A DNA stretch of 64,000 bases from Leptotrichia hofstadii (GTDB lineage: Bacteria; Fusobacteriota; Fusobacteriia; Fusobacteriales; Leptotrichiaceae), in assembly GCF_007990525.1 (NCBI RefSeq), contig NZ_AP019823.1, positions 1,550,001-1,614,000 on the forward strand, read 5' to 3'. The position numbers and the translations under genes were made by a program. The notes below the pieces were generated by a model, which saw nothing but the letters and a program-made list of their open reading frames with translations, was not told where the DNA came from and ran no database searches. Shown one piece after another: positions 1-64,000 of the stretch; the stretch's first letter is position 1, and every line of letters starts with the position of its first letter.

Positions 1-37
1 TTAGTTTTTACTATTTTTATTAGTTTTTTTCTTTTTT

Positions 38-404
38 CTTTTCGTAGGATTGCTCATTGCCGCAAATCCTTATCTTGCAATAAAGATTTATCCTAAGAAT
101 CAAAATGTATGGCAAGATTGCTGCGCAACACCTATGGCTAAACTACGACTTTTATTTGCCCAACTCCGAAACTCCTCCCTTCAGTCGTCAAACAGTCATA
201 GTTGAACAAATAAAAGCTCCGTCGGTTTATTAAAAAATTACACTTTAATTATTTTGAAATACCAAATTTTTATCCTTTGATTGGAAAAGTTTGTAATAAA
301 TCCATTATTTAAATAGGGTTTAGTATTAAAATATTTTTTACACAAATAAAAATAACCGCTGCTTTTCACAACGATTATCTAACACTATTTCCCATTTAAA
401 CAGC
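38..404. repeat. Dispersed structured intergenic repeat, copy 1
   Basis: This non-coding stretch is closely similar to 24489-24802 and shares parts with 31831-32692, 27491-27577 and 52733-52968. Visible structure: TAGGAT (45-50) pairs with ATCCTA (90-95). CTTTTATTTG (149-158) pairs perfectly with CAAATAAAAG (207-216), with an inner CAACT/AGTTG stem (161-165/200-204). The flanks TACGAC and GCTCCGTCGG also occur in copy 2. The loop carries AAACTC and TCAAACAGT, also seen in the other copies. The segment 384-404 recurs inverted at 52945-52965. I see no open frame in it. Boundaries are approximate, and the element may begin before the window. Confidence 0.75.
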
Positions 405-521
405 CAAAATTGGAATTAAAGCAATTTTTTTACAAGATTACGCTACCATGCAGCTTGTCTAACTATTATTCCTATTAATTTTTCAAATTATTTCTCCAAA
501 ATTTTGAATACACTCCAATTC

Positions 522-1106
522 TTACATTTTTTCTAATAAATAATCATAAATTTCTTGTATTTCTTTTGAATGTTCATCACTTTCATAAAAACTTGCTAAG
601 GCATAATAATTTTTTGAAAGTTTTTTTAATTTTAAAATTAATCCTTCTTTGTCTTTTAATGTCTGTACACCCTTATTAACATTTATAATTTTATAATCTT
701 TTCTATCAGTTCCATTAAATATTTTTTCTATGTCTCTTTTATCATAACTTTGAGAGGCTCTTAAATCCTCTATTACAAAAAAGCCTATTTTCTTTTCTTC
801 ATCATATAGATAATAACCATCTTTTATTTTTTTTAATATAAAGCTTTTAGGAAGATTAACATTAAAAGTTTCATTATTTCCAGCTTTTACCATTACAGTT
901 TCTCTTTTCTTTAATGACTCAAAATAATTTTTAAATTCTATAAAATTTTCTTCTGCAAAGATTTCTACTCCCTCGATTCCATTTTTTTTTGGTGATGGAG
1001 TACACCCGTATTGTTCACATATCCCCCAACCTACCATTGTAGTTAAACAAGAATTTAATCCAAATACTAACATTACAAACAATAAAGTATATTTTAATTT
1101 CCTCAT
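522..1106 (-). CDS. Putative lipoprotein, unknown function
   Basis: The predicted protein has about 194 residues and starts with a basic n-region and a hydrophobic segment ending in a lipobox (LNSC), so it is probably a lipid-anchored envelope protein. The body is charged and mostly hydrophilic with no domain I recognise. I chose the ATG at 1106, which has AAAGGA 12 nt upstream. A TTG at 1118 in the same frame would touch the ribosome site and is unlikely. The gene stands alone, between repeat copy 1 and a long intergenic stretch. Confidence 0.75.
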   Translation of the reverse strand: MRKLKYTLLFVMLVFGLNSCLTTMVGWGICEQYGCTPSPKKNGIEGVEIFAEENFIEFKNYFESLKKRETVMVKAGNNETFNVNLPKSFILKKIKDGYYLYDEEKKIGFFVIEDLRASQSYDKRDIEKIFNGTDRKDYKIINVNKGVQTLKDKEGLILKLKKLSKNYYALASFYESDEHSKEIQEIYDYLLEKM

Positions 1107-1713
1107 TCTATTTACCAATCCTTTCTCTCAAATTTTAAAATATTCTAACATATATTAAAAAAAAATACAATAGCTTTGGAATAGATTTATTCTGCTAACT
1201 TTGTAAATATTTCTTTTTACTCTTTTAGTTGCCTAGTTGCCGTATTTATCATTCAGATTTTATTACTTCCGATTTTAATTGCTTCTATTTTATACGAAAA
1301 ATCCAATCAGATTAATGACTGTGATTAGTTTTTCAATATTTTTAGTAAATCTGTAAAATAATATTTTTTATTTATTTTCCTATCATCTGTATAAAAATAT
1401 CCTCTTTTCAATATTTCTCTCAGACTTCTTTGTTATTAAGCTAAAAAAATGTTTATTCTTTCCATTTTGAATGTTCTTCTATAAGATTGTTTAGTAAAGG
1501 CTGTAAGACTGTTCGCTCTTTACCTTTAAAAAAAACTTTCCTTCTTGAAAACAATATTTAATTTCGTTAATATTTTCAAATTTACATGTCTATCGGCTGA
1601 TTTAATACCGTTTATTTTGTCAGCATTTGATTTTAAAATAAAAATTCAGATCTAAATTATGATTATTTATTAATCCGATTCAATAAATTAATGATATTTT
1701 AAGTTTTTTAAAA
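1107..1713. other. Intergenic stretch without an intact gene
   Basis: About 600 bases of AT-rich sequence with no open frame of useful length. Around 1440-1640, minus-strand frames read as short protein-like pieces (for example one ending LLNNLIEEHSKWKE) but only if frameshifts are allowed. At most this is an unrecognisable gene remnant. The right end carries the promoter of the NlpC/P60 gene. Confidence 0.4.
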
Positions 1714-1741
1714 TTGAAATTAAAGTTGTTGCTGGTATAAT
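1714..1741 (+). promoter_or_regulatory. Sigma-70-type promoter of the NlpC/P60 gene
   Basis: TTGAAA (1714-1719), a 16-nt spacer and TATAAT (1736-1741), preceded by an extended -10 TGG. It lies about 38 nt upstream of the start codon at 1779. Confidence 0.75.
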
Positions 1742-1778
1742 AATATTACCAAAGTTCAAAGGTAGATTGGAGGTTCTA

Positions 1779-2324
1779 ATGAAGAAAATATTGATGCTAG
1801 CTGGAGCTTTAATTATTTCTGCTGTATCTCTTGCAGATTTACAAAGTACAATCAAAAATCATTATAGCAACAAGACTATAGATTTATCAGTTGTATCAAA
1901 ACCTAAACCAAAAGAGGTGAGTAGTAGTAGTGGAACTTCTTCCACAGCAGTAAGAGATCAGATTATCTCTTTCGCACAAACAAAATTAGGTTCACCGTAC
2001 GTTTGGGGAGCAACTGGTCCTAACAGTTTTGATTGTTCTGGCTTCGTTGGTTACGTATTCAAAAAAGCTGCTAATGTAAGCTTGCCTAGAGTTTCAAGCT
2101 CACAAGCAACATTTAAACCAAGAATTTCATCAATGAATATGACGAAAGGTGATTTGGTATTTTTTGAAACAACTGGAAAAGGTCGTATTTCTCACGTAGG
2201 AATCTACATGGGTAATAGACAGTTTATTCACGCTTCTTCTGGAAGTAGAAGAGTAACAGTTTCTAGTTTAGACAGTAATTATTACAACAAGACATTTAGA
2301 TGGGCAATTAATCCATTTAGTTAA
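1779..2324 (+). CDS. Secreted NlpC/P60 family cysteine peptidase
   Basis: The protein (181 aa) is a likely peptidoglycan gamma-D-glutamyl endopeptidase acting in the periplasm. It has a signal peptide (residues 1-19, ending SLAD), a Ser-rich linker to about residue 58, and one NlpC/P60 domain (59-181). The family's catalytic residues are visible: Cys86 in DCSGF, His139 in SHVGIY and the third polar residue His151 in FIHAS. The start is the ATG at 1779, with GGAGG five bases before it; the in-frame TTG at 1767 overlaps that site. It is monocistronic, with its own strong promoter and a terminator about 110 nt downstream. It carries no SH3 or LysM targeting domain, so it is a minimal family member. 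Confidence 0.92.
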   Translation: MKKILMLAGALIISAVSLADLQSTIKNHYSNKTIDLSVVSKPKPKEVSSSSGTSSTAVRDQIISFAQTKLGSPYVWGATGPNSFDCSGFVGYVFKKAANVSLPRVSSSQATFKPRISSMNMTKGDLVFFETTGKGRISHVGIYMGNRQFIHASSGSRRVTVSSLDSNYYNKTFRWAINPFS

Positions 2325-2436
2325 TCTAGGAATTAATTTCTTATAAATAAATATATTCTTTACATATAATTCTTGTATGAACAAGAAATAATAAAATCAT
2401 ATAAATGATTTAAAAATTTATAAAAAACTTTGGAAT

Positions 2437-2476
2437 AAGGAGTTTTGTCTGTTAATAGGCATTTCTCCTTTTTTTT
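2437..2476 (+). terminator. Rho-independent terminator after the NlpC/P60 gene
   Basis: AAGGAG (2437-2442) pairs with CTCCTT (2465-2470), with further weak pairing inside (TGTC/GGCA), and an unbroken run of T follows. Confidence 0.7.
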
Positions 2477-2583
2477 CTATTTATTTGTCAACTATAATTT
2501 TTTTTCAAAAGAATTAAAATCAAGCTCCAAAGAATAAAATACCTTTGTTATATACAAATTATGCTATTAAGGAGTTCCTCATT

Positions 2584-3477
2584 ATGAAAATCAATAGATT
2601 ATTTGAAATTGTTTATTTATTACTTGAAAAAAATAGTATTACTTCAAAAGAACTTGCTGAACATTTTGAAGTATCAGTCAGAACAATTTATAGAGATATT
2701 GACATTCTCTCTTCTGCTGGTATTCCAGTCTATTTTCAAAGGGGAAAATCTGGCGGAATAAAGTTAATGGATAACTACGTCATAAATAAATCGCTACTTT
2801 CACAAAACGAGCAAAATGAAATACTTTATGCACTTCAAAGCTTAAACGCTACTAATTATCCTAATAACAATAAAACTCTTTCAAAATTAAGCACTATTTT
2901 TAACAAAAAGTCAGACAACTGGATAAAAATAGACTTTTCAAGATATAATTGCGATGATAGTACTTTATTTGAAAAAATTAAAGAGGCAATATTAACTAAA
3001 CAAACCGTAAAATTTAACTATTTTAACACAAAAGGCGAACATTATGAAAGAACAGCAGACCCTTTAAATTTATGGTTTAAAGAAAAAGCATGGTACTTAT
3101 TTGCCTATTGCCACAAAAAAAATGATATTCGTCAATTTAAAATAACAAGAATCAAAAATCTAACCTTAACAAATGAATATTTTGAAAAAACAATAAAAGA
3201 CTTTGAAATAAATAACAAAAAAAGTACGGTAGAAACTATAAAAATCATAGTCGAAATAGATAAATCACAAGCATACCGTGTCTATGATGAATTTTCTGAA
3301 GAGAGTATAAACAAAATGGAAAATAGCAATTTTGAAGTTGTAATGGAATATCCTGAAAATGAATGGATTTACGGCTATCTTCTATCTTTTGGAGAACATT
3401 TAAAGGTAAGGGAGCCAGAGAGAATAAAGAAATTTCTGTTTGAAAAAATTGAAAAAATGAAGGAAAATTATAAATAG
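2584..3477 (+). CDS. HTH and WYL-domain transcriptional regulator (YafY/DeoR-like)
   Basis: A 297-aa DNA-binding protein. Residues 1-60 form a winged helix of the HTH_11 type (SKELAEHFEVSVRTIYRDI). The middle and C-terminal parts form a WYL ligand-sensing domain; the naming motif is visible as AWYLFAYC, followed by QFKITRI. WYL proteins bind small ligands or nucleic acid and control metabolic or defence genes; the target here is unknown. The start is the ATG at 2584, with AAGGAG nine bases upstream. A longer in-frame reading from 2545 has no ribosome site. The nearest downstream gene, 80 bp away, encodes an exported protein, and nothing shows that it is the target. Confidence 0.9.
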   Translation: MKINRLFEIVYLLLEKNSITSKELAEHFEVSVRTIYRDIDILSSAGIPVYFQRGKSGGIKLMDNYVINKSLLSQNEQNEILYALQSLNATNYPNNNKTLSKLSTIFNKKSDNWIKIDFSRYNCDDSTLFEKIKEAILTKQTVKFNYFNTKGEHYERTADPLNLWFKEKAWYLFAYCHKKNDIRQFKITRIKNLTLTNEYFEKTIKDFEINNKKSTVETIKIIVEIDKSQAYRVYDEFSEESINKMENSNFEVVMEYPENEWIYGYLLSFGEHLKVREPERIKKFLFEKIEKMKENYK

Positions 3478-3557
3478 GAAAATATTTTTCAAAGTTTTTT
3501 TCAAGAATAAAATGCTATAATTTTCTAAAATATTAAAAACGAGAGGAAGTGTTGCAA

Positions 3558-4229
3558 ATGAAAAAATTTTTAACAGTAACATTTTTATTTTTTAGCATCT
3601 TTGGATTTTCTAATGCTAAAAATAATACTTCAAATGATGAAAAACAAGCCGTTATCAACAGCTTTTATGATTTTATGAAATTTCACACAAGTCCTGAAAA
3701 TGTCAAGAAAAATGTTTTTACAAACTCTGTGGAAGGTACAAATGAAATTTTGGGAAAAAATGTAAGCAATCAACGTAAAAAAAATTTAGAAGATATTGCA
3801 GCAAGTCAGACAAATAAATCATTAAAAAATTCTGCAGATTACTTAATAATCGCAAACTCAAAAATTTCATACAAAGTATTGGATGCCGAAATTAAAAATG
3901 GTACAGCTGTCCTAACTGTGCATATTAAAGGTCCTAATTTTACAGCTCATGCCTCTGAATTAGAAAATTACATAAAAAAAATTAGCAACGAAGAAAAGAA
4001 AAAAATTTCAAAAATGAACAATAAACAGTACCAAAGCTTTCTGCTAGAAAAAAGTTCTGAATTTTATTTGCAATTAGTTAAAAGAAATGATTTACAATAT
4101 ATGGAAAACGATATTAAAGTATATGTAAAAAAATACCCTAATACATGGGGCGTAATTCAAGATTACACCATAAATAATGCCATTTACAAATATCTTGGTT
4201 TTGGTTACGGTCCAGAATTGATGAGATAA
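3558..4229 (+). CDS. Exported protein of a local paralogous family (DUF5105-like)
   Basis: A 223-aa protein with a signal peptide (hydrophobic residues 4-18, ending SNAK) and a mixed alpha/beta body. Its central part (KISYKVLDAEIKNGTAVLTV followed by a helix rich in Glu and Lys) has the same layout as the C-terminal domains at 17413-18315 and 18456-18986. There a strand pattern T/S-Y-x-I-N/D precedes V-L-x-V-x-(I/L)-K-x-P. The resemblance is my own alignment by eye. The function is unknown. The start is the ATG at 3558 with GAGAGGAAG eight bases upstream. Upstream GTG and TTG codons in frame overlap the ribosome site. Confidence 0.75.
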   Translation: MKKFLTVTFLFFSIFGFSNAKNNTSNDEKQAVINSFYDFMKFHTSPENVKKNVFTNSVEGTNEILGKNVSNQRKKNLEDIAASQTNKSLKNSADYLIIANSKISYKVLDAEIKNGTAVLTVHIKGPNFTAHASELENYIKKISNEEKKKISKMNNKQYQSFLLEKSSEFYLQLVKRNDLQYMENDIKVYVKKYPNTWGVIQDYTINNAIYKYLGFGYGPELMR

Positions 4230-4245
4230 ATTATAAAAATTAATA

Positions 4246-4280
4246 AATATGGCAATATTTTATTGTCATATTTTTATTTT
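4246..4280 (+). terminator. Terminator-like hairpin
   Basis: AATATGGCA (4246-4254) pairs with TGTCATATT (4264-4272) with one G-T pair, followed by a T-rich tail. The right arm is identical to the right arm of the palindrome at 4332-4355, so a regulatory role cannot be excluded. Confidence 0.5.
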
Positions 4281-4331
4281 CAAAACTTTCCTTAACAAAT
4301 ATATTTTTTATAAATCAAAATTTTATTTTTT

Positions 4332-4369
4332 AATATGACATACTCTTGTCATATTATGATTGCTATAAT
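4332..4369 (+). promoter_or_regulatory. Promoter with a palindromic operator for the GyrI-like pair
   Basis: A perfect 9-bp inverted repeat, AATATGACA (4332-4340) and TGTCATATT (4347-4355), with a 6-nt centre, sits just upstream of an extended -10 (TGCTATAAT, 4361-4369). The palindrome covers the -35 position, where no good -35 hexamer is visible, as expected for an operator. Its core TGACA-N6-TGTCA recurs at 49252-49267, upstream of the TolC-MacAB operon. Confidence 0.6.
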
Positions 4370-4406
4370 TGATTTAATAAAAATTGATAAAAAAGGTGGT
4401 ATAATT

Positions 4407-4880
4407 ATGAAATACGAAATAGTAGAAATTAAAGAAAAAAAACTTGTTGGATTTAAAACAAGAGTGAAAGATGATGAAACAATGTCTGAAAAAATTTCAA
4501 ATTTATGGAAAAAACTGTATTCTGAAAAAGGTGCTAAAAATATAAAGGACAGAACAAATGACAATGCTATTGGAGTCTATTATAACTACAGTGATGAAAA
4601 TGGATTTGAGTACGACTGTCTTACAGGCTGTGAAGTGAAAAATAAAATTGATGAAATTCCTGAAGATATGACAAGGCTAGAAATTCCTGAAGGAAAATAT
4701 GCAAAATTTGTGATTTTTGGTGACCCTGTAAAGGCTGTTGGAGAATTTTGGTATAAATTTTGGGAAGAATTTGGGAAAGAAAAATCTGATATAAGAAATT
4801 ATACCTATGATTTTGAAGAATATATAGCAGGTAATGATTATGAAAATATGGAAATTCACATTTATATCAGCATAAAATAA
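4407..4880 (+). CDS. GyrI-like / AraC effector-binding-domain protein
   Basis: A 157-aa cytoplasmic protein made of a single GyrI-like (SOUL/GyrI superfamily, Cass2-like) small-molecule-binding domain with no DNA-binding domain. It begins with the usual strand (YEIVEIKEKKLVGF), has the characteristic FWYKFWEEF helix near residue 115 and ends in a strand of the type EIHIYISIK. Family members bind hydrophobic or cationic compounds, and some relatives hydrolyse or sequester drugs. The start at 4407 has AAGGTGG seven bases upstream. A longer in-frame reading from 4335 would run through the palindrome and -10 box and is rejected. The next gene follows after 19 bases and encodes another GyrI-like protein, so the two form an operon. 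Confidence 0.85.
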   Translation: MKYEIVEIKEKKLVGFKTRVKDDETMSEKISNLWKKLYSEKGAKNIKDRTNDNAIGVYYNYSDENGFEYDCLTGCEVKNKIDEIPEDMTRLEIPEGKYAKFVIFGDPVKAVGEFWYKFWEEFGKEKSDIRNYTYDFEEYIAGNDYENMEIHIYISIK

Positions 4881-4899
4881 TAACTAGGAGATTATAGTT

Positions 4900-5532
4900 A
4901 TGGCATTTGATTTTAAGAAGGAATTTAAAAAATTTTATAGACCGTCAGAAAAACCTGAAATTATAGAAATCCCTAAAATGAATTTTATAGCAGTGCGAGG
5001 AAAAGGAAATCCCAACGAAAAAGATGGCGAGTATCAGAAAGCAGTTGAAATGCTATATGGAGTTGCCTACACTCTTAAGATGAGCTATAAAACAGAATAC
5101 AAAATTGAAGGATTTTTTGAATATGTTGTTCCTCCGTTGGAAGGACTCTGGTGGCAGGAAAATGTAAAGCATGAAAATTATCTGCTAAACAAGGAATTAT
5201 TTAACTGGATTTCTTTAATTAGAGTGCCTGATTTTATTAAAAAGGAAGATGTGGAATGGGCTATAAAGTATGCTACTGAAAAAAAGAAAAAGGATTTTTC
5301 AAAAGTTGAATTTTTCAGATATAATGAAGGGCTTTGCGTACAATGTATGCATACAGGAAGCTACAATGAAGAACCTGAAACTATCCAAAGAATGAATGAC
5401 TTTGCACAAAAAAATGGATATAATATAGAATTAACAGGGAAAAGATATCACCATGAAATTTATTTGAGCGATCCAAGAAAGGCAGATGTGAATAAGATTA
5501 AGACTGTGATAAGACAGCCTGTAAAAAATTAA
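4900..5532 (+). CDS. GyrI-like domain-containing protein (COG4832-like)
   Basis: A 210-aa protein of the longer GyrI-like type. It opens with FKKEFKKFYRPSEKP, followed by IPKMNFIAVRGKGNP, and contains the Trp-rich segment PPLEGLWWQ typical of this group. Some members of this family have been shown to hydrolyse cyclopropane-containing genotoxins; whether this one does is not visible from sequence alone. It begins 19 bases after the preceding GyrI-like gene, with AGGAG nine bases before the ATG. The pair is probably co-transcribed from the palindrome-bearing promoter at 4332-4369 and may form a small xenobiotic-binding operon. Confidence 0.85.
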   Translation: MAFDFKKEFKKFYRPSEKPEIIEIPKMNFIAVRGKGNPNEKDGEYQKAVEMLYGVAYTLKMSYKTEYKIEGFFEYVVPPLEGLWWQENVKHENYLLNKELFNWISLIRVPDFIKKEDVEWAIKYATEKKKKDFSKVEFFRYNEGLCVQCMHTGSYNEEPETIQRMNDFAQKNGYNIELTGKRYHHEIYLSDPRKADVNKIKTVIRQPVKN

Positions 5533-5536
5533 AAAT

Positions 5537-5565
5537 TTGACTTTTTTTGTATTATAATTTATAAT
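5537..5565 (+). promoter_or_regulatory. Sigma-70-type promoter of the DJ-1/PfpI gene
   Basis: TTGACT (5537-5542), a 17-nt spacer and TATAAT (5560-5565). It starts five bases after the upstream gene's stop and leaves a leader of roughly 95 nt. Confidence 0.75.
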
Positions 5566-5667
5566 ATTTTCAATTCTTTTAAAACTTTTTAAAATTAAAC
5601 TATTAAAAACGAAATGATTTTATTTGGTTTTAAAATAGAAAATTGATTACAACTAAGAAAGGACAAA

Positions 5668-6288
5668 ATGATAATGAAAAAAATAGTTTTTTTAATTTTA
5701 GATGAATTTGCAGACTGGGAAACTGCATTTCTGGCTTCGGCATTAAATGAAGAAAATATAACTCAAAATTATTCAGTAAGTTATGCTTCAACTGATAAGG
5801 ATGTTAAAGTATCAATGGGTAATTTAAAAATACTGCCTGACATGACATTAGAAGAAATCACCGAAGACAATACTGATGGATTGATTTTAATTGGAGGAAA
5901 AACTTGGAGAAATCAGAACTTTGAAACAAACTACACACTTATTGAACTTGTTAAAAAATTTAAGAATAATCCAAATAAAGTTGTGGGAGCAATTTGTGAT
6001 GCTGCTTATTTCCTTGCAACTAATGGACTCCTAAATGATTGCAAACATACTGTAAACAGTCTTGCTGAAATAAAGGATAATGAAAATTATACAAATTCTG
6101 AAAATTTTGTGAAAGCAGAATCAGTAATTGATGGAAAGATGGTAACTGCAAGAGGCGACAGTCCTCTTCATTTTGCAAAAGATGTAATGAAAGCGTTAGG
6201 CGATATTCCTGAAAAAAATATAAATTTCTTTTTTGATATGTATACAATTGGATTTGAAAAGGCTTTTGAAAAATATTCTAATAAATAA
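5668..6288 (+). CDS. DJ-1/PfpI family protein (class I glutamine amidotransferase-like)
   Basis: A 206-aa cytoplasmic protein with the DJ-1/PfpI flavodoxin-like fold. The first strand and turn (KKIVFLILDEFADWE) give the conserved acidic residue, and the nucleophile elbow GAICDAAYFLA holds the expected reactive Cys. Family members act as proteases, glyoxalase/deglycases or stress chaperones, and the specific activity cannot be assigned. Two possible starts lie six bases apart (5668 and 5674). AAGGA is four or ten bases away, and I keep the first. It has its own promoter and converges on metK, sharing a terminator. Confidence 0.85.
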   Translation: MIMKKIVFLILDEFADWETAFLASALNEENITQNYSVSYASTDKDVKVSMGNLKILPDMTLEEITEDNTDGLILIGGKTWRNQNFETNYTLIELVKKFKNNPNKVVGAICDAAYFLATNGLLNDCKHTVNSLAEIKDNENYTNSENFVKAESVIDGKMVTARGDSPLHFAKDVMKALGDIPEKNINFFFDMYTIGFEKAFEKYSNK

Positions 6289-6296
6289 AAAGTTAA

Positions 6297-6324
6297 AGGG
6301 AGTGACTTATTCACTCCCTATTTT
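6297..6324. terminator. Bidirectional terminator between the DJ-1/PfpI gene and metK
   Basis: A perfect 9-bp stem AGGGAGTGA (6297-6305) / TCACTCCCT (6311-6319), with T-rich tracts on the plus-strand side and A-rich on the other, so it can serve both convergent genes. Confidence 0.85.
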
Positions 6325-6328
6325 TGAA

Positions 6329-7483
6329 TTATTTTCCCAATTCTTGTTTTAATCCTTCAACTTTATCCAGTTTTTCCCAAGGTAAATCAATATCAGTTCT
6401 TCCAATATGTCCAAATGCCGCTAAATCCTGGTATCTGAATGACGGTTTTCTCAAGTTTAATGATTTTTGGATTCCATTCGGTGTTAAGTCAAATAATTTT
6501 GCAACAGCCTCTTCAATTCTTGTTTCTTCAACTGTCCCAGTTCCAAATGTCTCTACACGAATTGACACTGGTTCAACAACACCTATCGCATAAGATAGCT
6601 GAACTTCACATTTTGCGGCAAATCCTGCCGCAACAATATTTTTGGCAATCCATCTCGCCGCATAAGCTGCCGATCTGTCAACTTTCGATGGATCTTTTCC
6701 AGAAAATGCTCCTCCACCATGTCTAAAGTATCCACCATAAGTATCAATTATAATCTTTCTTCCAGTAAGTCCAGAATCTCCGTGAGGCCCTCCTATTACA
6801 AATCTTCCAGTTGGATTAATATGAAATTTTCTCACATTTTCAATATTCAAGTTATATTTTTCCAACACAGGTTTTATCACAAGCTCTTTCAAATCCTTTT
6901 CAATTTGTTCATTTGTAACATCTTCATTATGCTGTACAGAAAGTACAACTGTGTCAACATTCAATAATTTTCCGTTTTCATCATACGCCAATGTAACCTG
7001 AGATTTTGCGTCTGGTCTTGCCCAGGCTAGTGTTCCATTTCTTGTAATTTCAGTTAATTTTTGTATAATACCACGTGATAACACAAGTGCCAAAGGCATT
7101 AATTCTTCAGTTTCATTAACTGCTCCTCCAAACATAATCCCCTGATCTCCAGCTCCACCTGTATCGACTCCCATCGAAATGTCAGGCGACTGTGAATGAA
7201 TAGTGTTTAATACACCGCAGTCAGAATCAAATCCCATTCCTGGACGGTATCCAATTTCATAAATTTTATCTCTGACAATCTTCTGCACATCCACATAAGT
7301 CTTAGTAGTAATTTCTCCCCCAACAACTACAAGTCCAGTAGTTGCAAAAGTTTCACACGCCACTCTTGAAGTTTCATCATCTGCAAGACAAGCATCCAAT
7401 ATTGAATCTGAAATTTGATCACAAATTTTATCTGGATGCCCCGGTGATACGAATTCTGATGTAAAGTAAATTTTTTTAGCCAT
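6329..7483 (-). CDS. metK: S-adenosylmethionine synthetase
   Basis: A full-length (384 aa) methionine adenosyltransferase that makes SAM from methionine and ATP in the cytoplasm. Visible signatures are the ATP-binding GHPDK with the following DQISDSILD, the hexapeptide region [10 protein letters not shown], and the glycine-rich [19 protein letters not shown] loop. In the second signature the usual aromatic residue of GYATNET is replaced (GGAVNET), a minor variation. A good Shine-Dalgarno (AGGAGG) precedes the ATG. Expression is under the SAM-I riboswitch and terminator immediately upstream, so the enzyme's product should switch off its own gene. Confidence 0.97.
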
Positions 7484-7563
7484 TTTTTTCCTCCTAATTT
7501 TTTATTTCTAAATTTTTCCTCTTAAAAATATGCTTTTCTCTAATTCAAATTTTATTTTAAAAT

Positions 7564-7589
7564 AAAAAAACTCTTCCTGCAAGGAAGAG
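7564..7589 (-). terminator. Riboswitch-controlled terminator before metK
   Basis: On the minus strand CTCTTCC pairs perfectly with GGAAGAG around a 5-nt loop, followed by seven U. It lies 11 nt downstream of the SAM-I aptamer, the normal position of an S-box expression-platform terminator. Confidence 0.9.
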
Positions 7590-7599
7590 AATTAAAATT

Positions 7600-7692
7600 C
7601 TTATCTTTGCATTCAATGCCGGATTTAGCACCTTGTTTTTACAGGTTGCTGGATACTCAAACGGGCCGTTCCCTTGTATCTCTCTTGATAAG
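7600..7692 (-). promoter_or_regulatory. SAM-I (S-box) riboswitch aptamer
   Basis: On the minus strand the conserved S-box elements appear in order. P1 is CTTATCAAGAG at the 5' end, closed by AAAGATAAG at the 3' end. Between them lie the AAGGGAACGGCCC block, CCAGCAACC, and AAGGTGCTAAATCC. This matches the SAM-I class, which binds SAM and favours the downstream terminator. It lies between the metK promoter (7781-7809) and metK and should repress metK when SAM is plentiful. Confidence 0.95.
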
Positions 7693-7780
7693 TTTTATTA
7701 AATTATTTCTATAATTAGATACATCTTATTAAATAGCATAAATTTTAATTTTGAATTTCAAATATTTGCACTGTAAAATA

Positions 7781-7809
7781 AGTATATAACATTTTTTTCA
7801 AAATGTCAA
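7781..7809 (-). promoter_or_regulatory. metK promoter
   Basis: On the minus strand TTGACA (7809-7804), a 17-nt spacer and TATACT (7786-7781): a near-consensus promoter. Transcription would start about 80 nt before the riboswitch. It begins just after the stop codon of the upstream Sel1-repeat gene. Confidence 0.85.
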
Positions 7810-7819
7810 TATCTAAAAA

Positions 7820-9013
7820 TTATTTATATTCCATCGCCTTTTTCTTCATAATATCATCTATGCTTGAATTTGAAGATTTATTAGCAGGTTTTGAAGCTTG
7901 TGCCTGCTGTTTTTCTGATTTTTCTGATTTAGCTTCATTTTTTGCGGCTTCTTCAGCTTTACTCTTGCTCTTTACATTGCTAAGGGTACTTTCTGTAAGA
8001 CTTTGAGAAGAATTCCCATTTCCAAGGAAAGTTTTTACTTGCTTGTCATTTGATTTTTTCTCAGTAATCACTCCCCCTTTTTCAATTCTCTCAACTGTAG
8101 CGGCGGCATTCTTATCTCCATTCTTGGCAGCTATTTTATACCATTTAAGGGCTTCTGTCATATTATTCTGCTTATGGTACGACAGTGCGATTGGCATAGC
8201 CATTGCCTTATTTCCGGCATTGTATGCTTTTAGCAGGTATGGACGTGATTCTGACTGTTTTCCTCCATCATACAGTATTGCCCCTATTTCAAAATTTGCT
8301 TCCTTAACGCCACGGTTTGCGGCTTTCTGAAACCATCTTACAGCCTCGGAATTATTTTTTAGCTGTTTATTCAAAAGTGCAACCCTGATGTCAGCTTCCT
8401 TAATACCAGCATTGTATGCCTTTTCAAATTCGGCCTTGGCTTCACTGTATCTTTTGGCCTTTATCAAATCGACTCCTCTATTATATGCTTCCGCTCCTGG
8501 ACGCATTTTTATCTGTCTCATCTGCATCTGCTGTCTTCCTTCATGTGTAGCTGCTGTTTTTGGAAGTTTTGCAATCAGCTTGTTAGCTTCTTCATTATTT
8601 CCTTCCTGCTTTAATATTACTGCAAGGTTATAAATTGCTTCAGGATAATTTCTGTTTACCCCGTACTGAAGAATTTGTTTTACCTTCTCATTGTTTTTCA
8701 AATTATAGTAAAGCTGGGCAAGGGACATTATTGCCTCCTTATCTCCATTTTCAGCTTTTATTAGCGCTTCTGAAACTTTTAAAGGATCAATCTGATTGTC
8801 AATCAAGTTCTGTTGCTCTTCAGGAGTTAAGTTTCTTATCTCAGGATTCCCCTGTGCCTGTCCTCCAAGATTAAAAATCTCTGTATTAATATCCTTTGTC
8901 TGCTGTTGTGCCTGCTGGCTCTCTTTCTTTTCTTCCTTTTTCTTTTTAAAGCACGAAACTGACATCATTCCAATAGCTAAAATTACTATTGCAAACATTA
9001 TTTTTCTTTTCAT
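7820..9013 (-). CDS. Sel1/TPR-repeat lipoprotein
   Basis: A 397-aa protein with a lipoprotein signal peptide (lipobox SVSC near residue 21) followed by Lys/Glu/Gln-rich linker sequence. It then has a solenoid of Sel1-like and TPR-like helical repeats (about residues 65-300), for example EADIRVALLNKQLKNNSEAV, AANRGVKEANFEIGAIL and KAYNAGNKAMAMPIALSY. The C-terminal tail is low-complexity Ser/Lys/Ala. Such lipoproteins usually act as envelope scaffolds for protein interactions; no specific partner is evident. I chose the ATG at 9013; the in-frame TTG at 9037 overlaps the purine-rich ribosome site. It lies upstream of metK but is probably a separate unit, because metK has its own promoter. Confidence 0.85.
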   Translation of the reverse strand: MKRKIMFAIVILAIGMMSVSCFKKKKEEKKESQQAQQQTKDINTEIFNLGGQAQGNPEIRNLTPEEQQNLIDNQIDPLKVSEALIKAENGDKEAIMSLAQLYYNLKNNEKVKQILQYGVNRNYPEAIYNLAVILKQEGNNEEANKLIAKLPKTAATHEGRQQMQMRQIKMRPGAEAYNRGVDLIKAKRYSEAKAEFEKAYNAGIKEADIRVALLNKQLKNNSEAVRWFQKAANRGVKEANFEIGAILYDGGKQSESRPYLLKAYNAGNKAMAMPIALSYHKQNNMTEALKWYKIAAKNGDKNAAATVERIEKGGVITEKKSNDKQVKTFLGNGNSSQSLTESTLSNVKSKSKAEEAAKNEAKSEKSEKQQAQASKPANKSSNSSIDDIMKKKAMEYK

Positions 9014-9092
9014 TCGTTTCTCATTCCTCTCTTTCAAATTCTTTTTATTTTATAATTTTTAATTTAATAAATTTTTTGACCATTTTTTATAT

Positions 9093-10742
9093 CTAAAACG
9101 ATCCTAATTGTGTTGCATCCAATATTTTATACATAAAATCTGTACTCGCCTTCGTAGTTGGCTCATCATCAAAATTTACTGTAAACAAGCCATCCTTATT
9201 TTTCCATAATCTGTCAAAATATGTATAAATATCCTTTGTCAGCTTGGAATTTTTATTTGTCAAAATTCTGAAATTAGCATCCATTATGTAACCACGTATA
9301 TTTTTTTTGATTAAATTAGCCGAACCTGTGTGTATTATAACATTGCCATCTGTTTTTTTGATTAGTGTTATCTTTGTGTGATATTGCTCATTATTCGTAA
9401 AATACCATTTCACTTCTATTTTATTTTTGGTTTTTTTCTTCAATTTCTTAGAAACAGGTTTGTTAGGCAGTCCATTCGTGCTCATCCCAAAAGCATCTCT
9501 ACTTCTATCAAAAATAATCCGAACTTTTACACCACGATTTGCAGCTTTTATCAATCTGTTAACAACACCTTTATCAGCCAAAAAATACATACCCATAAGT
9601 ATTTCATCCCCTGCTCTCGTACTGTCAATGTCCTTATCCAGATGCTCCCCAATTTTTGCTTCTGTCACAAACTGAAGCTGATACTTATTATTTTCATCAT
9701 CAAATCTGGTAATCGTATCTCCATTTTTCTGATTTTCATTTTCAGAATTTTGACTTTTTTCAGGAAGTTCTCCAGTTTGCACAAACCTTCTTGTTTCCTC
9801 CTCCACAAATTCTTTCTTCTTATTCTCAATTTCTTTAACTTGCTTTTCAGTTTCACTTTCAGAAAAATTATTTTCCTCACTTGTCTGGTTGTCCGTTAAA
9901 TTTCCAATTTGTCTGTTATTTATTTTATTCTCCTGCTTACCAGTTACATCGATTTTCCCATCTGAAAATTCAGCCACAAGCTGTAATCCATGCAAAACAT
10001 CTTTTGTAATTTCTCCATTAGCTGATATTGCCACATTTTCATGAAAATAACTCGGATCGTGAATGTTAGCACTCGAAACCACAACATTTTCCTCATTTAA
10101 AAATATTTTTCTGTGATCCGCCTTTACATTCAATGCCCTCAACAAATTCCTCAAAGTCAATTTAGGCCACATAGGCCCGTAAAAGTTTCCAATCCATCCT
10201 TTCCCCTGTGGATTCCCATGAGGTGCTATCAATGTTCTCCAAATTGGCGAATACCAAGGAAATGTATCCTTCAGCTTAAAAATATCCACCATTATAACAT
10301 CAATCCCAGCATTTTTCATATCCGTAATAAACGGATGCTCAAACGCCCCATACAAATTATTATTCTCATCTGAAAGCACATATACCTTCAAATCAGGATT
10401 TTCCATCTTCTTTTTAATAAGCCTTCTCGTATATTCCTTAGCAAACTCTGGAAAATGCTCCTTATCCTTATTATAAATGTCATTAAACAAAAACATCTCC
10501 ACAATCAGATAATCCTTTGCTTCATCCACAATCTTATAAGTAGCCTCCCAAATCTTCCTGTCATACCGAATATTCCCATCCTTATCCAGATAAGTCAAAT
10601 CATAATGAAACTCAACATTATCACTATCCCGCAACGGACCTTCATAATTTACTCCAAGTGGAGGAGTTTTTATTGTGGAACATGAAATTGTAAAGGCTGT
10701 TAAAATACCAATTAATAAAGACTTTTTTCTCTTTAAACTCAT
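9093..10742 (-). CDS. Phospholipase D-like lipoprotein (cardiolipin-synthase-like)
   Basis: A 549-aa envelope protein with a lipoprotein signal (TISC, Cys21) and two PLD-type halves. The HxK pairs are His210/Lys212 (DHRKIFL) and His455/Lys457 (YHTKITL), each followed by a Ser-Ala-Asn segment (SSANI, GSANL) as in cardiolipin synthases and other PLDs. The Asp five residues after each Lys in the classical HKD motif is Glu217 in the first half and Lys462 in the second. Between the halves (about 265-345) lies a Glu/Asn/Lys-rich insertion. It could be a phosphatidyl transferase or nuclease-like enzyme at the membrane. The ATG at 10742 has GAGGAG upstream. Confidence 0.85.
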   Translation of the reverse strand: MSLKRKKSLLIGILTAFTISCSTIKTPPLGVNYEGPLRDSDNVEFHYDLTYLDKDGNIRYDRKIWEATYKIVDEAKDYLIVEMFLFNDIYNKDKEHFPEFAKEYTRRLIKKKMENPDLKVYVLSDENNNLYGAFEHPFITDMKNAGIDVIMVDIFKLKDTFPWYSPIWRTLIAPHGNPQGKGWIGNFYGPMWPKLTLRNLLRALNVKADHRKIFLNEENVVVSSANIHDPSYFHENVAISANGEITKDVLHGLQLVAEFSDGKIDVTGKQENKINNRQIGNLTDNQTSEENNFSESETEKQVKEIENKKKEFVEEETRRFVQTGELPEKSQNSENENQKNGDTITRFDDENNKYQLQFVTEAKIGEHLDKDIDSTRAGDEILMGMYFLADKGVVNRLIKAANRGVKVRIIFDRSRDAFGMSTNGLPNKPVSKKLKKKTKNKIEVKWYFTNNEQYHTKITLIKKTDGNVIIHTGSANLIKKNIRGYIMDANFRILTNKNSKLTKDIYTYFDRLWKNKDGLFTVNFDDEPTTKASTDFMYKILDATQLGSF

Positions 10743-10848
10743 TAATTTATTCTCCTCACTGTCTTAAATTTCTTTTTTATTCACAACTTAACCATATTCT
10801 TTTATTTTTAGCTACTTTCCTTTTAAATATTTCATTTTTATAAAATCT

Positions 10849-12216
10849 CTAATTTACTAGATTATTTATCCACTTCTTGCTCTTTAATCTCCATACACAC
10901 GGAAATATTTTTATAACTTCATCACTGCACGAAAGTAAATATACAAATACAACTGGAAAGCCTAAATGTAATCCAGAAAAATATGTTATTGGGATAGCAA
11001 CAAACCAAAGCGGAATCAAGTCCACAAACATTGTCCAGAGCGTATCCCCTCCCGAACGTAAAATTCCAACTAACAGCTGTAAACTAATTGCCTTTATAAA
11101 AATTACAAATACTTCCGCCTTTACAACTTCTCTTGCTAACGGATAACTTTTTTCGTTTACATGCTGCAGGATAAATGGACTGAAAATGAAGACAATTACT
11201 CCTATAATAATTCCTGAAATAACAGCCACCTTTAATAAAATTATCGAATAGTCATAAGCATTTTCTTCCCTTCCAGCACCAATCTCGTTACCAATTATAG
11301 CCGAAGTTGCGCTCGAAAGTCCAAATAACAATGTCAATACAAGACTGCTAATTGATTTTACAACCTGAACTGCAGCCGCAAAATTTGTTCCCATTCTTCC
11401 AAAAATCATTACATACATACTTGCACCAAGTACCCACAATATTTCATGAATAAAAACAGGAAGCGATATTTTCATAACTTTTACAAAAAATTCCATCGAC
11501 AAATCAAATAATTCATTTATTTTCCCTGCAATTGGCAATTTTAACTTGTAAATCACATAAATTATATAAAAAGTGCTTATAATTCTCGCAATAACTGTTG
11601 CAACCGCGGCGCCACGTACTCCCATCGCAGGAAATCCAAAATGTCCAAAAATTAACATATAGTTTATGGCTACATTTATCAAAAGCCCTATTACACTTGA
11701 GTAAAATGAATATTTGGTTTTCCCTATTGCACGAAGCTGCATATTAAAGGCAAAACCAACTCCCACAAGTGGATAAGTCCACGCTACTATACGTAAATAT
11801 GAAGCCCCTATTTCTATAACTTTTTTGTCATTTGTGAATACTGAAATTACAAGTTCTGGGGTAAACAATCCTGCGAAAAGAAATAGCAACGAAAATAAAA
11901 ATCCAACAATTATTGTTATTCCAAGACATTTTTTCAGATTTTTGTAATCCTTGTTCCCAAAATACTGAGCCGCCAAAATTCCACCGCCACTATTCATCCC
12001 AAAAAGTGAAGTCATAAAAATCATAAACATCTGATTTGCAAACCCCAATCCTGCAACAGCAACTGTCCCCAGCCCAAGCGCCACAATCTCTTTCCCCACC
12101 ATAAACATATCAACAAAGTTCATAAGTGCGTAAATCATATTTTCAATTGCCACAGGCAATCCAATATTAATAACCTTTTTATAAACCAATTTTCTATTTA
12201 ATGCTTTTTCTTTCAT
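10849..12216 (-). CDS. MATE family multidrug/organic cation exporter
   Basis: A 455-aa inner-membrane protein with about 12 predicted hydrophobic segments and the MATE family pattern. The N-terminal half contains IGLPVAIENMIYALMNFVD and GVRGAAVATVIAR; the second half has SSATSAIIGNEIGAGRE. MATE proteins expel cationic drugs and metabolites using Na+ or H+ gradients; the substrate cannot be predicted. AAAGGAA lies before the ATG. The flanking genes encode a PLD-like lipoprotein and a DNase-I-fold lipoprotein on the same strand, with gaps of about 100 bp, so co-transcription is possible but not shown. Confidence 0.93.
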   Translation of the reverse strand: MKEKALNRKLVYKKVINIGLPVAIENMIYALMNFVDMFMVGKEIVALGLGTVAVAGLGFANQMFMIFMTSLFGMNSGGGILAAQYFGNKDYKNLKKCLGITIIVGFLFSLLFLFAGLFTPELVISVFTNDKKVIEIGASYLRIVAWTYPLVGVGFAFNMQLRAIGKTKYSFYSSVIGLLINVAINYMLIFGHFGFPAMGVRGAAVATVIARIISTFYIIYVIYKLKLPIAGKINELFDLSMEFFVKVMKISLPVFIHEILWVLGASMYVMIFGRMGTNFAAAVQVVKSISSLVLTLLFGLSSATSAIIGNEIGAGREENAYDYSIILLKVAVISGIIIGVIVFIFSPFILQHVNEKSYPLAREVVKAEVFVIFIKAISLQLLVGILRSGGDTLWTMFVDLIPLWFVAIPITYFSGLHLGFPVVFVYLLSCSDEVIKIFPCVWRLKSKKWINNLVN

Positions 12217-12326
12217 TTATTTCCTTTCTTTTTCATTGATATTTTTTTAGATTTTCTCAACAGTTTCAGTTTACTTAATAATATTTTTTCCTTAACAAAA
12301 TAAATTTTTAACTTTAATAAATCTAT

Positions 12327-13208
12327 TTAATCTAAATCCTCCAATGTTGAATATTCTGAAAATATCAACAAATGGTCTGACACATATTTTTTTATTATAG
12401 CATAATTATTATTTTTTATAAAGTTATAAACTCCAAAATTTCCAGTAAATTCTTTTGTTTTTTCAAAATTTATAAAAAAATTATCATAAGAACTTACAAG
12501 TTTACTATCCGAAAGTGTAGTCAAGTTTTCTTCAGGATTTAAAACATACTTGACGTTATATTTAGCATCCATATTTTTAAAAGCCATATTGTCAGCAGGC
12601 GTATTAAAATCCCCAGCGATAATTATATCATCCTCATCTGTCAATTTAGAAAAATATTCATAAACATTGACATAATTTGCTGCCTCAAGCAGTCTCTGCT
12701 TTTCCTTATCACCAAAAACCGAATGTGCAATGATGTATACAAAATCAAAGTTTCCAGCCTTAAAATAAGCACCATACGGCTCTCTCATAAACTCATTCTC
12801 ATCCTTTTCCTTATAAAATCCAAGCCCTCTTGCCTCAGAAAATTTGCTTTTCCTATAAATAAATGCAAAATATTCACGATAGTTTTCACTTCCTACAGAA
12901 TTTTCCGAAATAATATAATCCCACTTCTCATTAGTCAGCTTTTCCAAATATGCTTGCGTTTTTTTAACTCCCTTCTCATTCATAACCTCTTCCAGCCCGA
13001 TTAAATCAAACTTTGCCAAAATCTGTGCAAATGTCCGATAATCTTTTTGCTTCTCTCCAAGCCGTAATGCATTAAATGATGCCACCAAAATCGTATTTTC
13101 ATTCTTATTTATACCAATTTCCTCATTTACCTGCCCTTTTTTAAAACAGGAAAATATCCCAAAAATTAAAAATACAAAAATTAGCCCTTTTACTGTTCTA
13201 TCTTTCAT
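12327..13208 (-). CDS. Endonuclease/exonuclease/phosphatase-family lipoprotein
   Basis: A 293-aa protein with a lipoprotein signal (GIFSC) and an EEP (DNase I-like) fold. Metal- and phosphate-binding motifs are visible in order: ASFNALRLG, the Glu of IGLEEV, EPYGAYF, IIAGDFNTP and the terminal SDHLLIF. It is probably an exported nuclease or phosphodiesterase that scavenges nucleic acid at the cell surface. I use the ATG at 13208 with AAGGGG nine bases upstream; the in-frame TTG at 13217 overlaps it. It follows a possibly broken small gene by about 20 bp, suggesting one transcript from 14746 downward. Confidence 0.88.
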   Translation of the reverse strand: MKDRTVKGLIFVFLIFGIFSCFKKGQVNEEIGINKNENTILVASFNALRLGEKQKDYRTFAQILAKFDLIGLEEVMNEKGVKKTQAYLEKLTNEKWDYIISENSVGSENYREYFAFIYRKSKFSEARGLGFYKEKDENEFMREPYGAYFKAGNFDFVYIIAHSVFGDKEKQRLLEAANYVNVYEYFSKLTDEDDIIIAGDFNTPADNMAFKNMDAKYNVKYVLNPEENLTTLSDSKLVSSYDNFFINFEKTKEFTGNFGVYNFIKNNNYAIIKKYVSDHLLIFSEYSTLEDLD

Positions 13209-13229
13209 CTCAATCAACCCCTTGATTTT

Positions 13230-13526
13230 TTAATTTTCTATTTTAAATTCAATATTATTCATAACATACCATTTCGATATTTCCTCCAAAATTTCCAAAA
13301 ATTTCTCTCGCTCAGGCTTAACCAATTCATAATCTACCATTTTTGTAAAAGTTATACCAAAATTATAGCGTATTTCTTACCTTTTCTTAAATATTCTAAA
13401 CTCCAAATTATATTTGCTTGCTTTATTCACAGCTATACTCATAACTTGCTCAACTTTTATTCTGTTAATGTCATCTCCAGTGTTTATAATTAATTTATCC
13501 TGATGAAAAGTTATGCTATAAATCAT
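13230..13526 (-). pseudogene. Small reading frame interrupted by an in-frame stop
   Basis: From the ATG at 13526, with GGAAG just upstream, a 49-codon frame runs to a TAA at 13377-13379. The same frame then stays open for another 48 codons to 13230. Read through, it would be a ~98-aa acidic/basic soluble protein (starting MIYSITFHQDKLII, ending VMNNIEFKIEN). Either this is a gene with a nonsense mutation, or a 49-aa protein followed by fortuitous open frame. The second part has an ATG at 13340 but no ribosome site. Family unknown. Confidence 0.45.
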
Positions 13527-13566
13527 TGCTTCCAGCTTTTTTCTCAAATTATTTTTTTAATAAGCC

Positions 13567-13722
13567 CTATTTATTTACATATTCCGTTTCAATAACTCTT
13601 TTATGAAATTTTTCAACATAAATAGCTTCTTTCAAATCATCATCTTCAAAATAATAAATTATTTCATTTTTTATTACAATTTTCTTTTCAAAAAATGACT
13701 TTTCATAAATTTCTGTATTCAT
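13567..13722 (-). CDS. Small protein (51 aa), unknown
   Basis: A short frame starting 20 bases after the stop of the upstream membrane-protein gene: MNTEIYEKSFFEKKIVIKN and so on, rich in Glu, Lys and aromatic residues, with no membrane segment. A weak purine-rich site (GAAAGATAG) precedes the ATG. Its tight position in an apparent operon argues for a real gene, and its brevity and weak ribosome site argue for caution. I do not recognise a family. Confidence 0.45.
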   Translation of the reverse strand: MNTEIYEKSFFEKKIVIKNEIIYYFEDDDLKEAIYVEKFHKRVIETEYVNK

Positions 13723-13741
13723 TTTGTCTATCTTTCACAAT

Positions 13742-14374
13742 CTAAAATTTAAATTCCAAAACAATACTCTCACTAAGTATTTCCCTCAATTTTTCCTTGT
13801 CCTCAAAACTCAACCAATCCGTACTTTCCTGTAAAACCATTCGTCTTCCAAAATATTTTACTTTTTTAAAAGCTCTTAAAACTTCAACTATAACAGTTCT
13901 TCTAGGATGCCTCCCTGCAAATCTTTCATATGAAACTTCCTCCAAAACGACTTCCTTTTCCATAAAGTTCAAATTAGCTTTCCTTATCCCAAATTCATAA
14001 AATTTTACATTTTTATCCTCAACAACTATTTTTATCATAGAATAATAAGAAATGTATAAAACTAAATAACTAAATATAAAAATAATTATTTGAATTCTAT
14101 TAACAAATACGCTGTAATTAAATATAGCTGCTAACATAAAAATATTGCTTTCTATTATTTGAGCCTTTCTCTTTAGTACTTCAAAAAGCAATATAAATAT
14201 TGCATTTAAAATTGGAAAAATAATAATTTTTAAATGAATAGAACTTTCATCTACTGGGAAATTTTGAATATTTGGAACAAACATCCATAAACATAAAATC
14301 ACTATAAAGATAAATACTTTTATGAGTTTTCTTTTCAAAATTTTAAAATCTGTCTTAAATACAATTTTTTCCAT
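13742..14374 (-). CDS. Hypothetical membrane protein
   Basis: A 210-aa protein with about four hydrophobic segments in residues 17-115 (for example VFIFIVILCLWMFV, IIIFPILNAIFILLF) and a soluble basic C-terminal half (130-210) that probably faces the cytoplasm. The layout recalls PH-like or YcxB-like membrane proteins (a pair of helices followed by a beta-rich domain with LVLQ-type strands), but I cannot name a family. AAGGA precedes the ATG. It is followed closely by the 51-aa gene. Confidence 0.7.
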   Translation of the reverse strand: MEKIVFKTDFKILKRKLIKVFIFIVILCLWMFVPNIQNFPVDESSIHLKIIIFPILNAIFILLFEVLKRKAQIIESNIFMLAAIFNYSVFVNRIQIIIFIFSYLVLYISYYSMIKIVVEDKNVKFYEFGIRKANLNFMEKEVVLEEVSYERFAGRHPRRTVIVEVLRAFKKVKYFGRRMVLQESTDWLSFEDKEKLREILSESIVLEFKF

Positions 14375-14437
14375 TCACATTTTTCCTTTCTAAACATTTC
14401 AATATCTATTTACTTTTATTTTTATTCTATATTTTAA

Positions 14438-14746
14438 CTATCTTCTTAACATCTTCGCTGCAATCTCCACCATCCTAATTGCCAGCTCATGATTTTCCCC
14501 AAACAAATTATAAGCTCCGTCTTCGCTCAAAACTCCACATTTCAAGTCTTGTGGCAAAACACCGTTATTAAAATCTTCTACATCTAAAAACCAGTTTTCA
14601 CTGCTGTAATATTCATCCAGCTTTTTATAATCTGACAAATTTTCTTCCAGCTTATCCAACACTATATTCAATTTCCTAAAAATATCTGCTGATTTATCCA
14701 TGATTTTTTCCATTTCTTCAACTCTTTTTATTTTATCATTTTTCAT
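14438..14746 (-). CDS. DUF4298 domain protein
   Basis: A 102-aa soluble, largely helical protein. The signature of DUF4298 is clear: LDKLEENLSDYKKLDEYYSS, followed by W-x-x-D, LPQDLKCGVLSEDGAYNLFGEN and a final helix. Its function is not known in any organism I can cite. AGAGGT lies upstream of the ATG. The gene runs in the same direction as its downstream neighbours, with a 63-bp gap. Confidence 0.85.
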   Translation of the reverse strand: MKNDKIKRVEEMEKIMDKSADIFRKLNIVLDKLEENLSDYKKLDEYYSSENWFLDVEDFNNGVLPQDLKCGVLSEDGAYNLFGENHELAIRMVEIAAKMLRR

Positions 14747-14798
14747 TAAATTTACCTCTTTTATTTTTAATTTATATTTAATTTTTTCTTATTTTTTC

Positions 14799-14825
14799 AA
14801 AAAAAGCTACCGATTTGCGATAGCT
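14799..14825 (-). terminator. Terminator after efp
   Basis: On the minus strand AGCTATCG and CGGTAGCT pair over 8 bp with one G-U around a CAAAT loop, followed by a U-run. It lies about 40 nt past the efp stop codon. Confidence 0.85.
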
Positions 14826-14863
14826 GTATTTTTGTTATTATATTCCTAGATTTTAAATTTTTA

Positions 14864-15436
14864 TTAATTTGCTCTTTCGATGTATTCACCAGTTCTTGTA
14901 TCAATTTTGATTTTATCTCCAATTGCTACAAACAAAGGTACTTGCAAAGTGTAACCTGTTGATACTGTGGCAGGTTTTGTTGCACGTCCGATTGTATCTC
15001 CTTTTAGTCCTGGCTCTGTATAAGTTACTTCTCTAACTACAGTATTTGGTAATTCTACACCAACCGGAGTCCCTTCATACATTAACACTTGTATAATCAT
15101 TTCTTCTTCCAGGAAGTTTACCGCGTCTCCCAAATCCTCAGTTGACAAAGTAATTTGCTCAAAAGTTTCCTGATCCATGAAGTTATATTCTCCATCAATT
15201 TCATATAAAAATTGCATTTGATTTCTGTCAAGAATGATGTCATCCATAAGTTCAGTTGCCAAAACTGTAATTTCCTGAATTTTTCCAGAAATTAATTCTT
15301 TTGTTTTAAATTTAACTTCTGCTGCTCTTTGTCTTTTTCCTGATGTTGACTGATGTCTTTCAGCTTTTAATATTAAATATGGGATGTTGTCCTTTCTATA
15401 TGTACTTCCTTGTCTTAATTCTGCTGCTGGTTTCAT
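14864..15436 (-). CDS. efp: Elongation factor P
   Basis: A 190-aa translation factor with three beta domains that relieves ribosome stalling at polyproline. The C-terminal domains are classical (FLYEIDGEYNFMDQ, VELPNTVVREVTYTEPGLKG, GDKIKIDTRTGEYIERA). The functional tip loop in domain I is unusual: where most bacteria have PGKGGAF, residues 31-38 read TSGKRQRA. Lys34, the position modified in many EF-Ps, is retained with Gly33 before it, but the neighbouring Pro and Gly are replaced and two extra Arg follow. No EpmA/EpmB/EarP-type modification gene is seen nearby. AGGAGG lies eight bases before the ATG. Confidence 0.95.
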   Translation of the reverse strand: MKPAAELRQGSTYRKDNIPYLILKAERHQSTSGKRQRAAEVKFKTKELISGKIQEITVLATELMDDIILDRNQMQFLYEIDGEYNFMDQETFEQITLSTEDLGDAVNFLEEEMIIQVLMYEGTPVGVELPNTVVREVTYTEPGLKGDTIGRATKPATVSTGYTLQVPLFVAIGDKIKIDTRTGEYIERAN

Positions 15437-15536
15437 TAATTTTTTCCTCCTAAATTTTTACTTTATTTATAATTTGTTTTTTAACCTATTAATTTTCATG
15501 ACTACGACAAAATAATCATAGCCTTAACTTCTACAT

Positions 15537-16298
15537 TTAATATTTTATCAAATAAGTTGCAGTTACTACTACTCTTAGCTTTTTATAAATTTGATTAGCC
15601 TCATTTTCATTAATTCTTCTCACATCTTCTGTATCTTCAAGTATCTCAAATTGCCCTTGACTAATATTTTTTAGTCCACCAATTTCATTGTTGTTTACTT
15701 TTAACATCTCAATTGCTCTTATTTCAGCATTTCTTGAAGCATCGACAACTAAATCCTTTTTGTATCTTTCAATATTTGTTATAAAATATTCAGGCATATT
15801 TATTTCTATATTGTTACTTTGCAATTTAAGTTCTGATAATTTTTCATAAAACTCTTCTGCCTTATCAATATTTTTTGTGACTATTGAAATTGTTTCAATC
15901 CCATCATAACTGGAAATTTTAACAACTGGCAGTGTTGTTGCAGTATTTTCAGATGATTGTTTTGTATTTAATGTATTTTCCAGATAATTGGGCTGAATAC
16001 GCAGATTTCCTATACTATATTCATTTGTATCAATTTTAAGGCTTTTAATTAAATCAGTTACCAACGTTTCCCTGTCTGATATTTGTTTTTTCAATTCATC
16101 CAGATTATCAGACTTTTGGGTAATAACGATGTTTATAAGTGCCTTATCTGCTTTAATTCTACGTTCAGCGACTCCCTTTACCGTAATTCTGTTTTCATCC
16201 TTATTCGCTTTATTCATAGCATTTGAAATTAATGCGGAAGATATTATTAATCCAAAGGATAATATTATAGGGATTATTATAAATTGTATCTTTTTCAA
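15537..16298 (-). CDS. SIMPL-domain (DUF541) exported protein
   Basis: A 253-aa protein with an N-terminal signal-anchor (FIIIPIILSFGLIISSALI) and a SIMPL/DUF541 domain covering most of the rest. The domain shows ITVKGVAERRIKADKALI, the dyad NLRIQPNY, and the C-terminal KKLRVVVTATYLIKY. Family members are periplasmic and associated with oxidative or envelope stress; the biochemical role is unclear. The start codon is TTG at 16298, supported by AAAGGAG six bases upstream and by the signal peptide beginning there; no ATG fits. It lies upstream of efp with a 100-bp gap. Confidence 0.88.
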   Translation of the reverse strand: MKKIQFIIIPIILSFGLIISSALISNAMNKANKDENRITVKGVAERRIKADKALINIVITQKSDNLDELKKQISDRETLVTDLIKSLKIDTNEYSIGNLRIQPNYLENTLNTKQSSENTATTLPVVKISSYDGIETISIVTKNIDKAEEFYEKLSELKLQSNNIEINMPEYFITNIERYKKDLVVDASRNAEIRAIEMLKVNNNEIGGLKNISQGQFEILEDTEDVRRINENEANQIYKKLRVVVTATYLIKY

Positions 16299-16451
16299 TT
16301 TTTACTCCTTTACTGAACTTTACAGCTGTTATAGTATTTAAGTATCTAAAATTATGTTTTATTTACATAAAAGTCCTATCAAATTATAGATTATTTTAAT
16401 AAAAAAGTCAATTGCTATGCAAAATTTTTTTAACTTTTCTTTTTTAATTTT

Positions 16452-16489
16452 AAAAAATAAAACAAGGGTAATAATTATACTACCCCTGT
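16452..16489 (-). terminator. Terminator downstream of the 16497-17354 gene
   Basis: On the minus strand ACAGGGGTA pairs with TACCCTTGT (one G-U pair), followed by UUUUAUUUU. It starts a few bases after the stop codon. Confidence 0.8.
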
Positions 16490-16496
16490 ATTAATA

Positions 16497-17354
16497 TTAA
16501 TTACTTTGTTTATACATTAACCAGCCATTAAAGTATAAAAAGCTGCTGTCTCGTCCACTTATTCTATTAATCTGTCCATTTTCCAGATACCATTTATTTC
16601 TATTCATTACTGCATCGTAATTTTTTTCTTCTGCTAAGCTAACTGTGATTGTTACAGGTCCTGTATTTTTTACAGAGTCTCCACTGTTAATTACACAATT
16701 CTCAAAGGCAATATCAGCCATATATCCATGCTCAGCAAATGAATCGTCAACTGTATCAGTACCAAATGCAGATTCAGCAGGATTCGGATTCACACAGTAG
16801 CTTCCTTTTTTTACACCTATGGGGCTTCTTACAACTAATTTTTCATTGCTTTCCTTAGGAGTTTCTTCTTTTTGTTCGTCTTTTGGCTGTTCTGCTTTTT
16901 TTTGTTCCTGCTGTTGTACTGTTTCAGCAGTTGAAGTTTGTGGACTTGTTACAGTTGGCATATTCTGATTTTTCGATATTGCCGCCATTTCCTTTTTTAA
17001 ATTCTCTTTTTTCTTTTTATTCTGGCTTCTTAGATAAAAAATTCCTGATCCAACTATAACTATAAATATTGCAACTAGAGCCGCCAGAATTGTTGTCATC
17101 CTATTTGAAAGATATTTTTCCTCAACCTCCTCTTCATCCTCTTCCTCATTTCCTTTTGAATTACCTGTTTTTCTAGCAGATTCTTCTGTTTTTCCTGTAT
17201 TTGTGGCACTGCTTCCTCCTACGCCACCATAAACTGTTTTCTCCAGCTCTTCCTTCTCTTTTTGTAAATCCTGGATTTCCTTCTGGCGTTTTAATTCTTC
17301 TATCTCTTTTTCTAATCGCTCTTTTGCATCTTCACCAAATTGGCTATCATCCAT
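16497..17354 (-). CDS. Modular single-pass membrane protein with N-terminal coiled coil
   Basis: A 285-aa protein. Residues 1-42 are a charged coiled coil (EKEIEELKRQKEIQDLQKEK) nearly the same as in the next gene upstream. An acidic linker with VGGS follows, then one membrane segment (about 88-108, ILAALVAIFIVIVGSGIFYL), a Gln/Lys/Glu-rich linker and a C-terminal globular domain (about 175-285) with two Cys (SYCVNPNP, FENCVIN). The first half is probably cytoplasmic and the second extracytoplasmic. The C-terminal domain is unrelated to that of its paralogue and I do not recognise it. AGGAGG lies before the ATG. Confidence 0.75.
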   Translation of the reverse strand: MDDSQFGEDAKERLEKEIEELKRQKEIQDLQKEKEELEKTVYGGVGGSSATNTGKTEESARKTGNSKGNEEEDEEEVEEKYLSNRMTTILAALVAIFIVIVGSGIFYLRSQNKKKKENLKKEMAAISKNQNMPTVTSPQTSTAETVQQQEQKKAEQPKDEQKEETPKESNEKLVVRSPIGVKKGSYCVNPNPAESAFGTDTVDDSFAEHGYMADIAFENCVINSGDSVKNTGPVTITVSLAEEKNYDAVMNRNKWYLENGQINRISGRDSSFLYFNGWLMYKQSN

Positions 17355-17412
17355 AATATCCTCCTAAAAATTAACAATACTAACAGTAAGGTTTATACTG
17401 TTATAACTTTTT

Positions 17413-18315
17413 TTACATGTCCATATTAAATTTCATAACTTTATTAAACTTAGGATCCATCTCATCAGGCACTGTCCATTCACCATTTACTTTTGTATAC
17501 GGTATGTCAAAAGTTTCTTCAATATATTTTAAATTAGGATCTTTCAATTTTTGATCAATTAATTCCTTCATCCATTCAAAAATCTTTTGATTCAGCTCCT
17601 CTTCTGTTGCCGATTTTCCTTTCATTTGCTGCGCTTCTTTTTCTGCTTTTTGGTTAAGAAGTGTTCGTATTTCTGATAGATCAGGAGCTTTTAGCGTTAC
17701 ATTTAAAACAACTTTATCTCCATTTTCAGTCACATTATTTATCGTATAAGTTACCTTTTTAAATGCTTCGCTAAATGCTTTTGTTGTCTCAAGTTCATCT
17801 TTATCTGTAATTTGAGAAGCGTAATCTCCTTTTTGAAAAAATCCAATAGCTTCCTTAAAAATAGTTTCAGCCGCTTCTTTTCCGCTCATTTGATCCGTTT
17901 GAGCTTTTGATGTTGTCACACTTGCCATAGTTTGACCTTGAAATACGCTTGCCACTGAGTTATTTTTGAAACTTGCTTTTTTCTTTTTATTATTTGAATT
18001 TAAGAAAAAAATCCCAGTTCCTGCAGAAATGGCAACTAATGAAATTACAGCCACCAAAATTATAATCTTCTTTTTATTTGAAAAAAAGTTTGTTCCTTCA
18101 TCTGAACGATTTTCATTTTGTTTACCTTTTTCAACTTTTTTCTTGGTATTTTCATCCTTTTCTGCAGCCTTGCTTCCTCCTACGCTGTCAAACATTGTCT
18201 TTTCGAGTTCTTCTTTTTGTCTTTGCAGCTCCCTAATTTCTTTCTGACGTTTTAATTCCTGAATTTCTCTTTCCAATTCTTCTTTTGATTCTTCATTAAA
18301 TTTATTGTTGTCCAT
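17413..18315 (-). CDS. Modular single-pass membrane protein, DUF5105-like C-terminus
   Basis: A 300-aa protein with the same N-terminal module as the gene downstream: a coiled coil (EREIQELKRQKEIRELQRQ), VGGS, an acidic/basic linker and one membrane helix (IIILVAVISLVAISAGTGIFF). The C-terminal half (about 145-300) matches the whole mature part of the lipoprotein encoded next (18456-18986). Shared features include a Y-x-I-N-N-x-T strand, a P-D-L-S-E turn and the segment LKYIEETFDI. It is probably an envelope protein with its globular domain outside the inner membrane. AGGAGG precedes the ATG. Confidence 0.78.
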   Translation of the reverse strand: MDNNKFNEESKEELEREIQELKRQKEIRELQRQKEELEKTMFDSVGGSKAAEKDENTKKKVEKGKQNENRSDEGTNFFSNKKKIIILVAVISLVAISAGTGIFFLNSNNKKKKASFKNNSVASVFQGQTMASVTTSKAQTDQMSGKEAAETIFKEAIGFFQKGDYASQITDKDELETTKAFSEAFKKVTYTINNVTENGDKVVLNVTLKAPDLSEIRTLLNQKAEKEAQQMKGKSATEEELNQKIFEWMKELIDQKLKDPNLKYIEETFDIPYTKVNGEWTVPDEMDPKFNKVMKFNMDM

Positions 18316-18455
18316 AATATTTTCCTCCTAAAAATCATATACATCTTTTACAGTAAATATTATACCACAAAAAATTTAAAAAATCAAACATTTTTTACAG
18401 AAAAATTTTTACTGTTATAATTTAAGTTTTTCTGAAATATCTAATTTTGAATAAA

Positions 18456-18986
18456 CTATATTGGGAAATTAAAAGATACCGCTTTAATAAATTGTGGATT
18501 ATTTTCCTCTATTTCCCAGCTATCCCCCTGTTTTATATACGTAATATCAAATGTTTCCTCAAAATATTTTAAATTAGAATCATTTAATTTCTCATTTACC
18601 ACTTCCTTTAAAATTGCCATGCTTTGCTTATTAAATTCTTCCTCTGATTTTCCACTCAATGATTGAGCTTCTTTTGATATTCTGTTTTTAAACATTTCTG
18701 CTGTTTCTGATAAATCAGGATACTTCATAGTAATATTTACAAGAATTTTATCTTTATTTTTCTCTGTCGTATTGTTAATTTTATAGGACATCTTTTTATA
18801 TGCTCCCTCAAATGCCTTGAATACATTTTCAGTCTGTTTGTCAACCTTTAATGCAGAAAAATTTCCTTTTTGAAGTGCTCCCATTGTTTCTTTTACATCA
18901 TTTTCAACAGCTTTCTTTTCATTCTGGCAGCTCACTAATGTCAACATCAAAACTAGTCCTATAATAATTGATACTATTTTTTTCAT
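18456..18986 (-). CDS. Lipoprotein, DUF5105-like domain
   Basis: A 176-aa lipoprotein (lipobox LVSC) whose mature part is homologous by eye to the C-terminal half of the gene just downstream. Both contain MSYKINNTTE / VTYTINNVTE, YPDLSE / APDLSE and LKYFEETFDI / LKYIEETFDI. It is therefore a lipid-anchored version of the same domain. I start at the ATG at 18986, with GAAGGA upstream. A longer in-frame reading to 19070 would overlap the broken pyrE and has no signal for initiation. Function unknown. Confidence 0.8.
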   Translation of the reverse strand: MKKIVSIIIGLVLMLTLVSCQNEKKAVENDVKETMGALQKGNFSALKVDKQTENVFKAFEGAYKKMSYKINNTTEKNKDKILVNITMKYPDLSETAEMFKNRISKEAQSLSGKSEEEFNKQSMAILKEVVNEKLNDSNLKYFEETFDITYIKQGDSWEIEENNPQFIKAVSFNFPI

Positions 18987-19014
18987 ATCGGTTCCTTCTT
19001 TCTTTTTTTGTTTT

Positions 19015-19499
19015 TTACCTTCCCCATTTTTCAGGATTTTTACTCCATTCCAAAGCGATTTTCGCCTCATCCTGTGTCAGATAATCACTTTGAGCTAGTA
19101 ATTTTATTAAAACATCAAAATTTGAAAGTGAACTGAATTTACAACTATATTTTGCATAATTTTCCTTTGCACTGTCGAATCCATAAGAAAAAATTGATTT
19201 TACTTCCAGTTCCTTCACTTCTTCCTTTTGAAGTACATCAACTGCAATAAGGCTGCTTTTTCCTGTTGTAATCAAATCTTCAATTACAACGACTTTTTTC
19301 CCCTTGACTTCTGCACCTTAACAAACGCTTCTACAATCGTGTCTCTCTCGTCTGAAAATCCTAATACATAACGGTTATCGCAATAAATCGGACTTTTTAT
19401 TCCAGACGCAAACGTAAAAGGCTCTCCCACATTGATTTTTACTGCTTTCACATCAAACAATGCCTTTGCCACTTTTTCTTCCAGTGTTAAATTAGCCAT
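19015..19499 (-). pseudogene. pyrE: Orotate phosphoribosyltransferase, internal deletion with frameshift
   Basis: The N-terminal OPRT region reads in one frame from the ATG at 19499 (ANLTLEEKVAKALFDVKAV, then FTFASGIKSPIYCDNR, to EAFVK). The C-terminal region reads in another frame, from GAEVKGKKVVVIEDLITTGK (about 19310) to 19015. Between them about 45-50 residues normally present in OPRT are missing, including the segment with the catalytic Lys/His residues. The join is out of frame, so the upstream frame stops at 19284. The PRPP-binding motif VVVIEDLITTGKSS is intact but not reachable in frame. OPRT converts orotate and PRPP to OMP, so the step between pyrC/D and pyrF appears lost here. 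Confidence 0.88.
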
Positions 19500-19578
19500 A
19501 TTCCCATTTCCTTTCAAATTTTGATTTTTTGTTTTATTTCTACACTATTTAACAATTATTAGTATAACGGTAAACTAC

Positions 19579-20850
19579 TTACTTTGAAAAATCAATTTCT
19601 TTTCCTTTATGAATATCATTAATTTTTCCATTTTCATAAACAATCTCACCATTTACAATTGTCAACGTATTTTTTCCTTTCAATTCCCAATTTTCATAAG
19701 GAGTCCAGCCACACTTTGACTCAATTGTGTCATCCACAGCAACAATCCATTCTTTTTGAGTATCAACAACAATTATATCGGCAAAAAAACCTTCCTCTAA
19801 TTTTCCTCTTTTTTCAATTTTCAGGATTTTCGCAGGATTTTCGCACATTAATTTCTGAATCATTTCAAGCGATATTTTTCCTTCATTAAAAGCGTTAATC
19901 ATAAGTGCAAGCGAAGTTTCAACTCCTGGCATTCCAAATGTAATTTTTTCCAGCTTTTCGCTTATCAAATGTGGAGCGTGATCTGTTCCAATTGTGTCAA
20001 TTTCTCCACGATTTATTGCTTCCCACAAAAATTCATTGTCAGATTTTTCCCTTAGTTCAGGTTTCATTCTCAAAAGCATTTTATTTCGCTCTGTACTTTC
20101 ACGAATTTCAGTATTTAAAAATAAATGATGGGGAGTAACTTCAGCATAAATTGGATGTTCTTTTGTATTCAATTCATTATTTTTTTTGGCGTTTATAACT
20201 TTTTTCAATTCATTCTCTGATGGGATATGACAAACATAAAGCCCTTTTCCACAATTTTTATTTAATTCTATTGCCTTGTCAATCATTTCATTCTCAGCGT
20301 GAACTAGCACCAACTTGGAGTTCTTAAATACTTTTTTCAATATTTCATCATCTTCAATAAGCATTTCCCCAGTTGTTACATTCATAAAAATTTTTACTGT
20401 ATTCGCTTCACCACTACTCAGAACTTTTTTTATTTCTTCAACATTATCATTTTTGCTTCCACCAAAATGAAATCCAAAATTCACAATTGACTTTTCATTC
20501 GCCAATTTTTTCTTTTCCAGCAAATTTTCCAATGTTGTAGTAGCAGGAATTGTATTTGGCATATCATAAAAAGTCGTAATCCCAGCTTTGGCACACGCAC
20601 GTGAACCTGTTGTAAAATCCTCTTTGTACGTAATTCCTGGCTCTCTCATGTGTGTATGCACATCTATAACTCCTGGCATTACTAACTTTCCTTCAATATC
20701 AATAATTCGTGCATTTTCATTATTTTTAAATCTGCTTTCATCAATATTTTCAGAAATTTTTTCAATAATTTCTCCATTTATCAAAATTTCAATTTTTTTT
20801 CCAAAAACATCTATTCCATTTTTTAGAATGGTAATTCTATCATCTTCCAT
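19579..20850 (-). CDS. pyrC: Dihydroorotase (class I)
   Basis: A 423-aa amidohydrolase that cyclises carbamoyl-aspartate to dihydroorotate in de novo pyrimidine synthesis. The metal-binding motif DVHTHMREPG, the following GSRACAKAGITTFYDMPNT and the late GTDHAPH motif of type I dihydroorotases are all present, and the length is normal. AGGAG lies five bases before the ATG. It lies between the K/E-rich exported protein gene and the broken pyrE, in the same direction as pyrB, pyrI and pyrF. Confidence 0.96.
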   Translation of the reverse strand: MEDDRITILKNGIDVFGKKIEILINGEIIEKISENIDESRFKNNENARIIDIEGKLVMPGVIDVHTHMREPGITYKEDFTTGSRACAKAGITTFYDMPNTIPATTTLENLLEKKKLANEKSIVNFGFHFGGSKNDNVEEIKKVLSSGEANTVKIFMNVTTGEMLIEDDEILKKVFKNSKLVLVHAENEMIDKAIELNKNCGKGLYVCHIPSENELKKVINAKKNNELNTKEHPIYAEVTPHHLFLNTEIRESTERNKMLLRMKPELREKSDNEFLWEAINRGEIDTIGTDHAPHLISEKLEKITFGMPGVETSLALMINAFNEGKISLEMIQKLMCENPAKILKIEKRGKLEEGFFADIIVVDTQKEWIVAVDDTIESKCGWTPYENWELKGKNTLTIVNGEIVYENGKINDIHKGKEIDFSK

Positions 20851-20884
20851 TTTTACTCCTAAATTTTATAAAATAGACTTTGCA

Positions 20885-20927
20885 CTCCTTTAATATCAAT
20901 CAACTTTTGGGTACAGATTTAAAGGAG
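20885..20927 (-). promoter_or_regulatory. Inverted repeat in the pyrC leader
   Basis: CTCCTTTAA (20885-20893) and TTAAAGGAG (20919-20927) form a perfect 9-bp inverted repeat with a 25-nt loop, between the exported-protein gene and pyrC. No T-run follows, so it is not a simple terminator. It could be a regulatory RNA structure or chance. Confidence 0.35.
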
Positions 20928-20949
20928 CATTACACTAATATTTACGTTT

Positions 20950-21378
20950 TTATTTCCCTTCCAAAGTTTTCAGCATTCTTTCCATTCTTATAAGCTGAAG
21001 TCTCATTTTTTCGTCTGAAGAAAGATCTTTTTCTTTGGTTTTTCTGCTTTTTTCTTCTGCTTTTTGACGTTTTGTCTTTACTGGCTTTTTGTTCTTATTG
21101 TTTTCTGCTCTTGCAGGCACAGTTTTTCTTACAGTTTCTGCCTTTACTTCGTTGTTTTCTGCTGGTGCCAATGTTTCTGGAGCTGGATTTTCTGCTTCTT
21201 CGTCATTTTTTGGCTCCTCAGAATCTGCTTTTGTATTTTCTGCAGGGGATTTTTCGTTCTGAACTTGTTTTATTTCTGTTTTCTTCGCTGTTTCAGCCTT
21301 TGTGTCCTTAATTTCGCTATATACAGCCTGACTTGTTAAAAATACTCCTAATAATAGTAATAATGCTTTGTTTTTCAT
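20950..21378 (-). CDS. Exported Lys/Glu-rich protein, unknown
   Basis: A 142-aa protein with a clear signal peptide (KNKALLLLLGVFLTSQAVYS) followed by an extended, highly charged, Ala/Glu/Lys/Pro/Asn-rich region. A short helix ends the protein (EKMRLQLIRMERMLKTLEG). Apart from the final helix it should be disordered. It lies between pyrF and pyrC, in a pathway with which it has no evident link. AAGGAG precedes the ATG. Function unknown; it may be an adaptor or an envelope spacer. Confidence 0.7.
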   Translation of the reverse strand: MKNKALLLLLGVFLTSQAVYSEIKDTKAETAKKTEIKQVQNEKSPAENTKADSEEPKNDEEAENPAPETLAPAENNEVKAETVRKTVPARAENNKNKKPVKTKRQKAEEKSRKTKEKDLSSDEKMRLQLIRMERMLKTLEGK

Positions 21379-21476
21379 AAATTTTCTCCTTCTATTTTAT
21401 TTTAATAAGATTGCTTATTATTTTATCATATCTTTACAATATTTGTAATTATTTTTTTATAAAAATTCCACAAAAT

Positions 21477-22217
21477 TTATAACACTTCTGAAATTTCTTC
21501 CAAAATCAATCTTGCACTTTCCGCAGGATTTTCAGCCTTAGTTACTGGACGACCAACTACAAGAAAATCCACTCCCTGTTTTATCGCCTCTGCCGGTGTC
21601 ATAATCCGTGTCTGATCATCGTTACTTTTTCCATCAGCATTTAGTGTAAATTTAGGACGTACACCTGGACAGACTGTCATAAAATCCTTTCCCAGTTTTT
21701 CCTTCACATCTTTTGCCTCCTGTGGCGAACATACGATTCCGTGCATTCCGCTATTTCTGGCAATTGTAGCAAGATTTAGTACAATTTCCTCCAATTTCAG
21801 CTTACTTTTAAACATTTCAAAAATGTCATTTTCTCCCAAATTTGTCAAAATTGTTACCCCTATCAGAAGGCTTTCTGATTTGCTTTTTTTTACCAATTCA
21901 GCAACTTCCTTCATAGTTTTGCTTCCATTTGAGCAATGGATATTAAACATAAACACATTTTTTTCAATAGCATTCGCACAAGCCATTTTCACAGTATTTG
22001 TAATATCGTGAAACTTCAAGTCTAAAAATACTTTCTTTCCATTTTCATGCAAGTAATCAACTAATTTTCCATCTGTATTAAGATAGCTTTCCAGCCCAAC
22101 TTTGTACATAGAAATATTATCCCCCAGCTCTTCAACCAGCTTTTTCGCTTCTTCCATATTATTATAATCCAATGCAACAAATATTCGATCTTTTGCTCTC
22201 TCATCAATTTTAGCCAT
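21477..22217 (-). CDS. pyrF: Orotidine 5'-phosphate decarboxylase
   Basis: A 246-aa TIM-barrel enzyme that decarboxylates OMP to UMP. The catalytic Lys-Asp network is visible as FLDLKFHDITNT, with the opening strand DRIFVALDYNNMEEA and the late phosphate-binding VVGRPVTKA. Length is normal. AAAGGA lies upstream of the ATG. The preceding membrane-protein gene ends three bases before this start, so translation may be coupled. Confidence 0.96.
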   Translation of the reverse strand: MAKIDERAKDRIFVALDYNNMEEAKKLVEELGDNISMYKVGLESYLNTDGKLVDYLHENGKKVFLDLKFHDITNTVKMACANAIEKNVFMFNIHCSNGSKTMKEVAELVKKSKSESLLIGVTILTNLGENDIFEMFKSKLKLEEIVLNLATIARNSGMHGIVCSPQEAKDVKEKLGKDFMTVCPGVRPKFTLNADGKSNDDQTRIMTPAEAIKQGVDFLVVGRPVTKAENPAESARLILEEISEVL

Positions 22218-22220
22218 TTT

Positions 22221-22622
22221 TTAACTATCCTTTCTTTTAACTTGTCTTATTTCAAACGCTCCTATAAAAATCAGAAACAGAAATTCTATTGTAACTATCG
22301 GGAATACTGTAAAAAGTGGATTCGATTTAAAAACAGCAATCAATACCATCATTACAAGGTGTAAAAAAGCTGTGATTCCCCATGCTTTATAGTGAAGTGT
22401 AATTTTATATTTTTGATCAGCTGATTCCACATTTATAACTTTTTTGGGCGTTTTCATTAAAAAATTATTATACATTTGAAGTGTTTGTTCTCCATAATCT
22501 ACATCAATCTCTGTTTCTCCATTAGATTTTATTTCTACAATTTTTTCATCATTTATTTTTAATTTAAAACTATCTTCTCTACCATTAGAAGACATTTTTG
22601 ATTCTATAATTATTTTAGGCAT
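22221..22622 (-). CDS. Hypothetical membrane protein in the pyr cluster
   Basis: A 133-aa protein with a beta-rich N-terminal region (about 1-75: KIIIESKMSS, then short alternating strands and charged turns) and two membrane helices near 80-120 (ITAFLHLVMMVLIAVF, FPIVTIEFLFLIFIGAF), ending in a basic tail. I do not recognise a family. It is packed between pyrI (35-bp gap) and pyrF (3-bp gap), so it must be co-expressed with them. AAGGAAAGG precedes the ATG. Confidence 0.65.
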   Translation of the reverse strand: MPKIIIESKMSSNGREDSFKLKINDEKIVEIKSNGETEIDVDYGEQTLQMYNNFLMKTPKKVINVESADQKYKITLHYKAWGITAFLHLVMMVLIAVFKSNPLFTVFPIVTIEFLFLIFIGAFEIRQVKRKDS

Positions 22623-22657
22623 TGACCTTTCCTTTCTTTCGATGAACTATTCTTAAC

Positions 22658-23149
22658 TTATTGTATCTGTATTTCATCTTCTAAAATTACTTTTTCACAA
22701 TAAAAACATTTATATTTCGATTTTTCTTCCAAATTATTTTCATCTAATTTTTCAGAATTTTCTTTTATACGAATAAATTTTGTTTCAATATTTTCATGAT
22801 TCGAAATACATTTTGGATTATCACATTTCATAAGTCCGATAACTTTATCCAATTTTTCTAATTTTGACTTTTCTACAACTTCATAATTATCAATTATGTT
22901 TATTGTAACATTTGGAGCTAGCAGTGAAATATTGTTTAATTCCTTTTCTTCTAATATTTTTTCCTCAATCTTTATAATCCCTTTTCTCCCAAGTGAACTG
23001 CTTGGCATATTTGTTGCGACTGTGATTCTTTCACTATATTCCTTTAATTTTAAAATTTCCACAATTGCAAAAACTTTTTCTGACGGGATGTGATCTATTA
23101 CAATTCCATGTTTTATTGCCCGTATCAGCAATTCTCTTCCTTCAGACAT
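22658..23149 (-). CDS. pyrI: Aspartate carbamoyltransferase regulatory chain
   Basis: A 163-aa protein matching PyrI, the allosteric subunit that binds nucleotides and pairs with PyrB. The nucleotide domain shows KHGIVIDHIPS and GRKGIIKIE, then APNVTINIIDNYEVVEK. The zinc domain has CDNPKC and, after a long hydrophilic stretch, CFYCEK, giving the four Cys ligands. Its presence directly downstream of pyrB (48-bp gap) predicts a regulated holoenzyme. AAAGGA precedes the ATG. Confidence 0.93.
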   Translation of the reverse strand: MSEGRELLIRAIKHGIVIDHIPSEKVFAIVEILKLKEYSERITVATNMPSSSLGRKGIIKIEEKILEEKELNNISLLAPNVTINIIDNYEVVEKSKLEKLDKVIGLMKCDNPKCISNHENIETKFIRIKENSEKLDENNLEEKSKYKCFYCEKVILEDEIQIQ

Positions 23150-23197
23150 AATCCTTTCCTTTCTTAAATATAAATTTTCTATTTCAAAATAATAAAT

Positions 23198-24127
23198 TTA
23201 CAGAAAAAACTCCTTGTCTTTTTTTAAAACAGCCATCATCATTGCCTGTCTTACAGGAATCCCATTTTTAGCCTGTTTAAAATATAAAGCATATTTTGTG
23301 TTGTCTAAATTTGTATCAATTTCGTCTACTCTTGGCAAAGGATGTAAAATTATCATATCATCTTTACATTTTCCTTCGATATTTTCACGGTTTATAACAT
23401 AAATACCCCTTACTTTCTCATAATCTTCAATATCTAGAAATCTTTCCTTCTGAATCCGAGTCATGTAAAAAACGTCAATTTTATCAAGACAATCCCTGAA
23501 ATCCTCTAAAATTTCATATTTTATCCCATTTTTTTTCAGATCTTCCAATAAATAATCTGGCATTTGCAAAATTTGTGGTGCTACAAAATAAATTACCGGT
23601 TTAAAGTGTGTAAGCGCCTTTACTAATGAATGAACTGTCCTTCCATACTTCAAATCCCCAACAAATGCAATTTGTAAATTTTCAAGTGTCTCTTTTTCCT
23701 CCAGAATTGTGTACAGATCGAGTAAAGTCTGGCTAGGGTGCTGGTTAGAGCCATCTCCTGCATTAATTACAGGTTTTCGTGATGTTTCTGAGGCAAGCCT
23801 AGCTGCTCCGTCAAACGGGTGTCTTACAACTATTACGTCTGAATACGCTTCCACCATTTTTATTGTATCTCTAAAGGATTCCCCTTTTTTTACAGACGAC
23901 TGCTCCACAGGCGGTAATGATAAAACATTTGCGCCAAGCCTCATTGCAGCAGATTCAAACGACATTTTAGTACGTGTACTTGGCTCAAAAAACAAAGTAG
24001 AAATTATTTTCCCACGTAAAAACTTAAATTTTTCCTCTTCCGAACAGTCTTCAATCTTCCTTGCCAGCTCTAAAATATCAAGAATTTCCTTTTTCCCCAT
24101 ATCATTCATAGAAATAATATTTTCCAC
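23198..24127 (-). CDS. pyrB: Aspartate carbamoyltransferase catalytic chain
   Basis: A 309-aa enzyme that transfers the carbamoyl group to aspartate. The carbamoyl-phosphate motif FFEPSTRTKMSFE is intact, along with GDGSNQHPSQTLLD, FVGDLKYGRTVHS and HPLPRVDEI. I start at GTG 24127 (a second GTG at 24130 is equally possible), both just downstream of AAGGGAG. An in-frame TTG at 24151 lies upstream of that site. It is the first gene of the pyrimidine cluster, with a promoter about 120 nt upstream. Confidence 0.95.
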   Translation of the reverse strand: MENIISMNDMGKKEILDILELARKIEDCSEEEKFKFLRGKIISTLFFEPSTRTKMSFESAAMRLGANVLSLPPVEQSSVKKGESFRDTIKMVEAYSDVIVVRHPFDGAARLASETSRKPVINAGDGSNQHPSQTLLDLYTILEEKETLENLQIAFVGDLKYGRTVHSLVKALTHFKPVIYFVAPQILQMPDYLLEDLKKNGIKYEILEDFRDCLDKIDVFYMTRIQKERFLDIEDYEKVRGIYVINRENIEGKCKDDMIILHPLPRVDEIDTNLDNTKYALYFKQAKNGIPVRQAMMMAVLKKDKEFFL

Positions 24128-24245
24128 CACTATCTCTCCCTTGAATTTCAATATTTATAGTCAATCCACCTAAAAATAATATTAAAAATATATAACCAAT
24201 GGATTTCTCATTTCAAACTAGAATTACTATATTTTCTTTAAATTT

Positions 24246-24274
24246 ATGATAACAAATTTTAATGCCATTTGCAA
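24246..24274 (-). promoter_or_regulatory. Probable pyr operon promoter
   Basis: On the minus strand TTGCAA (24274-24269), a 17-nt spacer and TATCAT (24251-24246), leaving a leader of about 110 nt before pyrB. I saw no PyrR-type attenuator with a U-run in the leader. Confidence 0.6.
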
Positions 24275-24341
24275 ACTTTTCTTTGAATAATAATTTTTTT
24301 ATATGTTTAAATAAAATTAAATAATAATAACTACTATATTT

Positions 24342-24802
24342 AATACTAAGCCCCCTTTTGAAAATAGGAATAAATTTTTATAATAGAGTTGTTTGATAAT
24401 TAATTCATAATCATTCAACTAAATTATTTTTTATTATTTTTTGTACATTTTATTAATAAATATTTTTTCATATTACTATGTTTTTTCTTTTTTATTTTCG
24501 TAGGATTGCTCATTGGCGCAAAACCTTATCTTGCAGTAAAGGTTTATCCTAATAATTAAAATTGTGGCAAGATTGCTACGCAATAACCTATGGCTAGTCT
24601 ACGACATTTTTCTGCACTGCCAAAAAACTCGCTATGCTCAGACAGTTTTGCCAGCACAGAAAAATGCTCCGACGGATTAATTTATACTTGAATCTGTTTA
24701 AAAAATGAAAATTATGTTTTAATCATTTGAAAATATTAAGTTTATACCCTTTAATTAGAAAAATTTGTAATAAATTCGTTATTTAAATGAGGTTTAGTAT
24801 AA
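24342..24802. repeat. Dispersed structured intergenic repeat, copy 2 (MITE-like)
   Basis: A 461-bp non-coding element between pyrB and the oxidoreductase gene. Its ends are inverted: AATACTAAGCC (24342-24352) and GGTTTAGTATAA (24791-24802). The part from about 24489 aligns with copy 1. CATTTTTCTG (24605-24614) pairs perfectly with CAGAAAAATG (24657-24666). These are different bases from copy 1, but paired in the same place and with the same flanks (TACGAC, GCTCCGACGG). The loop has AAACTC and TCAGACAGT. No gene is seen inside. Confidence 0.75.
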
Positions 24803-24820
24803 CTTTAAAAACTTTGATAC

Positions 24821-24855
24821 AAATAAAAATAGAGGGAAAAATTAAAACTCCCTCT
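24821..24855 (-). terminator. Terminator after the Gfo/Idh/MocA gene
   Basis: On the minus strand AGAGGGA pairs with TCCCTCT around an 11-nt loop, followed by AUUUUUAUUU; 15 nt past the stop codon. Confidence 0.85.
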
Positions 24856-24869
24856 TTTCTATAAAAAAA

Positions 24870-25910
24870 CTATTTCAAATCCTTACTTCCCTCTTCCAAA
24901 ATCTTTATCTGGCAAAGTATTTCCTCATCCTTGACAGTTTTTTCTTTCCCATTTTTTATTGCCTCATATAAATCATCATAAATTCTGCCATAATCACCTT
25001 TTTCCGAAATAACTTTTTCCTCATGGTAATTTCCGTTATTATCATAATAAATTAACGTCCCATAATGTTTTGGCAAATCCATTCCAAAATCTGCATTATC
25101 CGGCATATAAAACAACTTCAGATGTTCTTCTTGTCTATCCTCCGTTTCTTTTATAAAGCACCCTTTAGTTCCGTATACAATAAATGAGGCTCTAGGTTTT
25201 ATCCTAAAGTAGCTTCCTTTTACACTGACTTTTAAACTTTTCCCATTTTCCCTTTCATAAAATAAATCTATATCATAATAGTCATTCATCCGATTTGCTC
25301 CAAGAAGCTGTCTCACATCATAATTCACTTTATTAGGATTACCATACCGTGAAATTATCTGATCCAAGACATGCGTTCCATGCCCATATAAAAATGTATT
25401 TGCCTGTTTTCCATCATATTCTTTCACATTTTCAGGCACTTCTGCCCTGTAATAATCATAGTTAGACTCAATTTCCAAAATTTCTCCTAATTTTCCGCTT
25501 TCAATCACTTTCATTGTGATCAAGAAATCGCTGTCAAATCTTCTATTGTGATAAGGCTGCACAATTAGACCTTTTTCCTTAGCTAACCTAAATAACTCCT
25601 GCGCTTCTTCCAAAGTTTCAACAAAAGGCTTTTCCACAAGGCAGTTTTTTCCATGTTCCAGCACTTCTTTAGCGTATTTATAATGCAAGTCAGATCTTAG
25701 GCAGATAACAACCAGATCAATTTCAGAATCGTTATACAGTTCTTCAATTTTATCAGTATAATTAATCCCGTCTATTCTCTTCCAAGTCTTATTTTCCAAA
25801 TTATTTGTAACAATAGTCTTCACTTTTATTTTATCTTTTCTTTGCAGTAAAAATGGCAGATGGTATCTGTTTGCACTTTTGCCATTTCCAATAATTCCTA
25901 TTTTCATCAT
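24870..25910 (-). CDS. Gfo/Idh/MocA family NAD(P)-dependent oxidoreductase
   Basis: A 346-aa cytoplasmic dehydrogenase. The Rossmann start KIGIIGNGKSANRYHLPF, the strand DLVVICLRSDLHY and the family's catalytic EKPF are visible, followed by the C-terminal alpha/beta domain (NTFLYGHGTHVLDQ). Family members oxidise sugars, inositols or related compounds. The position 14 bp downstream of the GH1 glycosidase gene, in the same direction, suggests it processes a product of beta-glucoside use. Two ATGs in tandem follow AAAGGA, and I use the first. Confidence 0.92.
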   Translation of the reverse strand: MMKIGIIGNGKSANRYHLPFLLQRKDKIKVKTIVTNNLENKTWKRIDGINYTDKIEELYNDSEIDLVVICLRSDLHYKYAKEVLEHGKNCLVEKPFVETLEEAQELFRLAKEKGLIVQPYHNRRFDSDFLITMKVIESGKLGEILEIESNYDYYRAEVPENVKEYDGKQANTFLYGHGTHVLDQIISRYGNPNKVNYDVRQLLGANRMNDYYDIDLFYERENGKSLKVSVKGSYFRIKPRASFIVYGTKGCFIKETEDRQEEHLKLFYMPDNADFGMDLPKHYGTLIYYDNNGNYHEEKVISEKGDYGRIYDDLYEAIKNGKEKTVKDEEILCQIKILEEGSKDLK

Positions 25911-25924
25911 AATAATTATCCTTT

Positions 25925-27442
<1,518 letters not shown>

Positions 27443-27490
27443 TTACTTCCTCATTATTGCCTTCTAATTAATACTTTCCCATTTAAAAAA

Positions 27491-27577
27491 GTTATATTTA
27501 ATTATTTTGGAATATTGGTTTTTATCCCTTGTAAAAAAGTCTTTAATAACTTTGTTATTCAACGAGGTTTAATCTAA
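27491..27577. repeat. Fragment of the dispersed repeat
   Basis: This piece, between PTS IIA and the GH1 gene, matches the 3' part of copies 1 and 2: TTTAATTATTTTGGAATA, then TTTTATCCC, and the terminal GAGGTTTAAT. The remaining ~230 bp between the two genes shows no gene and no clear promoter. Confidence 0.6.
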
Positions 27578-27669
27578 ATCCCTTTATTATGAATACAGGA
27601 CACTCACACATAAAATAATACTTTTATACGTAATTGCCCCGTTAATATATTTCAAAATTCAATCCAAAA

Positions 27670-27996
27670 CTATTTTTGTTCCAATCTCTTGTACACTTCG
27701 ATAAATTCCTTTGCCAGCTCCTTAAACAAAATTGCTGTCATCAAATGATCCTGTGAATGTACCATAATTAATCCAACATCAATTTTTTCTCCACCTGCTT
27801 CTCTCACAATCAAATCTGTCTGCAATTCATGTGCTTTCAGCATTTCCTCAGTAGACTGTTTCATAAATTCTTCCGCTTCATCAAACTTCCCTGCCTTCGC
27901 CGCATTCATAGCCTGATAAGCCAAACTTTTAGTTTCTCCTGCCTGTCCAATCAATGTCATTGCAATCATTTCAATATCCAATATTTCTTCAGCCAT
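27670..27996 (-). CDS. celC: PTS lactose/cellobiose-type EIIA
   Basis: A 108-aa helical phosphocarrier of the Lac/Chb IIA family that passes phosphate from HPr to IIB. The phospho-acceptor His80 and structural Asp83 lie in the diagnostic motif VHSQDHLMT. The start is the ATG at 27996 with AGGAGG upstream; an in-frame extension to 28035 lacks support. IIA is transcribed away from IIB and IIC, which lie beyond the Rep_3-like gene. It has a near-consensus promoter at 28065-28093 carrying the shared upstream boxes. Sugar specificity is inferred from GH1 and IIB/IIC neighbours. Confidence 0.95.
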   Translation of the reverse strand: MAEEILDIEMIAMTLIGQAGETKSLAYQAMNAAKAGKFDEAEEFMKQSTEEMLKAHELQTDLIVREAGGEKIDVGLIMVHSQDHLMTAILFKELAKEFIEVYKRLEQK

Positions 27997-28064
27997 AGTA
28001 AATCCTCCTAAATAATTATTTTTTAGTTTTATCAAATTTTATATTAAAATTTCTTCTTAATTTT

Positions 28065-28209
28065 GTTATAACACACGTTTCCCTGTATGTCAATTTTTCA
28101 TATTTTTAATTCATTTTTCGTCTATTTTTATTAATTTTATTATTAATTAAAGCATAAATCCAATATTCTATGAAAATAAACGATTTACAATTATATCTTT
28201 TTTCGTGTA
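28065..28209 (-). promoter_or_regulatory. PTS IIA promoter with distal regulatory boxes
   Basis: On the minus strand: TTGACA (28093-28088), 17-nt spacer, TATAAC (28070-28065). TAGACGAAAAAT (28124-28113) ends exactly 19 nt before the -35 box. TACACGAAAAAA (28209-28198) starts exactly 85 nt upstream of that box. An inverted element ATCGTTTATTTT (28184-28173) lies between them. The same three elements at the same distances precede the IIB promoter at 29528-29671. Confidence 0.8.
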
Positions 28210-28213
28210 TAAT
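28184..28213 (+). promoter_or_regulatory. Promoter of the Rep_3-like gene, overlapping regulatory boxes
   Basis: TTTACA (28184-28189), an 18-nt spacer (17 if TTACAA is used) and TATAAT (28208-28213), about 80 nt before the start codon at 28293. The distal ACGAAAAAA box (28198-28209, minus orientation) covers the spacer and edge of the -10. The inverted middle element touches the -35. Binding there would be expected to repress this promoter. Confidence 0.6.
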
Positions 28214-28292
28214 ATATATTGAAAATTTTAAAAAATATAAATTTATAATAAAATATTTCACAAAATCTTTATTAAAGGAGAAAAATCACATT

Positions 28293-29492
28293 ATGGATAT
28301 TTATGCACCAATTAACAAACATTTTTTAGAAAATAAAAAAATAAAAATTTCATTTTCAAAGGTATTGAATAAAAAAGAAAAATATTTTTTAAAGTTTCTT
28401 TTTATGGAATATAAGTTGCTGGAAAAATTTGAGAAAGCGACTATTTTACAAGATGTTGATTTAAATGAAATATTAGATGTGCTTAAATTTTCTACATTTG
28501 AGCAATTGAAAAAATTTTTGGATAATTTACAAGTGAAAAAGCTAGAATTTTCGATTTCTAGTAATGATAAAATTGTGCTTTATGGAAGATTTCCAATTTT
28601 GGTGTCTTACAATATTGTTTATTCCAAAATTGAATTTCAATTTGCAAGAGAAATTCAAAATGCCAGGAAAAATAATACTTTATTCTCACTTCTTAGATTT
28701 GATTTTCTGGTTTTTATGGGAAACGAGGCTACTTATAATTTTTATACTTATTTAATTTCTGATAAAAACTATAATAATAATACTGTAATTACGTTAGAAA
28801 GACTAAAAGAAATGTTTGATACCGGGGATAAATATGAACGTTTTTTTGACTTTGAAAAACAGGTTTTAAAAAAAGCGATTGAAACTATAAATCTTTTTTC
28901 TGACATCAAGGTTGTCTATGAAAAAATTAAGGTTGGAGAACATGTAAATAATAAAGTGGAAAAAATTCGTTTTAAGATAATTGATAACAGTAAATCTTCT
29001 GAAGAGAAAAACAAGGAGCTTGTTCAGCATATAAACAGCATTATGGACTTGATAAAAAATGATGTAAAAGATTTTCACGCTACTTATGAATTGATAAAAA
29101 AGTATATTTTGAAGAAAAATTACGATTATGTTTATACAAATGTTATTTTTACAAAAAAGCAATTTAAAAACAATATAGAAAAGCAGTTAAAAAAAGTTTT
29201 GCTGCTTGATTTGGGACAATCCTTAAAAAATAACTTAAAACGTGAATCAGAGGTTTTGAACATAAAAAGAAAATACCGTACTCCTTTTTTCCTTCAGCTT
29301 GATATGTCCAATCTCATGCGTCAGAATCATTTGGAAAATGAGCTTAGAATTCTAGTTGACGATGGATATTTTAACGAAATTCTTACTTTAAAAAATGAAC
29401 AGATAATGGAACAGAGCTTTACTGACTTCAAAATCTATATAAAGTACTTCCAAAATGCTAAAAGCCAAATAAAAATTATAAAATTCCTATAA
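28293..29492 (+). CDS. Rep_3 (RepB) plasmid-initiator-like DNA-binding protein, likely PTS regulator
   Basis: A 399-aa protein. Residues about 10-240 have the double winged-helix plan of Rep_3 plasmid initiators. A first domain opens with ISFSKVLNKKEKYFLKFLF and a hinge with YSKIEFQFAREIQ follows. The second domain has the family's best-known pattern: VITLERLKEMFDTGDKYERF, VLKKAIETINLFSDIKVVYE and KIRFKI. A further ~160 residues (NKELVQHINSIMDL to the end) form a helical basic extension I do not recognise. No plasmid genes or tandem iterons are near; the gene sits between divergent PTS operons. Regulation of these by the protein is inference. The ATG at 28293 has AAAGGAG 12 bases upstream. 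Confidence 0.72.
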   Translation: MDIYAPINKHFLENKKIKISFSKVLNKKEKYFLKFLFMEYKLLEKFEKATILQDVDLNEILDVLKFSTFEQLKKFLDNLQVKKLEFSISSNDKIVLYGRFPILVSYNIVYSKIEFQFAREIQNARKNNTLFSLLRFDFLVFMGNEATYNFYTYLISDKNYNNNTVITLERLKEMFDTGDKYERFFDFEKQVLKKAIETINLFSDIKVVYEKIKVGEHVNNKVEKIRFKIIDNSKSSEEKNKELVQHINSIMDLIKNDVKDFHATYELIKKYILKKNYDYVYTNVIFTKKQFKNNIEKQLKKVLLLDLGQSLKNNLKRESEVLNIKRKYRTPFFLQLDMSNLMRQNHLENELRILVDDGYFNEILTLKNEQIMEQSFTDFKIYIKYFQNAKSQIKIIKFL

Positions 29493-29527
29493 AAATTTTA
29501 TTTTTTTAAAATAATCATTTAAAATAA

Positions 29528-29671
29528 TAAACGAAAAAATATATATTTTTTTATCACTTATTTTATTTTTAAATTTGTAAAACCTTATTTTGATTATATT
29601 TAAAACAAAATATAGACGAAAAATAATGGTTTTTTTATAAAATTTGACTTATAGAAAATTAATGGTATACT
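29528..29671 (+). promoter_or_regulatory. PTS IIB-IIC promoter with the same upstream boxes
   Basis: TTGACT (29644-29649), 16-nt spacer, TATACT (29666-29671) with an extended -10 TGG. TAGACGAAAAAT (29613-29624) ends 19 nt before the -35. TAAACGAAAAAA (29528-29539) starts 85 nt upstream of that box. ATCACTTATTTT lies at the same offset between them as in the IIA promoter. About 95 nt separate the -10 from the IIB start. Confidence 0.8.
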
Positions 29672-29766
29672 ATGAATATAAAAGTTAAGCTCATTGGAAC
29701 TCATTGGAATATAAAACAATGAAAATGTACTTAAAAAATAAATGAAATAAGGAAGGATGATCCGAA

Positions 29767-30072
29767 ATGAAAAAAATCTTATTATGCTGCGCAGCAGGAA
29801 TGTCTACTAGCCTATTGGTAAACAAAATGAAAGCTGAGGCTGAAAAAAGAGGAATCGAAGCTGAAATTTGGGCAGAACCACTTGACAAGGCAAAAGAAGA
29901 ATTTCCAAAAGCTGACGTTATTTTATTGGGGCCGCAAGTTAAATATGCCTTGCCAGAAGCTCAAAAAATCGCTGAAGAAAATAACATTAACATAGATGTA
30001 ATTAATATGGTTGATTATGGAATGATGAATGGGGCGAAAGTGTTAGATCAGGCGTTAAATTTAATTAAATAG
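29767..30072 (+). CDS. celA: PTS lactose/cellobiose-type EIIB
   Basis: A 101-aa phosphocarrier. The phospho-acceptor Cys8 lies in LLCCAAGMSTS, the signature of cellobiose/chitobiose IIB proteins, and the rest follows the small IIB fold (DVILLGPQVKYALPEAQKIA). It takes phosphate from IIA (27670-27996) and passes it to the sugar during transport through IIC. AAGGAAGGA precedes the ATG. IIC follows after a 150-bp gap that contains a hairpin with a T-run. Confidence 0.96.
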   Translation: MKKILLCCAAGMSTSLLVNKMKAEAEKRGIEAEIWAEPLDKAKEEFPKADVILLGPQVKYALPEAQKIAEENNINIDVINMVDYGMMNGAKVLDQALNLIK

Positions 30073-30103
30073 CTCAATTTATATTATACTTTTGTTAGAG
30101 TTC

Positions 30104-30152
30104 AAATATCGGTAAAAATGATTTTAAACCATGAATACCGGTATTTGTTTTT
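30104..30152 (+). terminator. Intra-operon terminator or attenuator between IIB and IIC
   Basis: AAATATCGGTA (30104-30114) pairs with TACCGGTATTT (30136-30146), 11 bp with one G-U, around a 21-nt loop, followed by GTTTTTAT. Placed between two subunits of one transporter, it would give more IIB than IIC message unless read through. Confidence 0.65.
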
Positions 30153-30223
30153 ATAAAAGAGGTTTTTTTTTCATACTGAAGATATTAAATTTTTAAAATA
30201 ATCATTTTTTAGGAGGAATTAAT

Positions 30224-31516
30224 ATGGCTAATATTATGGACAAATTTACACAGTTTTTAGAAGAAAAGTTAATGCCTGTCGCTGTAAAAGTGGCTAATCA
30301 GAGACATTTAGCGGCAATCAAAGATGGAATGGTCATTACATTGCCATTTATTATTGCAGGATCTGTATTTTTGATTTTAGGAAACTTGCCAATACCAGCA
30401 TTAGCTAATTTTTATAAATATAATGCAGTTGGGCAGATTATTGCAAAATGGTTATCTTATCCTGTTGATGTAACATTTAATTTATTAGGATTTATTGCGT
30501 GTATCGGTATTTCATATAAATTGGCTCAGCACTATAAATTAGATGAAATTTCCAGTACAATCTTAGGAGTTTTGGCATTTTTACTTGTAACTCCATTTCA
30601 TAATGGTATCCCACTGCCTAGTATGGGAAGCGGAGGATTATTCGTAGCTATAATAATGTCTCTTTTGGCAATAGAAATTGTAAACTTTATTGTGAAAAAG
30701 AATATTGTTATTAAAATGCCTGATTCTGTACCACCTGCAGTATCAAAATCATTTGCGGCATTAATTCCAGGTTTTTTTGTTATTATGATTTCGCTTATGA
30801 TAAGAATTGCATTTGAAGTTTCTCCATTTGGAAATATACATAAAGTTGTTGAAATGGTCTTAACTAAACCGCTTACAGCATTGGGAGGATCTTTCTTTGG
30901 AATGATGGGACTTTCTTTCATAACTAATTTACTATGGACTGCTGGAATACATGGTTCAAACCTAGTAACAGGAGGTATAGCAAGACCTGTACTGGATACA
31001 TTAATGGATCAGAATAGAATTGCGCTTAGTGCTGGAAAACCTCTTCCAAATATAGTTACAACTCAGTTTTTTGATATATTTCACAATATGGGAGGTTCTG
31101 GAACAACTTTCTCTCTTGCTATTATGCTGCTTTTCCTTTCTAAGAGCAAACAGCTTAAAGAAATTGGTAAATTAGCAATTGGTCCTGCTTTTTTCAATAT
31201 TAATGAACCTATTTTATTTGGACTTCCAATAGTTATGAATCCTATTTTAATTATTCCGTTTATATTGGCTCCTTTAGTTACAGTAATGGTTACTTATCTA
31301 GCTATGTACTCAGGATTAGTTGCAAAAGTAACTGGAGTTGCCTTGCCTTGGACAACGCCGCCTTTCATATCTGGTTTTCTCGCAACGAGCCATTGGACAG
31401 GAGCAGCCATACAAGTAGTAAACTTCTTCATAACAGCGGCTATTTACTATCCATTCTTTAAAATATGGGATGACAAAAAATTACAGGAAGAAAATGGAAC
31501 AGCAAGTACAAATTAA
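30224..31516 (+). CDS. celB: PTS cellobiose-type EIIC permease
   Basis: A 430-aa inner-membrane permease with about ten hydrophobic segments, of the Lac/Cel EIIC family. Recognisable parts are the N-terminal AIKDGMVITLPFIIAGSVFL, the central TNLLWTAGIHGSNLV, and FNINEPILFGLPIVMNP, which carries the conserved His/Glu sugar-site region. It imports and phosphorylates a beta-glucoside with IIA and IIB. AGGAGG lies seven bases before the ATG. Downstream, no terminator is seen before the trp leader promoter 40 bp away. Confidence 0.95.
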   Translation: MANIMDKFTQFLEEKLMPVAVKVANQRHLAAIKDGMVITLPFIIAGSVFLILGNLPIPALANFYKYNAVGQIIAKWLSYPVDVTFNLLGFIACIGISYKLAQHYKLDEISSTILGVLAFLLVTPFHNGIPLPSMGSGGLFVAIIMSLLAIEIVNFIVKKNIVIKMPDSVPPAVSKSFAALIPGFFVIMISLMIRIAFEVSPFGNIHKVVEMVLTKPLTALGGSFFGMMGLSFITNLLWTAGIHGSNLVTGGIARPVLDTLMDQNRIALSAGKPLPNIVTTQFFDIFHNMGGSGTTFSLAIMLLFLSKSKQLKEIGKLAIGPAFFNINEPILFGLPIVMNPILIIPFILAPLVTVMVTYLAMYSGLVAKVTGVALPWTTPPFISGFLATSHWTGAAIQVVNFFITAAIYYPFFKIWDDKKLQEENGTASTN

Positions 31517-31554
31517 TCATTAGCGAAAGTTATGGTTAAATTAATAAAATATAT

Positions 31555-31583
31555 TTTACAAAATACATTTTTTATGGTATATT
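31555..31583 (+). promoter_or_regulatory. trp promoter
   Basis: TTTACA (31555-31560), 17-nt spacer, TATATT (31578-31583) with an extended -10 TGG; 46 nt before the trp leader peptide start. Confidence 0.75.
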
Positions 31584-31629
31584 ATTTGTAGAGTAAAATA
31601 ATAAATAAAAATTTTAAGGAGTGATTACA

Positions 31630-31677
31630 ATGATTAAACAAACTTGGATTTGGTGGAAAAAATTAAATACAATTTAA
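31630..31677 (+). CDS. trpL: trp operon leader peptide
   Basis: A 15-residue peptide, MIKQTWIWWKKLNTI, with three Trp codons in four positions. It has AAGGAG eight bases before the ATG and a dedicated promoter, and is followed by two terminator hairpins. This is the arrangement of ribosome-mediated Trp attenuation: ribosome stalling at the Trp codons when charged tRNA-Trp is scarce would allow read-through. The structural genes follow, but only after an ~860-bp repeat element. Confidence 0.88.
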   Translation: MIKQTWIWWKKLNTI

Positions 31678-31735
31678 TATTTTTTTGCCAGCTATGTTGA
31701 AATTTATTGTAATTACTATTATTAAATATTGTGAG

Positions 31736-31772
31736 AAAAGCATTGGTGAAACAAAATCAATGCTTTTATTTT
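31736..31772 (+). terminator. trp attenuator hairpin 1
   Basis: AAAAGCATTG (31736-31745) pairs perfectly with CAATGCTTTT (31758-31767) and is followed by ATTTTAT. It begins about 60 nt after the trpL stop. Confidence 0.8.
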
Positions 31773-31776
31773 ATAC

Positions 31777-31817
31777 AATTCTCTTAGTCGGTAAAACGAT
31801 TTAAGAGAATTTTTTTT
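31777..31817 (+). terminator. trp attenuator hairpin 2
   Basis: AATTCTCTTA (31777-31786) pairs perfectly with TAAGAGAATT (31802-31811), followed by an uninterrupted run of T: a strong intrinsic terminator a few bases after hairpin 1. Which of the two is the regulated one cannot be told from sequence. Confidence 0.85.
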
Positions 31818-31830
31818 ATAAATTTCAACT

Positions 31831-32692
31831 AACACTAAACCTCATTTAGAAAATAGAAATAAAATTCTATAACAATTAATTTTATAATCTTATAAAAAAA
31901 ATTAAATCTAATTTTTAAGTATCCCTCTTAAAGACTTTTATAATTTTATTTATAAATAGTATGGTTAATAATAGTTCTTTTATTTTTTTATTCAAGTTTT
32001 TTGTAACGTAAGGGCATCAAACGCCATGCCCTTACAACCCCGCTTTACGCAAAACTTTCTTATAAAGAAAAAATAAAACTCGCTTCGTAAAACTACGCTC
32101 AAACAGTTATTTTTCCTTTAACGAAATTTTGCTTATTTAGTATTTTCAAAATGTAAAAACCTAAAACTTAAATATAATAATCTTTATAATTTAATATAGA
32201 ATGTCATGATTTTTTTGGAATGAAAACGACTAAACACATTTATGTGTTTCTTTCGCTAGAACCTTTATAGCAGATATATTTTATAGAGTTGTTCTAATTA
32301 TTTATTTGCAAAAGTGAGTGTTAGCGAGTTTCGTTTTCATAGTAATTCAAGTTTATCCAAATATAAATGTTTAGACTACTTTCCCAAATAAAATTTGGGA
32401 ATATTCCAAAAAAATGCTTATACGAGCCAGGGTTAGTGCGTAGCACTTTCGCCATTCTCTTTAATATGCCATTATTTAAAGATGTTAAAATAGCTTTTAT
32501 TGCGAAATAAAGGAAAATGGCGATTGATTTCCCTTGCTTATATAAAAAGAAAAAACATGAAATTATGAAAAAACATTTATTAACAGTAAGCAGTTTTTCA
32601 AATTTTAAATAAGAATCCTTATATAAATACTTGATGATAAAATTTAATTAAAGAATATTTTAATAGTTGGATAGATTGTAAAATAGTATAAA
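31831..32692. repeat. Large MITE-like structured element between trp attenuator and trpE
   Basis: About 860 non-coding bases with ends like other copies: AACACTAAACC at 31831 and AATAGTATAA near 32692. It contains a chain of hairpins. GTAAGGGCAT/ATGCCCTTAC is at 32008-32035. A long stem has arms at 32064-32076 and 32107-32119, with AAACTC and TCAAACAGT in its loop. ATGAAAACGA/TCGTTTTCAT is at 32220-32229 and 32331-32340, and CGCCATT/AATGGCG at 32450-32522. The segment from 32612 matches 52869 onward. No open frame is evident. Confidence 0.7.
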
Positions 32693-32730
32693 TAAAGAAA
32701 AATACAATAATATAGAAAGTGAGATATTTT

Positions 32731-34065
32731 ATGTTAACAAATAAACCTACTTATTACTACTCTATTATCAGAAAAAAATTTAGCAATTCCTATTTTGCTG
32801 AAGATGAAAGGCAAGTTATTATTGGGATTGACTGTGAATATTTCGATTCTAATGAATACAGCTATGACTCATTAAAAAAAATATACAATTCTTTTATAAA
32901 ACAGAAAAAACTTTCCCCTTTTGCAGGACTTTTTGGGACATTTGCTTATGAGTCAATACATTTTTTTGAAAAAATTGGAAAAATTGAAAAAGAGCAGTTT
33001 AAATTTCCACAGTTTGTTTTTGCCAATGCAAAGGCATATTTACACTATTCAAAGACTAGTAAAGAATTTTCATTTTATGGAGATGAAGAAAAATATTTTA
33101 GTTTTTTAAATGATAAAATTTCTGAAAAATTTAATGATTCTGATTTATTTTATGATATAAAAACAGATTTTGAAGAGGAACAATTACATTATTATGGAAT
33201 TATTGAAAAAGCAAAGGAATATATTAAGTCTGGAGATATTTTTCAAGTTGTACTAAGCGAGCAGTTAAAACTTACGTCAAATATGGATTCTCTTGATTTT
33301 TATGAAAAATTGTCAAAGGCAAATCCGAGTCCGTATATGTACCATTTTCCTACGAAATATGGGGACATTGTTGGTTCAAGTCCTGAAATACTGGTTGATA
33401 TTTCATCGGATAATATTTATATCGCTCCTATCGCTGGAACTCGTCCCAGAGGAAAAGATGCCAACGAAGACGCATTTTTAGCAAACGACTTATTAAATGA
33501 TGAAAAGGAATGTGCTGAACATAGGATGCTTGTTGACTTGGCTAGAAATGATATTGGGAAATTTTCAGAAAGTGGCTCAGTCGTTGTAAAAAATCTTATG
33601 CATATTAAGAATTATGAGCATGTAATGCACATTGTGACTGATGTTTACGGGAAAAAGCGAAAAGATGTATCGATATTTGAAGTTATTGCTCAGGCTCTTC
33701 CAGCGGGAACGCTTTCTGGATCGCCAAAAATTCGTGCTATGCAAATTATTTCAGAACTTGAGACATTTAAAAGAAACGTTTATGCTGGCGGAATTGGATT
33801 TTTAAGATTTAACGGGGATGTTCAGCTTGCGATTATTATTCGTACTGCATTTTTTGAAAATAAAAATTACGACTTAAATGAAGTTGATGAGGTTCGAAAT
33901 GTATTTATTCAGGCTGGAGCAGGAATTGTGTTTGATTCTGTAAAAGAAAAGGAATATGATGAAATTTGCCATAAAAGAGCTTCTGTGCTAAATATTTTTA
34001 AAAAATTCTGTAATGAAGAAAAAAATAAAAATGATAAAAATGAAAATAGAAAGGATGTGAAATAA
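32731..34065 (+). CDS. trpE: Anthranilate synthase component I
   Basis: A 444-aa chorismate-using enzyme that, with the TrpG domain, makes anthranilate, the first committed step to tryptophan. Core motifs are KAKEYIKSGDIFQVVLSEQ, NPSPYMYHF, SPEILV, IAGTRPRGKD, ECAEHRMLVDLARND and PAGTLSGSPKIRAM. The N-terminal regulatory region is shorter than in enteric TrpE, so classical feedback residues are hard to place. I use the ATG at 32731. The in-frame GTG at 32719 has no ribosome site, and the site before the ATG (AAAGTGAG) is itself weak. The stop abuts the trpGD start. Confidence 0.94.
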   Translation: MLTNKPTYYYSIIRKKFSNSYFAEDERQVIIGIDCEYFDSNEYSYDSLKKIYNSFIKQKKLSPFAGLFGTFAYESIHFFEKIGKIEKEQFKFPQFVFANAKAYLHYSKTSKEFSFYGDEEKYFSFLNDKISEKFNDSDLFYDIKTDFEEEQLHYYGIIEKAKEYIKSGDIFQVVLSEQLKLTSNMDSLDFYEKLSKANPSPYMYHFPTKYGDIVGSSPEILVDISSDNIYIAPIAGTRPRGKDANEDAFLANDLLNDEKECAEHRMLVDLARNDIGKFSESGSVVVKNLMHIKNYEHVMHIVTDVYGKKRKDVSIFEVIAQALPAGTLSGSPKIRAMQIISELETFKRNVYAGGIGFLRFNGDVQLAIIIRTAFFENKNYDLNEVDEVRNVFIQAGAGIVFDSVKEKEYDEICHKRASVLNIFKKFCNEEKNKNDKNENRKDVK

Positions 34066-35712
34066 ATGATTTTGATGATTGACAATTATGATTCGTTTGT
34101 ATTTAATGTTGAGCAATATTTGAAGGAAATGACTGATGATGAAGTTATTACTGTTAGAAATGACGCAATTACAATTGATGATATAAAAAAAATAAATCCT
34201 AGCAAAATAATTTTTTCTCCAGGTCCAAAACATCCAAAGGACAGCGGAATTTGCCTAGAAATTTTAAATAATACTGATGAACTGGGGAATATTCCAATTT
34301 TAGGAATTTGTCTTGGCCATCAGGCAATTGGAATGAATTTTGGCGGGGAAATAAAAAGGCTTGAAAATCCATTACATGGTAAAACTTCAGAAATTACAGT
34401 TTTATCCGAGAATTCTGTATTATTTAAAAACTTGCCAAAAAAATTTAAAGTTATGAGATATCATTCGCTTTATGTTGACAATATTCCAGAAGATCTTGAA
34501 GTTACGGCAAAGTCTGAGGATGGGGTTGCGATGGCTGTGGAACACAAAAGTAAAAATATTTTTGGAATACAGTTCCATCCAGAATCAATTTTTACTGAAT
34601 ATGGAAAAAATATGATACGAAACTTCTTGAATATTGAAGTTTCAGAAACTTTGCAAAATGATGAAAATTCTAAAAATACTAACGAGAAAGGAAACTTTAT
34701 AGATATGAATAAATATTTAAAAAAATTACAGGAAAATATTGCATTGACAGATACTGATTTTCGTCAAATCTGTAAAATTATTGACAGTAAAAATTATGAC
34801 ATTGTACAGCTTGGAGCTTTGCTTGTACTAATTTCGGAAAAAAGCCTTTATCCTGAATCGCTTACAGCATTTGTAAAAAATATTCTGGAATACAGCACAA
34901 CCTTTGAAGATGATTCTGATATGATTGATGTTTGCGGGACTGGTGGCGATGGATTCAAGACAATAAATATTTCTACGGCAGTTGCATTTATTATAGGAGC
35001 AATGGGGGTAAATGTGGCAAAACATGGGAACCGAGCAATCTCGAGTAAAAGCGGAAGCAGTGATGTGCTTGACAAACTAGGAGTACCGCTTGAAAATTCG
35101 CTTGCAAATCAAATTGAAAAACTGCACGTAAAAAACCTTGCTTTCTTTCATGCCCCATTCTTCCACAAATTAGTTGGAGAAGTGCGAGAAGTTAGAAGCC
35201 GTCTTGGAATCAGAACCGTATTTAATATTTTAGGTCCACTGCTTCATCCAAACACAAAATTAAAATACCAATTGGTTGGACTTTACCACGAGCCTGTACA
35301 CAGATTATACGCTGAAACATTACAATTACTGGGAAGAAAACATGCATTAGCTGTTCGTGGAAATGATGGGCTTGATGAAATAACAATTTGTGATGACACT
35401 AAAATTATTGAAGTAAAAGGTGAACAAATTCTCGAATATACAGTATCTCCTGAAAGTTTTAGCTTTAAGCGGGCTTTCCATTCTGAAATTGAAGGCGGAA
35501 CTCCAGAGGAAAATGCTGAAATTTTGGTAAAAATCTTAAAAGGTGAAGAAAAATCAGCAAAATTTGATATTGTCGTATTAAATGCAATGTTCGCACTTTA
35601 TACTGCTGATGTAGTAGATCACCCTGCGAAAGCAAAGGATATGGTTTTGGAGGTGATTGAGAGTGGGAAGGTTTATGAGTTTTATAAAGATTATGTGAAA
35701 ATCACAAAATAA
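34066..35712 (+). CDS. trpGD: Fused anthranilate synthase component II / anthranilate phosphoribosyltransferase
   Basis: A 548-aa bifunctional protein. Residues 1-190 are the glutamine amidotransferase, with SPGPKHPKDSG, the nucleophile Cys82 in GICLGHQ, and His171/Glu173 in FHPES. It supplies ammonia to TrpE. A short linker (191-213) leads to TrpD (214-548), which adds PRPP to anthranilate and shows CGTGGDGFKTINIST and KHGNRAISSKSGSSDVLD. The fusion is like that of E. coli but each half is complete. The ATG directly follows the trpE stop, with AAAGGATG upstream, so translation is coupled. After the gene comes a 123-bp AT-rich gap without a clear terminator. Confidence 0.96.
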   Translation: MILMIDNYDSFVFNVEQYLKEMTDDEVITVRNDAITIDDIKKINPSKIIFSPGPKHPKDSGICLEILNNTDELGNIPILGICLGHQAIGMNFGGEIKRLENPLHGKTSEITVLSENSVLFKNLPKKFKVMRYHSLYVDNIPEDLEVTAKSEDGVAMAVEHKSKNIFGIQFHPESIFTEYGKNMIRNFLNIEVSETLQNDENSKNTNEKGNFIDMNKYLKKLQENIALTDTDFRQICKIIDSKNYDIVQLGALLVLISEKSLYPESLTAFVKNILEYSTTFEDDSDMIDVCGTGGDGFKTINISTAVAFIIGAMGVNVAKHGNRAISSKSGSSDVLDKLGVPLENSLANQIEKLHVKNLAFFHAPFFHKLVGEVREVRSRLGIRTVFNILGPLLHPNTKLKYQLVGLYHEPVHRLYAETLQLLGRKHALAVRGNDGLDEITICDDTKIIEVKGEQILEYTVSPESFSFKRAFHSEIEGGTPEENAEILVKILKGEEKSAKFDIVVLNAMFALYTADVVDHPAKAKDMVLEVIESGKVYEFYKDYVKITK

Positions 35713-35835
35713 TTTTTTGGATATAATTGATAAAATTACTAATTTATATTTTTTATAGATTATAACTGATAAAAATTTAAAAAATATCTTTTTTATTAGT
35801 TGTAAGTATGATAAAATATTTATAGAGGTGATTTT

Positions 35836-37047
35836 ATGATAGAAAGAAAAATTTATTTTGAAAAAATTAAACCCTTTATAGATAAAGATATTATTAAAGT
35901 TTTGACAGGAATTAGGAGAAGCGGTAAATCTGTAATGTTAAAATTGATTATGAAAGAATTGAAAAAAAACGGTGTTGACGAAAATCAATTTATTTATATC
36001 AATTTTGAAAATTTAAGAAATAGACATCTTTGCTATGCGGATACATTGAATGAATATATATTGGAAAAAACAGAAAATATTCAAGAGAAATTCTATTTAT
36101 TTTTGGATGAAATTCAGGAAGTAAAAGAATGGGAAAAGTGTATAAATTCATTAAGAACAGAAGATAAGCAATTTGATATTTATATAACAGGTTCCAACGC
36201 TAAACTATTATCGGGAGAACTTGCAACTTACCTTGCAGGAAGATACGTTGAAATTGAAATTTACCCTTTTTCATTTAAAGAGTTTTGCTCAATATACCAA
36301 AATATAAATAAAAATATTTCAAAAGAAGAAATGTTTGAAAAGTATGTCAAACTAGGTGGGATGCCATTTTTACATAATTTGAATTATGAAGTGGAATCAA
36401 GCATGCAATATTTAAAAGATATATATTCATCAATAATATTAAAAGATATTACTCAAAGAAACAATATAAGAAATACTGAATTATTAGAGCGAATCATCAA
36501 TTACATTGTAATGAACATTGGGAATACATTTTCTGCAAATTCAATTTCAAAATATTTTAAAAGCGAAAATAGAAAAGTTGCAGTAGATACTGTGCTAAAT
36601 TACATAAAAGCCTGTGAAAACGCATTTTTGATTCACAAAGTCCCTCGTTACGAAATACAAGGTAAAGAAGTTCTAAATGTGAGTGAAAAATATTATATTG
36701 CAGACCATGGAATAAGAGAAGCAATTTTAGAAACAAACGAAAGAGATATAAATCAAATTTTTGAAAATATTGTATACATGGAATTATTGCGAAAAGGCTA
36801 TAACATAAAAATCGGAAAATTGAATAATTTAGAAATAGATTTTGTCTGTACAAAAACAAATAATGAAAAAATTTATATTCAGGTAGCATATTTGCTTGCC
36901 TCTGAAGACACTATAAAAAGGGAATTTTTACCATTTGAAAAAATTAATGATAATTATCCCAAATATGTAATTTCTATGGACAGGTTTGATATGTCAAGAA
37001 ACGGTATAAAACATTTAAATATTATTGATTTTTTATTGAAAGACTAA
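35836..37047 (+). CDS. AAA-family ATPase with DUF4143 domain, lodged in the trp operon
   Basis: A 403-aa protein of the AAA_14/DUF4143 type. The P-loop is GIRRSGKS (25-32), Walker B is YLFLDEIQEV, and ITGSNAKLL follows as sensor. The C-terminal DUF4143 region ends with a nuclease-fold-like pattern (NLEIDFVCTK, then IYIQVAY) common in the family. Such proteins are abundant, often mobile and of unknown cellular role. It sits between trpGD and trpC and has no relation to tryptophan synthesis. A -10-like TATGATAAAAT and AGAGGTG precede the ATG. It may have been inserted into the operon. Confidence 0.9.
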   Translation: MIERKIYFEKIKPFIDKDIIKVLTGIRRSGKSVMLKLIMKELKKNGVDENQFIYINFENLRNRHLCYADTLNEYILEKTENIQEKFYLFLDEIQEVKEWEKCINSLRTEDKQFDIYITGSNAKLLSGELATYLAGRYVEIEIYPFSFKEFCSIYQNINKNISKEEMFEKYVKLGGMPFLHNLNYEVESSMQYLKDIYSSIILKDITQRNNIRNTELLERIINYIVMNIGNTFSANSISKYFKSENRKVAVDTVLNYIKACENAFLIHKVPRYEIQGKEVLNVSEKYYIADHGIREAILETNERDINQIFENIVYMELLRKGYNIKIGKLNNLEIDFVCTKTNNEKIYIQVAYLLASEDTIKREFLPFEKINDNYPKYVISMDRFDMSRNGIKHLNIIDFLLKD

Positions 37048-37098
37048 AAAAATTAAAAATATTTATAAATTAAAATTTTGGGAAAGAATGGTGCAAAT

Positions 37099-37473
37099 AT
37101 GATAAAAACTTTATATAAAGAAAAATGTTTGAGGTATTTCATAATCCCAGAAATAATGCTATTATTTATATTTTTCTTCAAATTTTCAATACTAGTATAT
37201 ATAATACTACCTCTTTATGTTATTGAGAGTATATTTGATAATATTTTTTTCAATATTCCATTAATTTGGTTATTATTTAAAATAACAACTATGTATTTTT
37301 GCTCTATAAAGTTTAAAAAAATAAATAAAATTGAAGATGAAGAAAAAAAGAAAAAATACAAAATTAGGTTAAAAATAATAATTTTTTTAGTAAATATAGT
37401 AATTTTCGTTATTTTCACAATACTCTCTACTAATTTAATAAATCAAATTGTTAATACAATATTAAGCTTTTAA
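37099..37473 (+). CDS. Small hydrophobic membrane protein, unknown
   Basis: A 124-aa protein with about three to four membrane helices (IMLLFIFFFKFSILVYI, IPLIWLLFKITTMYF, IIIFLVNIVIFVIFTILS) and a Lys/Glu-rich cytoplasmic loop. I see no family. Very high A/T and Ile/Phe content and a weak ribosome site make it less certain than its neighbours. I use the ATG at 37099; an in-frame TTG at 37078 also exists. It lies between the AAA gene and trpC (17-bp gap). Confidence 0.55.
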   Translation: MIKTLYKEKCLRYFIIPEIMLLFIFFFKFSILVYIILPLYVIESIFDNIFFNIPLIWLLFKITTMYFCSIKFKKINKIEDEEKKKKYKIRLKIIIFLVNIVIFVIFTILSTNLINQIVNTILSF

Positions 37474-37490
37474 ACTACGAAAGGAGAAAT

Positions 37491-38216
37491 ATGGATATTT
37501 TAGAAAAAATAAAAATTAAAAGAGATATACAGCTTGAAGAAGAATTAAAGTCTTTTAAGCAACCATCTTTAAAAAAGGCACTTAATCAAAAAGGAATTCA
37601 GATTATTGGGGAAATTAAGAGAGCTTCTCCATCGAAGGGAAAAATTGCAAAAGATGATTTTGATTTGTTAAAACAGGCACAAAGTTATGTGGATAAAGGA
37701 GTTTCAGCTTTTTCGATATTGACGGAAAAGGAATATTTTAAAGGGGAGAATGATTTTATAAAAGTTGTAAGGGAAAAATTTCCAGAAATGCCGATTTTGA
37801 GGAAAGATTTTATTTATACTCCGTTTCAAGTGGCTCATACTAAATTTTTGGGGGCTTCAGCGATTTTACTGATTGTGAGAATGCTGGATGATAAGACACT
37901 TTTAGAACTTCATAAGCTGGCACAGGATTTGGAAATGGATGTTCTGGTGGAAACTCATGATGAAGAGGAAATAAGAAGAGCTTTGAAGATTCCGAATTTG
38001 GAGATTTTGGGGATAAATAACCGAAATTTGAATACTTTTGAAGTTGATATTAGAACTACGGAAAAACTGATAAATGAAATTCCAAGCGATGTTTTAAAAA
38101 ATTTGACTATTGTAAGTGAAAGTGGATTTTTGTCAAAAGAGGATGTGGAGTATGCAGAAAAATTGAACGTGGATGGACTGTTAATTGGGGAGGCACTTAT
38201 GAAAGGGCTTCTTTAG
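37491..38216 (+). CDS. trpC: Indole-3-glycerol phosphate synthase
   Basis: A 241-aa TIM-barrel enzyme that closes the indole ring from CdRP. The motifs GEIKRASPSKG, FSILTEKEYF, LRKDFI, LVETHDEEE, GINNRNL and SESGF are in order and complete. It is monofunctional and separate from trpF, which follows after 16 bases. AAAGGAG lies before the ATG. Confidence 0.96.
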   Translation: MDILEKIKIKRDIQLEEELKSFKQPSLKKALNQKGIQIIGEIKRASPSKGKIAKDDFDLLKQAQSYVDKGVSAFSILTEKEYFKGENDFIKVVREKFPEMPILRKDFIYTPFQVAHTKFLGASAILLIVRMLDDKTLLELHKLAQDLEMDVLVETHDEEEIRRALKIPNLEILGINNRNLNTFEVDIRTTEKLINEIPSDVLKNLTIVSESGFLSKEDVEYAEKLNVDGLLIGEALMKGLL

Positions 38217-38232
38217 AAAGAAAAATAAATTT

Positions 38233-38958
38233 ATGGAAGGAAAAAAATTGGAGAAAAAAGAAAATAATGTGGCAACTGATGATTTTACAGAAAATACTAC
38301 TAAATTAAAAGTTTGTGGAATTAGAAGCATTACTGAAATTAATGAATTGAAAACTTTGGATATTGACTATTTCGGATGTATTTTTGCAGAAAGTCAAAGG
38401 CAAGTGGATAATGAACTTGCAGCTAAAATTACACGGATTGCGCATAGGCATGGGAAAAAAACTGTTGGGGTATTTGTAAATGCGATGATTGAGAATGTTG
38501 TAAAAATTGTTGAAGAAACAGATATCGATGTCATTCAGCTGCATGGAGATGAGTCAGTGGAATATTGCATGGAACTTACTCAAAAATTAGAAAAATTGTA
38601 CGAAAAAAATTGTTTTAGAAAACGTAAAAACTTCCCTGCTAAAACGAAGCTTTGGAAAGTTTTTGGCGTGACTGATGAACTTCCGAATATTGCTGACTAC
38701 AAGCTATATATTGAATACCCTCTATTTGACGCAAAAGGAGAAAATCGTGGGGGAAATGGAATTGTCTTTGATTGGAGTATTTTAAAAAAATTAGATAAGT
38801 ATTCATTTGTACTGGCTGGAGGGCTTTCGATTGAGAATATTCAAAAAGCGCTTGAGTATAAGCCTGCCATTTTGGATATAAACAGCAAAGTTGAAGTTAA
38901 CAATAGAAAAAGTAAGGAATTAGTTGAAAATGTTGTGAATTTGGTAAAAAAGAAATAA
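38233..38958 (+). CDS. trpF: Phosphoribosylanthranilate isomerase
   Basis: A 241-aa TIM-barrel isomerase converting PRA to CdRP. Motifs are LKVCGIRS with the catalytic Cys, TVGVFVNA, VIQLHGDES, LFDAKGENRGGNG with the catalytic Asp, and FVLAGGLS. It has a ~20-residue polar N-terminal extension and a Lys/Arg-rich insertion around 135. The annotated ATG at 38233 has a poor ribosome site. A TTG at 38248 lies seven bases after GGAAGG and may be the real start. Confidence 0.93.
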   Translation: MEGKKLEKKENNVATDDFTENTTKLKVCGIRSITEINELKTLDIDYFGCIFAESQRQVDNELAAKITRIAHRHGKKTVGVFVNAMIENVVKIVEETDIDVIQLHGDESVEYCMELTQKLEKLYEKNCFRKRKNFPAKTKLWKVFGVTDELPNIADYKLYIEYPLFDAKGENRGGNGIVFDWSILKKLDKYSFVLAGGLSIENIQKALEYKPAILDINSKVEVNNRKSKELVENVVNLVKKK

Positions 38959-38992
38959 TAATTTAAAAAGATTGATATGAAAGGAAAAAAAT

Positions 38993-40240
38993 ATGGAAAA
39001 TAAACATTTTAATGAAAAGGCATATTTTGGGCAATTTGGTGGACAATTTGTACCTGAAACTGCGATGTTTGCTCTATCGGAACTGGAAACTGAATATGAA
39101 AAACTAAAGAATGACAAGGAATTTTTTCAAGAATTTGATAATTTGCTAAAAAATTATGTTGGACGTGAAACTCCGCTCTATTATGCCAAAAATTTGAGTG
39201 AACATTATAACCACGATATTTACTTGAAAAGAGAAGACTTGAACCATACTGGCGCTCATAAAATTAATAATGCGCTTGGGCAAGTTTTACTTGCTAAAAA
39301 AATGGGAAAGAAAAAAGTTATTGCTGAAACCGGGGCTGGACAGCACGGAGTTGCTACTGCTACTGCGGCCGCTCTATTAGGTTTGGAGTGTGACGTTTAC
39401 ATGGGAGCTGTTGACATTGAACGGCAAAAATTAAATGTTTTTAGAATGGAACTTTTAGGTGCGAGAGTTATTTCTATTGAAGATGGGCTTAAAACCTTGA
39501 AGGAAGCGACAACTGCGGCTATTCAGTCTTGGGTTGCAGAGATAGAAACTGTGTTTTATGTAATCGGATCTGTTGTAGGGCCTCATCCCTATCCGACTAT
39601 CGTGCGTGATTTTCAGTCAATTATCGGTTACGAAGCAAAAGCACAGCTGGAGGAACTTGGAAAGCATGCTGATCACGTAATTGCCTGTGTTGGTGGCGGA
39701 AGTAATGCTATTGGTATTTTTAGTGCATTTTTGGAAGACAGCTCGACAAAACTTTATGGAGTCGAAGCTGGAGGATACGGAATTGACACAGATATGCACG
39801 CTGCCACATTGACACTTGGAAAACCTGGAATTATCCACGGAATGAAAACTTATGTTCTTCAAAACAAATACGGACAAATAAGTCCAGTTCACTCAATTTC
39901 CGCTGGACTTGACTATCCAGGAGTAGGTCCTGAACATTCACATCTATTTGATACAAAAAGGGCAACTTACACACCAATTACTGATGATGAGGCAATGAAG
40001 GCGCTAATGCTTGTTACAAGAAAAGAAGGTATTATTCCAGCAATTGAGAGTTCCCATGCGTTAGCCTATCTTGAAAAGTTATGTCCTGCACTTTCTAAAG
40101 ACAAAAGAGAAACTATCGTTGTAAATGTGTCTGGACGCGGAGATAAGGATATGCACACTGTTTTTTCTGTGTTAAAAGATAAGGAAACTGGCGGAAAAAA
40201 TGGAATTTATGAGTTAAATGGAGGTTTAGAAAATGAGTGA
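38993..40240 (+). CDS. trpB: Tryptophan synthase beta chain
   Basis: A 415-aa PLP enzyme that joins indole and serine. Lys90 in [13 protein letters not shown] binds PLP, and the phosphate loop GGGSNAIG and [12 protein letters not shown] are present. Length is normal for TrpB1. The last eight bases overlap the trpA start (ATGAGTGA), so synthesis of the alpha and beta subunits is coupled. AAAGGAA precedes the ATG. Confidence 0.97.
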
Positions 40241-41006
40241 AAAAAAATTAGATAAGAAAATTATTGATATTTTTAGGGAAAAAGAAAAAGTAAACATTGG
40301 TTATATTGTCGCAGGCTATCCAAGTGTTGATTTTACAAAACAATTTTTACAAAATTTGGATAATACAGCTCTTGATATGCTTGAAATCGGAATTCCCTAC
40401 TCCGACCCTCTAGCCGATGGAAAATTAATTTCACACGCTTCATTTCTTGCTTCTGAAGCTGGAGTTACCACCGACACTGTATTTGATTTACTAACAGAAA
40501 CAAAAAATGATATTTCAAAACCTTTAATTTTCTTAATTTATTACAATTTAGTATTTGCTTATGGAATTGACGAATTTATCAAAAAATGCTGCGAAGCTAA
40601 CATTAAAGGTATAATCATTCCAGACTTGCCTTACGAGGAAGCCTTTGAAATGTCGGAAAAACTAAGAGAAAACAATATCGCTCTTATCCCTCTTGTAAGC
40701 GTTACTTCTGGAAACAGAATGAAAAAAATCATCTCTCAAGGTGACGGCTTCATTTATGCAATCGGTTCTCTTGGAGTTACAGGTTCAAAACAAGTTGATT
40801 TACCACGTTTAGAATCTTTTATTAATGAAATTAGAGAAGTTTCAGACTTGCCAGTTTCATTAGGTTTTGGAATAAAAAATAACGATAACGTGAATACGAT
40901 GAGAAAATATGCGGATGGAGTGATTGTAGGAACGAGTATTGTTGAATTTTTAGAGAAAAATGATGTAAATTATTTGATTCAGAAAATTAATGAACTTTTT
41001 AAATAA
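40233..41006 (+). CDS. trpA: Tryptophan synthase alpha chain
   Basis: A 257-aa TIM-barrel subunit that cleaves indole-3-glycerol phosphate and channels indole to TrpB. Catalytic Glu51 ([10 protein letters not shown]) and Asp62 (LADG) are in place, with IIPDLPYEE and the late GFGIKN phosphate loop. GGAGG lies within the end of trpB, eight bases before the ATG. It is the last gene of the operon and a terminator follows. Confidence 0.96.
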
Positions 41007-41016
41007 GTATTTAGCG

Positions 41017-41045
41017 AAGATGGTCAGAAATGGCTATCTTTTTTA
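41017..41045 (+). terminator. trp operon terminator
   Basis: AAGATGGTC (41017-41025) pairs with GGCTATCTT (41032-41040) through two G-U pairs, followed by TTTTAT. Confidence 0.8.
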
Positions 41046-41160
41046 TAACAAAAAAAAATTAAACAAATAAAATATATTAAATTTATTATAAAAAATCTTT
41101 ATTTTTTTAAATTCTTAAGGTATAATTGAATAAATAATAATATTGATTAAAGGGGAAAAT

Positions 41161-41541
41161 ACGTATATAGGGCGATATCAAGATACTAGAATTGCTTTGG
41201 AGAAAAAATCCAAAGAATTTAAAAATGCTGGAAATATAAAATAAAAGCTGATTATAAAGAAATATCCTTAAATAAAAGTAATGTAAATTTTTTAAAAAAC
41301 ACTTTAGATATTTTTGATGAAATTTATAGTGATATTCTTAAAATTTTAAACGTAGAACAATATAAAAAATAAGGAAAGAAGGTAAAAAATAAAAGATGAA
41401 AAAGATAACAAAACAGATATTTTGAAAAGTATTTCTCCAAAAATAAAATTACTTTTTGAAGAAAATGAACAAAATACTGATTATTTAATACCTTTAGATA
41501 AAAATAACAGTGTAAAATTAGTGAAAGTGCAGGAAAAATAA
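41161..41541 (+). pseudogene. Decayed gene upstream of the ABC-F gene
   Basis: A good ribosome site (AAAGGGG) is followed five bases later not by ATG but by ACG at 41161. The frame then reads plausibly (YIGRYQDTRIALEKKSKEF) to a TAA at 41244. Another frame reads on (KADYKEISLNKSN to VEQYKK), and a third reads KTDILKSISPKIKLLFEEN to a stop at 41541. This looks like a small acidic protein gene that lost its start codon and suffered frameshifts. The original function is not recognisable. Confidence 0.5.
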
Positions 41542-41611
41542 AGTTTTGTAAATGCAGGAATTGAAAATGGTGTAATATCAAACAAAATCAGACTTATGAA
41601 GAGGTGATTTT

Positions 41612-43090
41612 ATGTCGACAATTAAAGTTGAAAACCTTACATTTTCATATTATGGATATGTAAAACCTGTTTTTGAAAATGTATCATTTTCTTTTGATAC
41701 TAGCTGGAAAACAGGGTTAATAGGTAGGAATGGAATTGGAAAGTCAACTCTATTTAAACTGCTTTTAAATCAGGAAACTTATCAGGGTAAAATCAGTAAA
41801 AGTACAGACTTTATTAAATTCCCGCCAAATATAACTGATACTTCAAAATCAGGTATAGAATTATTTAAAGAACTGACATCAAGTGAGGAAGAGTGGAGAT
41901 TATTTAGAGAACTTAATTTGTTAAATGTAGACGAAAATCTTATTCACAGAGAATTTGAAACTCTGTCTAAGGGAGAACAGGCAAAAATCCTTTTAGCTAT
42001 TTTATTTACAAACGAAAATGGATTTTTACTTATTGACGAACCAACGAATCATTTAGATATGGATGGGAGAAAAATTGTAAGCAAATATCTGAAAAATAAA
42101 AAGGGATTTTTACTTATATCCCATGATAGAGATTTTTTAGATGGATGTATCAATCATATTATTTCTATTAACAGAAATACTATTGATGTTCAATCGGGAA
42201 ATTTTACATCATGGTATGAAAATAAAATGATCAAAGATCAGTTTGAAATTAGTCAAAACGAGAGATTAAAAAAGGATATTAAGCGATTAAAGAAAGCTGC
42301 AAAACAAAGTAAAATCTGGTCAGATAAAATTGAAAATACAAAAAATGGAGTAAAAGTATCCGGTGTAAAACCAGACAAAGGGCATATCGGTCATCAGTCT
42401 GCTAAGATGATGAAAAAATCAAAGAATTTGGAAAACAGATACAGCAAGGCCATAAAAGAAAAACAAAACTTATTAAAAGATATTGAGGTAAAGGAAAATT
42501 TGCTGCTACATTCGTTGCATCATCACAAAGAAACTCTAATATCAGTTAATAATTTATCATTATATTATGGAGAAAAACAGATATTAAGTGGTGTAAATTT
42601 CGAGATAAAACAAGGCGACATAGCAGCCATATATGGTTGCAATGGCTGTGGAAAATCAACACTAATTAAAATTTTACTAGGGATCAATCATAATTACACG
42701 GGAGAAGTAAAATTAGCAAGTAATTTAAAACTATCATATATACCTCAAGATACTTCTGATTTAATAGGAAATTTAAATGAGTATATTCAAAAACAAGATA
42801 TTGATGAAACTTTGTTTAAAACAATTCTTAGAAAATTAGATTTTTCAATAGAATTATTTGAAATGGACATGAAAAATTATAGTAATGGACAAAAAAAGAA
42901 AGTATTGATTGCTGCAAGTTTGTCAAAACCAGCTCATTTGTTTATTTGGGATGAGCCAATTAATTATATAGATGTAATATCAAGAATACAGATTGAGGAG
43001 ATTATAAAAAAGTCAACTTTAACTTTAATATTGGTAGAACACGATAAGAGATTTGTTGAAGATGTAGCTAATAAAATAATACAATTGTAG
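41612..43090 (+). CDS. ABC-F ribosome-protection ATPase, Lsa-like
   Basis: A 492-aa protein with two ATPase domains and no membrane segment. NBD1 has GRNGIGKS, the signature LSKGEQAK and LLIDEPTNHLD. NBD2 has GCNGCGKS, YSNGQKKK and FIWDEPINYID. The basic interdomain linker (about 205-310) is the arm that reaches into the ribosome. The replacement of the usual EPTNHLD by WDEPINYID in NBD2 and the start (KVENLTFSYYG) resemble the Lsa group, which protects ribosomes from lincosamides, pleuromutilins and streptogramin A. Resistance is an inference. AGAGGTG lies before the ATG, and a decayed gene lies upstream. Confidence 0.88.
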   Translation: MSTIKVENLTFSYYGYVKPVFENVSFSFDTSWKTGLIGRNGIGKSTLFKLLLNQETYQGKISKSTDFIKFPPNITDTSKSGIELFKELTSSEEEWRLFRELNLLNVDENLIHREFETLSKGEQAKILLAILFTNENGFLLIDEPTNHLDMDGRKIVSKYLKNKKGFLLISHDRDFLDGCINHIISINRNTIDVQSGNFTSWYENKMIKDQFEISQNERLKKDIKRLKKAAKQSKIWSDKIENTKNGVKVSGVKPDKGHIGHQSAKMMKKSKNLENRYSKAIKEKQNLLKDIEVKENLLLHSLHHHKETLISVNNLSLYYGEKQILSGVNFEIKQGDIAAIYGCNGCGKSTLIKILLGINHNYTGEVKLASNLKLSYIPQDTSDLIGNLNEYIQKQDIDETLFKTILRKLDFSIELFEMDMKNYSNGQKKKVLIAASLSKPAHLFIWDEPINYIDVISRIQIEEIIKKSTLTLILVEHDKRFVEDVANKIIQL

Positions 43091-43135
43091 ATGAAATGAA
43101 TAATTAGCAACTAGAAAAAAACTAACACAAGAAGA

Positions 43136-43175
43136 GGTTGTCTTGTATTACCTTATGAGACAACCCCATTTTTTT
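43136..43175 (+). terminator. Terminator after the ABC-F gene
   Basis: GGTTGTCT (43136-43143) pairs perfectly with AGACAACC (43158-43165), followed after three bases by a T-run. It separates this gene from the convergent nspC. Confidence 0.85.
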
Positions 43176-43183
43176 ATTTCAAA

Positions 43184-44371
43184 TTATGACAATCTATTTC
43201 TAAAGTCTTCGTATTCAAATTTTCTAATAACCTCAACTCCACCTTTTTCTGTATAAACTGCAATCACAGGCAAATTTATCCCATTGAAAGTATTCGTCTT
43301 AACCATGCTGTAATGTGCCATATCAGTAAAAATAAGCTTATCTCCCACTTTTACAGGTTCATCAAAGGAATAATCTCCAATTACATCTCCAGCAAGGCAA
43401 GTAGGCCCTCCTAATCTATAAGTGTATTTCTTTTCATTTGGCATTCCTGAGCCGAAAATAAATGGACGGTATGGCATTTCGATTACATCAGGCATATGGC
43501 ACGAAGCCGAAGTATCCATTAATAAAATATCCATCTCATTTTTTGTAATATCTAAAACTTCTGAAACTAAAAATCCTGTATTCAAGGCAACAGCTTCTCC
43601 TGGTTCTAAATACACTTCCACATCATATTTTTCTTTTATGTAATTTATGCATTTTACAAGTTTTTCAATATCATAATCTTCTCTTGTAATGTGATGTCCC
43701 CCACCAAAATTAAGCCATTTCATATTATGCAAATATTTTCCAAATTTTTCTTCAAAAATTCTTAATACATTTTCAAGGGCATCCGAATTTTGTTCACAAA
43801 GTGCGTGAAAATGAAATCCATCCAAACCTTCAAGCTCATTTTCCTTAAAATTTTCAAGTGTTACTCCAAATCTCGAAAATCTTCCCGCTGGATTATAAAT
43901 CTCTGTTTCAACTTCTGAAAATTCTGGATTTAATCTAAGTCCACAGCTAATTTTTTTGCCACTTTTTTTTTCAAATTCCCTTACTCTACTTTTAAATTTT
44001 TTCCATTGATTAAAAGAGTTAAAAACAATATGATTTGTTATCTCCATTATTTCATCAAACTCATCTTCCCTGTAAGACGGATTAAAAATATGAGTTTCCA
44101 ATTTTTTGTTAGGATTTTTTAACTCCATTTCCTCATACCCAAGTCTTGCTTCAAATAGCGAGCTTGCAGTCGTTCCATTTAAATATTCACTAATTAATGG
44201 ATAGAAATAGAACATCGAAAATCCCTTTTGTGCAAGCAATATTTTACATCCTGTTCTATCAATTACACTTTTTAATGTTTCAAGATTTCTTTTTAGCAGC
44301 CTTTCATCAACTATAAAGGCTGGTGTTGGCAAGTTTGTTATATCCATATCCAAATATTTGTTTTTTGACAT
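43184..44371 (-). CDS. nspC: Carboxynorspermidine decarboxylase
   Basis: A 395-aa PLP enzyme of the alanine-racemase-fold decarboxylases. Lys49 in LLAQKGF should bind PLP. Further motifs are FGGGHHIT, LEPGEA, CHMPDVIEMPYRP (with the catalytic Cys) and GPTCLAGD, the set typical of NspC. It makes spermidine or norspermidine from the carboxy-precursor in the cytoplasm. The partner carboxynorspermidine synthase is not in the window. AAAGGAG precedes the ATG. Confidence 0.93.
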   Translation of the reverse strand: MSKNKYLDMDITNLPTPAFIVDERLLKRNLETLKSVIDRTGCKILLAQKGFSMFYFYPLISEYLNGTTASSLFEARLGYEEMELKNPNKKLETHIFNPSYREDEFDEIMEITNHIVFNSFNQWKKFKSRVREFEKKSGKKISCGLRLNPEFSEVETEIYNPAGRFSRFGVTLENFKENELEGLDGFHFHALCEQNSDALENVLRIFEEKFGKYLHNMKWLNFGGGHHITREDYDIEKLVKCINYIKEKYDVEVYLEPGEAVALNTGFLVSEVLDITKNEMDILLMDTSASCHMPDVIEMPYRPFIFGSGMPNEKKYTYRLGGPTCLAGDVIGDYSFDEPVKVGDKLIFTDMAHYSMVKTNTFNGINLPVIAVYTEKGGVEVIRKFEYEDFRNRLS

Positions 44372-44475
44372 TTTTTATCATCTCCTTTTATACTTTACAC
44401 TTCTCTTATCAATATTATAATTCAAATGTATCTAAAATTTATTCCTTATTATATCACACTTTTCTCAAAATCTAT

Positions 44476-44514
44476 AAAAAAAGATTATCCTAAATTTAAT
44501 TTTTTAAGATAATC
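44476..44514 (-). terminator. Terminator of the TolC-MacAB operon
   Basis: On the minus strand GATTATC pairs with GATAATC (7 bp, extended by TAAA/TTTA), followed by seven U, 34 nt past the permease stop. Confidence 0.8.
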
Positions 44515-44547
44515 AATTTTTATTTTTATTTTTATTTAAACATAATT

Positions 44548-45759
44548 CTAATCTGTTCTCAGTGCTTCCATTGGCTCCAATGCCGCTGCTTTTTTCGCTG
44601 GATAAACTCCAAAAACTAATCCTATCATTGTAGAAACAAATATACACACAAACACTATAACTGGACTTAAAATTGGCGAAGTTTGTATAAACATTCCAAC
44701 CAAAAGTGCTAGCGAATACCCAATTACAACTCCAATTATACCTCCAAAAAATGTTAAAATAACAGCTTCAATCAAGAATTGTATAAGAATGTGTATTGTT
44801 TTGGCTCCAATCGCCTTTCTAAGTCCAACCTCCCTTATTCTCTCGGTAACACTTACAAGCATTATATTCATAACTCCGATTCCACCTACAAATAACGAAA
44901 TTGCAGCAACTCCACTTATGAAAAGTGAAAGCATGTTAAGAATGTTATTAAATTCATCCAAGCCTTGACTTGTTGAATTTACATTATAAACATTAGGCTC
45001 ACTTCCTCTTGTCTTCATTTTTTCTTTTACAATTTCCATTATTCTAGCCATTTCATTGGCATCAGTAGTTTTTACCTGCAAAGCTGTATATTTATTCTGC
45101 TCATTTCCTTCTAAATGATTTAAGTAATTATTTGGCAGAAGTCCCATTGCAGGCATCTGATCTCCACCTCCTAGACTTGCATACGGATTTTTAAACACTC
45201 CAACGATTGTCACTATCTGACTATTTTTTCTAAAATTTAAAGTCAATTTCTTTCCTATAGGATTTTCGCCAGGAAATAACTGATCTGAGGTTGTATTGTC
45301 AATTATTACGTATTTTCCATCTTTTCTATATTCATTTGGTAAAAATTTTCGTCCTTTTATTATTGTGTAATTTGAAATCTTAAAATAATCTTCTGTTACT
45401 CCAGTTCCAGTAAACATCTTATCTGATCCATCATTTGAAGATAATCTTGCAAAAGTGCTGGAAGTAGGAGTAACTGCTTCGACACCTTCTATACTCTTTA
45501 ATTCCTTAATATCTTTTTGGGTAAGTAAATCCTGTGATTTATAAGTCTGTCCTGGAGAAGTGTCAATTGATATTTCAAAGTTTGATACTCCTAGCTTATT
45601 CAAATCTCCAGTAATATTTTCCTTAACTCCTGCTCCTAATGAAGACATCATTATAACCGAAGATATCCCTATTATTATTCCAAGCATTGTCAAGAAGGAA
45701 CGTACCTTATAGCTAAATAAATTTGATACTGATAATTTTAGCAATTCCATAAAATCCAT
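44548..45759 (-). CDS. macB: MacB-type ABC transporter permease
   Basis: A 403-aa inner-membrane protein of the MacB/FtsX family. It has one N-terminal membrane helix (SFLTMLGIIIGISSVIMMSSLG), a large periplasmic domain (about 45-275) and three C-terminal helices (LFISGVAAISLFVGGIGVMNIML and two more) with the cytoplasmic TERIREVGLRKAIGAK loop. Here the permease is separate from its ATPase, unlike E. coli MacB. With the genes upstream it forms a MacA-MacB-TolC type pump. Its start lies six bases after the ATPase stop. Confidence 0.93.
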   Translation of the reverse strand: MDFMELLKLSVSNLFSYKVRSFLTMLGIIIGISSVIMMSSLGAGVKENITGDLNKLGVSNFEISIDTSPGQTYKSQDLLTQKDIKELKSIEGVEAVTPTSSTFARLSSNDGSDKMFTGTGVTEDYFKISNYTIIKGRKFLPNEYRKDGKYVIIDNTTSDQLFPGENPIGKKLTLNFRKNSQIVTIVGVFKNPYASLGGGDQMPAMGLLPNNYLNHLEGNEQNKYTALQVKTTDANEMARIMEIVKEKMKTRGSEPNVYNVNSTSQGLDEFNNILNMLSLFISGVAAISLFVGGIGVMNIMLVSVTERIREVGLRKAIGAKTIHILIQFLIEAVILTFFGGIIGVVIGYSLALLVGMFIQTSPILSPVIVFVCIFVSTMIGLVFGVYPAKKAAALEPMEALRTD

Positions 45760-45764
45760 TTACA

Positions 45765-46457
45765 CTACACTCCTCTCCGATGCTGAACAATTTCATCCTT
45801 TTCTATTATACCGTCTTTTAATCTGATAATTCTTTTACAATGCTCTGCTACATCTTCCTCGTGCGTAACCATTACTATCGTTGTTCCATTATCGTTCAGT
45901 TTTTTAAAAATTTCCAAAACCTCTTCTCCAGATTTTGAATCTAGATTTCCTGTTGGCTCATCTGCAAGAAGTATTTTAGGATTATTTATTATCGCTCTTG
46001 CTATTGCCACTCTCTGTCTTTGTCCCCCTGACATCTCATTAGGTTTATGATGAATTCTTTCACCAAGTCCCACACTTTCCAATGCTTCAGTTGCCTTTTT
46101 TAGCCTCTCAGCTTTCTTTACTCCTGCATACAAAGCTGGAAGAGCCACATTTTCAACTGCCGTCATCTTTGGAAGCAAGTTAAAAGTTTGGAATACAAAC
46201 CCTATTTTTTTGTTTCTCACTTCAGCAAGTGCATCTCCTTTTATAGTTGAAACATCTTGATTATCCAATATATAAGTTCCAGAAGTAAGGCTGTCAAGAC
46301 AGCCTAAAATATTCATAAGAGTAGACTTTCCGCTTCCAGAAGGTCCCATAAAGGCCACATATTCCCCTTCACTTACAGAAAGATTAAGCCCTTTCAAAAC
46401 TTTTAATTCCATGCTTCCATTTTTATATATTTTTACTATATCGCTCACTTTTATCAT
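45765..46457 (-). CDS. MacB/LolD-type ABC transporter ATPase
   Basis: A 230-aa nucleotide-binding subunit. Walker A is GPSGSGKST, the Q-loop VFQTFNLLP, the signature [14 protein letters not shown], Walker B LLADEPTGNLD and the switch His lies in VTHEED. It powers the permease encoded immediately downstream. AGAGGT precedes the ATG, and the adaptor gene ends 27 bases upstream. Confidence 0.95.
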   Translation of the reverse strand: MIKVSDIVKIYKNGSMELKVLKGLNLSVSEGEYVAFMGPSGSGKSTLMNILGCLDSLTSGTYILDNQDVSTIKGDALAEVRNKKIGFVFQTFNLLPKMTAVENVALPALYAGVKKAERLKKATEALESVGLGERIHHKPNEMSGGQRQRVAIARAIINNPKILLADEPTGNLDSKSGEEVLEIFKKLNDNGTTIVMVTHEEDVAEHCKRIIRLKDGIIEKDEIVQHRRGV

Positions 46458-46484
46458 AAAAATTTACCTCTAAAGTTTATTTTT

Positions 46485-47840
46485 CTATCTTGGTGGTGGT
46501 CCACCAGGTCCTCCACCTTTTCCTGTTTGTTTTTCTTCCTTAAACATTACACCATTAGGAGCTACTTTCTGTTTTGACGGATCGGTAATTTTTATTTTTT
46601 GTCCATCTTTCAATCTCTCATCCGCAACAGTGATTACTCTTTCTCCCACTGATATACCAGATTCTACAGCATAAAATGTATCATCATTCATTCCAACTTT
46701 AATTTCTCTTTTTGAAACTTTGTTACCTTTTCCTACAACAAAAGCATAATATTTACCATTTTCATTTATAACTGAACTATATGGCAGCTTTGTCACATTT
46801 TTACTTTCCTTGTAAAAAATTGTCGCTGTTATCGTAGCACCAGGCTTTAATCCCTTAGTTTCATTTATCTGAATTTTTACAGTAGTGTTACTTTCATCAA
46901 GAGACGAACTCTTTTCAGCCACTCCAGAAATTTGCGAAACAGAGCCTTCAATTTTTTCTCCATCTGGTAATGAATCCGAAGTAATTTCAACTCTTTGCCC
47001 AACTTGTATATTTTTTACCTCATTGTCTGAAAGGCTTACCTCTACCCTCATGTTTGTTGAATCTGATACTTTAAACAAAGTCGTTTCAGTATTTACACGG
47101 TAATTTTCATCTGCAGTCATTTCTGTAATAACACCATCAACTGGACTTGTTATTTCATCTTTTATAAGCGACAGATCTTCCTGTAATGTAGCCAGTTCTA
47201 ATTTTGCTGTCTTTAATGATGTTCTTGCATCTTCAATGCTCGCCTTCTGCTCACTGTCAACCGTATCTAAATCCAGCCTTGAATTTCTTAGATCCTTTCT
47301 TGCATTGTCTACATTTACCCTTGTTTCCCCACCAACTTTATATAGCTCTTCTGCGTTATGCAAATCTCTTGATTTTTGTTGAATTTCTAAACTTTTCGAT
47401 TCTTTTTTTCTTCTAAGTGAACCTTGAGCATCAGCTATATTTCTTTCATATTTTTGAATTTCCAAAGTTTTCATTTGTATTTTTCTCAAAGTTTCATTTT
47501 TATCAACTGGATAAAATGTCAGCACTACATCACCTTTTTTCACATTATCTCCTTTTTTAAAGAACACTTTGTTTACTCTTTGACTTGAAGTTGTAAATAC
47601 TGAAACCGCATTATCTGACACAACTTGTCCATTCTTTGAAACTGATAACGAAATATCTCCCCTATCAACAGTTGTCACTTCATATTCAGGCTCAGCTTCT
47701 TTTTTTCCACATGAAACTGTAGCAAATAATATTACAGCAAATATTGTCATAAATTTATAAAAATAATTTTTATTTTTTGACTCTTTCCTCTTTGATTCAA
47801 TAGTTTTAGCTATTTCAGAAAATTCTGTATTTATTTCCAC
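46485..47840 (-). CDS. MacA-like periplasmic adaptor lipoprotein
   Basis: A 451-aa membrane-fusion protein linking the inner-membrane pump to a TolC-type channel. After a ~30-residue polar N-terminal leader comes a membrane/lipobox segment (ILFATVSC), a biotinyl-lipoyl-like half (VFFKKGDNVKKGDVVLTF), a long coiled-coil hairpin (about 135-235), and the second lipoyl and beta-barrel parts. The C-terminus is an unusual Gly/Pro tail (GGGPGGPPPR). The start is a GTG with GGTG seven bases upstream; an internal ATG before the hydrophobic stretch lacks a ribosome site. Confidence 0.9.
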   Translation of the reverse strand: MEINTEFSEIAKTIESKRKESKNKNYFYKFMTIFAVILFATVSCGKKEAEPEYEVTTVDRGDISLSVSKNGQVVSDNAVSVFTTSSQRVNKVFFKKGDNVKKGDVVLTFYPVDKNETLRKIQMKTLEIQKYERNIADAQGSLRRKKESKSLEIQQKSRDLHNAEELYKVGGETRVNVDNARKDLRNSRLDLDTVDSEQKASIEDARTSLKTAKLELATLQEDLSLIKDEITSPVDGVITEMTADENYRVNTETTLFKVSDSTNMRVEVSLSDNEVKNIQVGQRVEITSDSLPDGEKIEGSVSQISGVAEKSSSLDESNTTVKIQINETKGLKPGATITATIFYKESKNVTKLPYSSVINENGKYYAFVVGKGNKVSKREIKVGMNDDTFYAVESGISVGERVITVADERLKDGQKIKITDPSKQKVAPNGVMFKEEKQTGKGGGPGGPPPR

Positions 47841-47890
47841 AAAATCACCGCTTTCCTAATTTTTGTTTTTATTTTTTACATTAATAATCT

Positions 47891-49168
47891 CTATTTATAA
47901 TATTTTATTTTTTTAGTAAATGCCGCAAGTTCATTTTTGGCGGTTTCATAGTCTATCACAGCTTTTTTATAGTTATTCCGCTTTTCCACGTAGTTGGAAT
48001 ATGTGTCAACTCCCAGCTCATACTTCTTGGCATAAATTTCATATTCTTTTTTCTTAATATTCATTGTATTTTGTGCTGTTAATTCATTTGTCTGATAGGT
48101 TGTGTAAGTTATCATCTGCTGTCCCGCATTTGACACCAGTTCATTTTTTTTCTGTTCATATTGTAATCTCAATTTATCTGCTTCATTTTTTAGATCTTCA
48201 ACAGTATCATTGTATTTTTTAAAAGTTTTTGACACAGATAATCCGACAACAACAGAATGATCCTTTAAGGAATATCCAATATCTCCTGATAATTTAGGAT
48301 ACTTATAGTCAATATTTTCCTTTCTTAACTGTTCATTGTTCAGCTGTGAATTTAATTCTATTGTTTCAGCTTCTGATAATCTAAGAGCATAGAAATCATC
48401 TTTTTTCAGCTCAACTTTTTTCAAGTCATCAAGTTTCTCTTTTTCAGGCAAAGCAACATTGTAAACTGTAAACTGTTCCCCTAGAATCTGCAGTTCCCGT
48501 CCAAGATTTTCATATTTGAGCTGAGAATTTTCATATTCTGTTTTTGCCAGCTCATAGTCATACTGCGTCGCCGTCCCCAGCTCCAATTTTTTAGTCTGAA
48601 TAGCATAATCTTTTTTAGTATCTTCTAACGTAAGTTCCTCCTGCTCAATTTCCTTCTGTTTATTTTTATAATTTTTATATAAATCAATCAAATCACGTAT
48701 TTCTGAATTTTTTGCAGTTTCATTGCTAATTTTCTGTATATTTCGTGAAATTTGATTGGTTTTTTTATTATAATTAACATCACTATACCCAAAATAATCA
48801 TTCAAAGTTTTAGAAATACCAATTTTATTTTCTGTAAGTTCACTGCTTCTAAAATTATATGCATTCCTATAATAAAACATCCCATACTTTACATTATTTT
48901 GCATAGTTAGACCATTTGCTACTCCGTGTAATGTATAATTATTATCCGAAGTTACACTAACTTCATTCCACTCCCCATTTTTCAAAGATTTCTCTTTTAT
49001 ATCAAACTTTCTCATATTTTTTTCATTAATTTTTGTCGTATACGAATTTTTTTCATACTCAGAAATCAAGTCATCCACATTAACTGCAAACCCTACTGCA
49101 CTAAACGTGAATAATGCTGATAAAATCTGTATTTTTCTATTTTTAAAATTCAAAAATATCTTAACCAT
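47891..49168 (-). CDS. TolC-family outer membrane efflux protein
   Basis: A 425-aa protein with a signal peptide (ILSALFTFSAVGFA) and two long coiled-coil repeats typical of TolC channels (IDLYKNYKNKQKEIEQEEL, LELGTATQYDYELAKTEYE, and the second copy KYELGVDTYSNYVEKRNNY). The LGTATQYD / LGVDTYSN pair is the hallmark repeat. It should form the outer-membrane duct for the MacA-MacB pump encoded just downstream (50-bp gap). GGAAGGAG lies before the ATG. Confidence 0.92.
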   Translation of the reverse strand: MVKIFLNFKNRKIQILSALFTFSAVGFAVNVDDLISEYEKNSYTTKINEKNMRKFDIKEKSLKNGEWNEVSVTSDNNYTLHGVANGLTMQNNVKYGMFYYRNAYNFRSSELTENKIGISKTLNDYFGYSDVNYNKKTNQISRNIQKISNETAKNSEIRDLIDLYKNYKNKQKEIEQEELTLEDTKKDYAIQTKKLELGTATQYDYELAKTEYENSQLKYENLGRELQILGEQFTVYNVALPEKEKLDDLKKVELKKDDFYALRLSEAETIELNSQLNNEQLRKENIDYKYPKLSGDIGYSLKDHSVVVGLSVSKTFKKYNDTVEDLKNEADKLRLQYEQKKNELVSNAGQQMITYTTYQTNELTAQNTMNIKKKEYEIYAKKYELGVDTYSNYVEKRNNYKKAVIDYETAKNELAAFTKKIKYYK

Positions 49169-49215
49169 GTAATCTCCTTCCCTCTAGAATGAACAGCTTA
49201 TTTTTATCAAGATTT

Positions 49216-49267
49216 ATTATAACACCTATTTCATAGAATATCATTTTTTTTTGACAAATTTATGTCA
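49216..49267 (-). promoter_or_regulatory. Probable TolC-MacAB promoter with palindromic operator
   Basis: On the minus strand an extended -10 (TGTTATAAT; hexamer 49221-49216) lies about 45 nt before the TolC-like start, with no good -35 hexamer. A palindrome TGACAAATTTATGTCA (49252-49267) is centred about 41 bp upstream of the -10. It has the same TGACA-N6-TGTCA core as 4336-4351. The remaining ~280 bp up to the GH13 gene show nothing definite. Confidence 0.5.
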
Positions 49268-49548
49268 TTTTTTTAAATTTTTTATTTAATTAACCTTAAA
49301 ATGAATCGATTATTTTTTTATATTTTTAAGTACTAAATTTGTTTAACAATGTAATTTATCAAATTCTATAGTCTTTGAGTATTTAAATTAGTGATTTTAA
49401 GATAAAATTATTAAACAAACTTAATTTTTAAAATATTGAAATATAATAAATAAAATGATATACTTTTATAAAATAAGTAAAATTTATAATTAGTTTTTAA
49501 TAAAAAACAGCAACATAAATTAAATGATATAAATTGGAGGATGATTTA

Positions 49549-51312
49549 ATGGAAAAATCAGCATTTTATCATAGGACTGAATCCGAATACGCCTATCTTT
49601 ATACAGAAGATGAAATTCACATTAGACTAAGAACTAAAAAGAACGATGTTGCTCAAGTAATACTTCACTATGGAGATACAGCTCTATTTGACTTTACTCA
49701 AGATTATCAGTATCATATTTCAATGTCAATAATTACAAGCAATCTTTACCATGATTACTGGCAAGCCAGTGTAAAAGTTGATTATCGTCGGATTTCATAT
49801 TTATTTGAAATATTGGGAACAGATGGGGAAAAAGTGTTTTTTGGCGATATGGGAGTTGTTGAAAATCAGCCATATCAGTACCAAGCTGGGGCAAATAGTT
49901 TTAAAATACCATATTTACATGATTCTGATAGGGTAAAAGTGCCTAAGTGGGTTCGAGAAACTGTATGGTATCAAATTTTTCCAGAGCGTTTTGCTAATGG
50001 AAATCCTGAAATTTCTCCCATAAACAGCTTGGCTTGGGATACAGATATTTCTCCTAAGCATGATGATTTTTTTGGTGGCGATTTATACGGAATACTCCAA
50101 AAACTTGACTATTTACAAGATTTAGGTATTACAGGACTTTATTTCTGTCCTATATTTGAAGCTCCAAGCAATCACAAATACGATACCGTCAATTATTTTG
50201 AGATTGATAAGCATTTTGGAGATAAAGAAACTTTTAGGAAATTAATTGAAGAAGCTCATAAACGAAATATGAAAATTATGCTGGATGCTGTTTTTAACCA
50301 TATTGGAAATCATTCAGTCCAATGGCACGATGTTATAAAAAATGGAGAAAATTCCATTTACCGTGACTGGTTTTACATTCACAGTTTCCCAGTTTATACA
50401 AACACAGAAAAAATTCCAGATATTCATCATCACTTAAATTATGATACCTTTAAATTTAGTCCAAAACTTCCTAAACTCAATACTTCAAATCCTGAAGTTA
50501 GACAATACCTGCTCGATATTGCAACTTATTGGATAAAAGAATTTAATATTGATGCATGGCGACTAGATGTGGCAAATGAGGTTGAACATCAATTCTGGAA
50601 AGATTTTCATAACACAGTAACAGCTATTAAGCCAGATATTTACATACTCGGAGAAATCTGGCACAATTCACATACGTGGCTAAATGGCGATGAATTTCAC
50701 GCTGTAACAAATTATCCTCTTGCTGCTAGTATAAAAAGTTATTTTCTAACCAAAACAATTTCAGCAGAAGAATTTAAGAATCAAATTAACAGCCAGCTTA
50801 TGTACTATCGTCAACAAACTAATGAAGTTATGTTAAATATGCTTGATTCCCACGATACCGAGCGTATCCTCACTACAGCCAAAGAAAATCATAATGCCGT
50901 TAAATCTGCACTAGCCTTTACGTTCCTGCATTTAGGATCTCCATGTATTTATTATGGTACTGAAATCGGTATGAAAGGTGGTTCAGATCCTGATTGCCGT
51001 CGAGTTATGCCTTGGGATGAAAATAAGCAAGATACAGAAATGAAAAATTTTATTAAGAAATTGATTGCTTTAAGAAAAGACTACATAGACTGGATTATTT
51101 ATGGAAAACGAAACATTGAAATCCTTGAAAATAATATTTTAAAAGTTACAATTAATTATAATAATTCTGAACTTACTATAAGCTATAATAACACAAGCAA
51201 TATTATTAAATTGGAAAATACAAAAAAAATTCTTTTAAGTAATTCTAAACTTATTTCAGAAGATAGCACTATTCTTCTTGAACCTGATACCTTTGCAGTG
51301 CACTTATGTTAA
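49549..51312 (+). CDS. GH13 alpha-glycosidase (neopullulanase/cyclomaltodextrinase type)
   Basis: A 587-aa cytoplasmic enzyme (no signal peptide) for maltodextrins, cyclodextrins or pullulan. An N-terminal CBM34-like beta domain (about 1-125) marks the GH13_20 group. The catalytic barrel carries nucleophile Asp340 (WRLDVANE), acid/base Glu369 (LGEIWH) and Asp436 (LDSHDTER), with DAVFNHIG as region I. A short C-terminal beta domain follows. The start is the ATG at 49549, eight bases after GGAGG. It stands alone, so the source of its substrate is not shown by its neighbours. Confidence 0.94.
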   Translation: MEKSAFYHRTESEYAYLYTEDEIHIRLRTKKNDVAQVILHYGDTALFDFTQDYQYHISMSIITSNLYHDYWQASVKVDYRRISYLFEILGTDGEKVFFGDMGVVENQPYQYQAGANSFKIPYLHDSDRVKVPKWVRETVWYQIFPERFANGNPEISPINSLAWDTDISPKHDDFFGGDLYGILQKLDYLQDLGITGLYFCPIFEAPSNHKYDTVNYFEIDKHFGDKETFRKLIEEAHKRNMKIMLDAVFNHIGNHSVQWHDVIKNGENSIYRDWFYIHSFPVYTNTEKIPDIHHHLNYDTFKFSPKLPKLNTSNPEVRQYLLDIATYWIKEFNIDAWRLDVANEVEHQFWKDFHNTVTAIKPDIYILGEIWHNSHTWLNGDEFHAVTNYPLAASIKSYFLTKTISAEEFKNQINSQLMYYRQQTNEVMLNMLDSHDTERILTTAKENHNAVKSALAFTFLHLGSPCIYYGTEIGMKGGSDPDCRRVMPWDENKQDTEMKNFIKKLIALRKDYIDWIIYGKRNIEILENNILKVTINYNNSELTISYNNTSNIIKLENTKKILLSNSKLISEDSTILLEPDTFAVHLC

Positions 51313-51363
51313 ACCAAACTTAAGTTTTAGATTTGTCAATTTTAAATTAAATTTTAGAAAATT

Positions 51364-51385
51364 CCTCTTGCATGAGAGGGTTTTA
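51364..51385 (+). terminator. Terminator after the GH13 gene
   Basis: CCTCT (51364-51368) and AGAGG (51375-51379) around a TGCATG loop, followed by GTTTTATTTT. The rest of 51386-51580 is AT-rich with no gene seen. Confidence 0.6.
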
Positions 51386-51594
51386 TTTTATAATCTATCA
51401 TATTTATTAAATTTAAAGCTAATTTACAAAACAAATTTAGACTGTTGCGAACCGTTGCGAATTGTTAATTTATATTTTTTAGTCGTTAAAATTCAACATA
51501 AATTCTATTTAAAATATAGATTTACAATTTTACCCATTTATTATATAATAATATATAAAATAAATAATTAAGCTAAGAAAAGGAGTATTTTATT

Positions 51595-52731
51595 ATGGCA
51601 AGTTATAAAAATTTTGACTTCAAAAAATTATATTTTCTTGTATATATTGCTTTAATTCTGCTAGTGGTGTTTATAGCTTTTAAGCTAGGAATATTCTTAT
51701 TTCCATTTACAATAGCATTATTTCTGTCAATATTAACACGTCCGTTTACAAGATTTTTAGAAAAAAAATTGAAATTATCAAAAAAACTTTCAACAATAAT
51801 TTCAATTGTAACATTTTTAATTATATTTTTTGGAGCAATTGGATGGGGATCATTAAAGTTAATAGGTGAAATCTACAAATTATCACAAAATCTTAACAAT
51901 TACAGCGAGATAGCACAAAAACTATGGTCTGACAATATGACAAAAATCGATACTTACTTAGGGAATTTCCCTTCAGGTTTTACAAGACAAGTAAATGATA
52001 CTATAAACAGCTTTATTTCATCAGGTTCTGCACGGCTTGGAATATTTATAAAGGGATTGATAAATTTTATCACTTCTATTCCAACGCTGATTTTATACAT
52101 TTGCATAACAATTTTAGCGACTTTTTTCATAAGTCTTGACAGAGATAAAATTGTATCTTTTTTAGAACAACAGTTGCCAAAATCTTGGCTAGATAAGGTT
52201 TTTAATATTAAAACAGACATGTTTACAGTTCTTGGCTCTTATATAAAAGCTCAGATTATCTTAATGACAATTTGTTTTTTTGAGCTTTTGATATGGTTAA
52301 ACTTGTTATCATTCCTAAAATTAAACGTTCCTTATCCTTTACTAATGTCAATTATAATTTGTCTAATCGATGCTTTACCAATTTTAGGAGCAGGGACAAT
52401 TTTAATCCCATGGGCTATAATTTCTTTTGCTTTAGGTGATATTAAATTAGGAATTATGCTAATAATAATCTATCTATTTGTTTTATCAGTGAGACAAATG
52501 CTGGAGCCAAAATTAGTAAGTCAAAACTTGGGAGTTCATCCATTAATCACACTGATTTCAATGTATTCAGGTTTTAAAATTTTTGGAGTAATTGGATTTT
52601 TAATAGGACCTGTTGTAATGATTATTTTAAAAAATGTATTTTCAAGAGAATTGGAAGTTGGATTTTTTAGAGATATTTTTGGTGATTCATCGGACAACAG
52701 CAAACTTGATACTGATACTAAATCTCATTAA
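51595..52731 (+). CDS. AI-2E family transporter
   Basis: A 378-aa inner-membrane protein of the AI-2E (TqsA/PerM/YtvI) family with about eight hydrophobic segments. These include the N-terminal pair, a soluble helical segment (about 85-150) and the C-terminal LGVHPLITLISMYSGFKIFG and GFLIGPVVMIIL signature. Members export autoinducer-2 or act as Na+/H+ antiporters; the substrate is undetermined. AAAGGAG precedes the ATG. A repeat copy follows immediately. Confidence 0.9.
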   Translation: MASYKNFDFKKLYFLVYIALILLVVFIAFKLGIFLFPFTIALFLSILTRPFTRFLEKKLKLSKKLSTIISIVTFLIIFFGAIGWGSLKLIGEIYKLSQNLNNYSEIAQKLWSDNMTKIDTYLGNFPSGFTRQVNDTINSFISSGSARLGIFIKGLINFITSIPTLILYICITILATFFISLDRDKIVSFLEQQLPKSWLDKVFNIKTDMFTVLGSYIKAQIILMTICFFELLIWLNLLSFLKLNVPYPLLMSIIICLIDALPILGAGTILIPWAIISFALGDIKLGIMLIIIYLFVLSVRQMLEPKLVSQNLGVHPLITLISMYSGFKIFGVIGFLIGPVVMIILKNVFSRELEVGFFRDIFGDSSDNSKLDTDTKSH

Positions 52732-52732
52732 A

Positions 52733-52968
52733 AAAATAGAAGTGAAATTCTATAATAGACCTGTTCGACAACTAACTATATGTGCTTATAATTTAATAAA
52801 ACAAATATTCTGAAGCAAGGGGTCTTGACCCCTTGTGGAAATAAAGAAACTTAAGTTATCGAATATGTCTCTTATATGGATACTTAACAATAAAATTTAA
52901 TTAAAGGATATAATGACTTTAATTTCATAAATTTTTTGATTTCTGCTGTTTAAATGGGAAATAGTATA
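52733..52968. repeat. Dispersed repeat, short copy
   Basis: This non-coding stretch has the left-end motif ATAGAAGTGAAATTCTATAA (similar to 24361 and 31850) and a perfect hairpin CAAGGGGTC TT GACCCCTTG (about 52815-52834). It shares a block with 32612-32657 (CTTATAT, then AATTTAATTAAAG). The segment 52945-52965 is the inverted copy of 384-404. The CAAGGGG hairpin could also stop transcription from the AI-2E gene. Confidence 0.6.
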
Positions 52969-52971
52969 ACT

Positions 52972-53006
52972 AAAAAAAGAAGGACACAGTTTTTACACTT
53001 GTCCTT
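52972..53006 (-). terminator. Terminator overlapping the end of the OmpA-like gene
   Basis: On the minus strand AAGGACA pairs with TGTCCTT, followed by CUUUUUUU. The 5' arm lies inside the last codons (KKGQV) of the OmpA-like gene. Confidence 0.8.
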
Positions 53007-53802
53007 TTTTTACAAATCTAAATTCCACTCTTCGGTTTCCTTCTCTTCCCTCTTCCGTGTCATCAGTATTGATTGGATTGCTTTCTCCACGCCCTATCAG
53101 ATCCACTACCCTGTCTTTTGAAAGCCCAAGTTCTATTAGTTTTGAACTGACTTTTTCTGCTCTTCTCAGTGATAACCGCTTATTATATGAAGATACGCCA
53201 CTTTTATCAGTATACCCGATAATTGACACAAGAAAATCATTCTTTTCAATGTAATCCTTTATGTCACGCAATACAGGATAGGCTTCCTTCTTTAAATCTG
53301 TACTGTTCTTTTGAAAATTTAAATCATTTGATCTCAATGTTATAATCTCTGATTTTGATATTTGTACTTTTTGTGGATTGTTTATGGGTTTTTCCTGAAT
53401 TTCAGAAACAGTCGCCGTTGTCTGCTCTGCTTCAGACTGTGCTGATGCTGCCGTTACAGGTTGATTATTTTGAACAGCTTGCGTTTTCTGCTGTGGCAGG
53501 TTAACAGCATTTTTTCCAGAAGTTTGATACGTCCCTGAAGGCTTGTTGTTAACTATTCTTGTCCCTGTTCCGTCTTGTGTCAAGGCAACGGTAATTAAAT
53601 CAGGATCGTCTGCCGTTGTCATTGGTTTTTGCGGATTCGGTGTATCAAGCGTAGGAACTTCATTTGCTGTATCCTGCTGTATATCTGCCACATTCGCACG
53701 AATTATATCCTTTCTCATATCGGAAGTTGTCATTTTTTCAGAAACCGTGGGTACCGCCATTGCTACCATTGAAGAAACTGCAACTAATGTTGGCTTTTTC
53801 AT
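52993..53802 (-). CDS. OmpA-family peptidoglycan-associated protein
   Basis: A 269-aa exported protein. A signal-like N-terminus (LVAVSSMVAMAVPTVS) is followed by a long Thr/Gln/Asn/Pro-rich, probably disordered region (about 30-150) and a C-terminal OmpA domain (150-265). The peptidoglycan-binding motifs are visible: LNFQKNSTDLK, IIGYTDKSG, YNKRLSLRRAEKVSSKL, GRGESNPI and GNRRVEF. It lacks an obvious lipobox or beta-barrel, so it may be a periplasmic cell-wall anchor. GGGAGG lies upstream of the ATG. Confidence 0.9.
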   Translation of the reverse strand: MKKPTLVAVSSMVAMAVPTVSEKMTTSDMRKDIIRANVADIQQDTANEVPTLDTPNPQKPMTTADDPDLITVALTQDGTGTRIVNNKPSGTYQTSGKNAVNLPQQKTQAVQNNQPVTAASAQSEAEQTTATVSEIQEKPINNPQKVQISKSEIITLRSNDLNFQKNSTDLKKEAYPVLRDIKDYIEKNDFLVSIIGYTDKSGVSSYNKRLSLRRAEKVSSKLIELGLSKDRVVDLIGRGESNPINTDDTEEGREGNRRVEFRFVKKGQV

Positions 53803-53834
53803 GATTTATTCTTCCTCCCTTTCAGCCAGCTATT

Positions 53835-54578
53835 TTATTTTTGGCTTTTTTCTAAATCATATTTTTTAATTAATTCATCATATTTCCCATTTTCTCTCAT
53901 TTTTTTCAGTTCAGCATTTATTTGTTTTATTAATTCAGGATTTTTACCTTTGTTTACAGCCATTGCCATTCCAATTTTAGCTGGCTTTTCATCAAAAATT
54001 TCCATTTCAGGATTTTTTTTCATATATTCTTCAGCTACTGCCTTTTCAAGAATAATTGCGTCAATTTTTCCTGCCTTTAAATCTAAAATTGTATTTACAG
54101 TGCTTTCATTTGGCACAACAGTTGCTCCATTAATAGTTTTTGCTTCCATTTCTTGAATTGTTCCTAACTGCACTCCAATTTTCTTGCCACTTAAAGTAGC
54201 TGGTGTAACTGCAGTATTGCCTTTTTTTCTCAAGTAAGTTTCTTTAGAAACGAAATAATCATCTGTAAAATCAACTGATTTTTTTCTTTCTTCAGTAGAA
54301 CTCATACCAGATACAATAATATCAATTTTCCCTGCTTTTAATGCTGGTATCAGACCATCAAAGGACTGGTCTATAATTTCAACTTCATATCCAAGATTTT
54401 TCCCAATTTCATTTATCATATCCACGTCAAACCCTGTTACTTGACCATTTTCAACATATTCAAACGGAGCAAAAACTGCATTTAATCCCACTCTTAATTT
54501 TTTCTGCCCGCTATCTTTTTTTCCACACGACACAAGTCCAAAAATTACCAATGTCAATACTAAAAATACTTTTTTCAT
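53835..54578 (-). CDS. Polar amino-acid ABC transporter substrate-binding lipoprotein
   Basis: A 247-aa lipoprotein (GLVSC) of solute-binding family 3. The signatures VGLNAVFAPFEYVENGQVTGFDVD, DIIVSGMSSTEERKKSVDFTD and KIGVQLGT are clear. It delivers an amino acid (ligand unknown) to the permease encoded upstream in the same operon. GCGAGGA precedes the ATG. It is the last of three genes, about 105 bp after the ATPase. Confidence 0.93.
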   Translation of the reverse strand: MKKVFLVLTLVIFGLVSCGKKDSGQKKLRVGLNAVFAPFEYVENGQVTGFDVDMINEIGKNLGYEVEIIDQSFDGLIPALKAGKIDIIVSGMSSTEERKKSVDFTDDYFVSKETYLRKKGNTAVTPATLSGKKIGVQLGTIQEMEAKTINGATVVPNESTVNTILDLKAGKIDAIILEKAVAEEYMKKNPEMEIFDEKPAKIGMAMAVNKGKNPELIKQINAELKKMRENGKYDELIKKYDLEKSQK

Positions 54579-54683
54579 AATTTTCCTCGCTTTCTATTTT
54601 TATATTTATATTTATTTTTATCTAAATTTACTAATTTATCTTAAATACTTATCATTTTCCACTATCTAGTTAAAATCATTTTT

Positions 54684-55412
54684 TTAATGATTTAGCACTT
54701 TGTCTAAAAATTCCCTTGCTCTTTCTGTTTTTGGATTATCAAATAAATCCTGCGGTTTTGCATCTTCCAGAATATATCCCTCATCCATAAAAAATACTCT
54801 ATTTGCAACATTTCTAGCAAATCCCATTTCATGTGTCACTACAATCATTGTCATTCCAGCATTTGCAAGTTCTCTCATTACCTCCAGAACTTCACCTATC
54901 ATTTCAGGATCAAGTGCCGATGTTGGTTCATCAAACAGAATTACTTTAGGATTCATTGCTAATGCCCTTGCAATCGCAACCCTTTGTTTCTGCCCACCAG
55001 ACAGCTTGTTTGGATAAACATCCTTCTTATCAGCAAGTCCCACTTTTTCCAGTAATTCTATTGCCAGTCTTTCTGCCTCATCTTTTGGCATTTTTTTTAA
55101 TCTAATTGGTCCCAAAGTAATGTTTTCCAGTACAGTTTTATGTGGATACAAATTAAAGTGCTGGAATACCATTCCGACTTCCTCACGAATTTTGTTTATA
55201 TCCGCCTTACGTTCCAAAATATTTTTATTATTTATTTTAATCTCTCCTGATGTAGGTTCCTCAAGCCTATTTATACAACGTAAAAATGTTGATTTCCCAC
55301 TTCCAGAAGGTCCTATAATCGAAATTACCTCCCCTTCTTTGATTTCAGTGCTAATTCCTTTTAGCACTTCCAGTTCTCCATATTTCTTCTTCAAATTTTT
55401 TATCTTAATCAT
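54684..55412 (-). CDS. Polar amino-acid ABC transporter ATPase (GlnQ-type)
   Basis: A 242-aa ATPase. Walker [10 protein letters not shown], the Q-loop [12 protein letters not shown] (typical of polar amino-acid importers), the signature [14 protein letters not shown], Walker [15 protein letters not shown] and the switch VTHEMGFA are all present. It overlaps the permease gene by eight bases, so the two are translationally coupled. Confidence 0.96.
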
Positions 55413-56142
55413 TTTCCTTTAATCTCATCTCCAATCGTTTCCCAATAAATGAGAATAATTTTACGCTGATATAATAAACCAAACCAGTAAACAATATTGG
55501 TTTTACACTATAATATACAGCTTGTAAGCTTTTACTGTTCATTGTAATGTCAACAACACTAATATATCCCACAACGGCTGTTTCCTTAAATAAATTTATA
55601 AATTCGTTCAAAAGTGCTGGCAAAATATTTTTTATTGCCTGTGGCATTATAATTTCATTCATTGCCATTCTATAAGGCATCCCAGTTGCTCTTGCAGCTT
55701 CCATTTGCCCCTTGTCTATACTCTCAATTCCAGAACGGATTGTTTCTTCTACATAAGCCGCACTATTAAGTCCCAAAGCAATCAATGCAATCCAGTAATT
55801 ATTAAGTATTACAACTACAAAAGATAATGTCAAAAGCTGTAAAACCATGGGAGTTCCTCGCATTATGTCAACATATTCATCAATAATAACATCTTTTATC
55901 ATATCTAAAATTTCTATATTGGTTTTCTGAAATTTTAAGAATGCCAACAGCATTCCTAAAAGAATACCAATAGCAGCTCCTCCAACTGTAAGTCCCAACG
56001 TAGTTACAAAATAGCTGCTTGCATAAATTCCCCATTCTTTCGGCTTCATGTCATACGGAAACACAAGAAGCACCGCAACAGTTACAACTGCTATAAAAAA
56101 TGAGGTTTTTACTATTTTTCGTGTTTTTTCCAATTCTTCCAT
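55405..56142 (-). CDS. Polar amino-acid ABC transporter permease
   Basis: A 245-aa inner-membrane protein with about five helices and the HisMQ/GlnP-type EAA region ([20 protein letters not shown], followed by [17 protein letters not shown]). It is the first gene of the operon. The ribosome site directly before its ATG at 56142 is poor. A strong one (AAGGAGG) instead serves a 7-codon frame that ends two bases before the ATATA spacer, suggesting coupled initiation. Confidence 0.94.
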
Positions 56143-56147
56143 TATAT

Positions 56148-56171
56148 TTAATGAACTCTAATTTTGTTCAT
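56148..56171 (-). CDS. Possible 7-residue leader peptide before the permease
   Basis: ATG at 56171 directly follows AAGGAGGAT and reads MNKIRVH before TAA at 56148, five bases before the permease start. It could be a translational coupling leader. It could also be chance, with the permease using the same strong site at a distance (about 30 nt, too far for normal initiation). Confidence 0.35.
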   Translation of the reverse strand: MNKIRVH

Positions 56172-56420
56172 ATCCTCCTTATACTTTAGTTATTATAATA
56201 TTATTATACCTAATATTTATAGGTTTTTCAATAAAAAAATTTTATTTTATTATCTAACTTCATTCCTTTTCTTCTATTTAGCCCTCTTCAAAGACTATTA
56301 AATATTTTTTCAAAATATTTTTAAATAATTAAGTGATATAGTTACTTGATTTTGGAAATAATGTTTATAAACACAACAAAAATTCCAAAACAGAATATAA
56401 TTTAAAAAGGAGTTATAACT

Positions 56421-56930
56421 ATGAAATTATTTAAATTTTTATTTTTTTCAGTTATTGTATTAATTGCAGGCTTAGGTTACTACATTTATACTCAAAATCA
56501 GCTAAAAATTCCAGATTCTATGGTAAAAAGTGCTGTTGCTTCGAAATTTCCAATAGAAAAATCCTATCCTCTTGGAAAAATTAAACTATTTAATCCAAAA
56601 GTACATTTTGAGAATGATAAGTTAATTATTGAAGCAGAATACCTAAATGATGCATTAAATGATCAGATTAACGGAACAATGACCTTTGCAACTGATATTC
56701 ATTATGATCCAATGAAATCAAACCTTTATCTTGATGATTTTCAAATTGTAAGACTGACAAAAGAAAATAAAGAAATTGATCTTGATAAAAAACCCATCAT
56801 CAGAACAGGGTTAAATTATGCTTTTAGTCAGCTTGAAAAAAAAGAAATTTTAAATTTATCAGGAGTTGAAAAATTTCAAATGATAAAGGATATAAAAATT
56901 GAAAATAATAAATTGACTGTTGTTAAATAA
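56421..56930 (+). CDS. DUF1439 (YceB-like) exported protein
   Basis: A 169-aa protein with an N-terminal signal or anchor (FLFFSVIVLIAGLGYYIYT) and a domain resembling DUF1439/YceB: IPDSMVKSAVASKFPIEKSY, KIKLFNPKVHFENDKLIIEA, and later strands with IQIVRL-like spacing. Such proteins have a lipid-binding-like fold in the periplasm, and their role is uncertain. The family assignment is by eye. AAAGGAG precedes the ATG. It stands between the divergent ABC operon and the convergent pyrophosphatase gene. Confidence 0.7.
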   Translation: MKLFKFLFFSVIVLIAGLGYYIYTQNQLKIPDSMVKSAVASKFPIEKSYPLGKIKLFNPKVHFENDKLIIEAEYLNDALNDQINGTMTFATDIHYDPMKSNLYLDDFQIVRLTKENKEIDLDKKPIIRTGLNYAFSQLEKKEILNLSGVEKFQMIKDIKIENNKLTVVK

Positions 56931-56946
56931 AAAATAATTTTAATTA

Positions 56947-57294
56947 TTATTCAGTTAAAATTTTATGTTTGAAAAAACGTTCCTGAAACTCAACCAGTAC
57001 TTCCATTTGGGAAACTGTATAATTTTTCCCATCTGGAATTACTATAAGTTTATTTTCTTCATCATCATACCTATAAACAATAGCTCTACATATTCCACAA
57101 AATTCATCAACAGGTTCAAAAACTCCCAAAATATACACATCTATTTCTTCTCCATCTTCACTAATAGTATTTGGAATATATCCATAATTTACTGGATATA
57201 TAAAATTATATTTAGGATGTCTTTCTCCCATTTTTCTATCCATTTTTACATGTATTTTTTGTCCTAAAAATTTTTTATAATTATCTAAACTCAT
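56947..57294 (-). CDS. Short inorganic pyrophosphatase-family protein
   Basis: A 115-aa protein of the compact soluble pyrophosphatase type found in anaerobes. Motifs are VKMDRKMGERHPKYNF, YPVNYGYIPNT and the acidic metal site DGEEIDVYILG, followed by VIPDGKNY. It is much shorter than E. coli Ppa (about 175 aa), so the active site is partly reduced; the activity has to be considered probable rather than certain. AAAGGA precedes the ATG. Confidence 0.85.
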   Translation of the reverse strand: MSLDNYKKFLGQKIHVKMDRKMGERHPKYNFIYPVNYGYIPNTISEDGEEIDVYILGVFEPVDEFCGICRAIVYRYDDEENKLIVIPDGKNYTVSQMEVLVEFQERFFKHKILTE

Positions 57295-57354
57295 AAAAAT
57301 CCTTTTTAAATATCAATTTTAATCTATATTTCTTTAAAATGTTTCTGTTTTTGT

Positions 57355-57693
57355 TTAAAAACTTCCTTTTAACATTCCTAAAAAATATATCACTGCAATA
57401 GAAACAATTATTATTATTCCCAGATTTGTCTTCCTAAAAGTTAAATATGCTACGATTGCCATTCCAATCAGAACTCTTATTATGTCAAAATTTGTACTTC
57501 CAGTAGAAGTAAAAATATCTGGAAATACTAATACTGTCAGTACCGTATAAGGAAGCGCTTCAAAGAACTTATTAACTTTTAGGTTGTTTTCTGGAATTTT
57601 TACAAATATTGTCAATGTCCTCAGTATTACCGTCATGATTATGAGTGTCATCAAAATCATTGTTAAAATCCCTAAATTTTCGTTATAATTCAA
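57355..57693 (-). CDS. azlD: Branched-chain amino acid exporter subunit, AzlD family
   Basis: A 112-aa membrane protein with three to four helices (LTMILMTLIIMTVILRTLTIF, ALPYTVLTVLVFPDIF, VLIGMAIVAYLTF, IIIIVSIAVIYFLG), the small partner of AzlC. I place the start at TTG 57693, eight bases after AAAGGAAG; a longer frame to 57753 overlaps azlC and lacks a site. With AzlC it should export leucine-type amino acids or analogues. Confidence 0.85.
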   Translation of the reverse strand: MNYNENLGILTMILMTLIIMTVILRTLTIFVKIPENNLKVNKFFEALPYTVLTVLVFPDIFTSTGSTNFDIIRVLIGMAIVAYLTFRKTNLGIIIIVSIAVIYFLGMLKGSF

Positions 57694-57721
57694 TCTTATC
57701 ACTTCCTTTCCCTTTATTAAT

Positions 57722-58453
57722 TTAATCGTTTTCCTGCTTTTCAGAATTTTCATTATAATAAAGCTGTGCGTATATAAAACTTGCCAAAAACATTGTCAAA
57801 ATCATAACCCATCCTGAACTTACCTTATTTAAAATAGGCAAAAATGAAAATGCCATTTTTATAATAAGTGCCAGCAAAACAATTCTTATATATTTAAAAT
57901 TTTGACTCAAAGCCATTATTAACATACTGAAAAACATTGAATAAAGCACAAAATTCATACTTGTCATAAGTGATTCTGGCAATTTTTCTCCAAATATCGC
58001 TCCAAAAATTGTACCAAAACAGTAGCAAAAATATGGAATTGTATTTACTCCCATCATATACCATGCATTTTTGGCCTTTTTGAATGTCAGATATGTTACA
58101 GTTTCATCAGTAAGCCCCACACCTACCAGAAACTTCTGAAAAATAGGAGTTTTTTCACCAAGCTGTCTAAAAATAACAATATTTAACAATAAATATCTTA
58201 AATTGATAAGAACAATAGATAAAATCACTTCAACTGGAGGCGACTTCATCACATAAAGTACCTTTAACAGTAATGAATGAGCCCCTCCTGCATACATACC
58301 AAACGATGTAAGCCCAATCATTGGCAAAATTTGAGAAAAACTTTTAGCTGAAATCAGTCCGATTGCAACTCCAAAGGGAATGTAGGCAATTCCGATTCCA
58401 GTACCGTCTTTTAATCCCTTTAAATAATTTTCCAGTTTTCTTATTTGTGCCAT
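57722..58453 (-). CDS. azlC: Branched-chain amino acid exporter subunit, AzlC family
   Basis: A 243-aa inner-membrane protein of the AzlC family: GIAYIPFGVAIGLISAKSF at the start, then LINLRYLLLN and LTDETVTYL, the conserved signature region. About seven hydrophobic segments are visible. It pairs with AzlD encoded 28 bases downstream. GGAAGGA precedes the ATG. Confidence 0.92.
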   Translation of the reverse strand: MAQIRKLENYLKGLKDGTGIGIAYIPFGVAIGLISAKSFSQILPMIGLTSFGMYAGGAHSLLLKVLYVMKSPPVEVILSIVLINLRYLLLNIVIFRQLGEKTPIFQKFLVGVGLTDETVTYLTFKKAKNAWYMMGVNTIPYFCYCFGTIFGAIFGEKLPESLMTSMNFVLYSMFFSMLIMALSQNFKYIRIVLLALIIKMAFSFLPILNKVSSGWVMILTMFLASFIYAQLYYNENSEKQEND

Positions 58454-58553
58454 TTTTTGTTCTGATTCCTTCCTTATATAGTATTATTCTAACAATTTCA
58501 AAACAATTAGTCAAATATATAATATATATTTCTATCATATATGAAATATATGA

Positions 58554-61500
58554 TTATTTTAATAATCCCCAATTTTTAGCCACACTTCCATTAGCTTTTA
58601 ACGGAACTTTCTTAAATTTAACAGTATTTTCCATAATTTTTTCAATTTTTTTCATATATTCCTTAGCAAATTCGTCACGAACTTCAAAAATCAGTTCATC
58701 ATGAACTTGAAGAAGCATTTTTATATTTTCATCATTTTTAAACTCCTCATGAAGTTCAATCATAACTTTTTTTATAATATTTGCCGCTGTTCCCTGAACG
58801 ACAGTATTTACCGCCATTCTAACAGCCTGTGCCTGTACATTTTTATTTGTCGCATTAATTCCGCTAATGTATCTTCTCGTACCGTAAAAAGTTTCCACAA
58901 AACCGTGAAGTTTAGCCGTTTCTGTCACAATATCCAAAAATTTTCTAACTCTTGGATATTCCTCAAAATACGTCGTAATATATTGAGAAGCCTCTTGAAC
59001 TGTAATTCCTAGTTCCTTTGACAATCCAAACGGAGTTTTTCCATACAGAATACTAAAATTAATTACTTTTGCAATACTTCTTTCATGCCGTGAAATCTCA
59101 TCTTCTTCTGTTTTGAAAAATATCTTTCTTGCCGTCAAGTTATGCAAATCCTGATTATCCTGATACGCCTGTACTAAATGCCTGTCTTTTGACAATTCAG
59201 CCAAAACTCTCAATTCAATTTGTGAATAGTCAAATGAAATCAAGCTATGTCCTTCTTTTGATACAAAACCAGTACGAATTCTTATTCCATCATCTGTTCT
59301 CACAGGAATATTCTGTAAATTTGGATTTGCTGACGAAAGCCGTCCAGTAGATGTCCCATTTTGGTTAAAAGTCGTATGAATCCTTTCCTCTTTATCCGCC
59401 AGTTTCGGAATTGGCTCAATATATGTTGATAATAATTTCTTATAAGCCCTGTATTCCAGAAGCTTTTTCCCAATCATACGTTTGTCTTCTGTCAATTCTC
59501 CGTTGTTTGCAATCATTTCCAGAACTTCCACATTTGTTGAATATCCAGTTTTTGTCTTTTTACCCGATGGAATCTGTAATTTTTCAAACAAAACTTCCCC
59601 TAATTGTTGTGGCGAATCAATATTAAATTCTTCATCGGCAAGTTTATAAATATCACTTTGAAGCATATTTATCTTTTCTTCCAGCTCATTCTGAAATTCA
59701 CTGAAATACTTTTTATCAATTTTTATTCCAGTTTCTTCCATTTGTGCCAATACTGGTATTAATCGACTTTCCAGCTTGTCAAATATATTTAAGAACTGCT
59801 CATTTTGTAATCTATTTCTAAAAATTATTTCCAATTTATAAATAAAAAACGTTCTCTTTGATAAAAACTCACAAACCACATCATCAGAAACATCGCTAAA
59901 ATCCTTCTTTCTTCGTTCCTTTTTAAATTGCTCCTCAAAAGTTGCAATCTCAACACCAAACTCATCCAGAATTATTTCCTCAATTTCCTGTAAACTTTCC
60001 GTCCCAAGTACATATCGTGCAAGCAAAATATCAAAATATTCCGTGCATTTTATCCCGAATCTCTCTTCATTTATCCCATAAGTTTTTCCACCAACAGAGT
60101 ATCCAAAATACTCACTTTCCCCATTTTTCATATACTCTTTCACATTATAGGCAATAATTTCTTTCTCACTCAATAATTTATAAATATTCTCAATATTTTT
60201 TTTGTTATCTTCCTTTTCATCAGTATTCTCACCTAAACTGAACAAGTTAATTTGAATTCCAGCTCTTGATTTTTCGTGATTTTCATTTTGTAAAATATTT
60301 TTCAATTCACTATCCAAAAGCACAATATTCGTTTTTTCATCACAAATAGAAAGTCCAAGCATATTTTCAAAAATAGCCACTTTTTTATCCATTTTCTCAA
60401 TCACGGAATAAGCATCATTCCAGCTCACAACTTTTCCATAATTTTTCTCAAAATACACTTTTTCATCTTTAATTTTCTTACCTTTTTCAGTTTTCTGATT
60501 TTCTAACGCAATCTCCTCTGCCTTTTTCTTCTGAGCCTCATATTCTGTTGCCAATTTTTCTTTTAAAACTTGAATTTCATCAATTTTTTTGTCTATTTCT
60601 GAATTATGCTCATACTCTACATGCTCATAAAAATGTGAAATTCCATCAAAAATCGGATTTTCCTTATCATACTCCAATTCCTGCTTTTCAATTTTTTCTC
60701 TTTCAAGTCTCTCTTTTTCCAATTTTTCTTCAGTAATTTTTTTATTTTTTTCTAAAACTAACTTCTCTTCTTCAGTAAGTTCCTTCTGATTACCGTTTTG
60801 CAAGAATCTTTCCTTTTCTTCTTCCACAGCTTTAGAAAATCTTTTAAAATCAAGCTCCTCATAAAGTTTTAAAAGACTGTCAAAATCCTTTTCCTCAAAT
60901 TTCAATTTATTTTTATCGTATTCAACATCAAGTTCTCTTTTCACAGTTGCAAGTTCTCGGCTTATAAAGGCATTTTCCTTATCACTCAGTAATTTTTCCT
61001 TCTGTTTTCCCTTTATTTCGTCAATATTTTCGTAAATTCCTTCCAAATTTCCATAAGTCGTAATAAGTTTCACTCCATTTTTAGGTCCAATCCCAGCAAC
61101 TCCTGGAATTCCGTCCGACTTATCTCCCATAAGCCCAAACAAATCAGGAATCTTATCAGGCGTAACTCCCAAATATTCAACTACATCTTCATCAGTCTTT
61201 ATATGTTTAAATGCAGAATTTTTATCCCCTTTTCCAAGCAAGGCAATGTTAATTTTTCCATCTACAAGCTGTGCCAAATCCTTATCCCCAGTTATTACAA
61301 AGACCTCAATCTGCTCATCTTCATCATTAGAAAATTTAGTGGCAAAAGTGGCAATGACATCATCCGCTTCCTGCCCATCCTTCTTATATTTCGGAATTCT
61401 ATACCCATCTAACACCTTCATAATAGTATCAATCTGCATAACCAGTTCTTCAGGCATACTTTCCCTATGTGCCTTATACGTTTCAAACTCTCCAGTTCTA

Positions 61501-61694
61501 TCCAGTTCACTTCTTTTCACATCTAGACAAGCCACTAAATAATCAGGCCTAAACTCCCTAATCACACTTTCCAGCGTATTAATAAACCCAAATGTTGCTC
61601 CAGTAGACATTCCGTTACTATTTCTCATTCCCATTAGTGCAAAATGGCTTCTATACATAATTGCACTTGTATCCAATATAACCGCTCTTTTCAA
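58554..61694 (-). CDS. polA: DNA polymerase I with an extended linker and degenerate proofreading domain
   Basis: A 1046-aa polymerase, over 100 residues longer than usual. Residues 1-290 are the 5'-nuclease (QEADDVIATFA, ITGDKDLAQLV, GDKSDGIPGVAGIGPK). Residues about 295-415 are a Lys/Glu-rich, probably coiled-coil insertion. Residues 420-640 align with the 3'-5' exonuclease domain but lack its acidic motifs (IFENML where DTET is expected, NVKEYM for NLKYD). The polymerase core is intact: SFDYSQIELRVLA, KVINFSILYGKTPFGL and LLQVHDELIFE. It should do Okazaki-fragment and repair synthesis without proofreading. The start is TTG at 61694, nine bases after GAGGA. Confidence 0.95.
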   Translation of the reverse strand: MKRAVILDTSAIMYRSHFALMGMRNSNGMSTGATFGFINTLESVIREFRPDYLVACLDVKRSELDRTGEFETYKAHRESMPEELVMQIDTIMKVLDGYRIPKYKKDGQEADDVIATFATKFSNDEDEQIEVFVITGDKDLAQLVDGKINIALLGKGDKNSAFKHIKTDEDVVEYLGVTPDKIPDLFGLMGDKSDGIPGVAGIGPKNGVKLITTYGNLEGIYENIDEIKGKQKEKLLSDKENAFISRELATVKRELDVEYDKNKLKFEEKDFDSLLKLYEELDFKRFSKAVEEEKERFLQNGNQKELTEEEKLVLEKNKKITEEKLEKERLEREKIEKQELEYDKENPIFDGISHFYEHVEYEHNSEIDKKIDEIQVLKEKLATEYEAQKKKAEEIALENQKTEKGKKIKDEKVYFEKNYGKVVSWNDAYSVIEKMDKKVAIFENMLGLSICDEKTNIVLLDSELKNILQNENHEKSRAGIQINLFSLGENTDEKEDNKKNIENIYKLLSEKEIIAYNVKEYMKNGESEYFGYSVGGKTYGINEERFGIKCTEYFDILLARYVLGTESLQEIEEIILDEFGVEIATFEEQFKKERRKKDFSDVSDDVVCEFLSKRTFFIYKLEIIFRNRLQNEQFLNIFDKLESRLIPVLAQMEETGIKIDKKYFSEFQNELEEKINMLQSDIYKLADEEFNIDSPQQLGEVLFEKLQIPSGKKTKTGYSTNVEVLEMIANNGELTEDKRMIGKKLLEYRAYKKLLSTYIEPIPKLADKEERIHTTFNQNGTSTGRLSSANPNLQNIPVRTDDGIRIRTGFVSKEGHSLISFDYSQIELRVLAELSKDRHLVQAYQDNQDLHNLTARKIFFKTEEDEISRHERSIAKVINFSILYGKTPFGLSKELGITVQEASQYITTYFEEYPRVRKFLDIVTETAKLHGFVETFYGTRRYISGINATNKNVQAQAVRMAVNTVVQGTAANIIKKVMIELHEEFKNDENIKMLLQVHDELIFEVRDEFAKEYMKKIEKIMENTVKFKKVPLKANGSVAKNWGLLK

Positions 61695-61855
61695 CTTAAT
61701 TATTCCTCATTTCTTTTTTTTAATTTAACAATATTTATATTTATATATTTTACCATTTTTACATTTTTTCTCAAAGCATTTTTTCTTAATTTAATAGAAC
61801 AGCCTAAATCTTAATAATTTTATTTTATGTATTCAAATTAGTAATTTTTAATCTA

Positions 61856-61892
61856 TAAAAAGGCTGTACTTAGATTTTATCCTAAGCCAGCC
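61856..61892 (-). terminator. Terminator after the pyrimidine-nucleoside phosphorylase gene
   Basis: On the minus strand GGCTG-g-CTTAG pairs with CTAAG-ta-CAGCC around GATAAAAT, followed by UUUUUAU, about 17 nt past the stop. Confidence 0.8.
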
Positions 61893-61908
61893 CTTCTTAG
61901 CAAGCAAA

Positions 61909-63213
61909 TTATTCTATTATTTCTAAAATTGCCTTTGGTTCTTCAACTTTTTCCGGTGTTATCACATACGCATCCAAAATCATGTTTTTAGAGTCTTGCA
62001 CATTTTTATCATCATTGTAATAAATTTCAGCGATTTTTTCATTTTTTGATACTTTTTCCCCAACTTTTCTAAAAATATTAATTCCAACTGCATGATCAAC
62101 CTCATCTTCTTTTTTAGCACGTCCAGCACCTATAATCATTGCAGCTTTTCCAATTTCTTCTGTCTTTATTTTTTTTACATATCCTTCATTTTCAGAAAAA
62201 ATTTCCATCACAGAATTAGCTTTCGGAAGTAAGTTATAGTCATTTATAAGCTCTTTATTTCCACCGCTTTCCCCAATAAATTCTGCTAATATTTGCAATG
62301 CGCTTCCATTTTTTATTACTTCATCAATTTTTTCTTTTGCTTGACCAAGTTCTGCCACCTCACCCTTTTCCTTCAAGGCAAGTCCTGCAATGGTATAAAC
62401 AACTTCTTTTACGTCAGCCGCACAATTTCCTTTTAAGAACTCAATAGCCTCAATGATTTCATTTGCATTTCCAATTGCGTGTCCAAGCGGTTCATCCATA
62501 TTACTAAGCACAACTTTAACTTTTCTTCCAGCACCTTTTCCGATTTCAATCATTCTTTCAGCCAATTTTTTAGCTTGTTCTAAATCTTTCATAAAGGCCC
62601 CGTCCCCAACTTTTACATCAAGAATTATAACATCTGAATAAATTGCTAACTTTTTACTCATAATGCTGCTTGCAATTAATGGAATACTAGGCACAGTTGC
62701 AGTCACGTCACGCAAAGAATATAATTTTTTATCAAGAGGAACAATCTTGTCGCTATATCCCATCAGTCCAACTCCAGTTTTATTGGCAATTTTTACAAGC
62801 TCTTCTTTTGTTGCCGAAAACTTGAATCCTTGAATTGATTCAAACTTGTCAATTGTTCCTCCTGTATGTCCAAGCCCTTTTCCAGACAGCTTTACGTTTC
62901 CCATTCCAAGTGCCGATAAAATAGGAGAAAGAATTACTGTAACTTTATCTCCAACACCTCCTGTACTATGCTTGTCCACAAGAAATTTGTCTATTTCCTC
63001 AAATTTTATAACATCTCCAGAGTCTCTCATTACCATTGTGAATTTTAACAGCTCTTCCTGTGTCATATCATTAAAGTAAACTCCCATAAGAAATGCTGAC
63101 ATCTGATAATCAGGTACATTTCCAGCTAAATATTCATTCAATAAAAATTCTATCTCTACATCAGATAGTTTAAGATTATCACGCTTTTTCTCAATTATAT
63201 CAACCGCTCTCAT
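61909..63213 (-). CDS. deoA: Pyrimidine-nucleoside phosphorylase
   Basis: A 434-aa enzyme that splits thymidine, deoxyuridine or uridine with phosphate. The family signature DKHSTGGVGDKVT, the phosphate site and SGKGLGHTGGTIDKFE are intact. Further conserved parts are SSIMSKKLAIYSDVIILDVKVGDGAFMK and the C-terminal domain VGINIFRKVGEKV. It is a salvage enzyme, important if de novo synthesis is interrupted as the pyrE lesion suggests. AGGAG precedes the ATG. The BMP-type nucleoside-binding protein gene lies upstream. Confidence 0.95.
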   Translation of the reverse strand: MRAVDIIEKKRDNLKLSDVEIEFLLNEYLAGNVPDYQMSAFLMGVYFNDMTQEELLKFTMVMRDSGDVIKFEEIDKFLVDKHSTGGVGDKVTVILSPILSALGMGNVKLSGKGLGHTGGTIDKFESIQGFKFSATKEELVKIANKTGVGLMGYSDKIVPLDKKLYSLRDVTATVPSIPLIASSIMSKKLAIYSDVIILDVKVGDGAFMKDLEQAKKLAERMIEIGKGAGRKVKVVLSNMDEPLGHAIGNANEIIEAIEFLKGNCAADVKEVVYTIAGLALKEKGEVAELGQAKEKIDEVIKNGSALQILAEFIGESGGNKELINDYNLLPKANSVMEIFSENEGYVKKIKTEEIGKAAMIIGAGRAKKEDEVDHAVGINIFRKVGEKVSKNEKIAEIYYNDDKNVQDSKNMILDAYVITPEKVEEPKAILEIIE

Positions 63214-63329
63214 AAAATCATCTCCTAAATCTTGTAATATTATTAAAAATAAACTTAAAGACTAAAATAGTTTATTCAAACTCTAGATTAATAATCCAGT
63301 CCTCTAAAAACTTTAAGTATTAAAAAAAA

Positions 63330-63383
63330 GATAAAAAGGTTGTAAAAGAATGGGAATCGATTAATTTCCACTCTCAAACAACC
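63330..63383 (-). terminator. Terminator after the BMP-type binding protein gene
   Basis: On the minus strand GGTTGT and ACAACC close a long hairpin with an inner GAGTGGAA/TTCCCATTC pairing, followed by UUUUUAU. Confidence 0.7.
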
Positions 63384-63455
63384 ATTTATTACTTCACTGA
63401 GTATTCAAATAACTTATTTTAGTAAATTTTTACATTTTAAATCTTATGTTTTATT

Positions 63456-64000
63456 TTATAATGCAGGTTTTACTTGAATTTTACCATCTTTAATATCTTG
63501 TTTAATTTGTTCAAGACGTTTGATGTTTTCTTCACCAATTTTATCTTTAGTAAATTCAAAGTCCGTAGTCCCCAATCCATTTTCCTTGATTCCAAAAGTT
63601 TGCACTTTTGCTTCAAATTTTCCATCCACAACAGATTTTATAGTATCAAATACTGTATTGTCAACATATTTTATCATAGATGTCAAAATTATTCCTGGGT
63701 ATAAACTATCTTGGTTAGAATCTACTCCAATTCCATAAACATTTTTTTCTTTAACTGCTTGGAAAACTCCTAGTCCACTTGCTCCAGCAGCATGATAAAT
63801 AACATCTGCACCTTGTTGAATTAATGTTTCAGTTTTAGCTTTAGCTGATGCTTGATCATTAAATGAGTTGTTTCCTCCAATATAAACAGGCAAAACTTTG
63901 ATGTCAGGTTTTATATATCGTGCACCTTGTGCATATCCTGCATAGAATCTCTTGATTAAATCGCTTTCATTCGCACCAACAAATCCAACACTTCCTGTTT
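63456..64000 (-). CDS. BMP-family (nucleoside) ABC transporter substrate-binding protein, 5' end outside window
   Basis: The C-terminal ~181 residues of a PnrA/BMP-type basic membrane lipoprotein. The frame is open to the window edge and reads GSVGFVGANESDLIKRFYAGYAQGARY. It continues with QQGADVIYHAAGASGLGVFQAVKE, GVDSNQDSLYPG and LTSMIKYVDNTVFDTIK, typical of purine/pyrimidine-nucleoside binding proteins. The signal peptide lies beyond 64000. A TTG in frame at 63893 is not the start. With the phosphorylase downstream it suggests nucleoside uptake and salvage. Confidence 0.93.
   Translation of the reverse strand, partial: TGSVGFVGANESDLIKRFYAGYAQGARYIKPDIKVLPVYIGGNNSFNDQASAKAKTETLIQQGADVIYHAAGASGLGVFQAVKEKNVYGIGVDSNQDSLYPGIILTSMIKYVDNTVFDTIKSVVDGKFEAKVQTFGIKENGLGTTDFEFTKDKIGEENIKRLEQIKQDIKDGKIQVKPAL

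Follow-up and report, generated by a model that had tools for sequence, protein, structure and literature searches.

Rep_3 initiator cores beside PTS operons: a Fusobacteriota family of putative sugar-operon regulators with a shared operator at a fixed promoter distance

Why does a protein resembling a plasmid replication initiator reside between the genes of a chromosomal sugar phosphotransferase system (PTS)? This question is raised by a gene in the window, a 64,000-nucleotide stretch of the Leptotrichia hofstadii genome (GCF_007990525.1, contig NZ_AP019823.1, positions 1,550,001 to 1,614,000). Around the gene, a lactose/cellobiose-type PTS locus is split into two parts, IIA and a GH1 gene to the left on the minus strand and IIB and IIC to the right on the plus strand. 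For brevity, the product of the gene in between is called the regulator here, although its control of the neighbouring operons is inferred. The genes of the locus are as follows:

24870..25910, minus strand, GFO/IDH/MocA oxidoreductase, probably in the IIA-bglA operon
25925..27361, minus strand, GH1 (6-phospho-)beta-glucosidase (bglA), proposed target
27670..28002, minus strand, PTS IIA (lactose/cellobiose), proposed target
28293..29492, plus strand, Rep_3-derived regulator gene, 399 aa (identified by Pfam, AlphaFold2 and structure alignment)
29767..30072, plus strand, PTS IIB (lactose/cellobiose), proposed target
30224..31516, plus strand, PTS EIIC, proposed target

The locus is located on a 2.55-Mb chromosomal contig, its neighbours are metabolic and the synteny is conserved in relatives. 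The start at 28293 is favoured by conservation, as the orthologue at another locus (L040) begins exactly there. A longer start at 28170, proposed by the ORF finder, lies upstream of the -10 element (28208-28213) described below. A sequence-only reading of this DNA had placed the gene between IIA and IIB-IIC, with no tandem iterons and no BglG, LacI or CelR gene at the locus. This held for the neighbours scanned, among which no regulator domain was found, and the window locus has no tandem iterons.

The same reading had assigned the protein to Rep_3 by a two winged-helix plan and a KYERF motif, and this held as well. A Pfam scan matched Rep3_C (PF21205) at residues 167-229 (E 1e-12, 48.5 bits vs a cut-off of 21.1), a stretch that includes KYERF at residues 180-184, and returned no other family; PHROGs and NCBIfam returned replication-initiation families. 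The Rep3_N profile (PF01051) gave no match at the locus, leaving the first winged helix unrecognised by sequence, and a sequence search of solved structures with the regulator yielded chance matches only. The AlphaFold2 model, built from 26 sequences (pLDDT 82), displays two winged helices (WH1, residues ~16-117; WH2, ~130-231), a helical linker (~236-313) and a C-terminal alpha/beta domain (~318-398). When the model was compared to solved structures by Foldseek, the matches at E <0.001 were RepE entries. VIA-align on residues 16-234 gave Z 13.1 to RepE (2z9o, an operator-bound dimer and the best match) and Z 11.9 to pi (2nra), with both tandem winged helices superposed in the RepE/pi arrangement at an rmsd of 6.4-9.1 over 190 residues. 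Rep3_C was also matched by Pfam in 23/23 diverse relatives scanned. The regulator consists of a Rep_3 initiator core, the fold being that predicted by the model, and an extra C-terminal domain.

The relatives of this protein form one Fusobacteriota clade of about 125 members, most of them linked to PTS genes. A profile search of 98 Fusobacteriota genomes detected relatives in 54, with up to ~10 per genome; named records with relatives include Leptotrichia, Sebaldella, Cetobacterium, Propionigenium and Psychrilyobacter. A PTS component occurs within four genes in 113/125 neighbourhoods, with 112 divergent from the PTS. These neighbourhoods include close orthologues, and the relatives are mostly chromosomal. 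Neither of the outcomes that sequence could have turned against the co-option of an initiator, a missing structural match to Rep_3 or homologues found only on plasmids or integrated plasmids with iterons, occurred. The adjacent systems belong to six superfamilies (lac/cel, glucose, mannose, fructose-like, glucitol and galactitol). Of the 12 exceptions, eight are truncated by the end of their contig, so that the upstream operon is missing from the sequence; the remaining four adjoin ABC transporters (L172 and L193, with the same layout at L173) or lactonase-like genes (L211). Within the genus, the regulator orthologue and its EIIC orthologue are both present in 7/13 genomes and both absent in 6/13. 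One regulator-less genome, that of L. hongkongensis (G006), retains only fragments of the IIA/IIB region, the regulator and IIC being deleted (L215:4542-5833). The glucose-group regulator of L. hongkongensis is broken, with a frame split by stops, beside a seemingly intact PTS operon (L055:6577-7510).

In a tree of the shared core, the 53 dereplicated PTS-linked proteins, long and short, fall on one side of a single branch (support 100/99), and six plasmid-type relatives from several phyla together with one integrase-linked, plasmid-like gene fall on the other. This single branch is consistent with one recruitment, although sampling on the plasmid side is thin. Among 398 Bacillota genomes no further member was found at E <1e-20, save one plasmid-like gene. 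A profile search of viral contigs gave no relatives, and comparison to phage and plasmid records gave no match and distant matches only, respectively. One relative is encoded on a 664-kb plasmid of Cetobacterium somerae, where it is divergent from a mannose-type PTS operon and annotated as 'replication initiation protein' (L213:5944-7176). Several regulators of the family are divergent from a conserved cluster that encodes SFCGS, DUF4312 and DUF4311 proteins as well as a small protein matching PRD weakly (L062:786-1151, L063:2098-2496, L133); this cluster might possibly be an unusual PTS-like transporter.

The C-terminal extension, put at ~160 residues by the sequence-only reading, measures ~165 aa and has no recognised fold; that it senses a signal, as also proposed there, remains an inference. 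Folded alone, the C-terminal domain reached a pLDDT of 90, and a fold search with it returned nothing at E <0.001. Its best Z score (6.4) fell in the helical part and was uninformative, and roadblock, longin or PAS-like folds reached Z 3-4 only and were not accepted. No known ligand domain accounts for sensing. A PRD-like phosphorylation mechanism was dropped, as no PRD match was among the families found in 23 relatives and no histidine column exceeded 35%, leaving no conserved histidine. Some short relatives (280-311 aa) without the C-terminal domain still adjoin PTS operons. Grouping the long forms alone into one clade was rejected (p-AU 6e-8); the short forms nest among the long ones, which indicates repeated loss or gain of the domain. 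The absence of a PRD or conserved histidine, together with the existence of short forms, suggests that sensing may differ among members.

What DNA would such a protein recognise? Upstream of the regulator and of its PTS neighbours, the window contains repeated boxes of the pattern TTTTTCGTBTA. Of the 18 occurrences of this pattern in the entire 2.6-Mb genome, four are at this locus (28114-28124, 28199-28209, 29528-29538 and 29613-29623). The boxes and promoters are:

28065..28093, minus strand, leftward IIA-bglA promoter (TTGACA 28093-28088, 17-bp spacer, TATAAC 28070-28065)
28114..28124, plus strand, box TTTTTCGTCTA, which reads TAGACGAAAAA towards IIA, with ACGAAA starting 28 bp upstream of the IIA/bglA -35
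~28178..28183, minus strand, inverted half-site AAACGA abutting the regulator -35, conserved in orthologues
28184..28213, plus strand, the regulator's own promoter (TTTACA 28184-28189, 18-bp spacer, TATAAT 28208-28213; 11/12 matches), conserved in orthologues
28199..28209, plus strand, box TTTTTCGTGTA overlapping spacer and -10 of the regulator promoter; it is the distal box of the IIA/bglA promoter and the site proposed for autoregulation
29528..29538, minus strand, box TTTTTCGTTTA, the distal partner of the box at 29613 and 85 bp further upstream
29613..29623, minus strand, box TTTTTCGTCTA (plus strand TAGACGAAAAA), ACGAAA at 29616 starting 28 bp upstream of the IIB-IIC -35
29644..29671, plus strand, rightward IIB-IIC promoter (TTGACT, 16-bp spacer, TATACT; 10/12 matches)

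The earlier claim that repeated boxes flank the gene on both sides, two of them overlapping its promoter, was correct in that the boxes are real; the box at 28199 lies in the spacer and -10, and the half-site abuts the -35. That reading had missed that the four boxes form two pairs, each exactly 85 bp apart, and that, at both PTS promoters of the window, which are near-consensus, exactly 28 bp separate the start of the inner box from the -35 downstream of it.

Both the enrichment of the box and its fixed position at PTS promoters extend across the family. In an unsupervised comparison of all hexamers between the intergenic DNA upstream of regulators and other intergenic DNA of the same loci, TTTCGT ranked first, with 162 vs 23 occurrences before cluster reduction. 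After clustering at 60% identity it was again first, among 427 hexamers tested, and was present in 32/35 clusters vs 14/158 controls (p 3.5e-22). Shuffled sequences contained it in at most 14/35 clusters, and 63 sites were observed vs 9.2 in shuffled DNA. To determine the geometry, every TTGAC-type promoter in the PTS direction was considered; such a promoter could be recognised in 27 clusters. In 13/27 of these, the start of ACGAAA precedes the PTS -35 by 27-29 bp, in a single orientation; random placement produced a mean of 0.32 and a maximum of 3 for positions -29 to -27 (2000 runs), and none of 51 control promoters had a box at this distance. Such a start places the box centres near -61, which is the classical position of a class I activator such as CRP.

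The boxes of other clusters occur at -38, -18 or -15 from the PTS -35. In the mannose and dga groups they flank or overlap the -35, and some groups, of the glucose type, have inverted box pairs at other places, which leaves room for differences in action among members. A second box is often found 5-8 helical turns further upstream. Spacings of same-orientation pairs are often ~52-53, 64, 72-74 or 83-85 bp and follow a 10.5-bp phase (R 0.66, p ~4e-5; pairs that share a region are not independent data points in this test), while the 92-bp spacing of the mur group does not fit whole turns. With regard to the members beside ABC transporters (L172:6459-10890, L193:1666-3863), the one at L172 keeps a box at -28 from a -35.

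The boxes have an iteron-like core. In the nearest plasmid-type relatives, cores resembling GACGACAAA, AACGACAAAAA, AGACGAAGG or AACGAGAAA occur within the units of tandem repeats, which are mostly 22 bp long; these cores are close to the operator TAGACGAAAAA and have [AG]ACGA in common with it. As the iteron core was compared only after the operators were known, there was no blind test and the link to iterons is suggestive. Tandem repeats, mostly of 22-23 bp, also accompany the true Rep_3 genes of the genome and the plasmid-type outgroup. At one plasmid-type Rep_3 gene in the genome of the window, a 21-22-bp iteron with AAAACGATAC in it is present in six copies (L087:13445-13588). A separate case is a 298-kb contig with three near-identical tandem Rep3_C genes, at least one of which is followed by a tyrosine recombinase (L192:2548-15410); these resemble repeated plasmid-type units and not PTS regulators.

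We propose that a plasmid Rep_3 core was recruited once in Fusobacteriota and then duplicated, each copy controlling an adjacent carbohydrate-uptake operon. The regulator would bind TAGACGAAAAA boxes, which have the [AG]ACGA core in common with Rep_3 iterons, and, from the box near -61, would most likely activate IIA-bglA and IIB-IIC by touching RNA polymerase in the manner of a class I activator. The second box, 85 bp (~8 helical turns) upstream, would probably pair with the first by DNA looping, a putative re-use of initiator 'handcuffing', and through the box that overlaps its promoter the regulator would keep its own synthesis in check. The presence of sugar may be reported by the C-terminal domain, or by contact with a PTS component in forms that lack it. 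We consider this reading as a whole very likely. The analysis itself establishes the fold, the single clade, the PTS linkage, the box enrichment, the fixed geometry and the iteron-like core; DNA binding, activation, looping, autoregulation and the signal are all inferred, as there are no binding, expression or mutant data. The initial idea of an initiator co-opted as an autoregulated factor for sugar uptake is supported for co-option, well beyond this locus and with matching boxes upstream of PTS-linked relatives, while autoregulation remains inferred.

The main rival is a local, LacI-like repressor of the PTS operons and of its own gene, whose boxes would block or loop the promoters until a sugar or sugar-phosphate releases it. 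In its favour, the best VIA match is the operator-bound RepE dimer 2z9o, and RepE dimers of the F plasmid are known to repress their own promoter. In addition, the regulator's own promoter contains one of the boxes, the mannose and dga boxes flank or overlap the PTS -35, and the PTS promoters are near-consensus; that such promoters need no activator is a possible argument against activation. However, the commonest arrangement, seen in 13/27 diverged clusters, has a single-orientation box whose distance upstream of the -35 is fixed at 27-29 bp; repression would not require this, and we regard this rival as unlikely. Less plausible still, and very unlikely in our view, is a regulator that binds the boxes but chiefly controls itself, leaving the PTS operons to, for example, a global catabolite regulator. 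The lack of expression data and the box in the regulator's own promoter would allow this, but the linkage to six PTS superfamilies, the presence and absence shared with EIIC, and the placement of boxes relative to PTS promoters, including the second, separate IIB promoter in the window, speak against it. The third possibility, an initiator of an integrated plasmid or of a chromosomal replication origin with the boxes as sparse iterons, can draw on the Rep_3 fold, the shared iteron core and the annotation of the Cetobacterium relative, but is all but excluded, since the locus lacks the tandem iterons that the genome's true Rep_3 genes have, up to ~10 chromosomal paralogues per genome each lie beside a different sugar operon in conserved synteny (113/125 being PTS-linked), the boxes are fixed relative to PTS promoters, and there are no phage and only distant plasmid matches.

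The proposed Rep_3-derived activator shares features with several known systems. With the Rep_3 plasmid initiators (RepE of F, pi of R6K, RepA of pPS10 and RepM of Acinetobacter plasmids) it has the two winged-helix core and the Rep3_C signature in common, and with their nearest plasmid relatives the [AG]ACGA-type core in the DNA sites. Unlike them, it is chromosomal, resides beside sugar operons without tandem iterons, occurs as many paralogues per genome, has an Rep3_N region that is unrecognised by sequence and carries the extra 165-aa C-terminal domain. Sugar activators of the AraC/MelR type resemble it in the one-component control of an adjacent divergent sugar operon, which is inferred here, and in the inferred activator site near -61, with a second site whole turns away and one over its own promoter. 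In contrast to these, it has Rep_3 winged helices instead of the AraC helix-turn-helix and no recognised sugar-binding domain. The PRD-containing regulators (BglG, LicT, LevR, MtlR) occupy the same place in PTS operons, but the regulator lacks a PRD, a conserved histidine that the PTS could phosphorylate and an antiterminator RNA-binding domain. Class I activators likewise have their box upstream of the -35 at a set distance and phase (~-61), the contact to RNA polymerase being inferred for the regulator.

In the open-access literature searched, Rep_3 proteins are nowhere described as regulators of PTS genes, nor is there any account of this family, its shared operator, the fixed promoter geometry or the iteron link, all of which are new as far as we know. 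A bolder reading, which we consider likely, is that these proteins are phylum-wide factors derived from a plasmid initiator, which kept the iteron core as operator and handcuffing as looping and became a main local control of the sugar operons in Fusobacteriota. If true, more than 100 genes that pipelines tend to call 'replication initiation protein', as seen for the Cetobacterium relative, would be sugar-operon regulators, and the PTS operons of Leptotrichia, Sebaldella and Cetobacterium would be supplied with their local regulators. The family would represent a replication initiator turned into transcription factors, with enough paralogues to ask which changes made the regulator, and would provide a case for asking how iteron recognition became operator recognition.
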